A stretch of 64,000 nucleotides of DNA, from contig JAAYEJ010000043.1 in NCBI GenBank assembly GCA_012728835.1, forward strand, positions 1-64,000. The letters run 5' to 3'. The stretch is from Candidatus Brocadiaceae bacterium (GTDB lineage: Bacteria > Planctomycetota > Brocadiia > SM23-32). Shown here in pieces: positions 1-64,000 of the stretch; within the stretch, counting starts at the first letter, position 1, and each line of letters starts with the position of its first letter. Below the pieces are notes generated by a model, which worked only from the letters and a program-made list of their open reading frames with translations, had not been told where the DNA came from and searched no databases. The translations under genes were made by a program, and so were the position numbers.

Positions 1-51
1 GAAGAGATCCTCGAAAAGCTCCTGGCCCTGAACCTGTCGAGGGCGGTGTAG
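1..51 (+). CDS. C-terminal end of an unknown gene (partial)
   Basis: The window opens inside a reading frame that reads EEILEKLLALNLSRAV and stops with TAG. Only 16 residues are visible, so no function can be given. The helical, charged/leucine pattern is protein-like and the next gene on this strand has its own promoter about 100 bases later, which fits the end of an upstream transcription unit. Confidence 0.45.
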   Translation, partial: EEILEKLLALNLSRAV

Positions 52-96
52 CCCCGCCGCCCCCGGCTGGGATGCCGTAGACGACGGCGGGCGCTC

Positions 97-120
97 ACGC
101 CGGGACGCCAGGGCGCCAGG
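97..120 (+). repeat. Intergenic 8-nt-periodic repeat (copy 1)
   Basis: Three consecutive 8-mers ACGCCGGG, ACGCCAGG, GCGCCAGG, preceded by CTC. The same layout (CTC-ACGC lead, then NCGCnnRG units) occurs on the opposite strand at 39366-39392. It lies in the gap between the partial first gene and the promoter at 151. Confidence 0.4.
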
Positions 121-150
121 GGCGGTGGCCGCGCGGGACCGCGCGCCTCT

Positions 151-179
151 TTGACGGGCCCACAGGGGGGCGATAGAAT
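151..179 (+). promoter_or_regulatory. Sigma70-type promoter of the sugar-acid operon
   Basis: TTGACG (151-156), 17-base spacer, TAGAAT (174-179). It precedes the Gfo/Idh gene by about 75 bases and is the only good promoter seen ahead of the six-gene plus-strand run ending at 7863. Confidence 0.6.
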
Positions 180-252
180 GAGCCGACGCGGTCGGGCGTG
201 TGCCCGCCTGTCCGTCACCACCGCAGATTCGTTCTTCCGGAGACCGAGAGAG

Positions 253-1308
253 ATGACTCCACTTCGCGTCGGCATCGTGGGCTCCAGGTTCGCCGCAGGC
301 TTCCATGCCGACTGCTACCGCCGCCTGGACACGGCGGAGGTCGTGGCCGTGGCCGCCATCGACAACCTCGAGCCGTTCGCGGCCGAATGGGGCATCCCCG
401 ACACGTACGAGGACTACCGGCAGATGCTGGCGCACGCCGACGTCGACCTGGTGAGCGTCTGCCTGCCCAACTTCCTGCACCACGAGGTGGCCGTGGCGGC
501 CGCCGAGGCCGGCAAGCACGTGATCTGCGAGAAGCCGCTGGCCACGACCGTGGCCGACGGCGAGCGCGTGATCGACGCCTGCGCAAAGGCCGGCGTGAAG
601 CTGTTCTACGCCGAGGACTGGGTGTTTGCGCCGAGCCTGATGCGCGTGGGCGAGATCCTGGCCGAGGGGGCCGTCGGCGAGGTACTGTACCTGAAGGCCA
701 AGGAGGTCCACAACGGGTCGCATTCGCCCTTCGCCAAGAAGAAGAGCACCTGCGGCGGCGGCTCGCTGATCCACCTGGGCATCCACCCGATCGGCTACGC
801 CCTCTACCTGCTGGGCGGGGCCGACAATCCGGTCGTGGAGGTGGTGGGGCAGACGACCGGCGGGCTGGCCGACAACTTTGTGCACAAGGACTTCGAGGGC
901 GAGGACTGGGCCGTGGGCGTGCTGAAATTCCGCGACGGCCGTCGCGCCTTCATCGAGGGCAACTACATCACCGTGGGCGGTATGGACGACGTGGTGGAGA
1001 TCTACGGCACCGAAGGCGTCGTCAAAGTGGCACTGACGTTCGGCTCGAACGTGGACGTCTACTCGCGCAAGGGCTACGGCTACGCGATCGAGAAGGCCGA
1101 CTTCACCCACGGCTGGACCAAGCCGGCGGTCGACGAGTTCTACAACCTGGGCTACGTGCGCGAGATCGAGTACTTCGTCGACTGCATCCTGAAGGACCAG
1201 GAGCCCAGGTACGGCGTCAACGGGCAGGCGGGGCTGGAGTGCCTCAAGGTCGTCCAGGCGCTGTACCGCTCGGCCGCCGAGGGCCGCGCGGTGCGCGGGC
1301 CGTTCTGA
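253..1308 (+). CDS. Gfo/Idh/MocA family NAD(P)-dependent oxidoreductase
   Basis: A 351-residue cytoplasmic dehydrogenase of the glucose-fructose oxidoreductase/inositol dehydrogenase family; substrate unknown, probably a sugar or sugar acid. The N-terminal Rossmann strand reads LRVGIVGSRFAAGFH and the family lysine motif CEKPLA sits near residue 95, followed by the alpha/beta C-terminal domain. The start at 253 is chosen because homology begins directly there and a purine-rich GAGAG lies just upstream; an upstream in-frame start at 151 would overlap the promoter. It is the first gene of the operon, 39 bases before the flavo-iron-sulfur gene. Family assignment is firm; the reaction is inferred only from its uronate-pathway neighbours. 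Confidence 0.9.
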   Translation: MTPLRVGIVGSRFAAGFHADCYRRLDTAEVVAVAAIDNLEPFAAEWGIPDTYEDYRQMLAHADVDLVSVCLPNFLHHEVAVAAAEAGKHVICEKPLATTVADGERVIDACAKAGVKLFYAEDWVFAPSLMRVGEILAEGAVGEVLYLKAKEVHNGSHSPFAKKKSTCGGGSLIHLGIHPIGYALYLLGGADNPVVEVVGQTTGGLADNFVHKDFEGEDWAVGVLKFRDGRRAFIEGNYITVGGMDDVVEIYGTEGVVKVALTFGSNVDVYSRKGYGYAIEKADFTHGWTKPAVDEFYNLGYVREIEYFVDCILKDQEPRYGVNGQAGLECLKVVQALYRSAAEGRAVRGPF

Positions 1309-1347
1309 AACGCAACGCACCCGGAGGAAGACCGGGACAGGAGCACC

Positions 1348-4002
1348 ATGCCCAGATACACGGACTTCGACGTGCCGGTGGAGGTGGCGGGCGTGCGGAT
1401 GCGCAATCCGTTCTACGTCTCCAGCGGCCCGACGACGATGACGATCGAACAGTTGGAGCGCATCCAGGCGACGGGCTGGGGCGGCGCCTCGCTGAAGCTC
1501 ACGGTGGACCCCCTCCCCTACATCAACCGGCACCCGCGCTACGGCTACTACCCGCAGAAGGGCTTCCTGACGTTCACCGCGGAGCGCCGGCTGGTCCTGG
1601 ACGAACTGCTGCGCCTGATCGAGGAGGGCCGCCGCCGCACGCCCGAACTGGTGCTGTGGTCCAACATCACCTACGCCGGCGATGCGGGCCTGGAGGGCTG
1701 GGCGGAGATGGCGCGCCGCTGCGAGGCCGCCGGCGCGCACGTGAACGAACTGAACATGTGCTGCCCGAACATGTCGTTCAACCTGGAGGTGAGCGGCCGC
1801 GACACCGGCGGGCCGCGCACGGGCGCCAGCCTGGGGCAGAATGAGCGCGCCGTGGCGCAGATCGTGCGCGCGTGCAAGGAGGCCACGTCCATCCCCCTGT
1901 TCGTCAAGATCACGCCGGAGGGCGGCGATCAGGCGGCGATCGCCGCAGCGGCCCTCGAGGCCGGGGCCGACGCCGTGGGCGGCAACGGCAACCGACTGGG
2001 CATCCCCCCGCTGGACCTGGACCGGCCCACCAGGTCTTCGTTCGCGCTGCAGGAAGAGATCAGCATGGCCTGCATGAACGGCGAGTGGCTGAAACCCCTG
2101 GCCCTGCGCGACGTCTACACGATGCGGCGCCGGGTGGGGCCCGACGCCGTGCTGACGGCCACGGGCGGCGTGAGCACCTGGCAGGACGCCGTGGAGATGA
2201 TGATGTGCGGGGCGGACCTGGTGGGCCTCTGCACGGCCACGCTGGTCAAGGGGTTCGGCTTCATGCCGGAGTTCATCCACGGGTTCAGGCAGTACATGGC
2301 CGAGAAGGGCTACGCGACCCCGCGCGCCATGCGCGACATCGTTGTGCCGGCCATCACGGCGGCGCCGGACCTGACGATCTACCCCGGCCACGCGCAGAAG
2401 ATCCGCGACGGGCTGGTGGCGCCGTGCACGTTCGCCTGCCCGAACTCCGTGCCCGCCCAGGGCTACGTGCGCAAGGTCGCCCAGGAGGAGTTCGAGGAGG
2501 CCTACCAGCTGATCATGTCGCGCTCGCCGCTGCAGTCGATCTGCGGCAAGGTGTGCGACCACCCGTGCGAGACCGAGTGCACGCGCGGGCTGAAGGACCA
2601 GCCGATCATGATCCGCGAGATCAAGCGGTTCGTCCTGGCCATGGCCGAACGCGAGGGGTGGACGCCGAACCTGCTGGACCGGCGCGGGAAGCCGAAGGCG
2701 ACGCGCGTGGCGATCGTCGGGTCGGGCCCGGCAGGCCTGAGCTGCGCCTACGACCTGGCGCGGGCGGGCTACCGCGTGACGGTCTTCGAGGCCTCCGCAC
2801 GGCTGGGCGGGATGCTGACGGCCGGCATCCCCACCTTCCGGCTGGCCCGGGAGGACGTCGAGAAGGAGATCGACGTCCTGCGCGGCCTGGGGGTGGAGTT
2901 CCGGACGGAGGCGGCCTTGGGCCGGGACTTCACGCTGGCAGACTTGAGGAAGGACGGCTGCGCGGCGGTGTTCCTGGGCATCGGGGCGCAGGAGAGCATG
3001 AAGCCGGGCATACCGGGCGAGGACCTGCCGGGCTGCATCGGGGCGGTGGAGTTCCTGCGCGACGTCTGGAGCGACCGGCGGCCGCAGATCGGCCGGCGGG
3101 TGGGCATCATCGGCGGCGGCTTCACGGCCATCGACGCGGCGCGCACGGCCGTGCGGCTGGGCGCGCAGGAGGTGTTCGTGCTCTACCGCCGCACGCGCGA
3201 CGAAATGCCCGCCACCGCCGAGGAGGTGCGCGAGGCGGAAGAGGAGGGCGTGAAGATCATGTACCTCGTCTCCCCCCAGCGCGTGGTCGGCCGGGACCGG
3301 GTCGAGGGGCTGCAGATGCTCAACTACGTGCTGGGCGAGCAGGACGAATCGGGGCGGCGCCGGCCGGCGGAGGTGCCGGGCACGGAGTTCACGCTGAAGC
3401 TGGACACGGTGATCGCGGCCGTGAGCCAGCGCGTGCGGCCGCCGTCGCAGGACCTGGAGGCGACGCCGTCCGGCGCGCTGCAGGTCGACCCCGAGACGCT
3501 GGCCACGAACGTGGCGGGTGTCTACGCCGGCGGCGACTGCACGCGCGGGCCGCAGAACGTCATTCAGGCCGTGGCCGACGGCAAGCGCGCCGCGGCCTCG
3601 ATCGACCGGCTGCTGGCCGGGGACGAGGCCGTGCTGGCCTACGATCCCGAGAAGGTGATGTCGGACAAGGAGATGGTGCTGGCCCGGACCGCCGACCGCC
3701 CGCGGGCCTGGCGGCCGGATCCCATCGTGCTGCCCCCGGCCCAACGCCGGCTGACGTTCGAGGAGTTCGCGCAGCCGCTCACGCAGGAACAGGCCGTCGC
3801 CGAGGCATCTCGCTGCCTGGCCTGCGGCTGCGGAGCCGGCTGCGAGGTCTGCGTGGACATCTGCAAGGTCTTCGCCTACCGGATGGACCCGCAGGGCCGC
3901 GTCGTGTTCGACGAGGAGAAGTGCGTGGCCTGCGGCATGTGCGCGCATCGCTGTCCCAACCAGAACATCGAGATGGTGCAGACGGGCACGGAAGGCATCT
4001 GA
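1348..4002 (+). CDS. Permuted dihydropyrimidine-dehydrogenase-like FMN/FAD/Fe-S fusion (PreA-PreT type)
   Basis: An 884-residue fusion with the same parts as dihydropyrimidine dehydrogenase in another order. Residues 1-350 are a dihydroorotate-dehydrogenase/PreA-like FMN barrel (LNMCCPNM loop). Residues from C360 form the GltD/PreT-type N-terminal cluster domain (CTFACPNSVP, then CGKVCDHPCETEC). FAD binding is at GSGPAG 458-463, NAD(P)H binding at GIIGGG 586-591, and a C-terminal ferredoxin ends with C859, C862, C865, C869. Animal DPD runs Fe-S, FAD, NADPH, FMN barrel, ferredoxin; bacterial PreT and PreA are separate. An AGGAG precedes the ATG. No other pyrimidine-degradation gene is near, so the natural substrate in this sugar-acid operon is open. 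Confidence 0.85.
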   Translation: MPRYTDFDVPVEVAGVRMRNPFYVSSGPTTMTIEQLERIQATGWGGASLKLTVDPLPYINRHPRYGYYPQKGFLTFTAERRLVLDELLRLIEEGRRRTPELVLWSNITYAGDAGLEGWAEMARRCEAAGAHVNELNMCCPNMSFNLEVSGRDTGGPRTGASLGQNERAVAQIVRACKEATSIPLFVKITPEGGDQAAIAAAALEAGADAVGGNGNRLGIPPLDLDRPTRSSFALQEEISMACMNGEWLKPLALRDVYTMRRRVGPDAVLTATGGVSTWQDAVEMMMCGADLVGLCTATLVKGFGFMPEFIHGFRQYMAEKGYATPRAMRDIVVPAITAAPDLTIYPGHAQKIRDGLVAPCTFACPNSVPAQGYVRKVAQEEFEEAYQLIMSRSPLQSICGKVCDHPCETECTRGLKDQPIMIREIKRFVLAMAEREGWTPNLLDRRGKPKATRVAIVGSGPAGLSCAYDLARAGYRVTVFEASARLGGMLTAGIPTFRLAREDVEKEIDVLRGLGVEFRTEAALGRDFTLADLRKDGCAAVFLGIGAQESMKPGIPGEDLPGCIGAVEFLRDVWSDRRPQIGRRVGIIGGGFTAIDAARTAVRLGAQEVFVLYRRTRDEMPATAEEVREAEEEGVKIMYLVSPQRVVGRDRVEGLQMLNYVLGEQDESGRRRPAEVPGTEFTLKLDTVIAAVSQRVRPPSQDLEATPSGALQVDPETLATNVAGVYAGGDCTRGPQNVIQAVADGKRAAASIDRLLAGDEAVLAYDPEKVMSDKEMVLARTADRPRAWRPDPIVLPPAQRRLTFEEFAQPLTQEQAVAEASRCLACGCGAGCEVCVDICKVFAYRMDPQGRVVFDEEKCVACGMCAHRCPNQNIEMVQTGTEGI

Positions 4003-4031
4003 CCGCGCCGCGCCTGCCCCGGGAGCCTCCC

Positions 4032-5009
4032 ATGGCCGACGGCAGACTGAAGGTTGTCATCACGGACCTCGGATACGCCAGTTACGAGCCCGAGCGTGAG
4101 GAACTGGCGCCCACCGGCGCCGAACTCGTGCTGGCGCAGTGCGCCGATGAGGCGCAGGTGGCCGCCGAGTGCGCCGACGCCGACGCCGTCATCACGCGCA
4201 TGGCGCCGGTCGGTGCGCGGGCGATCGCGGCGATGCGGAAGTGCCGCGTCATCTCCCGCTACGGGGTGGGCGTCGACAACGTGGACGTGGCCGCCGCGAC
4301 GGCGCGCGGCATCCCGGTCGCCCACGTGCGCGACTACTGCAACGAGGAGGTATCGGACCAGGCGCTGGCCCTCCTGCTCGCCTGCGTGCGCCGGATCAGC
4401 AGCCGCGACCGGCAGGTACGGGCGGGCCGGTGGGACATCGGCGCCCGCGAGCCCGTCTACCGCATCGCCGGCAAGGTGCTGGGCCTGGTCGGCTACGGCG
4501 CCATCGCCCGCACGCTGCACCGCAAGATGGCGGGCTTCGAGCCGGCGGAGGTGCTCGTGCACGACGCGTTCATCCCGGCCGACCGGATCGAGAAGGCCGG
4601 CGCGCGGGCCGTGCCGCTCCAGGAACTGCTGGCCCGGAGCGATTTCGTCAGCCTGCACGTGCCGCTGACCGAGGCGACCCGCCACCTGATCGACCGCGAC
4701 GCGCTCGGCACCATGAAGCCCACGGCCATCCTGGTCAACACGTCGCGCGGCGGCGTGGTCGATACGGACGCCCTGTACGAGGCGCTCAAGGCCGGCCGCA
4801 TCGCCGCCGCCGGGCTGGACGTGCACGAGCAGGAGCCGCCGCCGCCCGACTACAAGCTCTTCGATCTGGACAACGTGGTGCTGACGGACCACGCCGGCTG
4901 GTACAGCGAGGAGGCGCAGGAGGCGCTCCAGCGGACCACGGCGCGCAACGTCGCGCTGGTGCTGGCCGGCGGGAAGCCGCTCTACTGCGTCAACCCGGAA
5001 GTGCTGTGA
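4032..5009 (+). CDS. D-isomer-specific 2-hydroxyacid dehydrogenase (C-terminal-binding-protein-like)
   Basis: A 325-residue NAD-dependent 2-hydroxyacid dehydrogenase of the SerA/CtBP superfamily. The NAD motif GLVGYGAIA begins at about residue 151; the catalytic triad is visible as R239 (NTSRGG), E268 (HEQEP) and H287 (TDHAGW). No ACT or ASB domain follows, so it is not a full-length PGDH. It is 29 bases after the flavoprotein and 56 bases before the KDG kinase, in one operon. It probably reduces or oxidises a sugar-derived hydroxyacid; the exact substrate cannot be read. Confidence 0.88.
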   Translation: MADGRLKVVITDLGYASYEPEREELAPTGAELVLAQCADEAQVAAECADADAVITRMAPVGARAIAAMRKCRVISRYGVGVDNVDVAAATARGIPVAHVRDYCNEEVSDQALALLLACVRRISSRDRQVRAGRWDIGAREPVYRIAGKVLGLVGYGAIARTLHRKMAGFEPAEVLVHDAFIPADRIEKAGARAVPLQELLARSDFVSLHVPLTEATRHLIDRDALGTMKPTAILVNTSRGGVVDTDALYEALKAGRIAAAGLDVHEQEPPPPDYKLFDLDNVVLTDHAGWYSEEAQEALQRTTARNVALVLAGGKPLYCVNPEVL

Positions 5010-5065
5010 AAGGCGCCGCCCGGGGGATTCGTGCAACTCCGAGATCAAGCCTGGAGGAACGGAAG

Positions 5066-6196
5066 ATGGCTGACCTGAAGTTCAAGGACGCCGCGCAGTG
5101 CCGCTATGACGAGGTATCGCTGGGCGAGGTCATGATGCGCATCGACCCCGGCGACGTGCCCACCGCCCGCGCGCGCACGGGCCGCATCTGGCACGGCGGC
5201 GGGGAGACGAACGTGGCCGAAGGGCTCGCCTACTGCTTCGGGCTCCGCACGGCCGTCGTCACCGCCCTGGTCGACGACGGAATCGGCCGCAACATCGAGA
5301 ACCAGTTGCGCGAGGCCGGCGTCGACACCGCCCACATCGTCTGGTTCAACACCGCCGGCAAGGGACGGTTCTCGACCGACGCCAAGGGCACGCTCTGCAA
5401 CGGGATCAACTTCACCTGGAGCGGCAAGGGCGTGCTGCCGTCGGTGACGGAGTACTACCGCGCGCACACGGCCATCCGCGAGCTGAAGCCGGGGGACTTC
5501 GACTGGGACGGCCTGTTCGCGCAGGGCGTGCGCTGGTTCCACACGGGCGGCATCTACACGCTCATCTCCCCCACCTCCGGCGCCGCTGCGATCGAGGCCA
5601 TGGAGTCCGCCGGCCGCGCCGGCACCTTCCGCTCGTTCGACCTGAACTACCGCTCGAAGGTGGAACCGGACAAGGAACGCGCCCGCGAGCAGAACCGCCG
5701 GATCGTCGCCCTGACCGACTTCCTGGTCGGAAACCAGAGCGACTTCGACGACGCCCTCGGCGAGACCTGCCGGAAAGTCGGCAAGGACGAGCCGTTCGAG
5801 GTCTGGCTGGATGCCTACTCGGAGCTGCTCCGCAACGTTGCCGCGAAGTACCCGAACCTGAAGCTGATCGGCACGCAGTTGCGCGCCGCCCTCAGCGCCG
5901 ACCGCATCAACTGGGGCGCCGTGCTCTACGACACCGCCGAGGACAGGATCCATTTGGCGGCCGTGCGCGAGAACGTGGAGATCGCCGACCGCACCGGCGG
6001 AGGGGACTCCTTCGCCTCCGGAGTGGCCGCCGCCCTGCTGAAGGGCAAGTCGCTGGAAGACGCCGTCCAGTGGGGCGCCGCCCACGGCATCTGCGTGCAG
6101 GAGACGCCGGGCGACACCACGATGGTCAAGCAGGCCGACGTCGAGAAGGAAGTCAAGCGGGCTCTCACGGGCGGCGGCGTCAGCGCCCTGAGATAA
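5066..6196 (+). CDS. kdgK: PfkB-family sugar kinase, likely 2-keto-3-deoxygluconate kinase
   Basis: A 376-residue ribokinase/PfkB kinase. The substrate-side motif GGETNVAEGLA is near residue 50 and the PfkB signature DRTGGGDSFASG with the catalytic Asp is near residue 310. It is somewhat longer than typical KdgK (about 310). The ATG follows a GGAGG at good spacing. The next gene is a KDPG-aldolase-like protein and the one after it a fructuronate-reductase-like SDR, so phosphorylation of 2-keto-3-deoxygluconate to KDPG is the natural reading. Kinase family is certain; the substrate is inferred from context. Confidence 0.85.
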   Translation: MADLKFKDAAQCRYDEVSLGEVMMRIDPGDVPTARARTGRIWHGGGETNVAEGLAYCFGLRTAVVTALVDDGIGRNIENQLREAGVDTAHIVWFNTAGKGRFSTDAKGTLCNGINFTWSGKGVLPSVTEYYRAHTAIRELKPGDFDWDGLFAQGVRWFHTGGIYTLISPTSGAAAIEAMESAGRAGTFRSFDLNYRSKVEPDKERAREQNRRIVALTDFLVGNQSDFDDALGETCRKVGKDEPFEVWLDAYSELLRNVAAKYPNLKLIGTQLRAALSADRINWGAVLYDTAEDRIHLAAVRENVEIADRTGGGDSFASGVAAALLKGKSLEDAVQWGAAHGICVQETPGDTTMVKQADVEKEVKRALTGGGVSALR

Positions 6197-6215
6197 CGGG
6201 AGAGGACACACCACG

Positions 6216-6971
6216 ATGGCCGACTACAGACGGGACCGTAAGCGAGTCGATGCCGCCCTGCGAAAGAGCGGCATCGTCGTCGTCATGAACAAGAGCCACA
6301 TCGAGACGCCCGAGCACATGGTCACCACCATGCGGGCCGTCTACGAGGCCGGCTACGTCGCCGAGGTGACGTTCCGCATCGACGAGGGGCTCCTGCGCGA
6401 GGCGATGCAGGACCTGGTGAAGCTCCGCGCCGAGTCGCCGGCCGAGAACCCCTTCGTGCTGGGCGTCGGCAGCGTGATCAACCCCCGCGAGCTGGCCGCC
6501 GCCATCGAGATGGGGTTCGACATGATCGTGGCGCCCGCCAACGTCATGGGCGGCTGCGGCGAGGGCTGCGAGTTCGTCCGGATCGCGCACGAGGCCGACT
6601 GCTTCGTCTCCCCGGCCGTGTTCACCCCCACCGAGTTCAACTACTTCCTGGAGCGCGAAGACGGCCTGGAGCCGGACGCGTTCAAGATCTTCCCCGCCCG
6701 CTCGCACGGGCCGAAGGGCGTCTCGGACCTGCTGGCGCCGTTCGCCCGCCCGCGCCACAAGGGCCGAATCATCATGCCCACGGGCGCCGTTGACTACGAA
6801 ACCGGCCCGCAGTACGTCGACGTGATCGGCAAGCGCGGCTTCACGCCCGTGCTCGGCATGTCGGCGCCGCTGGCGCTCGTCGTGGACCGCAAGGCGCCCG
6901 GCGACACCGCCGTGATCGCCGAGTCGCTGAAGACCTTCGAAGAGAGATTCCGCCGGGGCCATTCCGGCTGA
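6216..6971 (+). CDS. KDPG/KHG aldolase family protein
   Basis: A 251-residue class I aldolase of the 2-keto-3-deoxy-6-phosphogluconate family, slightly longer than Eda (about 210). The catalytic Glu is E50 in AEVTFRIDE (matching the EVTLR of Eda), and the Schiff-base lysine is K157 in FKIFPA. The GxGxV phosphate/substrate strand reads VLGVGSVINP near residue 81. It would split KDPG into pyruvate and glyceraldehyde 3-phosphate. It lies 19 bases after the kinase, almost certainly in the same transcript. An alternative is a 4-hydroxy-2-oxoglutarate-type aldolase of the same fold. Confidence 0.88.
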   Translation: MADYRRDRKRVDAALRKSGIVVVMNKSHIETPEHMVTTMRAVYEAGYVAEVTFRIDEGLLREAMQDLVKLRAESPAENPFVLGVGSVINPRELAAAIEMGFDMIVAPANVMGGCGEGCEFVRIAHEADCFVSPAVFTPTEFNYFLEREDGLEPDAFKIFPARSHGPKGVSDLLAPFARPRHKGRIIMPTGAVDYETGPQYVDVIGKRGFTPVLGMSAPLALVVDRKAPGDTAVIAESLKTFEERFRRGHSG

Positions 6972-7011
6972 GTGCGGGAACCCGCCCCGTGCGGGCACAG
7001 GAGAACGTGTC

Positions 7012-7863
7012 ATGACCGTGAAGTCAGAGGAGCTGTTCGACGTCTCCGGCATGGTCGTCGCCGTCACCGGCGCGGCCGGCGTCATCTACGGCGCCCTGTC
7101 CCGGGCGCTGGCCGCCAACGGGGCGCAGGTGGCCCTGCTGGACATCCTGGGCGACAAGGTGGACGCCCTGGCCGACGAGATCCGGGCCGAGGGCGGGCGC
7201 GCGATCGGCGTCCAGTGCAGCGTGCTCGACGAGGAGAGCCTTCGCGAGGCCCTGGACAAGATCGTGGCCGAGTTCGGCCGGTGCGACGCCCTGATCAACG
7301 GCGCCGGCGGCAACCGCAAGGGGGCCTGCGTGCCGCCCGACGGCAAGTTCACCGACCTGTCCACCGACGAACTGGACAAGGTGTTCGCCCTGAACTACAA
7401 GGGCACGTTCCTGCCCAGCCAGGTCTTCTGCCGCCACTTCGCCCGCGCCGGCAAAGGCATCATCGTCAACACGTCCTCGATGAGCGCCCTCGCCCCGCTG
7501 ACGAACGTGCCCGGCTACTCGAACGCCAAGGCCGCCGTCACCAACCTCACCCAGTGGCTGGCCGTGCAGGTGAAGGTCGATTACCCGGAGGCCGACATCC
7601 GAGTCAACGAGATCGCACCGGGCTTCCTGGACACAACGCAGAACCACGACCTGATGTTCGATGCGGACGGCGAGTTGACGCCGCGCGGCCGCTCGATCAT
7701 CGCCCACACGCCGCTGGATCGCTTCGGCGACCCGGACGAGCTGGTCGGCCCCACCATCCTGCTGCTCTCCAAGGCGGGGAGCTTCCTCCACGGCATCACC
7801 CTCTGCGTCGACGGCGGGTTCAACGTCTACTCGGGCGTCGGCCCGCTGGACGAGAAGCGCTGA
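7012..7863 (+). CDS. SDR oxidoreductase, likely D-fructuronate reductase (mannonate oxidoreductase)
   Basis: A 283-residue classical short-chain dehydrogenase. The cofactor motif TGAAGVIYG begins at residue 19, NGAGG is at about 96-100, the catalytic residues are S155/S156, Y169 and K173 (GYSNAKAA). It resembles the SDR-type mannonate oxidoreductases that replace UxuB in many bacteria. With kinase and aldolase directly upstream it fits hexuronate catabolism (fructuronate to mannonate, then KDG, KDPG). Mannonate dehydratase (UxuA) and uronate isomerase (UxaC) are not in the window. It is the last gene of the operon and is followed by a strong hairpin. Confidence 0.85.
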   Translation: MTVKSEELFDVSGMVVAVTGAAGVIYGALSRALAANGAQVALLDILGDKVDALADEIRAEGGRAIGVQCSVLDEESLREALDKIVAEFGRCDALINGAGGNRKGACVPPDGKFTDLSTDELDKVFALNYKGTFLPSQVFCRHFARAGKGIIVNTSSMSALAPLTNVPGYSNAKAAVTNLTQWLAVQVKVDYPEADIRVNEIAPGFLDTTQNHDLMFDADGELTPRGRSIIAHTPLDRFGDPDELVGPTILLLSKAGSFLHGITLCVDGGFNVYSGVGPLDEKR

Positions 7864-7875
7864 TCCGGGCGACCG

Positions 7876-7905
7876 GGAGTGGGGGGACGACGGTCCCCCC
7901 ACTCC
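7876..7905. terminator. Bidirectional hairpin between convergent genes
   Basis: A perfect 13-bp stem (arms 7876-7888 and 7893-7905, starting GGAGTGGGGGGAC) with a four-base GACG loop. It lies between the plus-strand SDR stop and the minus-strand marC stop. No U-tract follows on either side, as is common in very GC-rich genomes. Confidence 0.7.
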
Positions 7906-7928
7906 GCCCCGGGGGGCCGGCCGTGCCG

Positions 7929-8534
7929 TTACAGGCCCGCGCGGGCCGCGCGCAGGCCGTTCAGGACCATCTGCACGCCGATGGTCATCACCACGAGCCC
8001 GGTCAGGCGCACAAGTGCCCCCAGCACGTTCAGCCCCCGCAGCAGGGCCGCGATCGGCAGTGAGAAGAGCATGATCACGTGGTTCACCGCCAGGGCCACG
8101 AGCACGGCCAGGGCCGGCATCCGCAGGTCGCCGGCCGCCGTCATCGTCAGCGACGCGGCAATGGTCGCGGGCCCGGCGATCAGCGGGCACGCCAGAGGCA
8201 CGATGGCCATGTCCGAGAGCCTCTGCTCGATCGCCTTCTCGAAGAACACCCCCTGCCTGAGCGCGTTGAAGCCGAACCACGCCACAACGATGCCGCCGGC
8301 CACGTTCAGCGAGTGCAGTTCCACGCGGAAGACCTGCGTGAACACGAACTGCCCGAACAGCATGGTGCCGAACAGGATGGCCAGGGCGACGGCGCTGGAC
8401 TTGTTGATGATGGCGCGGAACTCCGCCGGTTGCCCGGCCCAGGACGAGGCGGCGATGACGGAGATCTTGCTGACCGGGTTGATCAGTGCCAGCAGGTAGA
8501 GGACGACCACGGCCAGTTCACGAAGGAACTCCAT
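7929..8534 (-). CDS. MarC family integral membrane protein
   Basis: A 201-residue membrane protein of the MarC/UPF0056 family, with about six hydrophobic segments. The family hallmarks are the N-terminal LALINPVSKI in the first helix and PLACPLIAGPATIA around residue 110. Transport substrate is unknown for the family; the old link to multiple antibiotic resistance has not held up. The ATG at 8534 follows a GGAGG eight bases upstream, and longer starts would lack membrane-protein character. It has its own promoter and faces the sugar-acid operon tail to tail. Confidence 0.9.
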   Translation of the reverse strand: MEFLRELAVVVLYLLALINPVSKISVIAASSWAGQPAEFRAIINKSSAVALAILFGTMLFGQFVFTQVFRVELHSLNVAGGIVVAWFGFNALRQGVFFEKAIEQRLSDMAIVPLACPLIAGPATIAASLTMTAAGDLRMPALAVLVALAVNHVIMLFSLPIAALLRGLNVLGALVRLTGLVVMTIGVQMVLNGLRAARAGL

Positions 8535-8582
8535 CGGTGCGGCCTCCGCAGGGCGGGGTGAGACACGGCGGGTCCGCCGGCA

Positions 8583-8612
8583 ATCATAGCACGCGCCGCC
8601 CGGCGCCGGCAA
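8583..8612 (-). promoter_or_regulatory. Promoter of marC
   Basis: Read on the minus strand: TTGCCG (8612-8607), 18-base spacer, TATGAT (8588-8583). It sits about 50 bases ahead of the marC ATG and just beyond the stop of the type II secretion operon. Confidence 0.5.
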
Positions 8613-8630
8613 AGGGACGCACGTACCGCC

Positions 8631-9836
8631 TCACCGATCGGGGCGACCCCGCCCGCCGCGGCCCGCCTGACCGGGGCGCACGGGGAGGGCGTCCACTGCC
8701 GCGCCGGCCGGCGGCTGGAGTTCCGAGCCGGGCAGCGGGAGTTCAAGGAGTTCGATCGATTCGGCACCCTCGAGCCCGGTCGGTTGGCCGCGTCCCAGGC
8801 CCATGCCCCGCATGTGGCCGTCGAACGCCCCGGGCTCGACGGCGCCCGGGACGATATGCACGCCCGTCATCTCGTCGTCCGACATCGCCCGGAGCATGTC
8901 CGGTTCGGGCGCGACGTGGGGCGTCAGGAAGATGAGCAATTCCGTCTTCACCTTGTCGGTAACGGTGCGGCGGAAGAGCGCGCCGAGGAGGGGGATGTCG
9001 CCCAGGATCGGCACCTTACGGACGCCCTGGGTCTTGCGGTCCTCCATCAGGCCGCCGATGACGATGGTCTGGCCGTCGCGGACGGCGACGCGCGTGGAGG
9101 CCGAACGCTTGTTGATGACGGTTGCGGACAGCGACTCGGAGATCGGCACCGTGCTGTCGGTGACGGCCGAGATCTCGGGGTTGACGTCCATGATGACCAG
9201 GCCGTCGGGGTTGATGTGGGGGGTGACGTTGAGGATGATCCCGATGTCCTGGTACTGGATGGTGTTGATGGTCTGGCCGGTCTCGGTGGTACGCGTATTG
9301 GTGACGAACGGCACCTCGTCGCCGACGGTGATGGTGGCCTGCTGGTTGTCGCTGGCGAGGATGTAGGGGCGCGAGAGGATCTCCAGCTTGCCCTCGATCT
9401 CCAGGGCGCGGATCGTCGCCAGTGCGTCGTCGCCGACCCCGCGGAAGATCAGCCCCTGGGTGGCGCTGGCGACGCCGAAGTCGGTGAACGCCACGGAGTC
9501 GTCGGTCACGTTCGGCAGGTTCAGGACCGAGAACTCGACGCCCAGGTCCACCGTGCGGTCGTGGGTGACTTCGGCGATGAGCACCTTGATGAGGACCTGC
9601 GGCGTGGCCCGGTCCAGGTCGTCCAGGATGGCGCGGACGCGCTCGAAGTTCCCCGGGGCGGTCATGATGAGCAGCGAATTCGTATCGGAGTCGGCCACGA
9701 CCCGGACCTCACCGGCCAGGCTGGCGGCCGCCTGCGACGCGGCCTCCGAGACACTCCTCTGTGCGGCCGCCGCCGCCACCTCGCCGCCGGCCAGCGCCAC
9801 GATGAGCAGACCGCAGAGAATCACCCGTGCGCTCAT
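8631..9836 (-). CDS. gspD: Type II secretion secretin, C-terminal half with its own signal peptide
   Basis: A 401-residue outer-membrane secretin subunit. It begins with its own signal sequence (VILCGLLIVALAGG, cleavage near AAA-AQ), continues with the second half of an N3 domain (VRVVADSDTNSLLIM ... RAILDDLD) and then the complete secretin barrel domain, with the family signature VPILGDIPLLGALFR and a C-terminal Pro/Gly-rich tail. The upstream gene holds N0, N1, N2 and the first half of N3. ATG 9836 overlaps the upstream stop as TGATG; a GTG one codon earlier is an alternative. The separate signal peptide argues for a true two-gene secretin rather than a frameshift. Last gene of the operon. 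Confidence 0.88.
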   Translation of the reverse strand: MSARVILCGLLIVALAGGEVAAAAAQRSVSEAASQAAASLAGEVRVVADSDTNSLLIMTAPGNFERVRAILDDLDRATPQVLIKVLIAEVTHDRTVDLGVEFSVLNLPNVTDDSVAFTDFGVASATQGLIFRGVGDDALATIRALEIEGKLEILSRPYILASDNQQATITVGDEVPFVTNTRTTETGQTINTIQYQDIGIILNVTPHINPDGLVIMDVNPEISAVTDSTVPISESLSATVINKRSASTRVAVRDGQTIVIGGLMEDRKTQGVRKVPILGDIPLLGALFRRTVTDKVKTELLIFLTPHVAPEPDMLRAMSDDEMTGVHIVPGAVEPGAFDGHMRGMGLGRGQPTGLEGAESIELLELPLPGSELQPPAGAAVDALPVRPGQAGRGGRGRPDR

Positions 9837-11248
9837 CACCGTCTCCCTCCCGTTGTCCGGCCTGTTGTCCCGCCGGTCTGTCGTGTCGTCGTGCCGGTTC
9901 TCCGCGTCGTGCCCGTCGTCGTGCGGCCGCGCGTGGTCTGCTCGCTGAACAGGTTGTTCAGGACGCCGGCCAGATCGTCCGCCGTAGCGTTCTTCAGCGG
10001 GTAGACCATCACGCCCTCCTCTTCGGCGGGGTTGGCGTCCAGCTCCCGGATGACCTGTTCCACCACGGCCAGCACGTCGCCCGGCCCGCTGACGACGACG
10101 GTGTTCGTACGCTCGTCGGCGGCGGCGTAGACCCTCTGATTCCGGGCCCCCTCTCCCTCGCCCTGCGGCTGTGCCGCCTGGGGCCCGCGGAACCGCTGAA
10201 CGGCCACCCGGGCCTGCGCCCGCCCGCGGGCGGTCTGGTCCTCCGTCTGGAAGATCTCGTTGATCAGACGGGCGGCCGCCGTCGCATTGGCATACTCGAG
10301 GATGAATACCCTGACCTCCGCCACGGACGACATGTGGGTGTCGAGCACACGCACGATCTGCATGATGCGCCGCACGTTCGCCGCCGTGTCGGTCAGGATC
10401 AGGGAGTTGCTGCTCACGTTGGCCGACATCTCGGCATAGGACGGCAGAAGGGACGCGATGTCTTCCCGCAGCCGGACGGCGTCGGCGTATCGGATGGGAA
10501 TCACCTGCGTGATCATCTCGTCGGTGGCCTCAACGGCCTGGGGATCGCTGCCGGACATCACCGGGATGTTGTGCACCTTGGCCGCGTCCAGGGTGACGAT
10601 GCGCAGGATGCGCCCGGTGCGGATAGCCGCATAGCCGCGCTCCTTGAGCACCGTGTTGAGCAGGAGCACGGCCTCCCGGGCATCCAGGGGCTGCCGGGCC
10701 AGGATGCTCACGCGGCCCTGCACGGGGGCTTCCTGCACGATGACGAACCCGGCCGTTTCGGACAGGTGCTCCAGCACGGCCGAGAGCGGCGCGTCCTGGA
10801 AGTTCATCAGGATGCCGCCCCCTGCCGCTCCCGTCGACGGCGGCGGCTCGACCAGGACGGCGGCCGGGTCTCCGAAGGGCGTCGGCACGCCGAACGGGCC
10901 TTCCCACGTGCGCACCTCACCTCCGAACGGCCGCAGCGGCGCGTCGGGCTCCTCGAGGCCCTGCCGCAGGGCCTCGACTGGCGGCGGCTCGGGCCCGAAC
11001 GGTGCCTCGCCCTCCTCCGGCTCGTCCTCCTCCTCCTCCTCCGGCTCGTCCTCCTCCTCCTCCTCCGGCTCCTCCTCCCGCTGCACCTCGCTCGCCGCCC
11101 CGGCGCCGTTGGGCGCCTCGCCCTGCGTGTCGTCCTGGGCCCATGCCACCGTGCCCGGGGCACCGAGCAGGAACACGAGGAACCAGACGACGCCGGCCCA
11201 GATGAGGCCTCGACCCGACACTCGCCGTCTTCCCGACTTGAGGTTCAT
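9836..11248 (-). CDS. gspD: Type II secretion secretin, N-terminal (N0-N1-N2-half N3) half
   Basis: A 470-residue periplasmic protein. A signal peptide (VVWFLVFLLGA, AWA cut) is followed by a Glu/Pro-rich acidic stretch (about residues 45-75), then secretin N-domains: N0 (MNFQDAPLSAVLEHL), N1 (VIPIRYADAVRLREDI ... NSLILTDTAANVRRI), N2 (RVFILEYANATAAARLI ... NTVVVSGPGDVL) and the first strand-helix of N3 (VMVYPLKNATADDLAGVL). It then ends in a Thr/Arg/Gly-rich tail, which corresponds to the flexible loop inside N3 of one-piece GspD. No barrel domain is present; that is in the next gene. The start overlaps the gspC-like stop by four bases (ATGA). Confidence 0.85.
   Translation of the reverse strand: MNLKSGRRRVSGRGLIWAGVVWFLVFLLGAPGTVAWAQDDTQGEAPNGAGAASEVQREEEPEEEEEDEPEEEEEDEPEEGEAPFGPEPPPVEALRQGLEEPDAPLRPFGGEVRTWEGPFGVPTPFGDPAAVLVEPPPSTGAAGGGILMNFQDAPLSAVLEHLSETAGFVIVQEAPVQGRVSILARQPLDAREAVLLLNTVLKERGYAAIRTGRILRIVTLDAAKVHNIPVMSGSDPQAVEATDEMITQVIPIRYADAVRLREDIASLLPSYAEMSANVSSNSLILTDTAANVRRIMQIVRVLDTHMSSVAEVRVFILEYANATAAARLINEIFQTEDQTARGRAQARVAVQRFRGPQAAQPQGEGEGARNQRVYAAADERTNTVVVSGPGDVLAVVEQVIRELDANPAEEEGVMVYPLKNATADDLAGVLNNLFSEQTTRGRTTTGTTRRTGTTTRQTGGTTGRTTGGRR
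11019..11066 (-). repeat. 24-nt tandem repeat coding for an acidic linker
   Basis: Two perfect 24-base units plus a partial third, inside the N-terminal secretin gene. On the coding strand each unit gives an eight-residue block of Glu/Asp with one Pro. Such in-frame units change copy number by slippage without breaking the frame. Confidence 0.75.
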
Positions 11249-11787
11249 TGTCCCAGCTCCCTCTGCCTTCGTTGTCGCAACCGTTCCAGAAGGTCCGCCG
11301 GCTCGCCCGACAGCGCCGGCGCGCCCTCGCCGCCTGCCGAGGGCGCCCCCACGTCCGTCACTGTCCCTTGTGCGCTGCGGTCCTCCAGGGATCCGCCCAT
11401 CGGCACGGTCAGGGCGCGGTCGCCCTTCGCATACTGGATCGAGTCCATGCCGATCGCAGCCACCCGGCCCTCCAGGATGGCGTCTCCCACCCCGACCTTG
11501 TGAACCTGCCCCGTGCGGGCGTCCTCCAGGAACGCGATCCACCCGTCGCCCTGCCTCATGATGCCCATCAGCACCACCGAGCGTTCGGGCGGCGGCGCGG
11601 CCTCCGGCCGCGGGACCGACCGCGTGACGGTCTCGCGGCGCCCGCGCTCGCGCGAGAAGATGTTGCGCTCGACCAGCACCTCAAAACGCCGCCAGCCGTC
11701 GCCGTCCGGCGCGGGGGCTTCGCCCGCATGGACGACCCCGGCGCTGAGGGCCGCAACCAGAGTGCACGCGATCAGCCGCATCCTCAT
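11245..11787 (-). CDS. gspC: GspC/PilP-like inner-membrane/periplasmic type II secretion component
   Basis: A 180-residue protein with an N-terminal signal/anchor (LIACTLVAALSAGVVHA), then the ERNIFSRER motif typical of the start of GspC homology-region domains, and a beta-rich HR-like domain (VVLMGIMRQGDGWIAFLED ... VGVGDAILEGRVAAIG). GspC links the inner-membrane platform to the N0 domain of the secretin, and here it stands directly before the secretin N-domain gene with a 4-base overlap. It lacks a PDZ domain, like PilP and short GspC forms; the C-terminus is charged and likely disordered. Confidence 0.75.
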   Translation of the reverse strand: MRMRLIACTLVAALSAGVVHAGEAPAPDGDGWRRFEVLVERNIFSRERGRRETVTRSVPRPEAAPPPERSVVLMGIMRQGDGWIAFLEDARTGQVHKVGVGDAILEGRVAAIGMDSIQYAKGDRALTVPMGGSLEDRSAQGTVTDVGAPSAGGEGAPALSGEPADLLERLRQRRQRELGQ

Positions 11788-12368
11788 GTCCCCGGTCCTC
11801 CTGCACCCGCAGCGGCCACGCGGGACGGCCTCGCCGCCTCTCCGGCCGGGGGCGCATACAGCGTCGAGAAGCGCAGTTGAAGCGACAGGTCGTCCCGGCC
11901 CTCCGTGCGCGATCCCAGTTGAAGGTCATGGATGCGCAGCGGCACCTGCGAGGAGTGCATCTCCCAAAGGAACCTCGCAACCGAACGCATCGGCCCCGTG
12001 CCGGCGGCACGGAACGTGATCTGCTTCAGGTCCTCCCCGCCGGCCACCCGCTCCGGCCGGACCGACGCCAGCGACAGCCCCGTCCGCTCCGCCCAGTCGC
12101 GCACGGCGTGCAGCATCTGGCTCTCGGCCTCGGCGGCGTCCTCCTTCATGCCTGCCTGCGTCATCTCGCGCCACCGGCGGGCGGCCGTCTTGCTGCGTTC
12201 GAACAGGTTCAGGGCCTGCTCCGTGTCCTGCATAAGCGTCTGCGCCTCCATGCGAACGCGTTCGCGGCCGTCCAGCACCGGCGTCAGGACATAGTGGTCC
12301 AGCACCAGCAGCACCAGCGCCCCGAGGGCGATGATCGCGATCGTGCGTTCACGACGGGACAGGTTCAC
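11784..12368 (-). CDS. gspM: GspM/PilO-like inner-membrane component
   Basis: A 194-residue bitopic membrane protein: a short basic N-terminus, one membrane segment (IAIIALGALVLLVLDHYVL, about residues 10-28), a coiled-coil helix, then a ferredoxin-like periplasmic domain. This is the layout of GspM and PilO. It starts with GTG three bases after the GspL-like stop and overlaps the gspC-like gene by four bases. Sequence similarity within the family is weak, so the call depends on topology and position between GspL and GspC. Confidence 0.72.
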   Translation of the reverse strand: MNLSRRERTIAIIALGALVLLVLDHYVLTPVLDGRERVRMEAQTLMQDTEQALNLFERSKTAARRWREMTQAGMKEDAAEAESQMLHAVRDWAERTGLSLASVRPERVAGGEDLKQITFRAAGTGPMRSVARFLWEMHSSQVPLRIHDLQLGSRTEGRDDLSLQLRFSTLYAPPAGEAARPSRVAAAGAGGPGT

Positions 12369-12371
12369 GCT

Positions 12372-13754
12372 TCACTCCGTGCCGGTGTAGGTGTAGTTCA
12401 GGCTGAAGGCGACGTCCCGCCCTCCGGCCTGGGCCTCGCGCAGGTAGCGGAACTGCAGGTCCGTCATGGCCTCGGAGCCCTTCAGGCGATCCAGCACGTC
12501 CAGCACCGACCGCTCATCGGCCGCCATGCCGATCACGCTGCCCTCCATGTTCTCCTTGATCCCGACGCTGGTGGCCCAGACGGTTCCCCGTTCGGGAAAC
12601 GTCAGCGTCACCTCGCGCAAGGCTTCGAGGAAGGGCGGCCGCCGATCATACCAGCCCCGGGCGGACGCCGTCCTGTCGATCAGTCTCTCCGCAGCGGCGA
12701 TGTCGTCCTTCATCTCTTCCAGCCACCGGCGGCTCTCCGCCACCTGGCGGGCCTCGGCGCGCCAGTCCAGCACGAAGGCCAGGACGGCCAGCAGGGCCGT
12801 CGCGCAGAGGATGGCGGCCCAGGCGATCGTGCGGGTGCTGCCCGTCTTCACACGCGGCGTCAGGTGCGTGTGAAGAAAGTCCACGGGCGGGTCGGCCTGT
12901 GAAAGGCCGGCCCGGGCCAGCGCCACCGCCGTGCCGAAGCCCGCCGCCCGGTCGATTCCCTGCACGCCGAGGGCGGCCGCGGCGTCGACCGCCGAGGCCT
13001 CCGGCAGGTCCAGCCGGCGCGCCAGGTCGGCTGGGCCCGTGCCGGCGCCGTCCCAGTCGATGGTCCAGACGGCCTCCGGGCCGCTCCACCAGGCGTCGTT
13101 CGGTTGAAGGGCCAGGAGGCGGCGCACCTGCTCGGCCACAGTGCCGGCGGCCAGGGACTTGAGCAGGCGCGGCTGCCGGCGCGAGAACAGCGCACACTCC
13201 CAGCCCTCCGGCGTGCCGCGCAGCAGGACGAGCGGGCTGTCCGGCAGAACGCCGTCGGCGGCCGGCGCGAGCGCCGAGGCCGTCACGGACAGGACCTTCA
13301 GCCCGGCCCCTTCGGCCGCGGCCAGGACCTGGCTGAGCCGGCTGCGCAGAGAGGCGACGATCAGGACGGGGCGCGCTCCTTCGGCGTCCACACGGTCGGC
13401 GAAGTCCACCGAGAGTTCCGAAGGCGGCGAGCTGAAGGCCCGCTCCGCCCGCAGCCGCAGGATGCCCACGAGGGCCTCGCCGGCGGCCGGCGGGATGCTG
13501 TACTCGCGGCTCATCAGCCACGAGGCCGGCAGGCCGATGACGGCCCGGCGGGCGGTGAATGCCTCCCGATCGAGGAACTCCCGCAGGGCCGCCGCCATCC
13601 TGGCCGGCTCCCCGATCCCCGCGTCGGCGGGCGGCACGAACCGGGCCGCACGCGTCACCTCCGGCAGCGGCCGGCCGTCGCGAAGCTCGGCGACCTGCAC
13701 CGCTCCGTCCTCGAAGGCCAGCCCCAGTATCTTGCGCGCGCCGAACATGCTCAC
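12372..13754 (-). CDS. gspL: GspL-like protein: PilM-type actin fold fused to PilN-type membrane domain
   Basis: A 460-residue protein. Residues 1-300 have the actin-like PilM/GspL cytoplasmic fold (LGLAFEDGAVQVAEL at the start, RRAVIGLPASW, near residue 80). Around 320-345 is one membrane helix (IAWAAILCATALLAVLAFVL), followed by a coiled coil and a PilN/fimbrial-assembly-like periplasmic domain. It anchors GspE to the membrane platform. GTG at 13754 overlaps the gspK stop as GTGA; an ATG two codons on is possible. The single-chain PilM-PilN arrangement equals GspL of proteobacterial systems. Confidence 0.78.
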   Translation of the reverse strand: MSMFGARKILGLAFEDGAVQVAELRDGRPLPEVTRAARFVPPADAGIGEPARMAAALREFLDREAFTARRAVIGLPASWLMSREYSIPPAAGEALVGILRLRAERAFSSPPSELSVDFADRVDAEGARPVLIVASLRSRLSQVLAAAEGAGLKVLSVTASALAPAADGVLPDSPLVLLRGTPEGWECALFSRRQPRLLKSLAAGTVAEQVRRLLALQPNDAWWSGPEAVWTIDWDGAGTGPADLARRLDLPEASAVDAAAALGVQGIDRAAGFGTAVALARAGLSQADPPVDFLHTHLTPRVKTGSTRTIAWAAILCATALLAVLAFVLDWRAEARQVAESRRWLEEMKDDIAAAERLIDRTASARGWYDRRPPFLEALREVTLTFPERGTVWATSVGIKENMEGSVIGMAADERSVLDVLDRLKGSEAMTDLQFRYLREAQAGGRDVAFSLNYTYTGTE

Positions 13755-15091
13755 CGGTCTCCGATCATCGTTGCCGTCTTCTCCAGCCCCGAACCGCGCC
13801 GGAGTCCCTCGAGGATCTCCGGCTCCAGCGGCCAGCCCAGGTGCGTCAGGTCGAACCAGGTGAGGACGCGCGGCTCGTCGCCCCGCACGTCGATGATCGC
13901 CCGGAAACGCCGGTAGGCTCGCCCGTCGCCGCTGACGGCCACGACGTCGACCGTCCGCTGGTAGCCCCGCGTCGTGATGTGGCCGCCGATGGCCGCCGCC
14001 TTCTCCGGCGGCAGCGCCTCGGCCACCCAGGCCAGGTTCGTCCGGTCGACCTGGGTGCCCGTGCGGCCGGCCAGCAGCGCGTCCACGTCTCCCTCGTCCA
14101 GTTGCGGCAGGCAGGCGAGCACCTCTCGCGGGGCGGTGTTGACGTTCACCAGGCCCCGCCGCACCTGCTCATCGCTGGTAACAATCCGGTCGGCGATGGT
14201 GGCGAACTCATCGGGCGTCAGGCCCGTGTGCGTGTAGAACTCCAGCACGTTGTCGAACGGACGCCCCGAGCGCACGAGGTCCATCACGGCGAAATAGCGG
14301 TCCTCCGAGAGCGCATCGCGCAGGAGGCCCGAGACCGCCTCCGAGCCGACGGTGTTCACGTTGACCCGGTCCTCGCCGGACTCGGACGTGTTGGGCTCCG
14401 CGCTGAAGACGGTGAGGAAGTCGTAGAAGCCGCGCTCCCCAGCGACCTCCTCATGCGGGTCGATGATGCCGTTCAGGTTCAGGTCCGCCCCGTAGAGGAG
14501 TTCGGGCGTCGCCTCGGCCACGAGCAGGAGTTCGTCGACCGTCTCGAACGGACCGTTCTTGCAGTAGTAGGCGTCGTCGAGCAGGAGGTAGTACTCGCTC
14601 TCGGCGCCGCCGGGCGAGATCTCGTCGTCGGCGTCTCGCCAGTCGATGATCGCGGCGGCCAGCTCGGCCGTCATCTCGGGCAGCTTCAGAAGCATCTCGG
14701 CCGTGGCGGTGTTCAGGTTGACCTTGGCCGCCTCGTCCGTCATTCCATAGCGCCGCACGTTGTTGTCGTTCGGATGGGCGTGCAGAAGCCAGAAATACCC
14801 GTCGCCCACCTGCACGGCCTCGACCTCCGATTCTGAGGCCGCGTCCTCGGATCCCTCGGCGCCCGCCGAGGCGGCCGCCTCGGCGGCCTTGGCCATGGCG
14901 AACGCGAGCGCACCGCGCGCCACCGCCTCGGCCTGAAGCGCGGCCACCTGGTTGGCCGCCGCGACGGCTTCCACGCGCACCGTGCGGCCGAAGACGAGCA
15001 CGAGGCCGGCAATGACCAGCACGATCCACATCGTGACGATCAGCACGGTGCCCCGCCGGCCTGTATGCGCGCTGTGGATGCCTTGCCTCAT
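13751..15091 (-). CDS. gspK: Minor pseudopilin GspK
   Basis: A 446-residue minor pseudopilin. The N-terminus GRRGTVLIVTMWIVLVIAGL is a class III prepilin sequence without the Glu at +5, as is usual for GspK. Helix-hairpin-helix-like repeats follow, with VNLNTATAEMLLKLP and VNVNTAPREVLACLP, and a calcium-loop-like DLNLNGIIDPHEE near residue 195, which matches the calcium sites of GspK. It caps the pseudopilus tip together with GspI and GspJ. It starts 11 bases after gspJ and overlaps the GspL gene. Confidence 0.9.
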   Translation of the reverse strand: MRQGIHSAHTGRRGTVLIVTMWIVLVIAGLVLVFGRTVRVEAVAAANQVAALQAEAVARGALAFAMAKAAEAAASAGAEGSEDAASESEVEAVQVGDGYFWLLHAHPNDNNVRRYGMTDEAAKVNLNTATAEMLLKLPEMTAELAAAIIDWRDADDEISPGGAESEYYLLLDDAYYCKNGPFETVDELLLVAEATPELLYGADLNLNGIIDPHEEVAGERGFYDFLTVFSAEPNTSESGEDRVNVNTVGSEAVSGLLRDALSEDRYFAVMDLVRSGRPFDNVLEFYTHTGLTPDEFATIADRIVTSDEQVRRGLVNVNTAPREVLACLPQLDEGDVDALLAGRTGTQVDRTNLAWVAEALPPEKAAAIGGHITTRGYQRTVDVVAVSGDGRAYRRFRAIIDVRGDEPRVLTWFDLTHLGWPLEPEILEGLRRGSGLEKTATMIGDR

Positions 15092-15101
15092 GACCGGGAC
15101 C

Positions 15102-15818
15102 TCAGCCTCCTCGGCCCGACGCGCCGCCGCTTCCAGCCCCGGCGGCCGGCTGCTCGGGGGCCATGCCGCCGCACGGGATGGCGAACACACGCGTGGCGGC
15201 GTAGCCTTCGGCGCCCTCCGGGGCGCCCGCCTCCGGGGCCAGCGTGAGCGTCACCTCGACGGCCACCGGCAGGCTGTTGTCCATGGACGGCGAATCCCAG
15301 GTCTCCAGCCAGCTCGTCCCGTCCGAATACCACAGGTCCAGGGCGACGACGCCCCGGCACAGGACCTCCTCAACCGGCTCGGGCTCTTCGGGGGCCAGCA
15401 GGTTGGCGGTCATGCGCCGCACCAGCTTGCGGTGTCCCTCCTGGCCCTCCGGGTCGCTGAGCGCAAGCTCCACGCGGACCGTGCCGGCGGGGGTGCCCAG
15501 CAGGCCGCCGCGGGCCGCCCGCACGTACAGGACCAGGCTGTCGAGGTCCTCGCCCGTTTCGCTCACCTCATCGGTGCCGATGCACTCGCCGGCCAGGATG
15601 CCGGTCGGCGGCAGGGCGGCTGCGAGCATCGGGCGCAGCATCTCCATGGCCAGCTCGGCCCGTCGGGGGGGGTTCAGCGCCCTCAGCGTGATGCTGCGCG
15701 CCCGGAACGCCACGTGCAGGGCGGAGTAGAGCGCGCCCGCCAGCATGCTCATCATCCCGAGCGCGAAGAGCATCTCCAGGAGGGTGAAACCGGCCCGGTC
15801 TGTGCGGCGGCGCTGCAT
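15102..15818 (-). CDS. gspJ: Minor pseudopilin GspJ
   Basis: A 238-residue minor pseudopilin with a prepilin peptidase site at G/FTLLE (residues 11-16), Glu at +5 and a hydrophobic helix, then a large globular domain as in GspJ. The start codon shares one base with the gspI stop (TGATG). The C-terminal Gly/Pro tail is low complexity. The I-J-K trio forms the tip complex of the pseudopilus. Confidence 0.87.
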   Translation of the reverse strand: MQRRRTDRAGFTLLEMLFALGMMSMLAGALYSALHVAFRARSITLRALNPPRRAELAMEMLRPMLAAALPPTGILAGECIGTDEVSETGEDLDSLVLYVRAARGGLLGTPAGTVRVELALSDPEGQEGHRKLVRRMTANLLAPEEPEPVEEVLCRGVVALDLWYSDGTSWLETWDSPSMDNSLPVAVEVTLTLAPEAGAPEGAEGYAATRVFAIPCGGMAPEQPAAGAGSGGASGRGG

Positions 15819-16204
15819 CACATGTCCCCCGAATAGGCGAGGGTCGTGATCGACAGCGAGTACTGGCGCCCGCGGGTCGGCCAGGTCACCGTCACGGTCA
15901 CCTGGCGCAACAGCGTATCGGTCCAGTTCTCCACGGTCACCTCCCAACGCCAGCCGGGCCTGTCCGGGCCGAACTCATCGGCCTGGTCTCCGCTCTCCCA
16001 GGTCCCGTCGGCCAGGAGTTCGTTCAGCCTGGCCTCGGCGAGGCCGGCGGCCTGCACACGATCGCGGGCCAGGCCGGCTGCGCCCACCGCCAGGGACACG
16101 CCCTCCATCGCCACAGGCATGATGACCGCCACGAGCGCAAGGCTGGCCAGGACCTCGACCAGCGTGAAACCCGCCCGCCGGGAGCGCGTCGTCCGATGCG
16201 TCAT
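15818..16204 (-). CDS. gspI: Minor pseudopilin GspI
   Basis: A 128-residue minor pseudopilin. The prepilin site is G/FTLVEVLASLALVAV, with Glu at +5. Length and the small beta domain fit GspI. It overlaps gspH by four bases (ATGA) and gspJ by one, so translational coupling along the whole pseudopilin block is likely. Confidence 0.88.
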   Translation of the reverse strand: MTHRTTRSRRAGFTLVEVLASLALVAVIMPVAMEGVSLAVGAAGLARDRVQAAGLAEARLNELLADGTWESGDQADEFGPDRPGWRWEVTVENWTDTLLRQVTVTVTWPTRGRQYSLSITTLAYSGDM

Positions 16205-16701
16205 CGGGGCACCTCGCTTCCGTGCAGGTCGGTGACCTGGAACCTCTCGGTGGCCGACGGACTGGCCACGACGGCCCTGTCGCCCTGCCGGCCGGTGAGC
16301 CGGATCGTGGCCGCATCGACGCGCCCGGTCGGCTGGAAGGTGATGTGGCCGGAGTCGGTGCTCAGTTCCATCCGGACGCCGTCGGGCAGCCGGAACGTGC
16401 GCCCGAACTCCGTCTCCAGCCGCTCGAAGTCCCCTCCGCCCTGAACCGTGAGCCAGTAGGTGCCCTCGACGGGATCGAGGTTCAGGCGGTAGACGCGGCC
16501 CTCGCTGATCGCCTGCGAACGTGCAAGTTCCGTCAGGGCAACGAGATAGGCGGCCGTGTCCTGCGTCTGCCGCGAGGCGAAGAAGCCGCGCAGGGACGGG
16601 GCGGCCATGGCGAGCACCGTGCAGATGACCACCATGACGAGGACGAGTTCCAGCAGCGTGAACCCGCCGCGCCCGCCGCCGATGTCCGCGCCGCGCGCCA
16701 T
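16201..16701 (-). CDS. gspH: Minor pseudopilin GspH
   Basis: A 166-residue pseudopilin with the cleavage site G/FTLLELVLVMVV and a GspH/FimT-type beta domain (YRLNLDPVEGTYWL, ITFQPTGRVD). FimT/GspH proteins sit below the tip complex. The start is one base after the gspG stop. Confidence 0.88.
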   Translation of the reverse strand: MARGADIGGGRGGFTLLELVLVMVVICTVLAMAAPSLRGFFASRQTQDTAAYLVALTELARSQAISEGRVYRLNLDPVEGTYWLTVQGGGDFERLETEFGRTFRLPDGVRMELSTDSGHITFQPTGRVDAATIRLTGRQGDRAVVASPSATERFQVTDLHGSEVPR

Positions 16702-16702
16702 G

Positions 16703-17152
16703 TCACCGCTCCGACCAGTTGTCGACGTCGTCGCCCCCGCCGTCCTGGCCGTCCGGACCGCGGGAGTGGAGGTCGTAGCCGTCCGTGTTGTAGTCGCCGG
16801 GGTACTTGTACATGTACTCCCTGCCCCAGGGGTCCAGCGGGACGGTACGGCTGATGTACGGCCCGCCCCAGCTGACGGCGTCGACGGGCTCTTCGACCAG
16901 CGCGGCCAGTCCTTCCTCGGTCGTCGGGTAGCGGCCGTTGTCGATCTCGAACATGTCCAGTGCGGTCTGCAGGCTCGCGATTCCCGTTCGGGCCGCGGTG
17001 ATGCGCGCCTGCTCGGACCGCCGGGCGAACTTCGGCACCACGACCGCAGCCAGCACGCTCAGGATCACCAACACCAGCAGAAGCTCGATCAGCGTGAAGC
17101 CGCCGCGGCCGGCAGCCCGGCGTCGGTTCTGTCGCGTCGTCCGTCGGTTCAT
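16703..17152 (-). CDS. gspG: Major pseudopilin GspG
   Basis: A 149-residue major pseudopilin. The cleavage site is G/FTLIELLLVLVILSVL. The GspG core is clear: NGRYPTTEEGLAAL, GGPYI, DPWGREYMYKYPG and a C-terminal Asp-rich DGQDGGGDDVDNW that forms the GspG calcium site. ATG 17152 has an AGGGAG about ten bases upstream; an in-frame ATG at 17179 overlapping the gspF stop is the alternative and would lengthen the leader to 27 residues. Confidence 0.93.
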   Translation of the reverse strand: MNRRTTRQNRRRAAGRGGFTLIELLLVLVILSVLAAVVVPKFARRSEQARITAARTGIASLQTALDMFEIDNGRYPTTEEGLAALVEEPVDAVSWGGPYISRTVPLDPWGREYMYKYPGDYNTDGYDLHSRGPDGQDGGGDDVDNWSER

Positions 17153-17175
17153 TGCGTCGTTCTCCCTCGGTCTTC

Positions 17176-18390
17176 TCATCGGATCAACTCCTGAAGCGTG
17201 AACACGGGCAGCAACATGCCGATGACCACCAGCCCGATCAGGGCGGCCATCAGGAACAGGAGCGCCGGCTCGGCCAGCGCCACGAGCATGCGCAGGCGTC
17301 GGTCCAGGTCGCCCTCATAGGAGGCGGCCAGGCGCACCATCTCCTTGTCCAGCCGCCCCGTCTGCTCGGCCACGGCGGTCATCTCCGCCACGGACGGAGG
17401 GAACAGCTCGGGACTGGCCGCGAGGCTGGCGGACAGCGAACTGCCCTGCTGCACCTCACTCGTGGCGCGGTCGACGGCGTCGCTGAGCGTCTGGTTTCCG
17501 ATGGCCTCCTTGGCCACGCGAAGGGCGGCGATCAGCGGCACGCCGGCCCCCAGAAGCGTCCCCAGCATCCGGCAGAAGCGCACCAGCGCGAACCGTGCGG
17601 ACACGGTCCCGACGCCGGGGGTGTGCAGCACCATGCGCTCGAAGGTGCGCCGGCCCGATTCGGACGAGAGCGCCCGCCTGGACACGACCACGAGCACGGC
17701 CACGACGGCGGCGATCGCCAGGCCGTTCCTCACGATGAAGCGGCTGGCCCCCACGATGGCCTTGGTCAGCCAGGGGAGCGCCCCGCCGAACTCCTCGAAC
17801 ACGCCCGAGAACCGCGGGATGAAGTAGGCCATCAGGAACGCCAGCACGCCGGCAGCCAGAACCGCCAGCACCACGGGGTATACCAACGCCGCCTTCACCC
17901 GACCGACCAGATCCTGCTCGCGCGAGCGGAACTCGGCGATCTGCTCCAGCACCAGGTCCAGGAATCCGCCGGCCTCGCCCGCACGCACCATGGCCACGTG
18001 GACGGGCGGAAACGAGGCCGGCCAGCGCGCCAGCGCGTCCGCCAGCGAGTCGCCGTCGGCCACCGAGTCGTGGATCGCCTGCCACTGCCGCCGCGCCGCC
18101 GCATGCGCCGCCTGGCCGCTGAGGATCGAGAGCGCGCGGCTCAGCGAGACGCCGGCGGCCAGCAGGTTGGCCAGCTCGCGCGTGAACGCGTCCACCGTCG
18201 CACGCGAGACCTTCCCCGGCCGCCCGCCCGTGCGCCCCCGCGCACCAGCCGGCGCCGAGTCCTCCACGGCCACGGGCGTCAGGCCGCGCGCCTCCAGTTC
18301 GTCCAGCGCGGCGGCACGGCCGTCGGCCGTGAGGCTTCCGGCCACCTCACGGCCGGCCTGGTCCACCGCTCTGTAGGCAAACGTCGCCAT
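17176..18390 (-). CDS. gspF: Type II secretion inner-membrane platform protein GspF
   Basis: A 404-residue polytopic protein with the two tandem GspF domains (each with about 120 cytoplasmic residues and FxxELAxLLxAGxxL, seen as FTRELANLLAAGVSL near residue 70) and three membrane segments, the last near the C-terminus (ALLFLMAALIGLVVIGML). It couples the GspE ATPase to pseudopilus assembly. It starts 25 bases after gspE; its stop is overlapped by the alternative gspG start. Confidence 0.93.
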   Translation of the reverse strand: MATFAYRAVDQAGREVAGSLTADGRAAALDELEARGLTPVAVEDSAPAGARGRTGGRPGKVSRATVDAFTRELANLLAAGVSLSRALSILSGQAAHAAARRQWQAIHDSVADGDSLADALARWPASFPPVHVAMVRAGEAGGFLDLVLEQIAEFRSREQDLVGRVKAALVYPVVLAVLAAGVLAFLMAYFIPRFSGVFEEFGGALPWLTKAIVGASRFIVRNGLAIAAVVAVLVVVSRRALSSESGRRTFERMVLHTPGVGTVSARFALVRFCRMLGTLLGAGVPLIAALRVAKEAIGNQTLSDAVDRATSEVQQGSSLSASLAASPELFPPSVAEMTAVAEQTGRLDKEMVRLAASYEGDLDRRLRMLVALAEPALLFLMAALIGLVVIGMLLPVFTLQELIR

Positions 18391-18415
18391 CGGGTCGTCC
18401 TGCCCTGAATGCGTA

Positions 18416-20122
18416 TCACACCGGAAGGGAGCCGTTGCCGCGTTCGTCGCGCGTCACCCGCACGACCTCCTGCACGCTCGTGCGCCCCGCCGCCACGTGC
18501 CGCCAGCCGTCCTGCCGGAGGCTCTTCATCCCCTGCTCGATCGCCAGGCGGCGAATCTGGCGGGAGGACACGTTGCGCAGGATCATCTCGCGCATCTCGT
18601 CGGTCACGGGCATCAGTTCGAAGACCCCCTGCCGGCCGCGATAGCCCGTCCGGAGGCATTCGCGGCATCCGCGCCCGATGAACACCCTCTGCGGAATCTC
18701 GTCGCCGACCATCTGGCGCAGCTTCTCCCACTCGGCGCGCGAGCACTCGTCTTTGCACTCGGGGCAGATGCAGCGCACAAGGCGCTGCGCCAGCACGGCC
18801 TCCAGCGACGAGGCCACCAGGTAGGGCTCCACCCCCATGTCCACAAGACGCGTCAGCGCACCGGGGGCGTCGTTGGTGTGCAGCGTGCTGAAGACAAGAT
18901 GGCCCGTCAGAGAGGCCTGCACGGCGATCTCGGCCGTCTCCAGGTCGCGGATCTCGCCCACGAGCACGACGTCCGGGTCGTGCCGCAGGATGGACCGCAG
19001 CCCGAGGGCGAACGTCAGCCCCGCCTTCGTGGACACCTGAATCTGGTTGATGCCGCGCAGGTGGTATTCGACCGGGTCCTCGATGGTGATGATCTTGCGG
19101 TCGATGTCGTTGATGCGCGAGAGGCCCGCGTAGAGGGTCGTCGTCTTGCCGCTCCCGGTCGGGCCGGTCACGAGCATGATCCCGTGCGGGACCTGGAGGA
19201 TGCGCTCGAACTGCCGGCAGTCCTCGTCGGACATCCCGAGACTCTCCAACCCGAGGAGGGCCCCGCTGCGGTCCAGCAGGCGCAGCACCACGGCCTCGCC
19301 GTGAAGCATGGGGATGACCGAGGCCCGCACGTCCACGTCGTGGCCGCCGGCCTTGAGGCGGATGCGGCCGTCCTGGGGCAGCCGTTTCTCGGCGATGTCC
19401 AGGCGGCTCATGATCTTCAGGCGCGAGACGATGGCGGCCTGGAAGCGCCGCACCTCCGGCGGGATCACGGCCTCCTGCAGGATGCCGTCGACGCGGTAGC
19501 GCACGCGGAGCTGGTCCTCAAACGGCTCGAAGTGCACGTCCGTCGCCCGCAGATCGATCGCCTCGGTCAGCACCTGGTTCACCAGCCGGATGATCGAGGC
19601 GTCCTCGGCCGCAGCGGCCAGGTCGACCGTGCCGTCCGTGTCGACGTCGATGACCTGGACGTTGTCCCCGTCGGCCTCCGAGACGAGCGACTGGACGGTG
19701 TCGGCCCCGACGCCGAGGAAACTGCGCAGGCAGCGGTTGATCTCCTCGGACGTCGCCGCCGCCGGGCGCAGGTTGCGGCCGGTGACCAGCCGCAATTCGT
19801 CCAGACCCGTCGTGTCCGAGAGCCGGCTGGTGGCCACCGTCACGCAGCCATCGTCCTCGCGCACGGGCAGCAGGCCGTGCTTTAGAAGCAGGCGTGCGGG
19901 GAACCGGGACACGACCTCCCGGCTGGGCGGGTCGGCCTCCAGGTCCGCGTACGGGATGTCGAACTCCCGGGCGAGGAACCGCAGGACCTCGTCCTCGGGC
20001 AGCCCCGCCTCGCGCAGCGCCTCGTCCAGCGGCGTGCCCGCCTGCTGAAGGCGCCGGACCTCGGCCGCCGAGTCGGCGGCGACGAGGCCCGCACCGCACA
20101 TCTTCGTCAGGATGTCGTTCAT
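18416..20122 (-). CDS. gspE: Type II secretion ATPase GspE
   Basis: A 568-residue GspE/PulE ATPase. The N-terminal N1E/MshEN domain (LAREFDIPYADLE) is followed by the ATPase core: Walker A GPTGSGKTT, the Asp box (KIITIEDPVEY), Walker B-like DPDVVLVGEIRD, the His box (GHLVFSTLHTNDA) and a four-Cys zinc motif (CICPEC ... GCREC). It powers pseudopilus growth. ATG 20122 is used; an in-frame GTG at 20131 would add three residues. It is the second gene of the operon, 66 bases after the small secreted protein. Confidence 0.93.
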   Translation of the reverse strand: MNDILTKMCGAGLVAADSAAEVRRLQQAGTPLDEALREAGLPEDEVLRFLAREFDIPYADLEADPPSREVVSRFPARLLLKHGLLPVREDDGCVTVATSRLSDTTGLDELRLVTGRNLRPAAATSEEINRCLRSFLGVGADTVQSLVSEADGDNVQVIDVDTDGTVDLAAAAEDASIIRLVNQVLTEAIDLRATDVHFEPFEDQLRVRYRVDGILQEAVIPPEVRRFQAAIVSRLKIMSRLDIAEKRLPQDGRIRLKAGGHDVDVRASVIPMLHGEAVVLRLLDRSGALLGLESLGMSDEDCRQFERILQVPHGIMLVTGPTGSGKTTTLYAGLSRINDIDRKIITIEDPVEYHLRGINQIQVSTKAGLTFALGLRSILRHDPDVVLVGEIRDLETAEIAVQASLTGHLVFSTLHTNDAPGALTRLVDMGVEPYLVASSLEAVLAQRLVRCICPECKDECSRAEWEKLRQMVGDEIPQRVFIGRGCRECLRTGYRGRQGVFELMPVTDEMREMILRNVSSRQIRRLAIEQGMKSLRQDGWRHVAAGRTSVQEVVRVTRDERGNGSLPV

Positions 20123-20188
20123 GAACCCCACACTGCGCAGTCCGGCGGCCCCGCCGTGCGGACGGCCGCCGGACCGCGCCCAGGGATG

Positions 20189-20716
20189 TCAGTCCAGAAG
20201 ACCCATCAGTACCAGTTGAGCCTCCTGCCGCATCGTGATGACCTCGCGCAGTTCCTTCTGCGCCACGTCCAGTTGCTCCTTCACCTTCTCCCGGGCCTCC
20301 CGCATGGCCGTCAGCCCGGTCCGGATCTGATCTGCGGTCGAGTTCGCGTCCGCCAGCGTCTCCCGCAGCGCATCGACGGCCTTCTGGAGCTCCGACTGCG
20401 GCTCAGCGCCGCGCCGGACCGGCCGGCCGCCCGGGCCGCCGCGCGTGCCCATGCGCATGCCGCCCATGTTCAGTTGACCCGAGAGGTCCTGCACCTTCTG
20501 GACGCGCGGGCCCAGCAGTGCCCACTCCTCCTCGGTCGCCCCCAGCGCCTCCCTCATCCGCTCAGCCATCCGCTGACGCATCTGCTCGGGATCCCATCCG
20601 CCCCGGCCGCCGCCGGCACCCCGCCCGGGGCCGGCCTGCTGGCAGTAGACCGTCCCGGCCAGAAGGCTCCCCACCAACGCCACCGCCGCAACCATCGCCA
20701 CCGTTCTCCACGACAT
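20189..20716 (-). CDS. Small secreted helical protein of unknown function
   Basis: A 175-residue protein not recognised as a named family. It has a signal peptide (VAMVAAVALVGSLLAGTVYC) and then a Gly/Arg-rich segment, a DPEQMRQRMAERMREALGA helix and a long C-terminal amphipathic helix pair rich in Glu, Arg and Leu. The general look is that of Spy/CpxP-like periplasmic helical proteins, but no LTxxQ motif is seen. The cysteine at the end of the hydrophobic stretch is not in a good lipobox. The ATG at 20716 is preceded by GGAGGAGACGGAG. It is the first gene of the type II secretion operon, so a chaperone or accessory role is possible but unproven. Confidence 0.6.
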   Translation of the reverse strand: MSWRTVAMVAAVALVGSLLAGTVYCQQAGPGRGAGGGRGGWDPEQMRQRMAERMREALGATEEEWALLGPRVQKVQDLSGQLNMGGMRMGTRGGPGGRPVRRGAEPQSELQKAVDALRETLADANSTADQIRTGLTAMREAREKVKEQLDVAQKELREVITMRQEAQLVLMGLLD

Positions 20717-20752
20717 CTCCGTCTCCTCCGCCAGAACCCCGCTCACTGTGCC

Positions 20753-20772
20753 CCGGACACCCGTGTGTCCGG
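20753..20772. other. Hairpin in the leader of the type II secretion operon
   Basis: A perfect 8-bp inverted repeat (CCGGACAC, loop CCGT, GTGTCCGG), 37 bases upstream of the first start codon of the operon and between two divergent genes. It could be an RNA leader hairpin or a protein-binding palindrome; nothing in the sequence decides which. Confidence 0.45.
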
Positions 20773-20870
20773 CCTCTCCTGGGTGTTAAACGGACGGCGG
20801 CGGCGGAACCTGCGCGCCAATCCGCCCCGGAGGTCGGCGCCCGCGCGACCGCGACCCCGCCGGACGGGTG

Positions 20871-20879
20871 TGGTAGAAT
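20871..20879 (+). promoter_or_regulatory. Extended -10 element of the nitrilase-family gene
   Basis: TG-G-TAGAAT (20871-20879), about 50 bases before the ATG at 20931. No convincing -35 is present, which fits an extended -10 promoter. Confidence 0.4.
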
Positions 20880-20930
20880 CCGCTCAATGCCCCCACGGAG
20901 TGCGGCAGCCCCTCGGAAGGAGAGACTTCG

Positions 20931-21836
20931 ATGTCCCGCAAGGCGCGCATCTGCACGATCTCCATGAACTCGCTGGTGCACGGCAACCGTTCGTCGAAGG
21001 AGGACCGCTTCCGCGAGGCGGAGGCGAAGATGAAGCAGGGCGCGCTGGATGCCCCCGACCTGTTCCTGCTGCCCGAGACGTTCCTGTGCAACGACGTGCC
21101 GGGCGCCTTCGCCGACCCGGCCAACATCGAGGAGGAAGGCAACGAGGCCTACGAGCGCCTCGGCGCGGCCGCCCGGGCCTACGGCGCCTACGTGGCCGCC
21201 CCCCTTCTGACCCGTCTGGACGGGGTGCCGCGCAACTCGACCGTGATCTTCGACCGCGGAGGTTCCCCCGTCTACGCCTACCACAAGACCTACCTGACCG
21301 GCGGAGAGGCCGCCGCCGGCCTCGTCCCCGGGGAGCGTCGGCAGGAGGCATTCGACGCCGACTTCGGCCGACTGGGCATCGCCATCTGCTACGACCTGAA
21401 CTTCCAGCCGCTCCTGCGGCACTACTACGACCAGGGCGTCGAGGTCCTGCTGTTCACCACCTACTTCCCCGGCGGCATGCTGCTTCGCTCCTGGGCGTAC
21501 CTCTACTCCTTCCACGCGGTGTCGAGCCACGCGCAGGGACACGAGAGCATGTTCGTCAACCCCCTGGGCTACGTAGTGGCGCGCGCCAACATGTTCGCCC
21601 AGGCGCTCACGCACGAATTCCAGCTCGACTGCGTCCTGGCCCCCTACTACGGCAACCGGAACGCCGTGCAGGCCGCCAAGGAGAAGTACGGCCCCGAGCT
21701 GGAGCTGGACATCCACCGCGCCGAAGGCGACGTGATCCTCTACTACCACGGCACGCAGACCACGGCGCGCGACATCGTGCGCGAGTTCGAGATCCGCACC
21801 CGCGCCGACTACTACCGGGGAGAGCACCTGCTGTAG
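20931..21836 (+). CDS. Carbon-nitrogen (nitrilase-family) hydrolase
   Basis: A 301-residue cytoplasmic amidase/nitrilase-superfamily hydrolase. The catalytic triad is visible: E49 (LLPETF), K119 (YHKTYL) and C153 (AICYDLNF). No signal peptide. It could hydrolyse an amide, ureido compound or nitrile; nothing identifies the substrate. GGAGAGAC precedes the ATG. It is a single-gene unit, divergent from the type II secretion operon and upstream of the GH2-like gene, which has its own promoter. Confidence 0.88.
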   Translation: MSRKARICTISMNSLVHGNRSSKEDRFREAEAKMKQGALDAPDLFLLPETFLCNDVPGAFADPANIEEEGNEAYERLGAAARAYGAYVAAPLLTRLDGVPRNSTVIFDRGGSPVYAYHKTYLTGGEAAAGLVPGERRQEAFDADFGRLGIAICYDLNFQPLLRHYYDQGVEVLLFTTYFPGGMLLRSWAYLYSFHAVSSHAQGHESMFVNPLGYVVARANMFAQALTHEFQLDCVLAPYYGNRNAVQAAKEKYGPELELDIHRAEGDVILYYHGTQTTARDIVREFEIRTRADYYRGEHLL

Positions 21837-21854
21837 GGGCGGCGCACGAACCGT

Positions 21855-21883
21855 TTGACAACCCGCCGGCACGTGCATAGAAT
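21855..21883 (+). promoter_or_regulatory. Sigma70-type promoter of the GH2-like/GH29 pair
   Basis: TTGACA (21855-21860), 17-base spacer, TAGAAT (21878-21883), an almost consensus promoter 88 bases before the GH2-like ATG. The nitrilase gene ends only 19 bases upstream of it. Confidence 0.7.
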
Positions 21884-21970
21884 CCCGCCCTCGGGGCCCG
21901 GGAGGCCGTCCGTGCACATCCGGAGTTGGGAAGAGCCCTGCAGCAGCCGGGCCCGGATCGGAGGGACGCC

Positions 21971-24900
21971 ATGACGTGCTCCAGCCGCATCGCCGTCGTC
22001 TGTCTCCTCGCTCTGTGGACCTCTCTCCCGTCGGGCGCCCGCGCCGGGCAGTCGGCGGACGTTGTGCTCCCGCCCGGCGTGAGCGCCGTCTGGGACGTGC
22101 GGCAGGCGCACCGCGACACGACGGCCACGCGCGAGCGCATCTGCATCAACGGCCTCTGGCGGTTCCAGCCCGCAGGTGCCGACGAGGAGCCGGTGCCGCC
22201 CCCCGGGAGCGGGTGGGGGTACTTCAAGGTGCCCGGCCCCTGGCCCGCCGACACCAACGGCGACCAGACGATCTACGCCGCCGAGGGATGGCAGGACCGA
22301 CTGCGCGGGCTGCAGGCGGCCTGGTACGAGCGCGAAATCGCCGTCCCGGAGCACTGGGAGGGCCGGCGCGTCGGCCTCTCCGTGCAGTGGCTGAACTCCT
22401 TCGCACGCATCTTCATCGACGGCCGGGAGGCCGGCACGCTGATCTTCCCCGGCGGCGAGGCGGACATCACGGCCGCCGTCACGCCCGGCCGCACGCATTC
22501 CCTGGCCATTCAGGCGTTCGCCCGGCGCCTGACCCGTGAGCAGAACGCCATGCTGCCTGCCGGCGATGGCGCCGGCAGGCGCGCGGCCGGCATCGCGCGC
22601 GGCGGCCTGGTAGGCGACGTCTACCTGACCGGCGTCCCGTCCGGCGAGCGCATCACGCACGTGCGGGTCGACACGTCCGTCCGTCGCCGGCTCCTGACCA
22701 TCGAGGCCGGCGTGGAGGGCCTCCGCGAGGGACGCCCCTATGCACTGCGGGTGCGCGTCATGGAGGACGGCCGCGAGGTGCTGGCGGCCGGCGGCGGCGA
22801 ACTCGTGGAGACCGGGGCCGGAGGAGGCCGAATGACGCTCCGCAGCGCATGGGCCGACCCGAAGCTCTGGGACGCCGACACGCCCGGGAATCAGTACGAC
22901 CTGCTCGTGGAACTGGTCGAGGACGGCCGGACGCTGGACGCCGCACACCCGGTGCGCTTCGGGTTCCGCGAGTTCTGGATCGACGGGCGCGACTTCTACC
23001 TGAACGGCAGCCGCGTCCACCTGCGCGCCGTCCCCATCGACTCGGCCCAGATCCGGCCCGGCACGGCCACCTACGAGGCCGCCTGCGGAACGATCCGCCG
23101 GCATCAGATGCTGGGCTTCAATGCCGTCTACACGCACAACTACGGCTGCACGCCCGGATCGCACATCGGCTTCGACGGCATGCTGAAGGCCGGCGACGAC
23201 ACCGGCATGCTGCTCTGCTTCTCGCTGCCGAGCATGCGCGCCTACGACTGGTCCACGGAAGAGGCGGTCGCCGCCTACCGACGGCACCTGGAGTGGTACG
23301 TCCGCCAGGCGCAGAACCATCCGAGCGTCATCATGTTCAGCCAGAACCACAATGTGCTGGCGTTCAGCGACGACCAGAACCCCCAGCGGGCGCCCCTGCC
23401 TCTCCCGGAGGCCCTCCCCGACTGGTATCGGCGACGCAACGCGCAGATGTGGGACCGCATCGCCATCCTGCGCGAGTTCGACACGGCCCACCCGGTCTAC
23501 AATCACTCCGGCCCGGCGCCCGACATCTACACCGTCAACTGCTACCTGAACTGGGTGCCGATGCAGGAACGGGCCGAGTGGTTCCAGCACTGGGCACGCG
23601 AGGGCCGGCATGCGCTGTTCCTGGTCGAGTACGGCGAACCGCTCATCTTCAGCTACAACTCCGGCCGCGGGCCGTGGAACGCATGGCGGGCGCCGCAGCT
23701 CCAGCAGTATCACTACACCGAATGGGGCGCACTGCTGCGGGGCGACGCCGCCTACGATCTGAGCGAGTTCGAGACCGGCCGGCTGCGCTGGGAGGCCGAG
23801 CAGTGGCGCATCGGCGAGCCCTTCGACCGGGGCCGCTACCCCCTGGGCCACCTGATCGCCACCGACATACCCAACCTGCGCGGCGTGCAGGCGGAGTACA
23901 TCACGCACACCTGGCCGTACTTCCGCACCCTCGGCCTGTCCGGCTTCAACATCTGGCACTACTGGAACCTCTGCTCTGTCCGCGAAGGCGTCGAACCGAA
24001 ACCGGTCGACCTGCCGACGGACTGGGAGAACCTGCAGCGCCCCGGCCTGAGCGTGGACAGGATCCCCGTCGAGGGCCGGATGCAGTACACGCTCACGAAC
24101 AGCGTGAGCGACTGGCCGCTGAACGTGCGCGGCGAGGCCCTGCTCCGCTACAACCGCCCCCTGCTGGCCTACATCGCCGGCGGATCGTTCCGCTTCACCG
24201 AGAAGGGACACAACTACCTGCCGGGCGAGCAGGTGGACAAACAGGTGATCGTCGTGAACGACTCCCGCCGCCCCGTCGTCTGCGACTGCACGTGGACCGT
24301 CTCCCTGCCGGACGAAGTGCGCGGGAAGGCGACCATCCGCGTCGAACCCGGCGAGAACGGCCGGAGCCCCCTCCGATTCCCCCTGCCGGACGCCCTGGAG
24401 CCGGGGGAGTACGCCATCGACCTCAAGGCCGCCTTCGACACCGGAGAGGTGCAGGAGCACTCGCTGGCCCTGCACGTGCTGGCGCCGGCGCCCCGGCGGT
24501 CGGCGCTCCGGGGCACGGTGGCCCTCTTCGACCCGGCGGGCGAGACGGCCGCCCTGCTGCGGGCCCTCGACGTGCCGTTCGAGGCCGTCGAGGCCGGGAC
24601 CGACCTGAGCGGCTACAACCTTGTAGTGATCGGCAAGCGGGCACTCACCGTCGACGGCCCCGGACCGGACCTCTCCGGCGTCCGGGACGGCCTGAAGGTC
24701 GTCGTCTTCGAGCAGACGGCCGAGGTGCTCGAGCGGCGCCTGGGCTTCCGCGTGGCGGAGTACGGACTGCGCAAGACCTTCGCCCGCGTGCCCGACCATC
24801 CCGTGTTGAGGGGCCTGTCGGAGCGGAACCTGCGCGATTGGCACGGCGAGGCGACGCTGGTGCCGCCGGCCATGACGAACCCGGACCCCAACACCAAGCC

Positions 24901-25858
24901 GAAGGCCACCTGGTGCGGGTTCGAGTCCGAACGCCCGGGACGCGCCGGCTGCTACGGCAACGTCTGCTCGGTCGCCATCGAGAAGCCCACGTGCGGCGAC
25001 TTCCTGCCGCTGGTCGACGGAGGATTCGCGCTCAAGTTCAGCCCCCTGCTGCTGCACACGGAGGGGCGAGGGTTGATGGCCTTCTGCCAGGCCGACGTGA
25101 CCGGGCGCACCCGGGAAGACCCGGCCGCCCGGCAACTGGCGGCCAACCTGCTCGAATTCGTGGCCGGCTACAGCCCGTCGCCCGCCCGCATCGCGGTCTA
25201 CGCGGGCGAGGAGGCCGGATTCGAGCACCTGAGAGCCGCCGGTGCGGACGCGGAACTCTACACCGGGCAGACCCTCGGCGAAGACCGCGTCGTGGTCCTG
25301 GGCCCGGGCGCCGCAGAGCGCGTCGGCGCGCACGCGGCCGGGCTCGCATCCTGGATCCGAGCGGGCGGCCGCGTGGTCGCCGTGGGCATCGTGCCGGAGG
25401 ACGCCGCTGCGCTGATCGCCGGCGGGATCACCTTCCACGAGGACGAGCACATCGCGTGCGTCTTCGAGCCGCCCGGGGCCGGGTCGGCTGCGGCGGGAAT
25501 CGGCTGCGGCGACCTGATGATCCGTGACCCCCGCACACTGTGGCTGGTCGCTTCCGGGGCCGCCGTCCTGGGCAACGGCGTGCTGGCCCACCGGGAGGAT
25601 CCGCCCGCGAGCTTCCTGCAACTGGTCCCCTGGCAGATCGACTACCGGAGGCTCTACAACGCCAAGCGCGGCTTCCAGGGCTCGAGCTTCGCCGTCAACC
25701 GCCTGCTGGCCAACACGGGCGTGCCCCTCCGGACGCCCCTGCCCGGGCGATTCGCCGACCCGGTCGAGGCCGAGCCGACGGCCGGGCGGTGGCTCGAGGG
25801 CCTCTACCTGGACGAACCTGTGGCGGAAGATGATCCGTACCGCTACTTCCGCTGGTAG
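21971..25858 (+). CDS. Secreted glycoside-hydrolase-family-2-like protein with C-terminal amidotransferase-fold region
   Basis: A 1295-residue exported protein. Signal peptide 1-24 (VCLLALWTSL ... ARA). Residues 55-210 resemble the GH2 sugar-binding jelly roll (WYEREIAVPEHWEG, INGLWRF), an Ig-like domain follows, and a TIM barrel runs from about 330 to 640. The expected nucleophile strand is present (LFLVEYGE, E553), but the acid/base strand that normally reads W-S-x-G-N-E has MFSQNHNV, with H460 in place of Glu. After 830 there is a Rossmann/glutamine-amidotransferase-like region with no clear catalytic Cys. It is followed after 32 bases by a fucosidase gene. Hydrolytic activity should not be assumed. 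Confidence 0.75.
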   Translation: MTCSSRIAVVCLLALWTSLPSGARAGQSADVVLPPGVSAVWDVRQAHRDTTATRERICINGLWRFQPAGADEEPVPPPGSGWGYFKVPGPWPADTNGDQTIYAAEGWQDRLRGLQAAWYEREIAVPEHWEGRRVGLSVQWLNSFARIFIDGREAGTLIFPGGEADITAAVTPGRTHSLAIQAFARRLTREQNAMLPAGDGAGRRAAGIARGGLVGDVYLTGVPSGERITHVRVDTSVRRRLLTIEAGVEGLREGRPYALRVRVMEDGREVLAAGGGELVETGAGGGRMTLRSAWADPKLWDADTPGNQYDLLVELVEDGRTLDAAHPVRFGFREFWIDGRDFYLNGSRVHLRAVPIDSAQIRPGTATYEAACGTIRRHQMLGFNAVYTHNYGCTPGSHIGFDGMLKAGDDTGMLLCFSLPSMRAYDWSTEEAVAAYRRHLEWYVRQAQNHPSVIMFSQNHNVLAFSDDQNPQRAPLPLPEALPDWYRRRNAQMWDRIAILREFDTAHPVYNHSGPAPDIYTVNCYLNWVPMQERAEWFQHWAREGRHALFLVEYGEPLIFSYNSGRGPWNAWRAPQLQQYHYTEWGALLRGDAAYDLSEFETGRLRWEAEQWRIGEPFDRGRYPLGHLIATDIPNLRGVQAEYITHTWPYFRTLGLSGFNIWHYWNLCSVREGVEPKPVDLPTDWENLQRPGLSVDRIPVEGRMQYTLTNSVSDWPLNVRGEALLRYNRPLLAYIAGGSFRFTEKGHNYLPGEQVDKQVIVVNDSRRPVVCDCTWTVSLPDEVRGKATIRVEPGENGRSPLRFPLPDALEPGEYAIDLKAAFDTGEVQEHSLALHVLAPAPRRSALRGTVALFDPAGETAALLRALDVPFEAVEAGTDLSGYNLVVIGKRALTVDGPGPDLSGVRDGLKVVVFEQTAEVLERRLGFRVAEYGLRKTFARVPDHPVLRGLSERNLRDWHGEATLVPPAMTNPDPNTKPKATWCGFESERPGRAGCYGNVCSVAIEKPTCGDFLPLVDGGFALKFSPLLLHTEGRGLMAFCQADVTGRTREDPAARQLAANLLEFVAGYSPSPARIAVYAGEEAGFEHLRAAGADAELYTGQTLGEDRVVVLGPGAAERVGAHAAGLASWIRAGGRVVAVGIVPEDAAALIAGGITFHEDEHIACVFEPPGAGSAAAGIGCGDLMIRDPRTLWLVASGAAVLGNGVLAHREDPPASFLQLVPWQIDYRRLYNAKRGFQGSSFAVNRLLANTGVPLRTPLPGRFADPVEAEPTAGRWLEGLYLDEPVAEDDPYRYFRW

Positions 25859-25890
25859 CCTCGATCCCTGACCCCGCGGGAGACATCGCC

Positions 25891-27183
25891 ATGGCCGATG
25901 ACGGATTCACTGTGCCGGAACACATGAAATGGTGGACGCACGACCGCTTCGGACTGTTCATCCACTGGGGGCTCTACTCGCTCCCGGCACGGCATGAGTG
26001 GGTGAAGAGCATCGAGCGGATCCCCGACGAGGAATACCAGCGCTACTTCGACCGCTTCGACCCGGACCTCTACGACCCCCGGGCCTGGGCGCGCGCCGCG
26101 CGCGAGGCGGGCATGAAGTACGTCGTCATCACCACCAAGCACCACGAGGGCTTCTGCCTCTGGGACTCCGCACAGACGGACTACAAGGCCCCGAGCACGC
26201 CCGCCGGGCGCGACCTGCTGGCGCCGATGCTGGAGGCCTTCCGCGACGAAGGCCTGCGCGTCGGCTTCTACCACAGCCTCATCGACTGGCACCACCCCGA
26301 GTTCCCCATCGACCGCCACCACCCGCTGCGCGACGACCAGGAGGCCCGCCGCCGGACGGCCGGCCGCGACGTGCGCAAGTATGCCGACTACCTGCACAGC
26401 CAGGTGCGCGAACTACTCACGCAGTTCGGCCGCGTCGATCAGCTCTTCTACGACTTCTCCTACCCCGGCCCGGACGGCAAGGGACGGCGTGACTGGCGGG
26501 CGGAGGAACTGCTCAGACTCACGCGCGAGCTGCAGCCGGAGATCATCGTCAACGACCGCCTGGACCTGATGGACGTGCCCGGCGGCTGGGACTACCGCAC
26601 CCCCGAGCAGTGCATGGTGCGCGACTGGGTGCGCGTCGACGGCCGGCGCGTGCCGTGGGAGACCTGCCAGACGTTCTCCGGCTCCTGGGGCTACCACCGC
26701 GACGAGGCGACGTGGAAGAGCGTCCGCCAGATCGTCTGCATGCTGATCGACACCGTGAGCAAGGGCGGCAACCTGCTGCTGAACGTCGGCCCGACGGCGC
26801 GGGGCGAGTTCGACGCGCGGGCGCTCGACCGCCTGGCCGGCATCGGCCGGTGGCTGCGCCGGCACGGCCGCGCGATCTACGGCTGCACCCAGGCGCCGGC
26901 GGAGCACGCCGCGCCGGACGACTGCCGGCTGACGTGGAACCCGGAGACACGCCGCCTCTACGTCCACGTGCTCAACTGGCCGCCGGGCGAGGTCTTCCTG
27001 CCCGGGCTGTTCGGCAAGGTCGCCTATGCCCAATTGCTCAGCGACGCCTCGGAACTGAAGCTCGGCCGGCGCGCGGCCTGGCAGTCGTGGGGCGAAGGGC
27101 CGCAGGAGACGCTCCGGATCGAGCTGCCGGTGCGGCCGCCGGACGTGGCCGTGCCGGTGATCGAGCTGTTTCTCACAGAGTAG
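25891..27183 (+). CDS. GH29 alpha-L-fucosidase
   Basis: A 430-residue family 29 fucosidase. The N-terminus carries the family signature W-x-x-x-R-F-G-L-F-I-H-W-G (residues 14-27) and YVVITTKHHEGFCLWDS (77-93). The likely nucleophile is D188 in QLFYDFS. The strand NLLLNVGPTARGEF is also characteristic. No signal peptide is seen, so it probably works in the cytoplasm on imported fuco-oligosaccharides. It shares a transcript with the GH2-like gene. The substrate linkage cannot be read; some GH29 members are galactosidases. Confidence 0.9.
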   Translation: MADDGFTVPEHMKWWTHDRFGLFIHWGLYSLPARHEWVKSIERIPDEEYQRYFDRFDPDLYDPRAWARAAREAGMKYVVITTKHHEGFCLWDSAQTDYKAPSTPAGRDLLAPMLEAFRDEGLRVGFYHSLIDWHHPEFPIDRHHPLRDDQEARRRTAGRDVRKYADYLHSQVRELLTQFGRVDQLFYDFSYPGPDGKGRRDWRAEELLRLTRELQPEIIVNDRLDLMDVPGGWDYRTPEQCMVRDWVRVDGRRVPWETCQTFSGSWGYHRDEATWKSVRQIVCMLIDTVSKGGNLLLNVGPTARGEFDARALDRLAGIGRWLRRHGRAIYGCTQAPAEHAAPDDCRLTWNPETRRLYVHVLNWPPGEVFLPGLFGKVAYAQLLSDASELKLGRRAAWQSWGEGPQETLRIELPVRPPDVAVPVIELFLTE

Positions 27184-27200
27184 CGCGGGCCGAATGGGTA

Positions 27201-27228
27201 TTGCACCCGCGCCGCGATGGGCTATAAT
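27201..27228 (+). promoter_or_regulatory. Sigma70-type promoter of the CBS-domain gene
   Basis: TTGCAC (27201-27206), 16-base spacer, perfect TATAAT (27223-27228). It lies 188 bases upstream of the GTG start, implying a leader of about 180 bases. Confidence 0.65.
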
Positions 27229-27238
27229 CCCAATGTGC

Positions 27239-27260
27239 CCGGTCCCCGGGGGCCGACCGG
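27239..27260 (+). other. Hairpin at the 5' end of the CBS-gene leader
   Basis: CCGGTC (27239-27244) pairs with GACCGG (27255-27260); the interior CCCGGGGGCC allows further pairing. It would form at the very start of the predicted transcript. No known riboswitch pattern is recognised in the rest of the leader. Confidence 0.4.
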
Positions 27261-27415
27261 GTTGAAGCGGCGCCGACATACGGCCCTGAGGCCGTCACTG
27301 CGCCGAGACCCGTGGTCTGCTCGGGGCCGATTCGCACCTCTGATGGGGGGACAGTCTGCAGACGGGCTGGGGCCGATGGTCGTCGCGTCGACAGGCAAGA
27401 AGGAAGGGAGGAGCC

Positions 27416-27832
27416 GTGGAGAATCCAGGAAAGGCACTGAAAGACGTACGGTTTGCGAAGGCGCAGGACGCCATGACCAGAGACGTCGTGTACGTCGACG
27501 GCAGCGTCACGGTTGCGGAAGCCATCGCGCTCATGCGCGAGAAGCACGTGTCGAGTCTGATCGTCAAGAGCCGGAATCAGGACGACGCATTCGGCATCGT
27601 GACCCGCAAGGACGTGGTGAACAAGGTCGTAGACCCGGGCAGAGCGCCGGCCGACGTGAAGGTCTTCGAGATCATGACCAAGCCGCTGGTCACGGTCTCC
27701 CCGGGGCTCGCGCTGAAGTACTGCGCCCGGCTCATGAACGCCGCAGGCATACGCAGGGCTCCGGTGTTCGACGGCAAGGAGATCGTCGGCATGCTGAGCA
27801 ACACCGACATCTTCGACGCCATCCACGTCTGA
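27416..27832 (+). CDS. Tandem CBS-domain protein
   Basis: A 138-residue protein made only of two CBS motifs (residues about 18-68 and 80-136), each with the usual x-I-x-T-x-x-D end (FGIVTRKDV; VGMLSNTDI). Such stand-alone pairs bind adenine nucleotides and act as regulatory subunits or sensors. The start is GTG with a GGAGG six bases upstream. It has its own promoter and a long leader, and no partner enzyme is adjacent, so its target is unknown. Confidence 0.88.
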   Translation: MENPGKALKDVRFAKAQDAMTRDVVYVDGSVTVAEAIALMREKHVSSLIVKSRNQDDAFGIVTRKDVVNKVVDPGRAPADVKVFEIMTKPLVTVSPGLALKYCARLMNAAGIRRAPVFDGKEIVGMLSNTDIFDAIHV

Positions 27833-27889
27833 AGGACGCGGCGGCACCCTCTCAGCCCCAGCCCGGCTGCCGCCCGACCTCTCGGACCG

Positions 27890-28003
27890 TCAGGCCGTCC
27901 TGTCGCAGCGGACGGCGGCGAACAGCGTGCGGAAGCAGTCGGCCGCATCGCCCGGCCGATACAGCCCCACGTGCAGCCCGTGCACGGGCAGCGTCGCCGT
28001 CAT
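27890..28003 (-). CDS. Possible 37-residue small protein
   Basis: A short frame starting ATG at 28003 and ending TGA at 27890 (N-terminus MTATLPVHGLHVGLYRPGD, one Cys pair spaced apart near the end). It is not recognised. It is listed because a near-perfect Shine-Dalgarno (GGGAGGAGGTGA) stands five bases ahead of the ATG, and because it follows the secreted GH-like gene on the same strand by 57 bases. It could be a real small protein or the remnant start of a lost gene. Confidence 0.35.
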   Translation of the reverse strand: MTATLPVHGLHVGLYRPGDAADCFRTLFAAVRCDRTA

Positions 28004-28060
28004 GCTTCACCTCCTCCCGGGCCGCTCGCGGACGCGGAACAGGGCCGTCTGCGTCCGGCA

Positions 28061-30685
28061 TCACGGCGCGGCGACGTTCGCTGCGCTCAGCCGGGCCTCC
28101 ACCTCCGCGGCCGCCTCGTAGAGCCGGAGCGTCTCGTCCTGCCAACCGGACGAGGCGAACCAGTGGCTGCCGATGACGGGCGCCCAGTTCCACCAGGACT
28201 CGCCGGAGTAGCAGCAGCGTGCGCCCGAGCCGGTGCCGGCCCGCAGCGTGCTCACGGCGCGGTAGACGTTGCGCGTGCGCCCGTCCAGGAACTCCTGCAG
28301 ACGCACGGCCCGGTCCTCGCCCAGCACGGCCCGTGCGCGCGCGTCCAGCAGGGCCTCCTGGATCACGATGCGGGCCTCGCACTCCTGAAGCCCCTCGCGG
28401 ATGACCTCGAACCGCGCCGTCGACACGGCCCCTTCCCGGCCGGGGCCCAGGACGCCGGCGGAGATGTTGAGCATCCGCCAGGCCGTCTCGGGGAAGCGGC
28501 CATACAGCCGGCCCTGCGCCCGGCCGCGCCGATCGGTGCCGATCGTCAGGAAGTCGCCGCCCAGCCGCGCGAAACCCCGCCGCATGCCGGTGGCGTTCAT
28601 CTCGGCAAGGAAGCGATAGGTGGTCGTGCAGGAGCTGTCCCACGGACGGCGCCCGAAATGGCAGACCAGCCCCTCCGACCGCCACCCGTGCATGCGCCCC
28701 AGCGAGGGGTCCAGGCCGAACATCGTCTGCCCCCACGCATACGGCCCGATGGCGAGCCCGAGCGGGACGTGCTTGATCTGCATGGTCTTGAAGGCATCGT
28801 GGGCGCAGCAGACCCACCGCACGTGCGGGAAGACGGACTGGAAGTGCTCCACCACCTCGGGGGTCGGCAGGTGGTCGGTGGCGTAGCCCCACATCATGGC
28901 GTCGGCCAGGCCCCGGGCCTCCAGGCGCCGGTGGACCTCCCGGAGCACCGGCGCCCAGAGCGCCCGGCTCTCCGGCAGGCTGTAGCGCGGCAGCGCCTGC
29001 TTGGTCACGTTCCCCTGCGCGTCGACCACGCTCACCAGGGGCCCCTCCTGCATCTGCTCCTGGCGCGCCTGGACGACCTCCTCGCCGCCGGGATGGCGGC
29101 CGGACAGCCCGCCTTCCAGATAGGTGTCCCACACGTAGAGGCACACGACCGACGGCCGCCCCTGATGCTCCAGCACGAGGTCCAGGTACCTGTCCAGGAT
29201 GCTGTAGTCGTGCGTCCAGGTGCCGTCGGCCTGCCGCACCCACCGCACCATGGATTCGTCGTTGCCCAGGTTGGTGTTGCAGATGAGGGGCAGGTAGGTC
29301 GCCCGGGCGCCGACCTGGCCGAGCAGGGCAAGCGACCGCGCGATCAGGGCGAAATGCTCCTCGGACCAGAGCGGCACGTCGTAGTGCAACGCGAGCGACT
29401 CCGGAGACTGGATCACGTCGACGAACATGCGGTAGTCGGCCGGATCGGGCACACGCCACGGGCACACGTCGACGTGGACGGGCACCGTGAAGGGCTCAGC
29501 CGACGGGAGCATGACCTGCAGCGTGCCCGTGTAGCGGCCGGCGGCGACCTGTGCGGGCACCGTCACGGTGACCCAGACCGGCACGACGGCCCCGCCGATC
29601 GCCACCCGCTCGCCCCAGGTGGGGAGTATGTTCGGCCGGCGCACTTCCGCCTCCACCGGCGGCAGGTCGTCCAGCGCGTCGAAGCGCAGGGCGGCGCCGG
29701 GTCCCGGATAGACGTCGTGCGGCCCCGCGACGGTCGGCAACGCGTAGCGCACCTGCACGGCCGAGGCCGGGATCTCCCCGCCTTCGTTCCTCACGAGGCC
29801 CGTGGCGGCCGCCCGGAGGCCGCTGATAGGGTCCTTCGAGCCGACGACCACCTTGCCCGACCCCACTCCGCCGCGCGGCGCCACGATGCGGATCGGCCCC
29901 AGCGGCTCGTTCGGATCGCCGTAGTCGCACTCGTAGTCGTCCTGCATCGGCGCGCTGTTCCAGATCTGCAGGCCCGCCGGCCGGGTGGCGTTCGGCACGG
30001 CGGCTGCGCCCGGGGGCGCGGTCAGGCGCACTCCCGTCACACCGCACGTGCCCGCCGTGATCTCCACGAACTTCTCGGCCGGCCTCACCTGGGCCGTCGG
30101 CTGGGGGCTGCGGTGGGCCTCGATGGCCAGCACGTTCACCCCGGCGCGCAGAAGGGCGGCCGGTATCGCCAGCTCAAGCTCGCGGGCCTGATCCGGCTCG
30201 TCCGCCGGGTAATCCTCCGCCGGATGGTCGGGAGCCGCATGCTCGGCCAGATGGCCGCGCGCGATCTCGGTGCCGTTCACGTAGACGGCGATGCCGCCGC
30301 GGTAGGCGACGTGGAGTGTCAGCCCCTCGGCCTGCGCGGGATCGGCCACGGCGAACCGCGTCCGCATGGCCAGGTGCCCCACGAACGGCGAATCGGGGTC
30401 CATCATCATCTTGCGATGCCAGTCGGAATCGTCGAACTCGGGCCGCTGCCAGCCCTCAGGCGGCAGGGGCGTCGGGAACTCCAGCCACGTGCCCTCCTGC
30501 GTGCCCCGGTCCACCGTTTGGAGCCCCGCCTCGGTCCGCACGACGGCCGGCATAAGCGCGTAGTGGAAGCGCCACATGCTGCTCGTGCCCAGGATCGTCG
30601 TCGGCTCCGCCTGCGGCTGGGCCGCTCCCATCGCACACGCCGCCAGCACCGCCAGTGCCGCACACCGAACGCAACGGTAACTCAT
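28061..30685 (-). CDS. Secreted glycoside-hydrolase-like protein (GH123/DUF4091-type architecture)
   Basis: An 874-residue exported protein. Signal peptide at 1-25 (ALAVLAACAMGAAQ). Residues 60-200 look like a galactose-binding jelly roll of the type seen in sugar hydrolases (PEFDDSDWHRK, VAYRGGIAVYVNGTEI). A beta-sandwich (AAGRYTGTLQV) and a TIM-barrel-like region follow (ADYRMFVDVIQSPESLAL, LVLEHQGRPSVVCLYVWDTY). This is the layout of GH123/DUF4091 proteins, but I cannot point to the catalytic pair with certainty. It is 12 bases downstream of zwf with GAGAGGAG before the ATG, so both are on one transcript. Confidence 0.65.
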   Translation of the reverse strand: MSYRCVRCAALAVLAACAMGAAQPQAEPTTILGTSSMWRFHYALMPAVVRTEAGLQTVDRGTQEGTWLEFPTPLPPEGWQRPEFDDSDWHRKMMMDPDSPFVGHLAMRTRFAVADPAQAEGLTLHVAYRGGIAVYVNGTEIARGHLAEHAAPDHPAEDYPADEPDQARELELAIPAALLRAGVNVLAIEAHRSPQPTAQVRPAEKFVEITAGTCGVTGVRLTAPPGAAAVPNATRPAGLQIWNSAPMQDDYECDYGDPNEPLGPIRIVAPRGGVGSGKVVVGSKDPISGLRAAATGLVRNEGGEIPASAVQVRYALPTVAGPHDVYPGPGAALRFDALDDLPPVEAEVRRPNILPTWGERVAIGGAVVPVWVTVTVPAQVAAGRYTGTLQVMLPSAEPFTVPVHVDVCPWRVPDPADYRMFVDVIQSPESLALHYDVPLWSEEHFALIARSLALLGQVGARATYLPLICNTNLGNDESMVRWVRQADGTWTHDYSILDRYLDLVLEHQGRPSVVCLYVWDTYLEGGLSGRHPGGEEVVQARQEQMQEGPLVSVVDAQGNVTKQALPRYSLPESRALWAPVLREVHRRLEARGLADAMMWGYATDHLPTPEVVEHFQSVFPHVRWVCCAHDAFKTMQIKHVPLGLAIGPYAWGQTMFGLDPSLGRMHGWRSEGLVCHFGRRPWDSSCTTTYRFLAEMNATGMRRGFARLGGDFLTIGTDRRGRAQGRLYGRFPETAWRMLNISAGVLGPGREGAVSTARFEVIREGLQECEARIVIQEALLDARARAVLGEDRAVRLQEFLDGRTRNVYRAVSTLRAGTGSGARCCYSGESWWNWAPVIGSHWFASSGWQDETLRLYEAAAEVEARLSAANVAAP

Positions 30686-30697
30686 GCCGCTCCTCTC

Positions 30698-32236
30698 TCA
30701 AACGCCGCGAGCCCCGGGGGCTCTGGAGTAGTCCGTATCCTCGCGAAAGAACACCCCCGGCGTAACCGGCCCCCACGTGCCGGGGGCGTAGTTGGGGAAC
30801 GCCGGGGCCTCCGCCTCCCAGGCGTCCAGGATGCCGCCGGCGAACTGCCATGCCAGCTCCACCTCGTCGCGCCGGGCGAACAGGGCCGAATTGCCCGCCA
30901 TCACGTCCAGAAGCAGGCGCTCGTAAGCCTCCGGAGAGCCGGCGGGAGACGCGCTTCCGTACGGAAAATCCATTTTGACGTTCCGCAGGGCGGGTGTGAG
31001 CCCGGGCACTTTCGTGGCAAAACGCAGGGAGACGCCCTCGTCGGGCTGCACGCGCAAGGTGAGGCGATTCGGCTGCAGCTCGACGCCCTCGACGGCCCGG
31101 AAGAGGATGGGAGGGACTTCCTTGAACTCGACGGCCACCTCGGCCAGGCTCTCGGCCAGACGCTTGCCCGCGCAGAGGTAGATCGGCACGCCCGCCCAGC
31201 GCCAGTTGTCCACGTGAGTGCGGATGCCCACGAACGTCTCGGTCGTTGAATCCTCGGCAACCCCCTCCTCCTCGCGATAGGCGGGAACGGGGCGGCCGTC
31301 CACGGTCCCGCCGCCGTACTGGCCGCGGACCGCCGACCTTCTGACCTCGGGGCCTTCCAGGCGCCGCAGGCAGCGCAGGACCTTCGCCTTCTCGTCCCGC
31401 ACAGCCTCGGCCGTCAGCGCGGCCGGCGGCTCCATGGTCACCAGCGTCAGGAGCTGCAGCACGTGGTTCTGGAGGATGTCGCGCAGGAGGCCGACCGAAT
31501 CGAACGATCCCCCCCGCCCCTCCATGCCCAGGGCCTCGGCGACCGTCACCCGGATGGCGCGCACGGTCTGCGCGTTCCACACGTGCTCGAAGACGCTGTT
31601 GGCGAAGCGCAGGACGCTGATGCTCTGGACGGTCTCCTTGCCCAGGTAGTGGTCCATCCGGAAGGTCTGGGACTCGTCCAGGAGACGGTCGATGTGGGCG
31701 TTGAGCGCCCGGGCCGACTCCAGGTCGCGCCCGAACGGCTTCTCGAAGACAACGCGCAGGTAGCAGGCGTCGTCCTGCTCGCACGGACGGCGGCGCTCCA
31801 GGTTGCCGGAGGCCGAGAGCGCCTCCAGCGCCGGCACGACGACGTGCGGGGGCACCGAGAGGTAGAAGATGCGGTTCCCGCGCGTGCCGCACCGCTCGTC
31901 GACGCCCGCCAGCGTCGCGCGCAGCCGCGCGTGGTCGGCGGCGTCGCCGTAGTCGCCCTGCACGTAGAACGTCCGTGCGCCCAGCGCCTCCCAGACGCCG
32001 GCGTCCACGGGCCGGGTGCGGGAGAATCGCTCGACCCCCTCCCGCAGCCGGCTGCGGAACTGCTGGTCGGTCATCGCCGAGCGGCCGTACCCGACAACCG
32101 CCGAGCGCTCCGGAAGCAGCCCCTCGCGCGCGAGGTTGTAGAGGGCGGGCACGAGCTTGCGGCGCGTCAGGTCGCCGCTGCCCCCGAGGATCACGAAGAC
32201 GCCCGGCTCGGGCTTCGCGGGCGATGTCTCGAACAT
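30698..32236 (-). CDS. zwf: Glucose-6-phosphate 1-dehydrogenase
   Basis: A 512-residue enzyme of normal length that oxidises glucose 6-phosphate to 6-phosphogluconolactone with NAD(P)+. The cofactor motif GGSGDLTRRKL is at residues 18-28, the substrate motif RMDHYLGKE is near residue 192, and the EKPFGRD motif near 164. It is the first gene after its own promoter and is followed by the secreted GH-like gene. No pgl or gnd is adjacent. It would feed the pentose phosphate pathway or an Entner-Doudoroff route whose KDPG aldolase lies at 6216-6971. Confidence 0.96.
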   Translation of the reverse strand: MFETSPAKPEPGVFVILGGSGDLTRRKLVPALYNLAREGLLPERSAVVGYGRSAMTDQQFRSRLREGVERFSRTRPVDAGVWEALGARTFYVQGDYGDAADHARLRATLAGVDERCGTRGNRIFYLSVPPHVVVPALEALSASGNLERRRPCEQDDACYLRVVFEKPFGRDLESARALNAHIDRLLDESQTFRMDHYLGKETVQSISVLRFANSVFEHVWNAQTVRAIRVTVAEALGMEGRGGSFDSVGLLRDILQNHVLQLLTLVTMEPPAALTAEAVRDEKAKVLRCLRRLEGPEVRRSAVRGQYGGGTVDGRPVPAYREEEGVAEDSTTETFVGIRTHVDNWRWAGVPIYLCAGKRLAESLAEVAVEFKEVPPILFRAVEGVELQPNRLTLRVQPDEGVSLRFATKVPGLTPALRNVKMDFPYGSASPAGSPEAYERLLLDVMAGNSALFARRDEVELAWQFAGGILDAWEAEAPAFPNYAPGTWGPVTPGVFFREDTDYSRAPGARGV

Positions 32237-32266
32237 GGCTGACCCTTCTCAATCGCGCTGCCGGCC

Positions 32267-32295
32267 ATCATAGCGGCGCCCCCGGCGGTTGTCCA
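32267..32295 (-). promoter_or_regulatory. Promoter of the zwf unit
   Basis: On the minus strand: TGGACA (32295-32290), 17-base spacer, TATGAT (32272-32267), about 30 bases before the zwf ATG. Confidence 0.5.
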
Positions 32296-32308
32296 CGCGC
32301 CGGCCGCC

Positions 32309-33124
32309 TCAGTAGCCCATCGCCTGCCGCACGTAGTCGCGGCTCATCCGCAGCGACTCCCGCAGCGGGCGCGTCGGCTCGAAATCCGCCTCGTGGGCCA
32401 GTTCGACGACGACGTCGCCCTCGAAGCCGGCCGCGCGCAGCGCCTCGGCGATGCGCGTGTGATCGGTGGCGCCCTCCCCCATCGCCTCGGGCCAGCGGCC
32501 GTCGGCCTGCTGGTCGCGCACGTGCACGAACACGATGCGGCCCGCATGCCGCCGGATGAACTCGACGGGGTCGACACCCGCGCGCAGCAGCCAGTTGAGG
32601 TCGGGGCCCAGCTTCACCTCGGGCACGCGCGCGATGGTTCCGCCCAGGTCGTGCTCGCCGTTCTCGACCTCGTAGGTGTGGTTGTGCAGGTTCAGCACCA
32701 CCCCGTGCGCCTCGCAGAGCGGGATGAGTTGCCTGAGCAGCTCGGCCTGCGCGTCGAGTTGTTCCTCGCTCTTCGGCTCCCGCGTGCGGCCGACCGACGT
32801 GCCCAGGGTGCGCCCGCCGACGGCCTGCAAGCGCGGCAGCAGCGCCCGGGCTGCGGCCAGTATCTCCTCGTGCTGCGCGCGGTCCCACAGGGCGCCGCCC
32901 CAGGACGTCCCGATGACGGCGAGCGAATGCCGCTCGGACAACGCGCGCACGCGTTCCGCGGCGGCATCGTCCGCCAGGGCATCCGGCATCAGCTCGATGC
33001 CCTCGAAACCGGCCGCACTCATGTCCGCGAAGATCTCGTCCAGTATGGGCGATATGGTCCGCGGCTGCCTCCGGGCGGCATAGACCCACGGGTGCGCGCC
33101 AACAGTCACCGTTCGCGACGTCAT
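32309..33124 (-). CDS. Sugar phosphate isomerase/epimerase family TIM-barrel protein
   Basis: A 271-residue AP-endonuclease-2-fold protein (xylose-isomerase-like TIM barrel). Characteristic strands are AAGFEGIELMPD (residues 36-47), VVLNLHNHTYEVENG with metal-binding His/Glu, and GDVVVELAHEADF. These are common as inosose dehydratases, hydroxypyruvate isomerases or ketose epimerases. The ATG 33124 follows GGAGGGAGAATCG. It lies 23 bases after the URO-D family gene, so the two are probably co-transcribed. Confidence 0.85.
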   Translation of the reverse strand: MTSRTVTVGAHPWVYAARRQPRTISPILDEIFADMSAAGFEGIELMPDALADDAAAERVRALSERHSLAVIGTSWGGALWDRAQHEEILAAARALLPRLQAVGGRTLGTSVGRTREPKSEEQLDAQAELLRQLIPLCEAHGVVLNLHNHTYEVENGEHDLGGTIARVPEVKLGPDLNWLLRAGVDPVEFIRRHAGRIVFVHVRDQQADGRWPEAMGEGATDHTRIAEALRAAGFEGDVVVELAHEADFEPTRPLRESLRMSRDYVRQAMGY

Positions 33125-33147
33125 CGATTCTCCCTCCGTCCGTGCCC

Positions 33148-34566
33148 TCAGAACGAAAGCAACAGGTGCCAGATGTACGAATACGCCAGTGCGTCCACGT
33201 CCTCCCAGACGCGCCGGACCAGATCGGGGTTCGAGACCTCGGGCGGCAGTTCGGACCGCTTCTCCTCCCACGGGATGCAGACGCCGGGCGGCGTCCGGGT
33301 CGGGCGGGCGCCCGGCAACGGCCCGGGACCGTCGCTCGGCCCCGGCGCCGGCGGCAGGGGGCCGGGAGTCCCGTAGATGCCGTGCTGCCGGGTGAACTCC
33401 GTCATGGCGCGCACGTTCTCCACGCGCGCGGCATTCTGAATGATGGCGCTGGCGTCCATGATGTAGCCGCCGTCGGCCGCCACGCCCTCGATGACCTCAC
33501 GGCAGCGCTCTCGGACCTGCTCCGGGGTGCCCACGGCGAGCAGGTAGTTCGGGATGCCGCCGCTGAGGCAGAACTTGCGGCCCAGCACGCGATGGACCTC
33601 GAAGATGTCGCCCCGGTCGACGTGGTAGATGATGCTGCGGTCGGGCAGTTCGGCGAACGAGTCCAGGTGCGCGTTCCAGTCGCCCTCGGCGTAGAACAGC
33701 ACCTGCCGGCCCTGCGCCCAGATGGCCTCGACGATGGGCTTCAGGGTTGCCCAGTAGATCGTGCGGAACGTCTCCGGCGAGAAGAACGGCACGCCGCCGC
33801 GGTGCATCCAGATGGCGATGGGCACTGTGCGGTCCGGATCGGCGCCCGAAAGCGCCATGTGCAGCAGGTGCGGCATGAGCGCCCGGCAGGCCTCCAGCAC
33901 CGTCTCGGGCCGCTCCAGAACGTCCATGCACAGGCCCACGTAGCCGCGCAGCTTGTCGGCCAGGATGTCGAACGGCGCCTTCAGAAGCCCCGAGATCGCC
34001 GAGACGGTGCCGCTCTCCCGCCGCAGCCGCTCGGCCTGGCCGGGGAAGGCGCCGAAGTAGGACAGCATGGCCATGCCGCCTTTGAGAAACGACAGGTGGC
34101 TGCGCGCTGTGGCCGGCCGGCCCGGTGCGACCACGTCGCCGGCAACGCGCGGCAGCCAGACGTTGAGCAGGAAGCCGGTCGGGTCCTCGATCAGGTGATC
34201 GTAATCCTCCGGCCGCATGAAGGCGTCGTCCTCGGACGGCTCCCGGTACTGAAAGCCGGTGTCGGGCGGGATATCCACGCCGGGCACGCCGTAGTACTTG
34301 AGCCCGATCGCCTGGGTCAGCCCCGTCCATACGTAGACCATGTTGCCGACGACGGCGTCCCAGTCGAAGTCGGCCGCGCACCGGCGCACGGCGGCAAACG
34401 CTTTCTCGTAGTCGTGCGTCACCTCCTGGCAGGTGTAGCCCGCGTAGGCCGCCGTGAACTCGGCCGCAAAGGGGCGGATCGGCACGCAGTCCGGCCGCCC
34501 GTTCCGCATGGCGGTGACGTAGCGCTGCAGCCGCTGCGCGTAGACCTGCTCGGTGTCCGAAGCCAT
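33148..34566 (-). CDS. Uroporphyrinogen decarboxylase (URO-D) fold protein, probably not heme biosynthesis
   Basis: A 472-residue protein of the URO-D/MtaA/CmuA superfamily. It is longer than HemE (about 350) and lacks the HemE N-terminal R-x-P-x-W-x-M-R-Q-A-G motif. The C-terminal barrel strands VLFYAEGDWNAHLD and FCLSGGIPNYLL are typical for the corrinoid methyltransferase or uncharacterised URO-D groups that are abundant in sugar-degrading anaerobes and planctomycetes. It is first in a unit with a TIM-barrel isomerase. The substrate is unknown. Confidence 0.8.
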   Translation of the reverse strand: MASDTEQVYAQRLQRYVTAMRNGRPDCVPIRPFAAEFTAAYAGYTCQEVTHDYEKAFAAVRRCAADFDWDAVVGNMVYVWTGLTQAIGLKYYGVPGVDIPPDTGFQYREPSEDDAFMRPEDYDHLIEDPTGFLLNVWLPRVAGDVVAPGRPATARSHLSFLKGGMAMLSYFGAFPGQAERLRRESGTVSAISGLLKAPFDILADKLRGYVGLCMDVLERPETVLEACRALMPHLLHMALSGADPDRTVPIAIWMHRGGVPFFSPETFRTIYWATLKPIVEAIWAQGRQVLFYAEGDWNAHLDSFAELPDRSIIYHVDRGDIFEVHRVLGRKFCLSGGIPNYLLAVGTPEQVRERCREVIEGVAADGGYIMDASAIIQNAARVENVRAMTEFTRQHGIYGTPGPLPPAPGPSDGPGPLPGARPTRTPPGVCIPWEEKRSELPPEVSNPDLVRRVWEDVDALAYSYIWHLLLSF

Positions 34567-34593
34567 CGTTCGCTCCTCCGTTCAGACGCCGGC

Positions 34594-34622
34594 ACCATAC
34601 CGCCGGGCACGGGGACGCGCAA
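34594..34622 (-). promoter_or_regulatory. Promoter of the URO-D/isomerase unit
   Basis: On the minus strand: TTGCGC (34622-34617), 17-base spacer, TATGGT (34599-34594), about 30 bases before the start at 34566. It is back to back with the plus-strand promoter at 34649. Confidence 0.45.
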
Positions 34623-34648
34623 GCTCCGGCGCCGGATCCTGCCCGCGT

Positions 34649-34677
34649 TTGACTCCGCGCCGGGTCGAGGCTACGAT
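34649..34677 (+). promoter_or_regulatory. Promoter of the PNPOx-like gene
   Basis: TTGACT (34649-34654), 17-base spacer, TACGAT (34672-34677), 31 bases before the ATG at 34708. The two divergent promoters are separated by only about 27 bases. Confidence 0.5.
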
Positions 34678-34707
34678 CGTGATCCTACTCTCAGGTCGGG
34701 AATCCCC

Positions 34708-35187
34708 ATGGGCACAAACGAATGCACCGATGGCCGCACCGAGATGGAGGGCATCCTCCGACGGGAGAGCTGGGGCTGTCTGGGCCTCAGCTCGGACGCA
34801 GGCCCGTACGTCGTCCCCCTCAACTACGCCTACGTGGACGGCCGGATACTGATCCACTGCGCCCTGGAGGGCCGCAAGCTCGACTGCATCCGGGCCGACC
34901 CCCGCGTCTGCTTCGTTGTCGCGCGGCAGGAGAGCACGGTCCGCGATCACGGAGGCTCCCGGTGCCATCTGGACTGCGACAGCGTCCTGTGCACCGGCAC
35001 GGCGCGCATCGTTGAGGACCTGCACGAACGCGCCGACGCGCTCAACGCGTTCAACCGCGCGTTCAAGCCCGGCGCCGACGATCTGGCGCCGGACCGGGTG
35101 CGCGCTTGCGCAGTGATCGAAATCACCGTGGCGGGCATGACGGGCCGCCGGGAACGCGCCGGCAAGCGCGTGCGCTGGGCCTCCTGA
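34708..35187 (+). CDS. Pyridoxamine 5'-phosphate oxidase family (NimA-like) flavoprotein
   Basis: A 159-residue split-barrel FMN protein of the PNPOx/NimA group. The N-terminus has ILRRESWGCLGLSSDAGPYVVPLNYAY and ILIHCALEGRKLDCI, the standard start of this family; the second half has a Cys-containing strand SVLCTGTARIVED. The exact role is unknown; relatives reduce nitroimidazoles or bind FMN/heme. It is upstream of the EamA-like gene (39 bases), possibly one transcript. The ATG is chosen by homology; the Shine-Dalgarno (AGGTCGGG) is weak. Confidence 0.85.
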   Translation: MGTNECTDGRTEMEGILRRESWGCLGLSSDAGPYVVPLNYAYVDGRILIHCALEGRKLDCIRADPRVCFVVARQESTVRDHGGSRCHLDCDSVLCTGTARIVEDLHERADALNAFNRAFKPGADDLAPDRVRACAVIEITVAGMTGRRERAGKRVRWAS

Positions 35188-35226
35188 CCCGTTGCACAAC
35201 CCCCACAGACACCGGAGGGAGACTTT

Positions 35227-35652
35227 ATGAAGCCTCAGTTGTTCGCATTGATGACGGCCATGGCCTGGGGCATCGGCAGCTACTTCGAGAAGAAGGGCCT
35301 GCACGAGGGCAACCTGTCCCCCCAGGTCGGCATCACGATCCGCACGGTCTCCGCCCTGGTCATCCTGGCGATCGTGAGCTTCCCGCAGTGGAAGAGCATC
35401 CCGGAGGCCGGCACGCGGCCGCTGCTGTACATGATCGTGGGAGGCGGCCTGCTGGCCGGCTCGATCGGCATGCTCTGCTTCTACGCCGCCGTTAAGGGCG
35501 CGCCGCTCGGCAAGGTCATGCCCATCGCCTTCACCTCGCCCCTGTTCGGCGCGATGATGGCCGTCGCATTCGGCGGCGAGCCGCTCTCGGCCCGCACCGG
35601 CCTGGGCATGCTGCTCACCGTCGGCGGCATCATCCTGCTGACGCTCGGCTGA
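35227..35652 (+). CDS. Single-EamA-domain (half-size DMT) membrane protein
   Basis: A 141-residue membrane protein with four to five hydrophobic helices and one EamA domain: AMAWGIGSYFEKKGL at the start and a typical GMLLTVGGIILLTLG end. Full DMT transporters carry two such domains, so this one should work as a dimer, like EmrE-type or PecM-half proteins. GGAGGGAGA precedes the ATG. The transported compound is unknown. It converges on the patatin-like gene with a 13-base gap. Confidence 0.85.
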   Translation: MKPQLFALMTAMAWGIGSYFEKKGLHEGNLSPQVGITIRTVSALVILAIVSFPQWKSIPEAGTRPLLYMIVGGGLLAGSIGMLCFYAAVKGAPLGKVMPIAFTSPLFGAMMAVAFGGEPLSARTGLGMLLTVGGIILLTLG

Positions 35653-35665
35653 GCCGGCGGCCGCG

Positions 35666-37018
35666 TCACGACTCGGCGTCCAGCTCGGCGAGCAGTTCGC
35701 GAAACGCTTCCGAATCGGCCAGGATCTGCGCCCCAGCCCGGATCAGGCGGTCCACCATCTCGTCCGGGAGCGCGAGCGAAGCCGGCAGTTGCTGCAGGCA
35801 ACGGCGCTCCTCCTCGTCCTGCATCCGGTCGAAACCGACTTCGATGACGTGGAACCGGACGGCGTCGGGCCGCCCCTCGATCTCCCGGGCCAGGTCCTCG
35901 CACCGTTCGCGCAGCAGCGCCGCCGATTCGAACGTGTAGTTGTTCATCATGCCCAGGATCGCCGCCCGCCCCACCTGGACCTCGTCCGGCGTGTCCGCCC
36001 GCTTGTCCCACTCGATGCCGGGCTCGTATCGCGCGTTCACGATGATGACCACGACGCGTTTGATCTCGCCGGCGTCCAACATCCGGCGGACGCCCCGGTC
36101 GCCGTCGGTGGTGGTCAGGGCATGCAGCACGGCCCGCACTCCCAGATTGTCCGACACGCCGCCGTCGAGCAGGTGGACGTTCGGGCGCCGCGCCAGGTCC
36201 GCAAACGAGCGAGCCTGGGCGGCCATCCGGTAACGCCGGGAGGCGGCATCCCGGTCCCTCAGGCTCGCCGCCACCCACGCAGGCTCCACGAAGTCGGCGC
36301 CCCGCTTGTGATTCCGCAGCGTGATGGGGCTGAACAGCAGCGGAACGGCCGACGACGCGGCGACCGCGCGCGCGATGGGCACCTGCGAGAGGTCCGAGTA
36401 GAGCAGGTCGAACCGGTCCTGTGTGAACTCGAACGGCAGCCCGAACGTCATGTCCGTAGCGTTGAGGATCACGAACGGGCGCCGGCCCGCCGCCACCAGA
36501 TCGCCGAACACCGCGCCGTCGAACACGTGCCGGTCGTAGCACTCGGCCGCCATGTCCGTGCGGCTGAACCAGAGCGAACCGCGGCGCCACCACGTCCAGG
36601 GCGCCAGCATGCGCAGCATGAGCGCCGCCTGGAAGTCGTGCCGGAGGAACTTCTCCTCGAACGTTTCGAACAGCCCCTCCCCGTTCAAGGCGTAGTATGC
36701 CGCCACGAAGCTGCCGCCGGACACAGATGAGATCACGTCGACTTCGTCCAACAGCCGCCGGGGCTCGCCGTCGACACGCACCTGCGTGCCCCGAAGCTGC
36801 TTCATAACGCCGTAGGCCAGAGCGGCGGCTCGCGTGCCGCCCCCGGAGAACGTCAGGATCACGAACAGACCGTCGGAGTTGCCGGGCGAGGCGCAGTTGC
36901 AGAAGCGATAGCCCGCCTCAGGTTCGAAGCTTCCGAGCGGCGGGTTGACCGGGTAGTGCGCGCAGCCGGCCAGCAGCGCCAGGACGACGAGCGCAGGCGC
37001 CAGGCGACGGACCTGCAC
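35666..37018 (-). CDS. Patatin-like phospholipase lipoprotein
   Basis: A 450-residue patatin-fold lipase with a lipoprotein signal (VVLALLAGC, Cys near residue 17). The oxyanion loop FSGGGTRAAALAYG, the nucleophile strand ISSVSGGSFVAAYY and the dyad Asp in HLLDGGVSDNLG are all present. It would act at the outer membrane or periplasm on acyl esters. GTG at 37018 is preferred because AGGGGAGG lies at proper spacing and the lipobox follows at once. It is 14 bases after the acetylxylan esterase stop and belongs to the same three-gene unit. Confidence 0.85.
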   Translation of the reverse strand: MQVRRLAPALVVLALLAGCAHYPVNPPLGSFEPEAGYRFCNCASPGNSDGLFVILTFSGGGTRAAALAYGVMKQLRGTQVRVDGEPRRLLDEVDVISSVSGGSFVAAYYALNGEGLFETFEEKFLRHDFQAALMLRMLAPWTWWRRGSLWFSRTDMAAECYDRHVFDGAVFGDLVAAGRRPFVILNATDMTFGLPFEFTQDRFDLLYSDLSQVPIARAVAASSAVPLLFSPITLRNHKRGADFVEPAWVAASLRDRDAASRRYRMAAQARSFADLARRPNVHLLDGGVSDNLGVRAVLHALTTTDGDRGVRRMLDAGEIKRVVVIIVNARYEPGIEWDKRADTPDEVQVGRAAILGMMNNYTFESAALLRERCEDLAREIEGRPDAVRFHVIEVGFDRMQDEEERRCLQQLPASLALPDEMVDRLIRAGAQILADSEAFRELLAELDAES

Positions 37019-37032
37019 GGGGACCTCCCCTG

Positions 37033-38331
37033 TCAGCGGGTCATCTCGCGCGGGATGAACTCCTGCGAGGCCTTCTGCCAACCCGGCCCGGCCGCGTGCC
37101 CCGTGAGCGGGTCGAGCGTGACCTGCTTCGGGCACGTCATCACGTTGCAGGCGGCGCAGACCGACGAAGCCGGGCAGGTCAGGTCCAGCAGTCCAGCACC
37201 GACGAGAGTCGGAGCGGTGATCCTGCGGGCGAAGTTGACGGCATCGAAGTAGCGTGCCGCTTCGAGCTGGGCCGGGTCGGCCACGCCGCTTGCCCGGTCC
37301 ACGCTCACGAGCCGCGGCCAGCCCGCCGCATGATGCGGCGAGACGGGGGCGGTGTGGTCGCACATGGCGGGGACGCATGCGCAGACGGCGCTCACCTGCG
37401 GACAGAGGCCGCCGGCCACGAGGGCCTGCCCTCCGCCCTGGCTGCTGCCGTACACGATCAGATGCTTGCCGTCCCAGTCCGGGTGCGACGCAACGAACTC
37501 GACCGCGCGCACACAGCGCAGGTACATGCCCAGGAAGTAGCTGGTCTCGCGGCTGTCGCGGCCCTGGTGCGGATAGCCGCGCAACGGGCCTTCGCCCATC
37601 TGGCGGTAGTACTCGGGCGGCTGCTCGTTGAGGATCGAATGCGCGTTGATGCTGAAGACGAGCATCGGCCCCTGCCAGTGCGCGCGCCCGGCCGCCCATT
37701 CCTTGCTGATGGGCGCAACGCCGGCCGACCGGAAGCAGACGAGCGCGGGGAAGGGACCCTCGCCCTTCGGACGCGCCAGGTAGCCGTAGACGTGCTGCCC
37801 GCCGACCGAGTCGAGGCGCACGTTCCAGACGTCCGCCCGGTCCGTGGGGCTTTCCAGCGGCTCCACGACGGCGTTCATCGGCACGTCGGCCAGCCGCGCC
37901 ACCTGCGCCCGCCAGAACGCGTCGAAGTCGTCCGGCGGCGGCATGGAGGGTTCGATGCGCTCGGGACTGAAGGCGGCACCGCCTGTGGCGCGCACAGCCG
38001 GCTCCCCGTCGCGTTCCCACGTCGCACGCACGCAGAGGACGCACGGCACGTCGCGCCCGGCCGTCACCTCCGCCCGGCCGTCGACGACTTCGACCGTCCG
38101 GGCCTCCGAGGTGCGGAAGCCGTCCGTCGACAACTCGCACCGCAGAGGAGCCGCCGGCACCGGCCGCCCGCCGTCGGTCAACTCGAAGGCGAACGTCGCC
38201 GCCTCGCCCGCCACGTAGACGCCGTCGGGCCGGTCGGTCACGATGCGGAGCTGCGTCGCGGACTCCTCGCCGGCGAACGCAGCCGAGCCACAGAGCAGAA
38301 TCGCCGCCACCAGTCCCAGCCTCCACGCCAT
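37033..38331 (-). CDS. Secreted acetylxylan esterase (AXE1/CE7-like)
   Basis: A 432-residue exported esterase. Signal peptide 1-20 (LGLVAAILLCGSAAFA). Residues 25-130 are a beta-sandwich extension, then the alpha/beta-hydrolase with DDFDAFWRAQVARL typical of CE7 enzymes, the nucleophile elbow YGSSQGGGQAL (Ser of GSSQGG) and an acid/His end region (LDLTCPASSVCAACN, LTGHAAG). CE7 enzymes remove acetyl groups from xylo-oligosaccharides and cephalosporin C. It lies in a unit with an epimerase-like gene upstream and the patatin lipoprotein downstream. Confidence 0.85.
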   Translation of the reverse strand: MAWRLGLVAAILLCGSAAFAGEESATQLRIVTDRPDGVYVAGEAATFAFELTDGGRPVPAAPLRCELSTDGFRTSEARTVEVVDGRAEVTAGRDVPCVLCVRATWERDGEPAVRATGGAAFSPERIEPSMPPPDDFDAFWRAQVARLADVPMNAVVEPLESPTDRADVWNVRLDSVGGQHVYGYLARPKGEGPFPALVCFRSAGVAPISKEWAAGRAHWQGPMLVFSINAHSILNEQPPEYYRQMGEGPLRGYPHQGRDSRETSYFLGMYLRCVRAVEFVASHPDWDGKHLIVYGSSQGGGQALVAGGLCPQVSAVCACVPAMCDHTAPVSPHHAAGWPRLVSVDRASGVADPAQLEAARYFDAVNFARRITAPTLVGAGLLDLTCPASSVCAACNVMTCPKQVTLDPLTGHAAGPGWQKASQEFIPREMTR

Positions 38332-38377
38332 CGCCCGCCCCTTCCCTGGAGGACACGCCGGCGAGTTGAACGGACGC

Positions 38378-39160
38378 CTACGCCTCGTAACCCCGCATCG
38401 TGGCCAGTTCGGCGGCCAGGTAGTCCTCGTGCGGGCCGCGGTTGATCCACTCCCCGCTCAGGTAGCCGTCGTAGCCCAGGCCCTGCAGCAGCTCGACCGC
38501 GCGCCGGTGGTCGATGTCACCCTGGCCGATCAGGCACAGCCCCTCTCCGGGCTTGCCGTCGTGGAAGTGCACGTGGCGGATCCAGGGCTTCAGGATCTCG
38601 AACGCCTCGTCCATCGTCGCCCCGCCGCGGCGCACCGGGTGCATGATGTCCCAGTTGACGGCGATGGCCGGGTCGTCGACCTTCTGCATAACGGCAGCCA
38701 CGTGGTGGGGGTCGCACCAGTCGTCGTGCGTCTCCATGCAGACGGCGACCCCCCGTTCGCGCGCGCGCCCGGCCAGCCGGCCGAGGGCCTCGGCCACCTG
38801 TTCGACGGCCGCCTCGCGCGCGGTACCCTCGGGGAGCTGACCTCCGAACACACGGATGCAGCCGGCACCCACGTCGGCGGCCAGGTCGATGCACTGCAGG
38901 GCCTGCTGCACGAGTCCCTCGCGGATGGCGGGGTCGGCGAAGCGGCAGGACGTGGCCACGCAGCAGATGGGCACGCCCGTGGCGCGCACGGCGTCGCAGG
39001 CGGCCGTGCGCTGCTCGGGCGTGGCGTCGGGTTCCAGGCCGTGCTTGTGGCCGGCGCTCACGCGCACCTCGATGCCGTCGTAGCCCAGCTCGCGCGCCAG
39101 GGCCAGCACGGGCGCCAGCTCCATCTCGGGCGTCGAGAACGTCATGAATGCATACTTCAT
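38378..39160 (-). CDS. Sugar phosphate isomerase/epimerase family TIM-barrel protein
   Basis: A 260-residue xylose-isomerase-like TIM barrel. Visible family strands: GYDGIEVRVSAGHKHG (27-42), VAVCMETHDDWCDP with a metal-site Glu, AVNWDIMHP, WIRHVHFHDGKPG and YLSGEWINRG. Members include ketose 3-epimerases and inosose-pathway enzymes. It is first in the unit before the acetylxylan esterase and has its own promoter. The sugar substrate is unknown. Confidence 0.87.
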   Translation of the reverse strand: MKYAFMTFSTPEMELAPVLALARELGYDGIEVRVSAGHKHGLEPDATPEQRTAACDAVRATGVPICCVATSCRFADPAIREGLVQQALQCIDLAADVGAGCIRVFGGQLPEGTAREAAVEQVAEALGRLAGRARERGVAVCMETHDDWCDPHHVAAVMQKVDDPAIAVNWDIMHPVRRGGATMDEAFEILKPWIRHVHFHDGKPGEGLCLIGQGDIDHRRAVELLQGLGYDGYLSGEWINRGPHEDYLAAELATMRGYEA

Positions 39161-39192
39161 GGTGCACCTCTCCGTAGAAGGCGGTCAGCGGC

Positions 39193-39221
39193 ATTATGCC
39201 GGGAACCCGCCCGCGCCGCAA
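39193..39221 (-). promoter_or_regulatory. Promoter of the epimerase/esterase/patatin unit
   Basis: On the minus strand: TTGCGG (39221-39216), 17-base spacer, CATAAT (39198-39193), about 33 bases before the start at 39160. Confidence 0.5.
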
Positions 39222-39532
39222 GTCGGAAGGCCATGCTCAACCCCCCGGATTTCGGTCTGCTCCGCACCGGCGGCCCCACGCGCGTGAGTTCCGGGCGGGC
39301 AACAGCGGCCCTTCGGAGTCGGCGCTTCGGCGACGTAACGCCTGGATCTGCCTCAGCATGCCGTCCTTCGCGGCTTCGCGCCTTTGCGTGAGACATTGCC
39401 GTTGCCTTGCCGGCAGCGCCCCGGTGTCAGGCGGCCCGCGCTCCGGGGACTCGCATTCGCGGAACGGCCCTGCTATCCTGGCCCGCCGGTCGGTGCGATG
39501 ACGGCCGCTCAGTCGGGAAAGGGAGTGCGGCG
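39222..39532. other. Gene-free interval
   Basis: About 310 bases between divergent units. No coding frame here has a family match that I can see. It holds the 8-nt-periodic repeat at 39366-39392 and a weak -10-like TATCCT near 39474 that may serve the amidohydrolase gene, but no -35 stands at the right distance. Confidence 0.5.
39366..39392 (-). repeat. Intergenic 8-nt-periodic repeat (copy 2)
   Basis: On the minus strand: CTC, then ACGCAAAG, GCGCGAAG, CCGCGAAG. It has the same lead and period as the plus-strand copy at 97-120. Both copies are intergenic. Confidence 0.45.
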
Positions 39533-41056
39533 ATGGAGAACGGGATGACCGCACGGCTGTACACCGCCGAACGCATCTGGACGATGGACGCACACCGGCC
39601 CTACGTGCGCCACATGGCCGTCGAGAACGGCCGGATACTGGCCGTCGGCGATGAGGCCCGGGCGCTGGGCTGCCCGGAGGCAGTGGACCTGGGCGGCGCC
39701 GCCGTCCTGCCGGGCTTCATCGACGCGCACGTGCACTTCGGCGATCTGGCACGGGCGAAGTACGAACTGGACCTGAGCGAGGCGCGCTCGGCCGAGGACG
39801 TCCTGGCGCGGCTGCAGAAGCACGCCGCGACGCTGACGCCCGGCGAGTGGCTGTTCGGCCGACGCTGGGACGAGAGCAAGTGGCCCGAGAGGCGCTACCT
39901 GACCCGCGACGACCTGGACCGCGCGCTGCCGAACGTGCCGGTCGTGCTGCGGCGCGTCTGCGGGCACCTCTGGGTGGCCAACACGTGTGCGCTCGAACGG
40001 GCGCAGGTGCCCGCCGACACACCCGGACTCGACGCCGCGAACGGCTGGCTGCGCGAGGGCGCCACCGACGGTCTGAAGCGCTACCGCGAGCCGACCCCCG
40101 AGCGGCTTGCCCAGGCCATCGGCTACGCCTCCGATTCCGTGCTGAGGCTGGGCATCACGTCGGTGCACGACCAGTGGTCCGAGCTGCGCCCGCTCTGGGA
40201 AGCGCCCGCCGGCGCTCTGCGCGTGAAGGTGCGCGTGGGCCTGCCGGACACCCGGCTGGCCGCCGCCTGCGAGCTGGGGCTGCCCACGGGCCTCGGCAGC
40301 CGATTCGTTTGCATGGGCGGCATCAAGGTGTTCGCCGACGGCTCGGTGGGCGCGCGAACTGCCGCCCTGCGCGAGCCGTACGCAGACGACCCCTCGACGG
40401 CCGGCGGCCTGGTGTGCACGCCCGAGGCGCTGGGCGAACGCGTGCGCGCCGCCCACCAACACGGGCTGCAACTGGCCGTGCACGCCATCGGCGACCGCGC
40501 GGTGGACGTGGTGGTGGACGCCCTGCGCCGCGCCATCGAGTCCGCGCCGGACCGGGACCACCGGCACCGGATCGAGCACTGCGAACTGCCCGACAGGGCC
40601 GCCGTGGACGCCCTGGCGGCGCTGGGCGTCATCGCCTCGGTCCAGCCGAACTTCATCGGCGAATGGGGCCGGGCCGGCGGCATGTACGAAGAGCGCCTCG
40701 GACCCGACCGCTGGATGCGCATGAACCCGCTGGGCACGCTCGTGCGCGCGGGGGTGCGGCTGGCGTTCGGGTCGGACGGCATGCCGATCGGCCCGCTGTA
40801 CGGCATCTGGTCGGCAACGCAGCATCCGGACCCCGCCGAACGCCTGACGGTCGAACAGGCCGTCGCCTGCTACACGGCGGGCAGCGCCTGGGCGGGCTTC
40901 GAGGAGGCCGAGAAGGGCCGCCTGCAGCCGGGCTACGCGGCGGACTTCGTGGTGCTCTCGTCCGACCCCGCCCGCGTGCCCGTCGACCGAATACGCGACA
41001 TCCGCGTTCTGCAGACTTACGTGGACGGCCGGCGCGCCTTCGACGCAACGGGCTGA
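39533..41056 (+). CDS. YtcJ-like amidohydrolase
   Basis: A 507-residue metal-dependent amidohydrolase of the YtcJ group (amidohydrolase family 3). The metal-binding motif GFIDAHVHFGD is at residues 61-71; other metal ligands lie in LAVHAIGDRAVD and HRHRIEHCEL, and the last Asp in LAFGSDGMPIG. Members hydrolyse amide bonds of mostly unknown substrates. The ATG at 39533 has a GGGAG nearby; an ATG four codons later is possible. No signal peptide. Confidence 0.9.
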   Translation: MENGMTARLYTAERIWTMDAHRPYVRHMAVENGRILAVGDEARALGCPEAVDLGGAAVLPGFIDAHVHFGDLARAKYELDLSEARSAEDVLARLQKHAATLTPGEWLFGRRWDESKWPERRYLTRDDLDRALPNVPVVLRRVCGHLWVANTCALERAQVPADTPGLDAANGWLREGATDGLKRYREPTPERLAQAIGYASDSVLRLGITSVHDQWSELRPLWEAPAGALRVKVRVGLPDTRLAAACELGLPTGLGSRFVCMGGIKVFADGSVGARTAALREPYADDPSTAGGLVCTPEALGERVRAAHQHGLQLAVHAIGDRAVDVVVDALRRAIESAPDRDHRHRIEHCELPDRAAVDALAALGVIASVQPNFIGEWGRAGGMYEERLGPDRWMRMNPLGTLVRAGVRLAFGSDGMPIGPLYGIWSATQHPDPAERLTVEQAVACYTAGSAWAGFEEAEKGRLQPGYAADFVVLSSDPARVPVDRIRDIRVLQTYVDGRRAFDATG

Positions 41057-41150
41057 GGACGCTCGGACCTCGGCCGGGACGGCAGGTGTGGCCACGTCGC
41101 AGCCAGGGTAGACTGAGACGACGAGTCCGGTCCTTCCAGGAGCCCCGCAC

Positions 41151-42491
41151 ATGACGAACGACAGACCAGCGGACGGGCAGACGTGGGCGCCCCGGGCCGA
41201 CATCGCGCCGGTCACGGGCCGGACGCGCACCGGCCGGTTCACGACCCGGGCGAACGGCACGCGCACCTGCGCAGGCGGATGGCAGTTCCGTTTCGACGGC
41301 ATCCGGCCGGGCCGCGGGTACCGCATCCTCACCACGGCGCGGCACAGGGGCCTGCCGAACGCGCGTGACTGCCTGGTGGCCATCGCCCATTGGGGCGACT
41401 GGGAGCCCGGCGACGTCCGCCCCCGCCGGCCCTGGAACTACCTGCTGCCCCGCGCGGCGGCGCCCGGCACGATGGAGTTCGAATGCATTGCGAAGGCGCC
41501 GAAGGGCGCCACGACGCTGACCGTGCGCCTGGTGTTCCGGTGGGCCGACCGCGGGCAGGCGACGTGGGATCCGCCCTCCATCGCCCAGTCCGACGTGCCC
41601 GGCCGCAGGCCGGTCAAGGTCTGCATCGTCAACGAGACGCGCCAGACGCGGGACCGCATGCGCATCCAGGGGTTTTCGCGTGGACTCGGCCTGCCGACGG
41701 ACGTCGCCGAGGGGGTGGACGTCTACGCGACGCTCGTGCGGGCCGCCTGTCGCAGGAAGGCGCAGCTCATCGTCACGCCGGAAGTCGTCGTCGCCGGGCG
41801 CGGCCCGGCCGGCGCCGTGGAGGTGCCGGGGCCGGCGACGGAGCCGTTCCAGCAGATCGCGCGCGACCACGGCGCCCACGTCGTGCTCGGGCTGCGCCGA
41901 CGCGACGGCGACGCGACGCGCAACAGCGCGGTGCTGATCGGCCCGGAGGGAATTCAGGGCATCTACGACAAGGTGCACCTGGCCATCAGCGAGGGCCTGA
42001 ACGGCTCGCTGCCCGGCGACTCCTTCCCCGTCTTTGAGACGCCGCACGGCCGCGTCGGCTGCCTGATCTGCATGGACACGACCGTGTGCGAGTCGGCACG
42101 CATGACGGCACTGAACGGGGCCGAGTTCATCTGCTTCCCCATCATGGGCGACCTGCGGGCGGACCGCTTCTCCCCCGGCGACCCCGTGTTCAACGAGAGC
42201 CGCTGGAAGGCCATCATGCGCACGCGCGCCATCGACAACCAGGTCTGCATGGTGGTCGCGCGCAACGACGTACGGGGGAGCTGCATCATCGACCGCAAGG
42301 GCGACCTCCTGGCCTGGAACGAGGGCTACGACGAGTTCACCATGGCCACGGTCGCGCGGGACGACGGCTACCTGGACTGGCTGGGCGGCGACTTCCGGGG
42401 GGTCACCTTCCTGCTGCGGCGCCCGCACCTCTACGGCCGCTACGCGGACGAAGACTGCCTTGGCCCGTGCCGTCGCAGGCGGGAGACGTGA
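41151..42491 (+). CDS. Nitrilase-family hydrolase with N-terminal carbohydrate-binding-like domain
   Basis: A 446-residue protein. Residues 1-150 form a beta-rich domain (RFDGIRPGRGYRILTTARH, TTLTVRLVFRWADRG) resembling the jelly-roll modules attached to glycosidases in related organisms. Residues 155-430 are a nitrilase-superfamily hydrolase with catalytic E211 (VTPEVV), K274 (YDKVHL) and C307 (LICMDT). There is no signal peptide. This N-terminal extension is not part of ordinary amidases or nitrilases. It follows the amidohydrolase by 94 bases and may be co-transcribed. Confidence 0.83.
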   Translation: MTNDRPADGQTWAPRADIAPVTGRTRTGRFTTRANGTRTCAGGWQFRFDGIRPGRGYRILTTARHRGLPNARDCLVAIAHWGDWEPGDVRPRRPWNYLLPRAAAPGTMEFECIAKAPKGATTLTVRLVFRWADRGQATWDPPSIAQSDVPGRRPVKVCIVNETRQTRDRMRIQGFSRGLGLPTDVAEGVDVYATLVRAACRRKAQLIVTPEVVVAGRGPAGAVEVPGPATEPFQQIARDHGAHVVLGLRRRDGDATRNSAVLIGPEGIQGIYDKVHLAISEGLNGSLPGDSFPVFETPHGRVGCLICMDTTVCESARMTALNGAEFICFPIMGDLRADRFSPGDPVFNESRWKAIMRTRAIDNQVCMVVARNDVRGSCIIDRKGDLLAWNEGYDEFTMATVARDDGYLDWLGGDFRGVTFLLRRPHLYGRYADEDCLGPCRRRRET

Positions 42492-42509
42492 CGGCGACGC
42501 CGCGGCATG

Positions 42510-44336
42510 TCAGCCCGGCGGGCGGCGGTTGTTGTCCTCGGTCGAGACTCCCAGGCTCTGCATCTCCCAGAGTTCGGCGAACTTGCCGCCCCGCGCGAGC
42601 AGCTCCTCCTGGGTGCCCTCCTCGACCAGCCGGCCGCCGTCCAGCACGACGATGCGGTCGGCGATGTCGGTGGTCGACAGCCGGTGGGCGATCAGGATCG
42701 TGGTGCGCCCCCGTGCGGCAGCGGCCAGGGCATCCTGAATCGCCTTCTCCGTGATGGTGTCCACGGCCGAGGTGGCCTCGTCGAGAATCAGGACCGCGGG
42801 GTCCCGCAAGAGGGCGCGTGCGATGGAGATGCGCTGCTTCTGGCCGACGGAGAGCTTCACGCCGCGCTCGCCGACGACGGCCTGGTAGCCGTCGGGGATC
42901 TCACGGATGAACGCGTCGGCACCGGCCTGCTCGGCGGCCCGGTACACGTCCGCCTCGCTGCACTCGGGGCGGCCGTAGGCGATGTTCTCGTGGAGCGTGG
43001 TGTTGAACAGAAAGGGCTCCTGCAGCACCATGCCGATGTGCTCGCGGAGGGCGGGCGGGTCGTACCGGCGCACGTCGACACCGTCGATGAGCACGCACCC
43101 GCGCTGCACGTCGTAGAAGCGGCAGATCAGGTCCACCAGCGTCGTCTTGCCGACGCCGCTGGGGCCGACCAGCGCCACGGTCTCGCCGGGCCGGATGGTC
43201 AGGTCGATGTCGGTCAGGACGGGTTCGGACCGATAGGCGAACCCGACCCCCTGCAGTTCGATGCGGCCCTCGAGCCGCTCGGGACGGATCGCGTCGGGCG
43301 CGACGGCGAGTTCGGGGGTCTCGTCCAGGAACTCGAAGATGCGGTCGGCAGCCGCCGTGGAACGGGGCAGCCCGTGGGCAAGCAGCCGGGACAACTCCTG
43401 GATCGGCCGGTAGAAGCTGCCCACGTACATCTGGAAGGCGACGAACTCCCCCAGCAGAAGCGTGCCGTTGAGGACCATGCGCCCGCCGGCGATGAAGACG
43501 AACAGGAGCCCGAGGCCCGTGAGGACCTGCATGAGCGGGTGGAAGACGGCGAACCGCAGGGCCACGTCCATCGAGGCGTCGTAGTAGTCCTGGGTGCGGT
43601 CCTGGAAGCCGGCCGTCTCCTGGCGCTCGCGGGAGAAGGACTTGACCACGCGCACTCCCGATATCCGCTCCTGCACGAACGTGTTCAGATCGGCGATCTT
43701 CTGCCGGAACGCCCCGAACCGCGAGTGGAACTCGCGGGTGAAGAACAGGACCGCGGCGAGGATCAACGGCATGGGGATCAGGGTCAGGGCGGCCAGGCGC
43801 GCGTTCATCGCGAACAGCAGGCCGGCCACCCCGAGCAGCCTCAGCATCGACGTGACGACCACCTCCACCGAGTGGACCAGCATCGACTCCACGGCCTCGG
43901 AGTCATTCACGACGCGCGACATCGTCTCGCCGGTCGGGTGGTCCTCGAAGAACCGGATGGACAGGTCCTGCAGGTGCCTGTAGAGCTGGTTGCGCACGGC
44001 CCGCACGATCCGCTGGCCGAGCATCGCGGAGAGATAGTTGTGCAGAGCGCCGGCGAGCGCCGCGCCCAGCAAGGTGCCCACGAACACCGCCGCCAACACC
44101 GCATGCAGCCGGTAGCCGGTGCTCGGCAGGGCGTCGTCCACAAACGCCTTGAACAGCCACGGCTGGACCAGCCGCAGCACCTCGGTCAGCACGGCCAGGC
44201 CGAGCACGCAGACCATGAGGTACCACCACGGCCGGACGTACCCGAGCAGACGGCCGTACGAACGGAGGATGTCCCCAACGCTCTTCTTCGGCGCGTCTCC
44301 CGGGCGGCCCATGTGGCGCATATGATAGTGGCGCAC
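42510..44336 (-). CDS. ABC exporter, MsbA/MDR type (fused TMD-NBD)
   Basis: A 608-residue half-transporter that should act as a homodimer. Six membrane helices occupy about residues 25-310. The ATPase has Walker A VGPSGVGKTT, the signature LSVGQKQRISIARALL (S in place of the usual LSGGQ second residue region, LSVGQ), Walker B AVLILDEATSAVD and the H-loop AHRLST. The start is GTG with GGAGGGG upstream; ATGs five and eight codons later are alternatives. Substrate may be lipid A, other lipids or drugs. Its promoter carries a palindrome of TetR-operator type, which suggests ligand-controlled export. Confidence 0.92.
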   Translation of the reverse strand: MRHYHMRHMGRPGDAPKKSVGDILRSYGRLLGYVRPWWYLMVCVLGLAVLTEVLRLVQPWLFKAFVDDALPSTGYRLHAVLAAVFVGTLLGAALAGALHNYLSAMLGQRIVRAVRNQLYRHLQDLSIRFFEDHPTGETMSRVVNDSEAVESMLVHSVEVVVTSMLRLLGVAGLLFAMNARLAALTLIPMPLILAAVLFFTREFHSRFGAFRQKIADLNTFVQERISGVRVVKSFSRERQETAGFQDRTQDYYDASMDVALRFAVFHPLMQVLTGLGLLFVFIAGGRMVLNGTLLLGEFVAFQMYVGSFYRPIQELSRLLAHGLPRSTAAADRIFEFLDETPELAVAPDAIRPERLEGRIELQGVGFAYRSEPVLTDIDLTIRPGETVALVGPSGVGKTTLVDLICRFYDVQRGCVLIDGVDVRRYDPPALREHIGMVLQEPFLFNTTLHENIAYGRPECSEADVYRAAEQAGADAFIREIPDGYQAVVGERGVKLSVGQKQRISIARALLRDPAVLILDEATSAVDTITEKAIQDALAAAARGRTTILIAHRLSTTDIADRIVVLDGGRLVEEGTQEELLARGGKFAELWEMQSLGVSTEDNNRRPPG

Positions 44337-44358
44337 CCGATCCCCTCCGGGGAAGACA

Positions 44359-44376
44359 GAACTGACCAGTCAGTTC
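44359..44376. promoter_or_regulatory. TetR-type operator palindrome
   Basis: GAACTGAC-CA-GTCAGTTC: two perfect 8-bp arms with a two-base centre, immediately downstream of the -10 of the ABC exporter promoter, where a bound repressor would block initiation. TetR-family proteins often bind such 16-18 bp palindromes. No TetR gene is in the window. Confidence 0.6.
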
Positions 44377-44377
44377 C

Positions 44378-44406
44378 ATTCTCCCATCCGGCCCCCTGCC
44401 TGTCAA
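44378..44406 (-). promoter_or_regulatory. Sigma70-type promoter of the ABC exporter
   Basis: On the minus strand: TTGACA (44406-44401), 17-base spacer, GAGAAT (44383-44378), about 40 bases upstream of the GTG start. Confidence 0.6.
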
Positions 44407-44467
44407 CGCGCGAAACGGCGGCGGACGGCCCCCACGGGCCCTCTCCGTGTCGGCGAGGCCGGCACCT

Positions 44468-45928
44468 TCAGTCCTGCGGATCGCCGAGCGCATCGAAGAT
44501 CAGATTCGCCACGTCCGTGTTGTCGACATACGGACCGAAATGCGGGTCGCGTCCGACGACCCGGGCGGCGAAGCCGGCCGCCGCCGTGCCCCGAGCGTAG
44601 AGGGGAACGAGCAGCCGGGTGTGGCTGCCGCTGTTCCACGCCATCTCGGGCATCCGACCGATGCCCCGTCCCCCCAGTGGTTCGTAGGCCCAGACCCCCT
44701 CGCCGGCCGTCAGGTAGCCGCATTCGTGGTCCGCCGTGACGATCAGCAGCGTCTCTTCCCAGTTGCTGTTCGCCTCGACCCACTCGACGACCGCGGCGGC
44801 GGCGTCGTTGAAGTCGCACTGTTCCTCGATCATGCGCCCCGAGAGGTTCGAATGCGAGGCCGAGTCCACGGCCCCGCCTTCCACCATGAGGAACAGGCCG
44901 TCCGGTCCGCGCCCCAGCACGTTCAGCGCGGCCCGCGTCATCTCGGCCAGCGTGGGCACGCCCTGGTTGAGTGGCACGACGTAGGGCGCCGCCTCCGGAT
45001 CTCCGCCGCGCGAACACTGCAGGGTGCCGCCCACCTGCGGGATGCCGATCACGCGCCGCGGTGCCGGCCCGTCCATAAGACGCCGGAACTCCTCGCGGGA
45101 CTGCACGAGCGTCCATTCGTCGTCGGCGATGCCGTTGTGATCGGCGTCAACCCACTCCCCCGCCGTCGGCCGGCCGTCTCCGTCGGCGTCGTGCCGCACG
45201 GGGTCCCAGGCGCCGGCCAGGCCGGCCACCAGGGCGCCCCACAGATCGGCGCCCCCGACGTAGCCGTAGGAGCCCGCCTCCGGCCGCCGCTGCCCGTCGC
45301 TGTCATACCAGGGATGCCCGCAGCCCATGATGCAGTCGATGGCGGTCTCCAGGATCATCTCCCGGGCGATCTCCTCGACGTGGTTGCGGCTGCTGCTGTG
45401 GGCCGCGAAACCGGCCGGCGTCGCGTGCGAGATCGGCACCGAGGTAACCACGCCGGTGGCCATGCCCAGTTCCTCGCAGAGGGTGAGCACATTGCGGAGC
45501 GGCTGGCCCTCGGCGTCGACGCCGATCGCACCGTTCGTGGTCTTGCGGCCGGTGGATAGTGCCGTCGCGGCGGCGGCCGAATCCGTGCATCCCCGTCGGA
45601 CGTGATCGAAGTCCGCCCAGACGGCTTCCGGGTCATACCCGCTCGGCGCACGGCCGTCGTCCGTGCGGACCAGCGGGTCGGTCTTCATGGCGATGCGGCA
45701 GGGAAACGACTCGTAGACGCTGCGTCCCGGCGCTCCGGCGCTGTACAGGCTCGCCGCTTCAACGTGCCGGAACCCGCAGCCGTCGCTGATCAGCACGATC
45801 ACATTCTTCACGCTGCGGACGGCCGAACGCCCCGCCATCGGTGCGGGCCGCGCGGAGGCGCAGTCGGACACGGAGACAACAAGAACCACCAGCACAAGCA
45901 CTTTGAACGCCACGGACAACCGCGCCAT
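44468..45928 (-). CDS. Alkaline phosphatase (PhoA/ALP family) with EF-hand-like insert
   Basis: A 486-residue exported phosphomonoesterase. The N-terminal hydrophobic signal (VLVLVVLVVSVSDC) may be a lipoprotein signal, though the lipobox is poor. Metal and active-site motifs: VIVLISDGCG (D49), the nucleophile S117 in CTDSAAAATAL, LMVEGGAVD, VTADHECG and a late His (NSGSHTRLL). Between about residues 250 and 275 is a short insert with DADGDG and DADHNG, which look like calcium-binding EF-hand/dockerin loops. It would release phosphate from organic phosphates in the periplasm. It stands alone. Confidence 0.92.
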   Translation of the reverse strand: MARLSVAFKVLVLVVLVVSVSDCASARPAPMAGRSAVRSVKNVIVLISDGCGFRHVEAASLYSAGAPGRSVYESFPCRIAMKTDPLVRTDDGRAPSGYDPEAVWADFDHVRRGCTDSAAAATALSTGRKTTNGAIGVDAEGQPLRNVLTLCEELGMATGVVTSVPISHATPAGFAAHSSSRNHVEEIAREMILETAIDCIMGCGHPWYDSDGQRRPEAGSYGYVGGADLWGALVAGLAGAWDPVRHDADGDGRPTAGEWVDADHNGIADDEWTLVQSREEFRRLMDGPAPRRVIGIPQVGGTLQCSRGGDPEAAPYVVPLNQGVPTLAEMTRAALNVLGRGPDGLFLMVEGGAVDSASHSNLSGRMIEEQCDFNDAAAAVVEWVEANSNWEETLLIVTADHECGYLTAGEGVWAYEPLGGRGIGRMPEMAWNSGSHTRLLVPLYARGTAAAGFAARVVGRDPHFGPYVDNTDVANLIFDALGDPQD

Positions 45929-45986
45929 CCCCGGACTCCCTTCCTCGGGTGAGAACCGCCAGACCGTGCAGAACAGCGAACAACCC

Positions 45987-46015
45987 AAGGTAGCACAGAA
46001 GGCCCGGGCATCCAA
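45987..46015 (-). promoter_or_regulatory. Candidate promoter of the alkaline phosphatase gene
   Basis: On the minus strand: TTGGAT (46015-46010), 17-base spacer, TACCTT (45992-45987), about 60 bases before the start. No Pho-box was recognised. Confidence 0.35.
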
Positions 46016-46064
46016 GGAGACGGCCGGCAACCCGTACGCCGGGGGCTCCGGAATGCCGCCCCGC

Positions 46065-46094
46065 TTGACATGGAGCCCGGACCACGGCTATCGT
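46065..46094 (+). promoter_or_regulatory. Promoter of the ferric-reductase-like gene
   Basis: TTGACA (46065-46070), 18-base spacer, TATCGT (46089-46094), about 60 bases upstream of the ATG at 46157. Confidence 0.55.
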
Positions 46095-46156
46095 GCAGAC
46101 GCCCCGGGCGAACCGAGAAGGGGCGGCCCGCCGCGCGGGCGGATGCCGAGGGAAGG

Positions 46157-47458
46157 ATGCGACCAGTCGAACGCAAGGCGTTCATCATCGGGCTGATCCT
46201 CATCACGGCCGCCACGCCGCCGTTCTTCATCCAGCTCAACGAGGCAACGCGCGCGCTCAACACGTGGAAGCTGCTGGCGAAGATCGGCTCCCTGGGCGCC
46301 ACCGTGCTGTTCGTCTGGCAGTTCCTTCTGGGCTACCGCCAGGCCGTCGCGCGGTGGCTGACGCCGGACTACCTCTGGGCCCTGCGGGTGCACAGGCTGC
46401 TGGGCGTGGGCGGGTTCGTGCTGCTCCTCCTGCATCCGACCTTCATCACCCCCTACTACCTGACGAAGCACGGCCTGCGGCTCTTTGCCGGCGGCCTGCC
46501 GCCGCCCCTGGACGTCCTGGTGCCGCTGGGACTGGTCGCCCTGGGCCTCCTGGGCGTCATCGTCCTCACCAGCACACTGCTGCGCAGCGTCATGGGCCGC
46601 CGCGCGTGGTATGTGACCCATCTGGGCGCCTACCTGATGCTGCCGCTCGCGTTCGTGCACGGCTACCCCATCGGGTCGACCCTGCAGGGAACCGGCCTGC
46701 GGTACGGGTGGCAGGGGCTGTTCGTGCTCACGGGGGCCTTCTACGTCCTGCGCATACTGGCTCGGTTCGGAGTGTTCAGCGCACCCTACGAGCTGGCGGA
46801 CGTCCGCCCGGTCGCCCGGGACGTCGTGGAACTGACGCTGCGCCCCCTGGGCCGGCGGCTGCAGCCGGCCGCCGGGCAGTTCGCCTTCTTCCGTCGTGGG
46901 CCCCGGGGCTCGGTACGCCCCTTCACGGTCTCCCGCTTCGACGCGGAGACCGGCCGCCTGAGCATCACCGTCAAGGCGCTGGGCCGCTCCACGCGCGCTC
47001 TGCAGACGGCGACCCCCGGCGAACGAATACTGGTCGACGGTCCCTACGGCACATTCGGACGAGCAGCCCTGGAAACCGATCGCCACGTCGTCATGCTGGC
47101 CGGCGGCATCGGGATCACGCCCTTCCTGCGCATCATCGACGAGCTGAAGCGCCGGCCGGGACGCGAGGCCTTCCTGTTCTACGGAAATCAGCAGGAGGCG
47201 GACATCGCGCACCGGCAGGAGCTGGAAGCGGCCGGTCACGTGGACCTCATCCACGTCCTGAGTGGCGTCGAGGAACACGCGACGTTCGAGGTGGGCTTCA
47301 TCACGCCCGACCTGCTGCGCAGTCGACTGGAGGAGCCGCCGTCCCGCTACGAGTTCCTCATCTGCGGCCCTCCGGAGATGGTGGCCGGGCTGGAGTCGGA
47401 TCTCCGGTCCGAAGGCGTTCCGCGCCGGCAGATCCGCCACGAACTCTTCGAATACTGA
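46157..47458 (+). CDS. Ferric-reductase-like transmembrane flavocytochrome b
   Basis: A 433-residue membrane flavocytochrome. About six N-terminal helices hold two His pairs with heme-b spacing (H79/H93 in one helix, H155/H168 in another). The C-terminal FNR-type reductase has RPFTVS for FAD, AGGIGITPFL for the nucleotide, and ICGPPEMV near the end. It would move electrons from NAD(P)H across the membrane to iron or oxygen. The ATG follows GAGGGAAGG. It resembles bacterial ferric reductase-like proteins and NOX relatives; the acceptor cannot be told. Confidence 0.88.
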   Translation: MRPVERKAFIIGLILITAATPPFFIQLNEATRALNTWKLLAKIGSLGATVLFVWQFLLGYRQAVARWLTPDYLWALRVHRLLGVGGFVLLLLHPTFITPYYLTKHGLRLFAGGLPPPLDVLVPLGLVALGLLGVIVLTSTLLRSVMGRRAWYVTHLGAYLMLPLAFVHGYPIGSTLQGTGLRYGWQGLFVLTGAFYVLRILARFGVFSAPYELADVRPVARDVVELTLRPLGRRLQPAAGQFAFFRRGPRGSVRPFTVSRFDAETGRLSITVKALGRSTRALQTATPGERILVDGPYGTFGRAALETDRHVVMLAGGIGITPFLRIIDELKRRPGREAFLFYGNQQEADIAHRQELEAAGHVDLIHVLSGVEEHATFEVGFITPDLLRSRLEEPPSRYEFLICGPPEMVAGLESDLRSEGVPRRQIRHELFEY

Positions 47459-47496
47459 CCCGGCCCCTCTGAGGACCCGGACTGCGGCCCGGCGCA

Positions 47497-47524
47497 TTGA
47501 CTCTGCCGACCCATGCCGTAATCT
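47497..47524 (+). promoter_or_regulatory. Promoter of the M14 peptidase gene
   Basis: TTGACT (47497-47502), 16-base spacer, TAATCT (47519-47524), 57 bases before the ATG at 47581. Confidence 0.5.
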
Positions 47525-47580
47525 ATCGGTCGGGAACGACCGGTATTGACCTCCAATGCGTGAGCATGAAGGGACGCCCG

Positions 47581-49230
47581 ATGCCCGCTCAGAGATTCCA
47601 GCGCCTGCCGACCCTGTCGTTCGACCACTTCTTCACCGACGCCGAAGTCACGGCATACGTGCAGAGACTGGCGGAGGTCCGGCCCGAACTGGTCGGCCTC
47701 TCGGCCCTCGGGACGTCCCGCGAGGGCCGTGCCATTCACCTGCTGACGATCACCGATCGAGCCACCGGCCCCGCCGAGGACAAGCCCGCGTACCTCATCC
47801 ACGGCAACATCCACGCGATCGAGCTGTCCGGCACCCATGCCGCGCTCCTGACCTGCCGCCGGCTCTGTCAGGACCACATCCATTCGGACCTCCTCAAGAG
47901 AGTCGCCTTCTACGTCGTGCCCCGGCTCAATCCCGACGGCGCCGAGTTCGCAGTCACCACCTCGGGCTCCATCCGCAGCCGCACCGACCGGTCCCAGCGG
48001 GAGCCGAACACGCTCTACCAGGAGGACGTGGACGGCGACGGCCTGATCCTGACGATGCGGCAGGAGCACCCGAACGGCAACTTCGTGGTCGACCCCGACG
48101 ACAGCCGCCTGCTCATCCGCCGCACGACCGGCAGCCGGCCGCCCTTCTACCGCACTTTGCCCGAGGGCATGATCCACGAGTGGGACGGCACCGACAACAT
48201 CCGCGTCGAGGGCCGCAGCTTCGACTGGAACCGCAACTGGTCCTACGACTGGCAGCCCGAGCCGGCGCAGTCCGGCGCCGGCGACTTCCCCTTCAGCGAG
48301 CCCGAGATGCGCGCCATGGCGGAGTTCCTGTTCGCCCACGACAACATCTTCGGCGTCCTGGGCTACCACAACGGCCCGAACGGCGTCCTGCGCCCGCCCT
48401 CGACCGGCTCGGACGCGGACCTGGACGCCGACGACCTCAAGGTCCTGAAAGACCTGGCCGAGATCGGCGCCCGGCACACGGGGTTCCCCGTCATCCCCGT
48501 CGTCAAGTATCGGCGGGACTACCAGCGGGACGTGAACCTGCGCGGCCACTTCCACAACTTCGGCTACCACCACCTGGGGCTGTTCGTCTTCGAGTTCGAG
48601 CTGGGCACCCTGCTGAACAGCGCCGGCATGGGGACCCGGGAGGACATCTTCGCCGTGCGCTCCGACCAGGACCAGGAGGCCCTGATCCGCCGCATGATGA
48701 AGTGGTGGGACGGGCAGAAGGACCGCCTGCCCGTCTGCGGTGAATGGACGCCCCATCGGCATCCTCAGCTCGGCCGCGTGGAGATCGGCGGCCTGGTGAG
48801 GAAGTACATGGCCGGCCCCACGCTCACCGACCTGAAGCGCATCGCCGAGGGCACGTACCGGTTCACGCTCGACCACGTCGCCCGGCATCCGCGCGTCGTG
48901 ATCGAGGAGCCGCGGGCGGAGGCCGTCGGCGGGGACGTCTACCGCGTGAGAGCCCGGATTGCCAACCGCGGCGAATTCCCCACGCACGTCTCGAACAAAG
49001 GCCGCGGACTGCGCCGCCTGAAGGGCGTGCGTATCGACTTCCGCCCCGCCGACGGCGTCCGGCTGCTCTCGCGCACCGGCCACCAGTCCCTGGGCCACCT
49101 CGCCGGCCTGACCGACGGGCGCGAGCTGGAATGGTTCGTCCGCGCGCCGTCGGGAGTGCAGACCCTGTGTGAGCTGCGCGTGCGGGGAGGCACCGGCGGC
49201 AACGCGGCGGCCGTCATCGACAAGCCGTAG
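47581..49230 (+). CDS. M14-family zinc carboxypeptidase-like protein
   Basis: A 549-residue protein with the M14 carboxypeptidase fold. The zinc motif HxxE is H78-A-I-E81 (HGNIHAIE), the substrate Arg/Asn region is RLNPDGAEF, the third zinc His is in LGYHNGPNG, and the catalytic Glu is in FVFEFELGT. A DVDGDG stretch near residue 145 looks calcium-binding. No signal peptide was seen, which is unusual for M14 enzymes of this size; the next upstream ATG adds only five residues. AAGGGA lies seven bases before the chosen ATG. The C-terminal 150 residues are a beta-rich domain. Confidence 0.88.
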   Translation: MPAQRFQRLPTLSFDHFFTDAEVTAYVQRLAEVRPELVGLSALGTSREGRAIHLLTITDRATGPAEDKPAYLIHGNIHAIELSGTHAALLTCRRLCQDHIHSDLLKRVAFYVVPRLNPDGAEFAVTTSGSIRSRTDRSQREPNTLYQEDVDGDGLILTMRQEHPNGNFVVDPDDSRLLIRRTTGSRPPFYRTLPEGMIHEWDGTDNIRVEGRSFDWNRNWSYDWQPEPAQSGAGDFPFSEPEMRAMAEFLFAHDNIFGVLGYHNGPNGVLRPPSTGSDADLDADDLKVLKDLAEIGARHTGFPVIPVVKYRRDYQRDVNLRGHFHNFGYHHLGLFVFEFELGTLLNSAGMGTREDIFAVRSDQDQEALIRRMMKWWDGQKDRLPVCGEWTPHRHPQLGRVEIGGLVRKYMAGPTLTDLKRIAEGTYRFTLDHVARHPRVVIEEPRAEAVGGDVYRVRARIANRGEFPTHVSNKGRGLRRLKGVRIDFRPADGVRLLSRTGHQSLGHLAGLTDGRELEWFVRAPSGVQTLCELRVRGGTGGNAAAVIDKP

Positions 49231-49272
49231 GCGCGCCCGTCAGGCGCGGCCCGACGACGCAAGGGCAGGTGG

Positions 49273-49346
49273 TACGCCCGCCGCGACTCGAACGCGGGAC
49301 CTGCGGTTTAGGAAACCGCCGCTCTATCCGACTGAGCTACGGGCGC
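49273..49346 (-). tRNA. tRNA-Arg (anticodon CCT)
   Basis: A 74-base cloverleaf on the minus strand with all arms intact: acceptor GCGCCCG/CGGGCGT (first pair G-U), D-arm GCTC/GAGC, anticodon stem GCGGT/ACCGC with loop TTCCTAA, T-arm CCGCG/CGCGG with loop TTCGAGT. CCA is encoded directly after A73 (49272-49270). It decodes AGG. It marks the left end of an accessory pocket. Confidence 0.95.
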
Positions 49347-49352
49347 ACCGGT
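49308..49352. repeat. Direct repeat, left copy (5' half of tRNA-Arg)
   Basis: This 45-base segment runs from the anticodon loop of tRNA-Arg through its 5' end plus six flanking bases. It matches 50643-50687 in the same orientation with one mismatch (the first base of the tRNA). Confidence 0.85.
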
Positions 49353-49679
49353 ATGATCATGTCATAACCAACGCGATGGAAAAGGGTTATAGCATTCCGC
49401 CGGCTCCTGCCCATTTTCGCCAATCTCATCCGATCTCGCCTGATCTCGTTCTTCGGGCCCCATTCTGCGGCGATTCTGCGGCGCGATAGGGGCAGGCCGG
49501 AGCCCGACTGTCCCCAGCATCCGGGCCGCCAAGGCCCTTGCTCCCTCCACTCGCCAGCCACATAACCACCCAGGGACTTCGTCGCATGCCGCCGCGGGAG
49601 ACACGGCCCATCGACTCTCCAACAGCATATGGGGAGCGCTGGCTCGCGTCAAGCCTGTCCTGCCGGGGCATGGTGCGGT
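49353..49679. other. Gene-free interval at the left end of the accessory pocket
   Basis: No credible gene. It contains the tandem 11-mer attctgcggcg at 49462-49483, which recurs near the right tRNA fragment. Base composition is more AT-rich (for example around 49350-49400) than the surrounding genes. Confidence 0.5.
49462..49483. repeat. Tandem 11-mer, left copy
   Basis: attctgcggcg occurs twice in a row. A second tandem copy with a diverged first unit is at 50546-50567, in the same orientation. Confidence 0.7.
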
Positions 49680-50195
49680 TCACGGGCAAGGCGTAAGCGG
49701 AGAGTCCTCCTCGTCGGCGCGGCGGAGGGCTTCGGTAACGATGCCTTCGTGGATGTAGTACCCCGCGGCGAGCATGCGAGAGAGAGGACCCGCAAGACGG
49801 GGGATGACGCCTTCACGTTTGGCGCGCAGCAGCAGGCCGACCGTGCCGACGGCCTCCAGGTGGAACACCTCGGCCGCAACCTTCCGGCCCTTGCGCTCGT
49901 CCATCAACACCAGGGGCACGTCCTGTTCGAGCGCGAGCTGGATGACCGCGCTCTCGCCCGCGTCAAGCACGTCGGCCAGCAGGGCCGGCGGGTCGCCCGA
50001 AGCGCAGACCTCCAGGCACTGTGTGCGGTTCGCCATCTCATCGTATCGGGCGGCGCCCCCCGTGCCCGAGTTGATCTCGTCGCGGACGGCTACCGGCACC
50101 AGTACCTTCTCGAAGAGGCGACCAAGGACAGTCAGGAGTTCGGCTGCCGCCAGGGCTATCAGCGGTCCGGTGTTGGAGACGACGGTCGGCCTCAC
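49680..50195 (-). CDS. DUF3368/PIN-like putative toxin
   Basis: A 171-residue protein with the DUF3368 (PIN-domain-like) pattern: VVSNTGPLIALAA at the start, GESAVIQLALEQ in the middle and LVLMDERKGRKVA, carrying the acidic residues used by PIN nucleases for metal binding. The first acidic position reads Asn rather than Asp (S-N-T-G-P), as in some family members. It overlaps the UPF0175 gene by four bases, the usual arrangement of this two-gene module, which is regarded as VapBC-like. Nuclease activity is inferred. Confidence 0.82.
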   Translation of the reverse strand: MRPTVVSNTGPLIALAAAELLTVLGRLFEKVLVPVAVRDEINSGTGGAARYDEMANRTQCLEVCASGDPPALLADVLDAGESAVIQLALEQDVPLVLMDERKGRKVAAEVFHLEAVGTVGLLLRAKREGVIPRLAGPLSRMLAAGYYIHEGIVTEALRRADEEDSPLTPCP

Positions 50196-50443
50196 TGGTC
50201 GCCAAACTCCCGGCGCATCTCCGCCTCATCCCATCTCACCGAGGCAACGCCGTATTGGCGGCAGGACAACAGGAAGTCGACCCGGCTGACCCCGGCCATC
50301 AGTGCCGCCTGTCCGGACGTGAGCCGGCCGAGCTCGTACAGCTTCGCTGCCATGGCCATGCGCGCCTCGGCCTCGAACTCATCCGGGCTAAGGTTCGCCA
50401 GGGCCGGCAGCGACTCAGGATAGGTGAACCTGGCAGTCTTCAT
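50192..50443 (-). CDS. UPF0175 family putative antitoxin
   Basis: An 83-residue protein matching UPF0175: LSPDEFEAEARMAMAAKLYELGRL, SGQAALMAGVSRVDFL, VASVRWDE. It has a helix-turn-helix-like part and is usually found directly before a DUF3368/PIN gene, as here. The ATG 50443 is chosen over the ATG two codons earlier because the GAGGTG Shine-Dalgarno stands eight bases from it. The pair has its own promoter and is probably self-regulated. Confidence 0.83.
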   Translation of the reverse strand: MKTARFTYPESLPALANLSPDEFEAEARMAMAAKLYELGRLTSGQAALMAGVSRVDFLLSCRQYGVASVRWDEAEMRREFGDQ

Positions 50444-50475
50444 GAGCATAGCACCTCAGTATCGGCACAGAAGGC

Positions 50476-50504
50476 ATTCTAAGCCGTCCGGGGGCGAAAC
50501 TCAA
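50476..50504 (-). promoter_or_regulatory. Promoter of the UPF0175/DUF3368 pair
   Basis: On the minus strand: TTGAGT (50504-50499), 17-base spacer, TAGAAT (50481-50476), about 33 bases before the start codon. Confidence 0.55.
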
Positions 50505-50545
50505 CTCTATCAAGGACGCCTGCGGCGCAGAGATGGCTCAGTGAA

Positions 50546-50567
50546 GAACTGCGGCGATTCTGCGGCG
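50546..50567. repeat. Tandem 11-mer, right copy
   Basis: gaactgcggcg followed by attctgcggcg, in the same orientation as the left copy at 49462-49483. Confidence 0.65.
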
Positions 50568-50605
50568 GGGAAATGTGGAGAATAAGCCGATTTTCGCGCA
50601 AGTCT

Positions 50606-50627
50606 TCTGCAAGAAGTGGCTTGCAGA
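50606..50627. repeat. Inverted repeat beside the tRNA fragment
   Basis: TCTGCAAG, six-base loop, CTTGCAGA: a perfect 8-bp palindrome 15 bases from the tRNA fragment. It may be a recombination-site arm, a binding site or a terminator-like hairpin. Confidence 0.5.
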
Positions 50628-50642
50628 TTCGGACGGGCTGGC

Positions 50643-50687
50643 TTAGGAAACCGCCGCTCTATCCGACTGAGCTACGGGCGGACCGGT
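50643..50687 (-). pseudogene. Truncated tRNA-Arg (5' half only)
   Basis: A 44-of-45 match to 49308-49352. It ends in the anticodon loop; the 3' half of the tRNA is missing and the following bases cannot complete the cloverleaf. It cannot be a working tRNA. Its position makes it a candidate attachment-site copy. Confidence 0.85.
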
Positions 50688-50900
50688 GGCGCCTGACGGA
50701 CGGGAAACACGCCCCCGACAGGCAAGGCCATGTTACCCGAACCACGCGCGGAAGTCACGCGTTGCCGCTCGCTCGCAGGCGCCGACGTGAGACGGGATCC
50801 GGCGCGGACGAGCAGGCTCGAACAGGCGAAAGCCCGGCCTGGCAACCCGCCGTCACGGCCCGGGCCAGAGCCGGATGCCGTCGGCAACCGCCGCTTCCCA

Positions 50901-52214
50901 TCAGACACTCGCTCTTTGCCGCGTCGCTGAGTGGGCGAAGTAGAGAGGGATGAACGTCAGCTTCTGTCCGGGCAGTTCGCCGTAGGGCCCGGTTGAGAAC
51001 ACCAGTCCACCCCTGCATGTCGGGTAGTTCTCGAGCATCACGTGCAAGCTTCGAAGCCTGCCGGCCGGCCCGCTCTTGACCTCGACTCCATAGATAGAGC
51101 CGTCAACAACTGCCAGGTAATCTACCTCCGCCGTACTCCCCTTTGCCTCCCGCGCCCAGTAGTGCAGGTCCGAGGTCTGGGAGACCATCATCTCCTGACC
51201 GACGAACTGCTCGGCCATCGCGCCACGGTATACGTCGAGCAGGTCTTTCTTCGCGTACTCCTCCTCGACCTTCATGCCGCAGCGATGCTGCCAGAGACCG
51301 ATATCCACCATGATGGCTTTGAACCTGGCAGCCGACTCCTTTGCGCCGAGCGGCAATCCTGACGGCGTCGCGGAGGGGACCTTGTTGACGACACGTGCTC
51401 GGCAGAGCAGATTGAAGGCCCTCTTGGCCGTCGTGTGGGCGTGCCCCTCCGCAAGGCGGGAATACCTCACTTGTTGGCCAACGTTGCGGGCAACCCCACT
51501 CAAAGTTGCGTTCAGACAGTCGGGGTCAGAGCGTGCGGCATACTTCGAGAAGTCCTCACGGAATGTGTCGCACAACTCCCGGTGGACCTCGAAGGCGTCT
51601 TGCATGGATTGGCTCTCTGCGTACGTGCCAACGGCCTCCGGCATGCCGCCGACGAAGCAGTACCGTCTGAGTTCATCGAGCAGCATCGTGTGAACCGCAT
51701 CAGGCGTCTTGCTCGGCTCGCCAAGGACGACCTCAGCAGCCTTGTCCTTCCCGATAGCCCAAAGGTACTCGGCGAAGGTCATCGGGTGCATCTCAAGGAA
51801 CTGGACCCGCCCCACGGGGAACGATATCTCTGCCAGACCGAACTCAAGGAGGGAGCCTGCGGCGACGACATGGAGCTCAGGCAGTTCCTCGAAGAAGTAC
51901 CGGAGGGCCGTGATGGCACGAGGGCAGCTTTGGATCTCGTCAAAGAACAGGAGCGTCTCGCCTGGCGCTATCTTGCTGTTGGTCAGGACCTCAAGCTCGG
52001 AAACGATGGACTGGGCCGCCAGGTTCCCCTCGAACACACGGTGCCAGTCGCGGTTCCGTTCAAGGTCCACGCGTACAACCCCATCGAAGCTGTCTCTGCC
52101 GAGTCTCTCGATGGAGTAGGTCTTGCCGACCTGGCGCGCCCCGCGCACGATGAGGGGCTTGCGGCGCTCTGACTCCTTCCAACGGAGCAGTTCCTGCTCA
52201 ACCATGCGCCTCAT
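50901..52214 (-). CDS. AAA ATPase with DUF4143 domain
   Basis: A 437-residue ATP-binding protein of the AAA_14/DUF4143 group. Walker A is VRGARQVGKTYS (about residues 23-34), Walker B LLFFDEIQ near 90, sensor AAGSLLEFG, and the C-terminal DUF4143 part ends in an endonuclease-like fold (TAEVDYLAVVDGSIYGVEVKSG, with D and E-x-K). These proteins are common in accessory DNA; their role is unsettled. Codon use is less GC-biased than the neighbours. ATG 52214 is the probable start; a later ATG three codons on is possible. Confidence 0.88.
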   Translation of the reverse strand: MRRMVEQELLRWKESERRKPLIVRGARQVGKTYSIERLGRDSFDGVVRVDLERNRDWHRVFEGNLAAQSIVSELEVLTNSKIAPGETLLFFDEIQSCPRAITALRYFFEELPELHVVAAGSLLEFGLAEISFPVGRVQFLEMHPMTFAEYLWAIGKDKAAEVVLGEPSKTPDAVHTMLLDELRRYCFVGGMPEAVGTYAESQSMQDAFEVHRELCDTFREDFSKYAARSDPDCLNATLSGVARNVGQQVRYSRLAEGHAHTTAKRAFNLLCRARVVNKVPSATPSGLPLGAKESAARFKAIMVDIGLWQHRCGMKVEEEYAKKDLLDVYRGAMAEQFVGQEMMVSQTSDLHYWAREAKGSTAEVDYLAVVDGSIYGVEVKSGPAGRLRSLHVMLENYPTCRGGLVFSTGPYGELPGQKLTFIPLYFAHSATRQRASV

Positions 52215-52277
52215 CGACGTTTCCCCACATGGACGGCTGAGCGGCCAACAGGCCAACGGCGCTCAGGATACGGGGGC

Positions 52278-52306
52278 ATTATCGCACTGAATCGCTCAGA
52301 AAGCAA
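52278..52306 (-). promoter_or_regulatory. Promoter of the DUF4143 ATPase gene, with a direct repeat
   Basis: On the minus strand: TTGCTT (52306-52301), 17-base spacer, GATAAT (52283-52278). The 12-mer cgctcagaaagc occurs at 52293-52304, over the -35, and again at 52326-52337, 33 bases upstream, a spacing of about three helical turns. Confidence 0.5.
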
Positions 52307-52603
52307 GGGTTTGCACGTAGCCACCCGCTCAGAAAGCGGGGGTTACCAGAGCGGCGGAGCAGTCCTGGGGCGTTGCTGCGGAGACATGGCACAGGTTCCG
52401 GGCAAGCCCGCATGCCAGAAGCGGCGGGCTCGGGCAGCTGTGCCTTGCCATGAAGCCGGCGTTCGCATACCATCGTCCCGGTCGGCGGGCGAGCACGGCC
52501 GACGGAACTCCCGGAACCTGCACCGCCATGGTGGGACAGCCGGGGGCCGCGGACCGGATGCCGCCCGGGAATGCCCGTGTCATTTGCTGAGGAGACGGTT
52601 GAG
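52307..52603. other. Gene-free interval with an 11-bp inverted repeat
   Basis: About 300 bases at the right edge of the accessory pocket. CAGGTTCCGGG at 52392-52402 and CCCGGAACCTG at 52510-52520 are perfect inverted copies 107 bases apart. No frame between them looks coding. No clear promoter for the isomerase at 52604 was found. Confidence 0.5.
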
Positions 52604-53374
52604 ATGGCAGACTTCACCATAGGAGCGCAGCTCTACTCGGTCAGGCAGTTCACGAAGACCATCGAGGGCGTGCGGGAGACGCTGGAGAAGGTGGCCCGCA
52701 TCGGCTATCGCTGCGTGCAGGTGTCCGGCTTCGGCCCGGTGGACATGGCCGAGGTCGCGCGGATCTGTCGGGACAACGGGCTGGACGTCGGGTCCACGCA
52801 CACGGGATGGAATCGTTTCACGGATTCGCTCGACGAGCTGATCGAGGAGCATCAGGTGCTGGGCTGCCGGCATCCGGCGATCGGCGGGCTGCCGGGCGAC
52901 TATCGCAGCGCCGACGGCGTGCGGCGCTTCCTGGACGAGCTGGGGCCGATCGCTGCGCGGCTGAGCGAGGTCGGCATGGACTTCTCCTACCACAACCACA
53001 ACCATGAACTCGCGCGCGTAAACGGCGAGACGTGGCTGGGCATGGTCTGCCGGGAAAGCTCGCCGGACGTGCTGAAGATGGAGCTGGACACCTACTGGAT
53101 CCAGGCCGGCGGCGGCGACCCGGCGGAGTGGATCCGCCGCTGTGCCGGGCGCGAGCCGGTGGTGCACTTCAAGGACATGTGCGTCACGCCCGAGCGCGAG
53201 CAGCGCTTCGCAGAGATCGGCGAGGGCAACCTGAACTGGCCGGCCATCATCGAGGCCTGCCGCCAGGGCGGCGTGGAATACGCCATGATCGAACAGGACA
53301 ACTGCTACGACCGCGATCCGTTCGAGTCCCTCGGGATCAGCTACCGGAACCTCGTCGACATGGGCCTGAAGTAG
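52604..53374 (+). CDS. Sugar phosphate isomerase/epimerase family TIM-barrel protein
   Basis: A 256-residue xylose-isomerase-like TIM barrel: IGAQLYSVRQF at the start (typical of the inosose dehydratase/epimerase branch), DFSYHNHNHEL with metal ligands, MELDTYWIQAGGGDP, VVHFKDM and a late YAMIEQDNCY. The ATG 52604 is preceded by GAGGAGACGG. It is a third protein of this superfamily in the window, outside the accessory pocket. The substrate is unknown. It converges on a TM1266-like gene with a nine-base gap. Confidence 0.9.
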   Translation: MADFTIGAQLYSVRQFTKTIEGVRETLEKVARIGYRCVQVSGFGPVDMAEVARICRDNGLDVGSTHTGWNRFTDSLDELIEEHQVLGCRHPAIGGLPGDYRSADGVRRFLDELGPIAARLSEVGMDFSYHNHNHELARVNGETWLGMVCRESSPDVLKMELDTYWIQAGGGDPAEWIRRCAGREPVVHFKDMCVTPEREQRFAEIGEGNLNWPAIIEACRQGGVEYAMIEQDNCYDRDPFESLGISYRNLVDMGLK

Positions 53375-53383
53375 GCGGCGGGT

Positions 53384-53650
53384 TCAGTGCCCGAAGGTGA
53401 TCGTCTGAACCTCAACGCCCGGGATGGCCGCCAGCTTCGCGATCATCGCCTCGGCCCCCGGCCCTGACTCGGCCAGTTCCAGCAGGATGAGGCCGTTGGG
53501 CGAGGGCGCACCCGTCGTGTCGTGCAGCCCGAGGCGGGTTCTGACGATCGCCCCGTACTCGGTCAGGATGCCCTGGACCTCCCCCGCGTGTCTCGCGCGG
53601 TCGGTGACGTGTACGGCAACGATCACGTGGTCGGTCTGCTGTGCCGTCAT
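53384..53650 (-). CDS. TM1266-like (iron-only hydrogenase system putative regulator) ACT-fold protein
   Basis: An 88-residue protein with the ferredoxin-like ACT/NikR-C fold of the TM1266 group: VIVAVHVTDR at the start, VQGILTEYGAIVRTRLGLHD, NGLILLELAE and PGVEVQTITFG. In anaerobes these genes stand beside [FeFe]-hydrogenase maturation genes; none is present here, so the role is open. It may bind a metal or small ligand. GGAGG precedes the ATG. Confidence 0.72.
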   Translation of the reverse strand: MTAQQTDHVIVAVHVTDRARHAGEVQGILTEYGAIVRTRLGLHDTTGAPSPNGLILLELAESGPGAEAMIAKLAAIPGVEVQTITFGH

Positions 53651-53747
53651 GCCGCTCCTCCCCTCTGTGCCGAATACCGTGGGCCCAACAGGACGGTCCC
53701 GCACACCGCGAGGCCGTCGCCGGCCCGGTCGTGCTCGCCCGCAGCAG

Positions 53748-56700
53748 CTACTGATCCTCCCGCTCGGGCGGGTGGGCCATGTCGACGGGGAACGGAACGT
53801 CCACGGACCGGATGTGAACGTCATGCTGCGGGAAGGCGATCTCAATGCCCTCCTTGCGGAACGCGTCGTCGATCGCCATGTTCATGCGATGCCAGACGGC
53901 GCCGTAGACCTCCATGCTCGGGATGAACAGGCGGAGTTCGAAGTCCAGTGCGCTGTCGACGAAGCCCCGGAAGACGACTGCGGGCGCCGGGTCCTCCATC
54001 ACGTCCGGATCCTCGCGGGCGAGACGCAGGAGCGTCTGCTCCGCCAGTCGCGTGTCGGATCCATGGGCGATCCCGACCGGGAAATGCAGCCGGTGAGTGG
54101 TATCGGAGAGGGTCCAGTTCACCAGCCGGCCGGTGATGAACTCCTTGTTCGGAACGATCATCTCCCGGCGGTCCCAGTCCAGGATTGTGGTAGCCCGGAT
54201 GCGGATGCGCGTGACCGTCCCGGTCGTGTCGCCCACGGTCACCGTGTCGCCGACCCGCATGGGCCGCTCGAAGATGATCACCAGGCCGGAGACGAAGTTG
54301 GCGAAGATCTCCTGCAGGCCGAAGCCCAGCCCGAAGGTCATGGCGGCGATCAGCCACTGGACCTTCGCCCATCCGATGCCGATGGCGCCGAACGCGACGA
54401 CGACGCCGATGATCGAGATCGTGTACCTGGTGAGCGACGTGACGGCGAACCGCACGCCGCGGTCCATGCGCAGGTTCTGGAGGATGGCGATCTCGAGCAG
54501 GGCCGGGAGGTTCTTGCTCGCGATGACGGTCAGCAGAACCGCCAGGGCGGCGAACGCCACGCTGCCCAAGGTGATCGGGACCGTCTCGCCCGCCACCTCC
54601 GTGTTCCACAGGACGGCCCCTTTCAGCACGTTGAGTGCGGGAAGGACGTCGGCCCAGACGAGCCAGAGGCCGACGACCAGGGCAAACGTCACGAGGAACC
54701 GAAGGAGCTGCATCGTCTGAAGACCCAGCGAGTAGACGCTCTCCTCCTCTTCCTCCCGGGCGACCGGCACGGAGCCGTCCCGGGCTGACTCGGCCGCAGG
54801 GCCGGTCGAGTCGGCCTCCTTCTGGCGCTCCTGCTGCACGCGCTTGAGGACCAGCCGCATCCGCACGACCAGCAGCCAGCGGGAGAGCAGCCCGCCCACA
54901 AGCAGCGTGCCCAGCAGCAGCAGGATGCTGCCGTGCAGACGCCGCTGAAGCTGCTGAGCGGAGTAGTAGTAGCCGAACCCGGCCAGGGCGGCGATGGCCA
55001 GGGGCACCCCGGCGCCGACGATGAGCCAGATGGTGCGCAGCCGGTCCAGCCAGCCACCTCGCCGGCGGGCCAGCGCGGCCTGCATTACCTGCCCACCGGG
55101 CCGCAGCAGCAGTATGGAGAGGGCCGAGAGCGCCAGCAGCCCCAGCATGAAGGCCAGTCGCCCCAGGGACTGCGCCCAGACCTCGTTGCCTTGTCTCTGA
55201 AGAGCGAAGAAGACGAAGGCGAGCGACGGCGCGGCGGCAGCGAACCAGGACAGATGCCGGAACAAAACCTGCCGGGCCTCCGTGCGCATCCGGAAGTGGC
55301 GGTCGGCCAGCCCGCCCTTCTGGCACAGGGCACGCGCCGACGCGGCCACAAGGAGCATCAGCGCGGCCGAGCGGAGCCCGTACGACACGGCGTACACGAA
55401 CTCGGGGAGCCCCGCGTCCGCCGCCAGGCGCCAGCTCAGGAACAGCAGGAGCGCCGGCCAGCGCGCAGCGAGCAGAAGGCTCACCAGAAGCGCCCGCAAC
55501 GTCGGGGCGAACCGGGTCCGCTGTGCCCCCTGCACGGCCTCGCCCAGGGCCACCAGGCGCCTGCGCAACGGACGCCGGGAGAGCAGGAAGGCGATCAGGA
55601 TCAGGACGGCGAACCCAACGGTGACCGGGTGGCGGCGAACGTCGGCGAGCAGCGCCCCGCCCACGGCTGCCCAGCCGGCCGGCGCCAGGAAGCCGCGCAC
55701 GGCCTGCACCGCGTGCGGAAGCGTCGTCCCTCCCAGGGAAGGCGCGCTCTGCACCCAGAGGATGTGCTCGTCGATGTACCGCTGGTACAGCTCCGACACC
55801 CCCAACAGCGCCCGCTCACTCTTCAGCAGTTCCCCGAGCCTCGCGAAGTACGCGTCGTGGTCCCCCGTCAGAGCGTCCAGGTACTCGCGCCGGGTCTGAA
55901 GAAGCTGTCGGGCCTGGGTCTCGATCACCTCGCGGTCGGCCTCGGACAGCCCCGGATCGAGACCCGCCATGACGCCCGCAAAAACGGACTCGGGGTCCGC
56001 ACGCCGCTGCTCGGCGATGTCCACCCTCGCCAGCGCGATGCGGGACATCTCCTCCTGGTGCCTGCGGATATCGCGCCGCAGCCGGCCCAGGTCCGCCAGT
56101 TCGTCGCGCTTCCTGAGCAGGAGCAGGCCGATGCCCCTCGTGAACCCTCCGGCAAGCTGGACCCGCTCCTTGATGCCGTCCAGTTCCTCCCGCAGGTCCT
56201 GAGCCTGCCGATCGATACGCTCCGACAGGCCGAGGACACGGCTGATGCCGGCAGCGGCCCCTTCCGGATCGGTGCGCTCCCGGGCCAGGCGTTCATTCTC
56301 CTCGGCCAGGGCTCTCAGGGGCGGCAGGGCGCGGGCGGCCTCCCGACGCGCCCGTGCGGCCTCTGTCGCCGCGTCGCGGATGCGCCGCTCGTTGACGATT
56401 TCGTTCCAGGCATTGCTCAGCCTCTCCAGCGCCGCCACCCTCTGCGCGGCCCGGTCGCGCTGGGTCAGAACGATCTCACGCGTCGCGTCGTAGCTGGGGA
56501 TCTCTTCGGCCAGGGCCTCCAGTTCGCTCTCCAGGGCCTGTCCCCTGGCCCCGAGGCTCCGTATCCTGGCCGCCGTGAGATCGGCCGGTTCCTCGGCGGG
56601 CGCCGGCGCCGCCAACTGCCCGTTCACGTCCTCCAACTGCCCACTGACCTCGGCGATCCGATCCGGCACCAGCTTGCGACGGTCGGTACGCCGCTGCAGT

Positions 56701-57200
56701 TGGGCGTCGACGTCGGCCAGCGCCCGGCCGGCCGCGGCCAGATCGGCATCGACCTGCGCCGCCGCCTGCTCCAGTTGCGCCAGCGAGGCGTCGGGCGGCA
56801 CCTGCGGCTCGGCCGGCACTGCAGGGACGGCGGATCCGGCCTTCAGGGCCTCCAGCCGAGCGGCGGCGCCCTCCCTCTCCTGCCGGGACTGGGATGCCCT
56901 GGCCCGATGGCGTTCGATCGCGTCCAGGTGGGTCAACGTGTCGGCGAGGACCTGCCGAAGCTGCAGGAGCGGCGCCAGTTGTCTCTGCCGGACCTCCTCC
57001 TCGATCTCAGCCCCTTCGACGTCCTTGATCCGCGCCTCGAGGGCAGCCCGCTCGGCCTCGACCTGGTCCCTCTCGAGCGCCGGGCGAGTTGCCTCGCCGG
57101 ACACGTCGGCAGCCCCCGCCGCCAGGGGGCACAGGACCGCCAGAGCCAGCAGAAGCAGGACGGGCGTCTGACGGGAACGCGTCCGACTGATTTGCAGCAT
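53748..57200 (-). CDS. Large mechanosensitive channel (MscK/MscM-like MscS family)
   Basis: An 1150-residue protein. A signal peptide (PVLLLLALAVLCPLAAGA) is followed by a periplasmic coiled-coil region of about 480 residues, then roughly eleven membrane helices and a C-terminal MscS core. The pore and beta domain are clear: FGLGFGLQEIFANFVSGLVIIFERPMRVGD and the VPNKEFITGRLVNW strand. This is the layout of MscK and MscM, which release osmolytes under membrane tension. The start is 57200, where the signal begins. It has its own promoter and lies downstream of the MFS fusion gene on the same strand. Confidence 0.93.
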   Translation of the reverse strand: MLQISRTRSRQTPVLLLLALAVLCPLAAGAADVSGEATRPALERDQVEAERAALEARIKDVEGAEIEEEVRQRQLAPLLQLRQVLADTLTHLDAIERHRARASQSRQEREGAAARLEALKAGSAVPAVPAEPQVPPDASLAQLEQAAAQVDADLAAAGRALADVDAQLQRRTDRRKLVPDRIAEVSGQLEDVNGQLAAPAPAEEPADLTAARIRSLGARGQALESELEALAEEIPSYDATREIVLTQRDRAAQRVAALERLSNAWNEIVNERRIRDAATEAARARREAARALPPLRALAEENERLARERTDPEGAAAGISRVLGLSERIDRQAQDLREELDGIKERVQLAGGFTRGIGLLLLRKRDELADLGRLRRDIRRHQEEMSRIALARVDIAEQRRADPESVFAGVMAGLDPGLSEADREVIETQARQLLQTRREYLDALTGDHDAYFARLGELLKSERALLGVSELYQRYIDEHILWVQSAPSLGGTTLPHAVQAVRGFLAPAGWAAVGGALLADVRRHPVTVGFAVLILIAFLLSRRPLRRRLVALGEAVQGAQRTRFAPTLRALLVSLLLAARWPALLLFLSWRLAADAGLPEFVYAVSYGLRSAALMLLVAASARALCQKGGLADRHFRMRTEARQVLFRHLSWFAAAAPSLAFVFFALQRQGNEVWAQSLGRLAFMLGLLALSALSILLLRPGGQVMQAALARRRGGWLDRLRTIWLIVGAGVPLAIAALAGFGYYYSAQQLQRRLHGSILLLLGTLLVGGLLSRWLLVVRMRLVLKRVQQERQKEADSTGPAAESARDGSVPVAREEEEESVYSLGLQTMQLLRFLVTFALVVGLWLVWADVLPALNVLKGAVLWNTEVAGETVPITLGSVAFAALAVLLTVIASKNLPALLEIAILQNLRMDRGVRFAVTSLTRYTISIIGVVVAFGAIGIGWAKVQWLIAAMTFGLGFGLQEIFANFVSGLVIIFERPMRVGDTVTVGDTTGTVTRIRIRATTILDWDRREMIVPNKEFITGRLVNWTLSDTTHRLHFPVGIAHGSDTRLAEQTLLRLAREDPDVMEDPAPAVVFRGFVDSALDFELRLFIPSMEVYGAVWHRMNMAIDDAFRKEGIEIAFPQHDVHIRSVDVPFPVDMAHPPEREDQ

Positions 57201-57260
57201 CGTCTCATCCCCCACGGACCACGTCCCGGCCTGTCCGGCCGGCACAACGGACCCCTCATC

Positions 57261-57288
57261 AGCCTAACCGCTGAGGAGCACGATTCAA
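57261..57288 (-). promoter_or_regulatory. Promoter of the mechanosensitive channel gene
   Basis: On the minus strand: TTGAAT (57288-57283), 16-base spacer, TAGGCT (57266-57261), about 60 bases before the start. Confidence 0.4.
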
Positions 57289-57326
57289 GGGCGGGCGCAC
57301 GGCCCCCGGGCGCGTTCGGCGCGGCG

Positions 57327-60230
57327 TCAGCGAAGCATCTGCAGGCTGCGCCGCACGAATGCACTGTCGGGCACGTCCTCCAGCAGGCGCTGCAGTTCGG
57401 TGCGCGCCTCGTCCGTGCGGCCGTCGGCGTAGAGGATCTGGGACAGGAAGAGGCGGCCGGCAAGATAGCGCGGGGCCTTCTCCAACGCCGCCTGAAGGGC
57501 GCTGATGGCCTCTCCGTACTGCCGGCGGCTGGCGTGGATCTTCGCCGACTGCATGTAGGCCGCCAGATGGTCCGGCCGGAGGGCGATCGCTTCGCGACAC
57601 ATGCGGATGCCGTCGTCGAAGCGTCCCAGGCTCGCCAGCTCATGGGCGTCCCAGCACCGGCACCGAGCCAGCAGCAGCCGGGTGCTCGGGCCGTCGGGAT
57701 CCAGGGCGTAGGCCCGCTCGGCCAGGCGGCGCGCCTCGCTCCGATGCCCGTCCTCGAACAGGAGGAACCCGTGCAGGAGATGGCCGGCGACCTCGTAGTG
57801 CAGCGAGGCCCGCTCCTCGACCGCCGCCACACGGTCAGGCGTCGCGCCCAATCCTGTGAGGTACGGCAGGATGGAACGGCGCCCCTGCGCCATGGCGAAG
57901 ACCACTTCCCTGACCGTGGTCTGATGGCCCCGGCGGGCCATGCGCGGGGCGGAGTACTCCAGCAGGGGGTGGTTGTCGCTGTTGACGCGCGCCTCGCGGC
58001 AGAAACGCTCCAGCGCAAACTCGTCCATCAACAGGCTGCTCAGGAGCACGTACGGGTCGCCGATGTCGACGGTCGCCAGATGCTGCTGGAGAGCGGGGTC
58101 CGAGACGCGCGCACAGAACCGCTCCAGGTCGATCCGCAGCCGCCCCGGCGTGCCGATGAGCACGGCGTGGCGGGTGGGGCTGTTGGGCACATACCAGAGC
58201 GTGGCGTGCGGGAACACCTCGCGGAAGCTGCGGGCCATCATCCGGAGGTCATCGACCGAGAGGTGCCACAGGGGCATCCAGACGGACATGATGCCGTCCT
58301 CGGCCAGCCGCTGCCGGCACAACGCGAAGAAGTCCCGGCTGTAGAGCCCGGCACAGCCGGCGACGATCGGATGGAACGCGTCGTTCGTGATCAGGTCGTA
58401 GCGGGCATCCTCGGCCAGCACGAAGGTGCGGGCATCCTGGAAGACAAGCCGGAACCGGGGGTCCTCGAACACGCCTTCGTTCAGATCGGCGAAGCAGTCG
58501 CGGGCCGCATCGCGGATGCTCGGGTTCAGTTCCACGCAGTGGATCTGCTCCAGGTCGTCCAGCGAACTCAGGACTCTGCTGGAGTGCCCGCTGCCGAGGC
58601 CGATCTGCAGGGCACGCTTCGGCATCCGCCCGTGCATCGACTCGTAGAGCAGCAGCGGAAGCGCCGCCTGCGCGATCTGGTTCGTCTTCACGGTCCGCTC
58701 CGACCCGGCCACGTCGCGCGCATCGACCACGAGCGACCGATAGCCTTCGAACCACTGGCAGACCCACACGGTCGCCTCGGTCCCCTCGTCGTAGTGGATC
58801 ACCTCGGTGACGCGGTCGCGCATGTAGCGACTCGGCACATAGAGGTGCTGCCGCGGGATCACCGCGTAGAGGACGAGCGCCGGCAACAGGGCGGCCGTCG
58901 CCCAGGCCAGCCGGCGGGACCGCGCGAGGTGCGGGTGCGCCAGAAGCACGGCAAGGCCGAGAACCAGGTTGACGGCGACCACGGCCAGGACGCTCGCCCG
59001 CATGCCCAGAAGCGGCACGAGGATGAAGCCGCCGGCAAAGGCCCCGAAGAGCGAGCCAATCGTGTCCAGGAAGCCGATGCGGCCGACCCGACGCCCGAGT
59101 TGCGACAGGTCGTTCGCGTAGATGCGGCCGACAACGGGAAACGTCATCCCCATCAGCGTCGTCGGCGCCAGCATCAGCACCATCAGCCACAGCGCCGTGG
59201 CGGCCACATCTGCAACCCATGCACCTGGAAGGCCGAGCAGCATCATCACGCGATAGGGCGAGACCTTGAACAGCGGCAGAAGGGCGAGGGCCGACAGCCC
59301 GATGGCGAACTCGATGCCCGCGAGCCACAGGAAGGGGTCCCGGCAGCGGTCGATCACACGAACCATCAAAAGACTGCCCAGCGCCAGGCCGGCCACCGAC
59401 GTGGCGGCCACCAGGCTGAACGCGTAGACCGAGACCACGCTTCCCATGCCCGCCAGGATGCGCGTCCAGACGACCTCATACGCAAGCGACGTGAAGCCCT
59501 CGATCCCGAACACGGCCAGGGCCAGCACCACCGCGTAGTGCGGATACCGGACCCCCGAGGGGGCGGAGGCCGCCTCGGCAGAGGGCGTCGGCCGGCCCGA
59601 AGGCTCCTCACGGCCTTCCCGACCGAGCGCTCCGACCGCGAACGCCGCCACCCCGACCCCGATGCTGACGGCGGCGGCCAGCAGCGAACTCCCCCGCACC
59701 CCGAGCGCCTGGATCAGCACGAACCCGGCCGCCAGCGCGCCCGCCACGGCACCGCAGTTGTTGGCCGCGTACAGCCGCCCCAGATCCGACGCGACATGGT
59801 CCACCCGCCGGACGAGCGCCCTGGCCAGAACCGGCAGGGTGGCGCCCATCAGGACCGTCGGGACGATGAGCGTCATGAAGGCGAGCGCGAAACGGAGGAT
59901 ACTGAAGACGTAGAAGCTCATCTCCCACTGGCGGTACATGAGGATGAACAGCCCGCGCATCCCCATGAGGAGCACCGGGAACAGGAGCGCATAGGCCCCG
60001 ATGCCGATCTCCAGCAGGCCGAACAGCCGCAACGGCGAGTCCACCCGGTCGACCACGCGCCCGCCGCCCCAGCTCCCGAGCGCCAGCCCGCCCATGAAGG
60101 AGCTGAGCACGGTGGCCACCGCCAGACTGGTCACACCGAACACCAGGCTCATCTGGCGAACCCAGACCACCTGGTAGACGAGCGCGCAGAAGCCCGAGAG
60201 GAAGAACATCGAGAGCAGGATGCGCCGCAT
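57327..60230 (-). CDS. MFS-like membrane domain fused to a spermidine-synthase-like domain and TPRs
   Basis: A 967-residue fusion. Residues 1-450 hold about twelve membrane helices of the type found in fused spermidine synthase/MFS proteins (FFLSGFCALVYQVVWVRQM). Residues 500-750 are a spermidine-synthase-like Rossmann fold with the SAM loop LQIGLGSGHSSRVL, the acidic CVELNPSI and a DARTF strand, but the polyamine-site Asp pair (D-G-G/D) is not obvious. The C-terminal 200 residues contain several TPR motifs (ARRLAERAYALDPDGPSTRLL, GEAISALQAALEKAPRYLAG). ATG 60230 follows AGGAGG. Enzymatic function is uncertain. Confidence 0.88.
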   Translation of the reverse strand: MRRILLSMFFLSGFCALVYQVVWVRQMSLVFGVTSLAVATVLSSFMGGLALGSWGGGRVVDRVDSPLRLFGLLEIGIGAYALLFPVLLMGMRGLFILMYRQWEMSFYVFSILRFALAFMTLIVPTVLMGATLPVLARALVRRVDHVASDLGRLYAANNCGAVAGALAAGFVLIQALGVRGSSLLAAAVSIGVGVAAFAVGALGREGREEPSGRPTPSAEAASAPSGVRYPHYAVVLALAVFGIEGFTSLAYEVVWTRILAGMGSVVSVYAFSLVAATSVAGLALGSLLMVRVIDRCRDPFLWLAGIEFAIGLSALALLPLFKVSPYRVMMLLGLPGAWVADVAATALWLMVLMLAPTTLMGMTFPVVGRIYANDLSQLGRRVGRIGFLDTIGSLFGAFAGGFILVPLLGMRASVLAVVAVNLVLGLAVLLAHPHLARSRRLAWATAALLPALVLYAVIPRQHLYVPSRYMRDRVTEVIHYDEGTEATVWVCQWFEGYRSLVVDARDVAGSERTVKTNQIAQAALPLLLYESMHGRMPKRALQIGLGSGHSSRVLSSLDDLEQIHCVELNPSIRDAARDCFADLNEGVFEDPRFRLVFQDARTFVLAEDARYDLITNDAFHPIVAGCAGLYSRDFFALCRQRLAEDGIMSVWMPLWHLSVDDLRMMARSFREVFPHATLWYVPNSPTRHAVLIGTPGRLRIDLERFCARVSDPALQQHLATVDIGDPYVLLSSLLMDEFALERFCREARVNSDNHPLLEYSAPRMARRGHQTTVREVVFAMAQGRRSILPYLTGLGATPDRVAAVEERASLHYEVAGHLLHGFLLFEDGHRSEARRLAERAYALDPDGPSTRLLLARCRCWDAHELASLGRFDDGIRMCREAIALRPDHLAAYMQSAKIHASRRQYGEAISALQAALEKAPRYLAGRLFLSQILYADGRTDEARTELQRLLEDVPDSAFVRRSLQMLR

Positions 60231-60301
60231 GCAGCCTCCTGAGATGACCCTCCACGCCCCGTCGCACACACCGGCCGCCGGAGAACCGGCCGGGCGGCGT
60301 T

Positions 60302-60331
60302 ATGATAGGCGTTCCGCCCCCCTCTTGGCAA
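60302..60331 (-). promoter_or_regulatory. Promoter of the MFS/spermidine-synthase-like gene
   Basis: On the minus strand: TTGCCA (60331-60326), 18-base spacer, TATCAT (60307-60302), about 70 bases before the start. The stretch from here to 60481 shows no gene. Confidence 0.5.
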
Positions 60332-60481
60332 TACGGAATATCCGGACCCGTGCGTGGCACCCGCTTCGCGTGGCCGGGCAGCCGCACGCAGGCCGGTCGT
60401 CACACGCGCCCGCGGGGATGCGAAGGCGAGAGGGGGCCGACAGGACGGGAGTTGCGGCGGATTGGGGCGGGTCGCGGCGCG

Positions 60482-62752
60482 TCAGCCGCGCAATCCTCCG
60501 AGCAGGTCCCTGAACGGCCGGCTGCTGGCACCGTCGGAAGCGCCGTCGGCCCGGCGGCCGTCGGTGCCGCTTCCGCCCTTCTGCTTCGGTCCACCGGGGC
60601 GCTTCTGCCGCCCCGGCTCCGGGTTGCTCCGCATCGAGAGCGCGATGCGCCGGCGTTCCTGGTCCACGTCCAGCACCGTGACGGTCACGGCCTGTCGCAG
60701 CTTCACGACCTCGGCGGGCAGACGGACGAACCGATCGGCCAGCTCGCTGACGTGGACCAGCCCGTCCTGATGCACGCCGACGTCGACAAAGGCCCCGAAG
60801 TTCGTGATGTTCGTCACGATGCCGGGCAGCCGCATGCCCGGGCGCAGGTCCTCGAGCGTCCGCACGTCGGCGAACTGGAACGGCTCGAAGGCCTTGCGCG
60901 GGTCCCGCCCCGGCCTGGCCAGCTCCTCGAGGATGTCGCGCAGCGTCGGCATCCCGATGCCGTCGCCGACGTAATGCTCCGGCACGATGCGGGCGCGCAG
61001 TCCGGGGTCGGCCATCAGGTCGCGGACCGAGCAGTCGAGGTCCCGAGCCATGGCCTCCACGACGTGGTAGCTGTCGGGATGCACGGCGCTGCCGTCCAGC
61101 GGGTCGTCCGCGTCGCGGATGCGCAGGAAGCCGGCGGCCTGCTGATAGGTCTTCGGGCCGACGCCGGGCACGTCCTGGAGTTCGCGACGGGAGCGGAACG
61201 GGCCGCGCTGATTGCGCACGTCGACGATGGTCTGCGCCAGTTTCGGCCCCAGGCCGGACACGTAGGTCAGGAGCTGCCTGCTCGCGGTATTCACGTCCAC
61301 CCCGACGCTGTTGACGCAGTGGACGACCACGTCCTGCAGGCTCTGGCGCAGGGCCGCCTGGTCCACGTCGTGCTGATACTGGCCGACGCCCACGGATTTG
61401 GGGTCGATCTTGACGAGTTCCGACAGAGGGTCCAGCATGCGTCGCCCGATCGAGACCGTGCCGCGCACAGTCAGGTCCAGGTCGGGGAACTCCTCCCGAG
61501 CGACTTCGGAGGCGGAGTAGACCGACGCCCCGCTCTCGTCGACCATGGCGACGAGGATGTCGCCGCGCAGTCCCGCAGAGCGCACGAACGCCTCCGTCTC
61601 GCGTCCGGCCGTGCCGTTGCCCACGGCGATGGCCTCCGTGCCGAACCGCTCGCAGAGGGCATTCAGGGTGAGGGCCGCCTCCGCGCGCTGCCGGTCGCCC
61701 GAATGCGGGAAGATCGTCTCATGGTGAATCAGGCGGCCCTGGGCGTCCAGGCAGGCGACCTTGCACCCGGTGCGGAAGCCCGGATCGATGGCCAGGATGC
61801 GCTTCGGCCCGAGTGGCGGGGCCAGCAGGAGCTGCCGCAGGTTGTCAGCAAAGACCCGGATCGCCTCGGCATCGGCCGCCTTCTTCGTAGCCAGGCGCAT
61901 CTCCGTTTCCATCGAGAGCGACAGGAGGCGTTTGTAGCCGTCCTCCACGGCGGCCCGCACCTGCTCGGCGCACGGACTGCGCCCCCTGACGAACAGCCGG
62001 CAGAGCAGGTCCAGGGCCTCCTCCTCGGGCGGGGCGATCCGCAGGTAGAGGAAGCCTTCCTCCTCTCCCCTGCGCATAGCCAGCACACGGTGGCCGGCCG
62101 CCCGGGCGGCGGGTTCTTCCCACTCGTAGTAGTCCCTGAACTTCGCGCCTTCCTTCTCCTTGCCGCTGACCACGCGGGAACGGATGGTGGCCTTCGCCTT
62201 GAACAGCTCGCGCATCTGCGCGCGGGCGTCCCCGTCCTCGCTCACGCGCTCGGCGATGATGTCACGCGCGCCGGCCAGCGCCTCCTCGGCCGACTCGACG
62301 CCCTTCTCCGCATCCACAAAGGCGCCGGCTTCGCGGACGGGGTCGGCCCCGTCCTGCTGCAGGAGAAGGAGGTCGGCCAGAGGCTCCAGCCCTCTCTGGC
62401 GGGCCATCTGTGCGCGTGTGCGCCGCTTGGGCCTGTAGGGCAGATACAGGTCCTCCAGGTCGGCCAGCGTGGCGGCTGCGGCGAAGCTCTCCCTCAACCG
62501 GTCCGTGAGCTTGCCCTGCTCCTGGACGGACTTCAGCACCGCGTCCCGGCGCTTGTCGAGGTCACGCAACTGCTGCAGGCGATCGCGGATGGCGGCGATG
62601 GCGACCTCGTCGAGGGAGCCCGTGGCCTCCTTGCGGTAGCGGGCGATAAACGGGACCGTGGCGCCCTCGTCCAGCAGAGCGGCGGTCGCCGCCACGGCCC
62701 CGGCGTTGACGGCCAGTTCCGAACCGATCAGCGTTGCATGCGTTCCGGCCAT
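60482..62752 (-). CDS. tex: Tex family RNA-binding transcription accessory protein
   Basis: A 756-residue Tex/Spt6-core protein of normal length. The order is N-terminal helical domain (ATVPFIARYRKEATGSLDE), YqgF RNase-H-like domain (ILAIDPGFRTGCKVA), two helix-hairpin-helix motifs (DVPGVGPKTYQQAAGFLRI) and a C-terminal S1 domain (GIVTNITNFGAFVDVGV). The tail is basic and Gly-rich. The protein binds RNA and assists transcription. ATG 62752 is where family similarity begins. It has its own promoter. Confidence 0.96.
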   Translation of the reverse strand: MAGTHATLIGSELAVNAGAVAATAALLDEGATVPFIARYRKEATGSLDEVAIAAIRDRLQQLRDLDKRRDAVLKSVQEQGKLTDRLRESFAAAATLADLEDLYLPYRPKRRTRAQMARQRGLEPLADLLLLQQDGADPVREAGAFVDAEKGVESAEEALAGARDIIAERVSEDGDARAQMRELFKAKATIRSRVVSGKEKEGAKFRDYYEWEEPAARAAGHRVLAMRRGEEEGFLYLRIAPPEEEALDLLCRLFVRGRSPCAEQVRAAVEDGYKRLLSLSMETEMRLATKKAADAEAIRVFADNLRQLLLAPPLGPKRILAIDPGFRTGCKVACLDAQGRLIHHETIFPHSGDRQRAEAALTLNALCERFGTEAIAVGNGTAGRETEAFVRSAGLRGDILVAMVDESGASVYSASEVAREEFPDLDLTVRGTVSIGRRMLDPLSELVKIDPKSVGVGQYQHDVDQAALRQSLQDVVVHCVNSVGVDVNTASRQLLTYVSGLGPKLAQTIVDVRNQRGPFRSRRELQDVPGVGPKTYQQAAGFLRIRDADDPLDGSAVHPDSYHVVEAMARDLDCSVRDLMADPGLRARIVPEHYVGDGIGMPTLRDILEELARPGRDPRKAFEPFQFADVRTLEDLRPGMRLPGIVTNITNFGAFVDVGVHQDGLVHVSELADRFVRLPAEVVKLRQAVTVTVLDVDQERRRIALSMRSNPEPGRQKRPGGPKQKGGSGTDGRRADGASDGASSRPFRDLLGGLRG

Positions 62753-62814
62753 TGCGGTGGGTTCTCTTCCCGAAGGCACGACGGATGGTGCGGCCCCAAG
62801 GTGGGAGAGCGACC

Positions 62815-62844
62815 ATGTTACCCCGGGCCGCGCCCCCAAGCCAA
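62815..62844 (-). promoter_or_regulatory. Promoter of tex
   Basis: On the minus strand: TTGGCT (62844-62839), 18-base spacer, TAACAT (62820-62815), about 63 bases before the tex ATG. Confidence 0.4.
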
Positions 62845-62864
62845 GCGCCGGCAGAAGACGCCCG

Positions 62865-63737
62865 TCAGCCGCCGCGGCAGAGGGGGCCGAGTTCCCGAAT
62901 GGCCGTCAGGAGCCGCTTGCGGTTCGTCGGGCGACACGGGATCCACTGGGTGACCAGGATGCCGGTGCCCCCGTAACGCAGCAGGGCGTCGCGCCACCCG
63001 CGCAGGTTGTCGGGCTCGCGTCCCGGCGCCCCCCAGACCTCGAAGCGCTTGCGCCGCAGCCGCCGGACCTCCTCGGCCTTGACCCGGGCGTAGCCCCACG
63101 GAACCTGGATGACGTCCCTGGCGATCTTGCCCTCCGATGCCCGCGACTTCTCCACGTGGGCCTCGGCGCTGGAGTAGTCCTGGCAGTCCTTCCACATGAT
63201 GGTGCGCAGGCCGCGCTCCTTGAGGCCCGCGTCCAGCACGTTGATGGTCTCGGCGTACTGCCGCAGCGAATGCCAGTGGTCCTCGTCCATCCCGATGTGG
63301 AAGTAGCGCGCCGGCTTGCAGGCGTCGATGGCCTCGTCGATCAGCAGGAAGGCACGCCGCCAGAAGCCCTCGCCGTCGAAGGGCCGATGGTACGGCCGCA
63401 TCCAGTGCGTGTGCTGGTTGAGGCCGCTGCCGGCGAAGTTGAGCTTCGGCACCACCTCGATGCCCCTCTTCCGGGCGCACCCCGCGATCCTGCTCAGAGT
63501 CGCCATGGGCACCGAGTAGGGCCGCGCCAGCTCGGGATGCGACTTGAACCGGACCCCGTCGGCGATGTCGATGACGAGCAGGTTCATGTCGACCTGAGCC
63601 ATCGCGTCGATCACCTCCAGGGCCAGGTCGACGTCGATGGGCTTCTCCCGGGGCTTGCGCTTGACCCAGTTGGGGTCGTAGTGGGACATGTGCAGCATGA
63701 ACGCGCGCACGGGCAGCACCGCCTCCTGCTTCGCCAT
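62865..63737 (-). CDS. GH20-like TIM-barrel domain protein
   Basis: A 290-residue protein made up of a single TIM barrel like that of family 20 hexosaminidases. The segment YFHIGMDEDHW (residues 145-155) contains the adjacent Asp-Glu pair (D151-E152) that GH20 enzymes use for substrate-assisted catalysis, and KRGIEVVPKLNF matches the preceding barrel strand. It lacks the GH20b domain and has no signal peptide. It follows a URO-D family gene by 42 bases with a GGAGG-type site, so the two are likely co-transcribed. Confidence 0.65.
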   Translation of the reverse strand: MAKQEAVLPVRAFMLHMSHYDPNWVKRKPREKPIDVDLALEVIDAMAQVDMNLLVIDIADGVRFKSHPELARPYSVPMATLSRIAGCARKRGIEVVPKLNFAGSGLNQHTHWMRPYHRPFDGEGFWRRAFLLIDEAIDACKPARYFHIGMDEDHWHSLRQYAETINVLDAGLKERGLRTIMWKDCQDYSSAEAHVEKSRASEGKIARDVIQVPWGYARVKAEEVRRLRRKRFEVWGAPGREPDNLRGWRDALLRYGGTGILVTQWIPCRPTNRKRLLTAIRELGPLCRGG

Positions 63738-63779
63738 CGTCCTGCCTCCCAACCTCCATGGGGCGGGCCGCAGCGGCAC

Positions 63780-64000
63780 TCACATGCCTGCCGCTGCCAG
63801 CTCCGCCACGTAGTTGCGAATCCACAAGACGCTCTCCGGCGGCGTCTCGTACGGCAGGGCGCCGGTGCCCAGACACACGTTGGGCCGCCCGGCCGCCAGA
63901 GCGAGGATGCGATCGACCTCGCGCCTGATCTCCTCGACCGATCCGGACGCCACGACGTCGGGCGCAGTGTTCACGCGCACGGTCACGTCCGTCCGGTCTC
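63780..64000 (-). CDS. URO-D family protein, C-terminal part (runs off the window)
   Basis: The last 73 codons of a gene that continues beyond the window end; the frame stays open to base 64000. The sequence VVASGSVEEIRREVDRILALAAGRPNVCLGTG is the final barrel strand and helix of URO-D-fold proteins, which usually ends with a glycine-rich GTG-x-L turn. It would be a second member of this superfamily in the window. GTG codons inside the visible part need not be starts. Confidence 0.6.
   Translation of the reverse strand, partial: DRTDVTVRVNTAPDVVASGSVEEIRREVDRILALAAGRPNVCLGTGALPYETPPESVLWIRNYVAELAAAGM

What the first reader, a model, noticed from the sequence alone, without database searches (positions are those of the whole stretch)
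8631..11248. Secretin split inside the N3 domain, each half with its own signal peptide
The N-terminal gene ends after the first half of N3, in the Thr/Arg/Gly-rich stretch that corresponds to the flexible N3 loop. The next gene starts with a new signal peptide and resumes with the second half of N3 and the barrel. A simple frameshift would not create a signal peptide. The two chains would have to complete one N3 fold in the periplasm, which implies a ring of 12-15 heteromeric subunits.
Basis: partly seen in the sequence, partly recalled or inferred. Interest (0 to 1): 0.62.

Follow-up and report, generated by a model that had tools for sequence, protein, structure and literature searches.

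The report
Secretin split across two exported proteins
The ring-shaped outer-membrane gate of a bacterial export machine is made here from two separately exported proteins that appear to share one folded domain, and the same cut has happened independently and is widely kept in a second bacterial phylum, so the cut is a workable design and not damage.

Summary
Observation confirmed. Within an intact gspE-to-gspM type II secretion operon (window minus strand), the secretin is two genes. Chain A (11248-9836, 470 aa) carries a signal peptide, N0-N1-N2, the first half of N3 and a Thr/Arg/Gly tail. Chain B (9836-8631, 401 aa) starts at a TGATG overlap with its own Shine-Dalgarno site and signal peptide, then the second half of N3 and the barrel. 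The cut lies in the N3 loop that is unresolved in PulD.

All 43 distinct orthologues compared in Planctomycetota and near relatives, three in the same family, are continuous there, and none of the loops measured has a signal-peptide-like stretch. But the orthologous operon of Verrucomicrobiota is split at the same loop in all 39 distinct loci checked, always with a signal peptide on chain B. N3a stays as constrained there as in continuous proteins. Trees favour two independent splits (200/200 bootstraps), but an AU test on the secretin does not exclude one.

Verrucomicrobial pairs also share two motifs flanking the cut, almost absent from continuous loops and from the window. Most likely A and B assemble a mixed C15 ring with N3 completed between chains; that step is inferred. 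No earlier description was found; rhizobial RhcC1/RhcC2 arose differently.

The parts
9836..11248 (-). gspD-A (chain A, 470 aa): signal peptide, acidic linker, N0, N1, N2, first half of N3, Thr/Arg/Gly-rich tail
11138..11248 (-). chain A signal peptide (residues 1-37)
   Evidence: sequence
11012..11077 (-). chain A acidic Glu/Pro repeat between signal peptide and N0
   Evidence: sequence
10598..10807 (-). N0 domain (PF21305, residues 148-217)
10334..10513 (-). N1 domain (approx.)
10037..10321 (-). N2 domain with its own loop (residues 310-404)
9947..10018 (-). N3a: first strand and helix of N3 (EGVMVYPLKNATADDLAGVLNNLF)
9839..9946 (-). chain A C-terminal Thr/Arg/Gly tail (upstream half of the N3 loop); repeats at 9844-9925
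9834..9838 (-). TGATG stop/start overlap (translational coupling)
9845..9851 (-). GGGAGGG Shine-Dalgarno-like run, 8 nt before chain B ATG
8631..9836 (-). gspD-B (chain B, 401 aa): signal peptide, short loop remnant, second half of N3, secretin barrel, C-terminal tail
9762..9836 (-). chain B signal peptide MSARVILCGLLIVALAGGEVAAAAA
9711..9761 (-). chain B head QRSVSEAASQAAASLAG (downstream half of the N3 loop)
   Evidence: aligns with relatives' loop ends
9597..9710 (-). N3b: second and third strands and second helix of N3
8913..9407 (-). secretin barrel/gate domain (PF00263)
11245..11787 (-). GspC-like gene directly upstream (no Pfam hit; ends ...LLERLRQRRQRELGQ as does its counterpart in L011)
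11784..20131 (-). rest of the T2SS operon: M-like, unnamed (L position), K, J, I, H, G, F, E

Best explanation
A two-gene GspD. Shown from sequence: the operon encodes an intact secretin in two translationally coupled ORFs, both with Sec signal peptides, cut in the N3 loop. Inferred: both chains are exported; chain B forms the outer-membrane barrel; the N3a strand-helix at the C-terminus of chain A packs against the strand-strand-helix of N3b in chain B to complete N3; 15 A + 15 B then make the usual C15 secretin, with the two new chain ends lying where the disordered N3 loop lies in ordinary secretins. The split arose in the window's planctomycete lineage by gain of a start codon, ribosome-binding site and signal peptide inside the loop, and a second time, much earlier, in Verrucomicrobiota, where it is conserved.
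For: Cut at GspD profile position ~285 with no loss of profile on either side. Own signal peptide, start, Shine-Dalgarno site and coupled TGATG. Intact operon, all minus strand. Same split with chain B signal peptides in 39/39 distinct verrucomicrobial loci, two of them on contigs of more than 2.6 and 3.0 Mb. Same operon in both phyla: gspF lies 8-10 kb upstream of the secretin in the genomes compared. Chain A stop to chain B start varies from 4 to 98 nt (once 335) and the relative frame varies in Verrucomicrobiota, which excludes programmed frameshifting there. N3a is as constrained relative to the barrel in split (0.473/0.548 = 0.86) as in continuous proteins (0.517/0.614 = 0.84). AlphaFold of a split verrucomicrobial pair, split-only alignment: N3a and N3b confident (pLDDT 84-91) with a disordered linker. 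Independent origin: two changes in 200/200 bootstrap trees; GspF puts the window inside Planctomycetota (99/98) and rejects joining it to Verrucomicrobiota, AU p = 0.007. The cut maps to the PulD loop (chain residues ~285-303), reported as unresolved at 288-303 (PMC6882859).
Against: Cross-chain N3 completion was not seen directly: no complex prediction, no coordinates, and Foldseek matched N3b alone. No second genome of the window's genus is held, so conservation of the window's own split is untested. The AU test on the secretin itself does not reject a single origin (p 0.28). The chain A tail is repetitive with odd codon usage. The genome has six further secretin matches, five over the Pfam cut-off, so this copy could be redundant.
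Confidence: 0.8

Rival explanations
1. Sequencing or assembly error, or a recent frameshift, in one continuous gspD; the signal peptide is chance.
For: Close relatives are continuous. The break sits beside slippage-prone tandem repeats whose codon usage favours the chain B frame.
Against: Restoring one frame would still leave a 25-residue cleavable-looking signal peptide, with ATG and ribosome-binding site, inside the loop; none of 42 continuous loops has one (max 1.65 v 3.27). The third frame lacks coding codon usage there. Both halves are otherwise intact. Verrucomicrobiota have the same arrangement.
Confidence: 0.08
2. Two functional genes, but chain A works as a separate periplasmic ring or adaptor (as proposed for rhizobial RhcC1) and chain B is a self-sufficient short secretin; N3 is not completed between chains.
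For: Precedent of RhcC1/RhcC2, two genes of complementary function (PMC3459982). Short secretins exist.
Against: RhcC1/RhcC2 have different ancestries and RhcC2 has its own BON domain; here both halves are one GspD cut inside a domain with no duplication. N3a keeps its constraint in Verrucomicrobiota, not expected of a useless tail.
Confidence: 0.12
3. The window's split was inherited or transferred from the verrucomicrobial split secretin: one origin.
For: The AU test on the secretin does not reject one clade (p 0.28-0.58).
Against: Chain B is 70% identical to the same-family continuous L009 and lacks both verrucomicrobial flank motifs. 0 of 200 bootstrap trees show one origin. GspF of the same operon rejects grouping with Verrucomicrobiota. 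A single vertical origin would need many re-fusions.
Confidence: 0.1

Closest known systems
[quoted passage not shown]
   Same: N0-N1-N2-N3-barrel content and order, operon context, loop position of the cut
   Different: Encoded by two genes, each with a signal peptide, N3 divided between them; neither half reaches the TIGR02517 cut-off (171 and 259 v 351 bits), nor do the halves of the verrucomicrobial pair
RhcC1/RhcC2 split secretin of rhizobial type III secretion
   Same: N-terminal and pore parts on separate genes (PMC3574062, PMC3973906)
   Different: Arose by partial replacement with a Tad-type secretin; the two genes have distinct origins, lie apart, and no domain is reported as cut in two (PMC3459982)
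Continuous GspD orthologues of Planctomycetota (L009-L012, L041-L083)
   Same: Orthologous, up to 70% identical in N3b plus barrel; same operon where checked
   Different: One gene; N3 loop without signal peptide

Membership tests
T2SS secretin GspD | Full N0-N1-N2-N3-barrel content in order | tested here: met
   met by the pair jointly: TIGR02517 1-287 + 284-599 of 600; Pfam N0, Secretin_N, Secretin
T2SS secretin GspD | Single polypeptide above the TIGR02517 cut-off | tested here: not met
   171 and 259 bits v 351; so not filed as an ordinary GspD but as a two-gene variant
T2SS secretin GspD | Located in a T2SS operon | tested here: met
   E, F, G, H, I, J, K and M-like by Pfam; the C- and L-position genes gave no Pfam hit
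T2SS secretin GspD | Forms a C15 outer-membrane ring | not testable with these tools
   needs purification and cryo-EM
Split secretin with N3 completed in trans | Both halves have export signals | tested here: met
   window chains A and B; chain B signal peptide in 39/39 distinct verrucomicrobial loci
Split secretin with N3 completed in trans | Half-domain N3a kept under constraint after the split | tested here: met
   for Verrucomicrobiota; in the window N3a is 62% identical to four relatives (other segments 65-67%)
Split secretin with N3 completed in trans | N3a and N3b pack into one fold | tested here: inconclusive
   both halves confident in AF2 of a read-through pair; no contacts visible; Foldseek aligned N3b only
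Rhizobial RhcC1/RhcC2 type | Halves of different ancestry | tested here: not met
   both window halves match the same GspD model contiguously and the same continuous orthologues

The most novel reading that the evidence does not exclude
A whole lineage of Verrucomicrobiota, and independently this planctomycete, build their T2SS gate as a 15+15 hetero-oligomer in which one N3 domain is shared by two exported chains. In Verrucomicrobiota the new chain ends, lying at or in the pore, gained paired motifs (chain A tail [NSTD]-x-L-x-x-R, 36/39; chain B head Y-x3-6-G-x-A, 38/39; each 1/43 in continuous loops) that dock the halves or gate the channel, so the split separates targeting of the barrel from assembly of the periplasmic rings.
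Probability: 0.35. Interest if true: 0.8.

Novelty: new variant of a known kind. Interest (0 to 1): 0.62.

Why it matters
It would be a natural, evolutionarily repeated bisection of a large homo-oligomeric membrane gate inside a structural domain, giving a direct test of how secretin N-rings and barrel are assembled and coupled. It also means gene-by-gene annotation can miss the secretin in Verrucomicrobiota: in the window pair and in the one verrucomicrobial pair scanned, neither half passes the GspD cut-off.

Tried and rejected
A duplicated source for the signal-peptide DNA in the own genome: only 16-45 nt GC-rich partial matches, source unknown. Programmed frameshift: frame relation and spacing vary in Verrucomicrobiota. 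Reading the signal-peptide DNA in the third frame as an ancestral loop (DERTGDSLRSAHRGAGRRRGGGG): loop-like, but codon usage is against it. Other short secretin frames in class relatives (L155-L157, L159) are inovirus-like or broken in the barrel, not N3 splits. Foldseek of the short N3 construct could not test cross-half packing. The secretin tree alone cannot fix the window's exact place. Two class hits (G488, G585) and other unfetched verrucomicrobial hits were not read individually; of the 14 unfetched, three were read later (L122-L124, split), and the rest except G488 and G585 have open frames of 390-486 aa.

Full report
What is there. The window's minus strand holds an intact T2SS operon, E-F-G-H-I-J-K-(L position)-M-(C-like), followed by the secretin. 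The secretin is two ORFs. Chain A (11248-9836) ends ...VMVYPLKNATADDLAGVLNNLFSEQTTRGRTTTGTTRRTGTTTRQTGGTTGRTTGGRR*. Chain B begins at the overlapping ATG (TGATG) with MSARVILCGLLIVALAGGEVAAAAAQRSVSEAASQAAASLAGEVRVVADSDTNSLLIM.... Against the GspD model the two halves tile positions 1-287 and 284-599 of 600. A GGGAGGG run precedes chain B's ATG by 8 nt.

Is it damage or error? The signal peptide is the key. Its hydrophobic core scores 3.27; the N3 loops of 42 continuous relatives average 0.40 and never exceed 1.65. No single indel could create or remove it, and its codons fit the operon's codon usage in the chain B frame only. The caveat is that chain A's tail is a repeat tract with low GC3, where codon usage would favour the other frame. 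By amino acids the chain A frame is the one that matches relatives (L012 ...TTQQSRTGATATQRSGTTQTT).

Relatives. The genome is a Planctomycetota MAG whose own genus has no second genome held. Orthologues in three same-family genomes, one other-family genome of the class, and the phylum-wide and named-contig set (43 distinct in all; a few are MAGs labelled TA06 or Omnitrophota that cluster with them) are all continuous through the N3 loop.

The unexpected part. The two verrucomicrobial hits of the named-genome scan (L052, L053) showed the same split. Taking the genome of L052 as centre, every locus read (39 distinct) is split in the same loop: chain A ends 24-49 residues after the end of the N3a match, chain B starts with a canonical signal peptide, usually ending AQ. 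Hydrophobicity of chain B starts (minimum 1.9) and continuous loops (maximum 1.65) do not overlap. Spacing and relative frame vary, so each chain is separately initiated. The query came from a split protein, but it matches the barrel, and the same search recovers continuous planctomycete proteins, so continuous verrucomicrobial orthologues should have been seen. Two of the class hits with long open frames (G488, G585) were not read.

One origin or two. In the careful tree on 549 columns the split label changes twice in all 200 bootstraps. AU tests on the secretin do not reject one clade, so the secretin alone is not decisive. GspF from the same operons separates the phyla (99/98), puts the window with its own family (89/85) and rejects joining it to Verrucomicrobiota, p = 0.007. 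The window's chain B is 70% identical to the same-family continuous L009 and lacks the verrucomicrobial flank motifs. Two origins is the better reading.

Does it work as one secretin? N3a is kept in Verrucomicrobiota at the same relative conservation as in continuous proteins (0.86 v 0.84 of barrel identity), with the same V-x-V-[YF]-x-L-x-N ... L-x-x-[LM]-F pattern. AlphaFold of a read-through pair with a split-only alignment gives strand-helix (N3a), a disordered ~120-residue stretch, then strand-strand-helix (N3b): the N3 topology, with pLDDT about 60-81 in the long model and 84-91 in the short one. Coordinates are not returned and Foldseek aligned N3b alone, so packing across chains is inferred from homology with solved GspD N3, not shown. 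In PulD the same loop (after ...AADLVEVLT, chain residue 284; before residue ~303) is among the unresolved ones, 288-303 (PMC6882859); the two numberings were taken as the same and may differ by a few residues. In pIV the disordered N3 loop points into the pore (PMC8563730). The two new chain ends therefore probably sit at or in the lumen.

A possible adaptation. Verrucomicrobial chain A tails carry [NSTD]-x-L-x-x-R in 36/39 and chain B heads Y-x3-6-G-x-A in 38/39; continuous loops have each in 1/43 (the scanned patterns were slightly looser). The deepest verrucomicrobial branch (L121) is split but lacks both, so the motifs may have come after the split. The link to docking is a hypothesis.

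Known or new. A full-text search of the open library found split secretins only for rhizobial T3SS and their relatives in P. syringae, where the two genes have separate origins (PMC3459982). The library lacks most subscription papers. This is a new variant of a known kind: T2SS secretins bisected within N3, conserved in Verrucomicrobiota and parallel in the window.

Noticed in passing
window 9844-9925: Tandem repeats (periods 9-18) and low GC3 in the last ~30 codons of chain A; codon usage there favours the chain B frame, hinting at recent slippage or a repeat expansion.
   Followed up: partly
L084-L124 (Verrucomicrobiota): Chain A tails and chain B heads carry conserved short motifs flanking the cut ([NSTD]xLxxR; Yx3-6GxA), absent from nearly all continuous loops.
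   Followed up: partly
L115, L112, L103, L108, L105, L107: Chain B heads with FG/GF repeats (up to FGGFGGFGGFGGFGG) just after the signal peptide, expected in or near the pore; FG-nucleoporin-like low complexity.
   Followed up: partly
window 11012-11077: Chain A has a Glu/Pro repeat (EEEPEEEEEDEPEEEEEDEPEE) between signal peptide and N0.
   Followed up: no
TIGR02517 scores: Neither half of the window pair or of the scanned verrucomicrobial pair passes NCBI's GspD cut-off, so automated annotation may report such T2SS as lacking a secretin.
   Followed up: no
L155-L157 (G038 C1, C34, C27): A class relative carries repeated inovirus-like elements: pIV-like secretin next to a Zot/pI-like ATPase frame (GKIGSGKTYYAV).
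   Followed up: no
L159 (G028:C1 ~870776-871587): Secretin with the barrel broken between two frames (528 + 201 aa), a probable pseudogene in a complete-looking contig.
   Followed up: no
own genome, contigs C67, C41, C11, C12: Six further secretin-domain matches in the window's genome, five over the Pfam cut-off.
   Followed up: no
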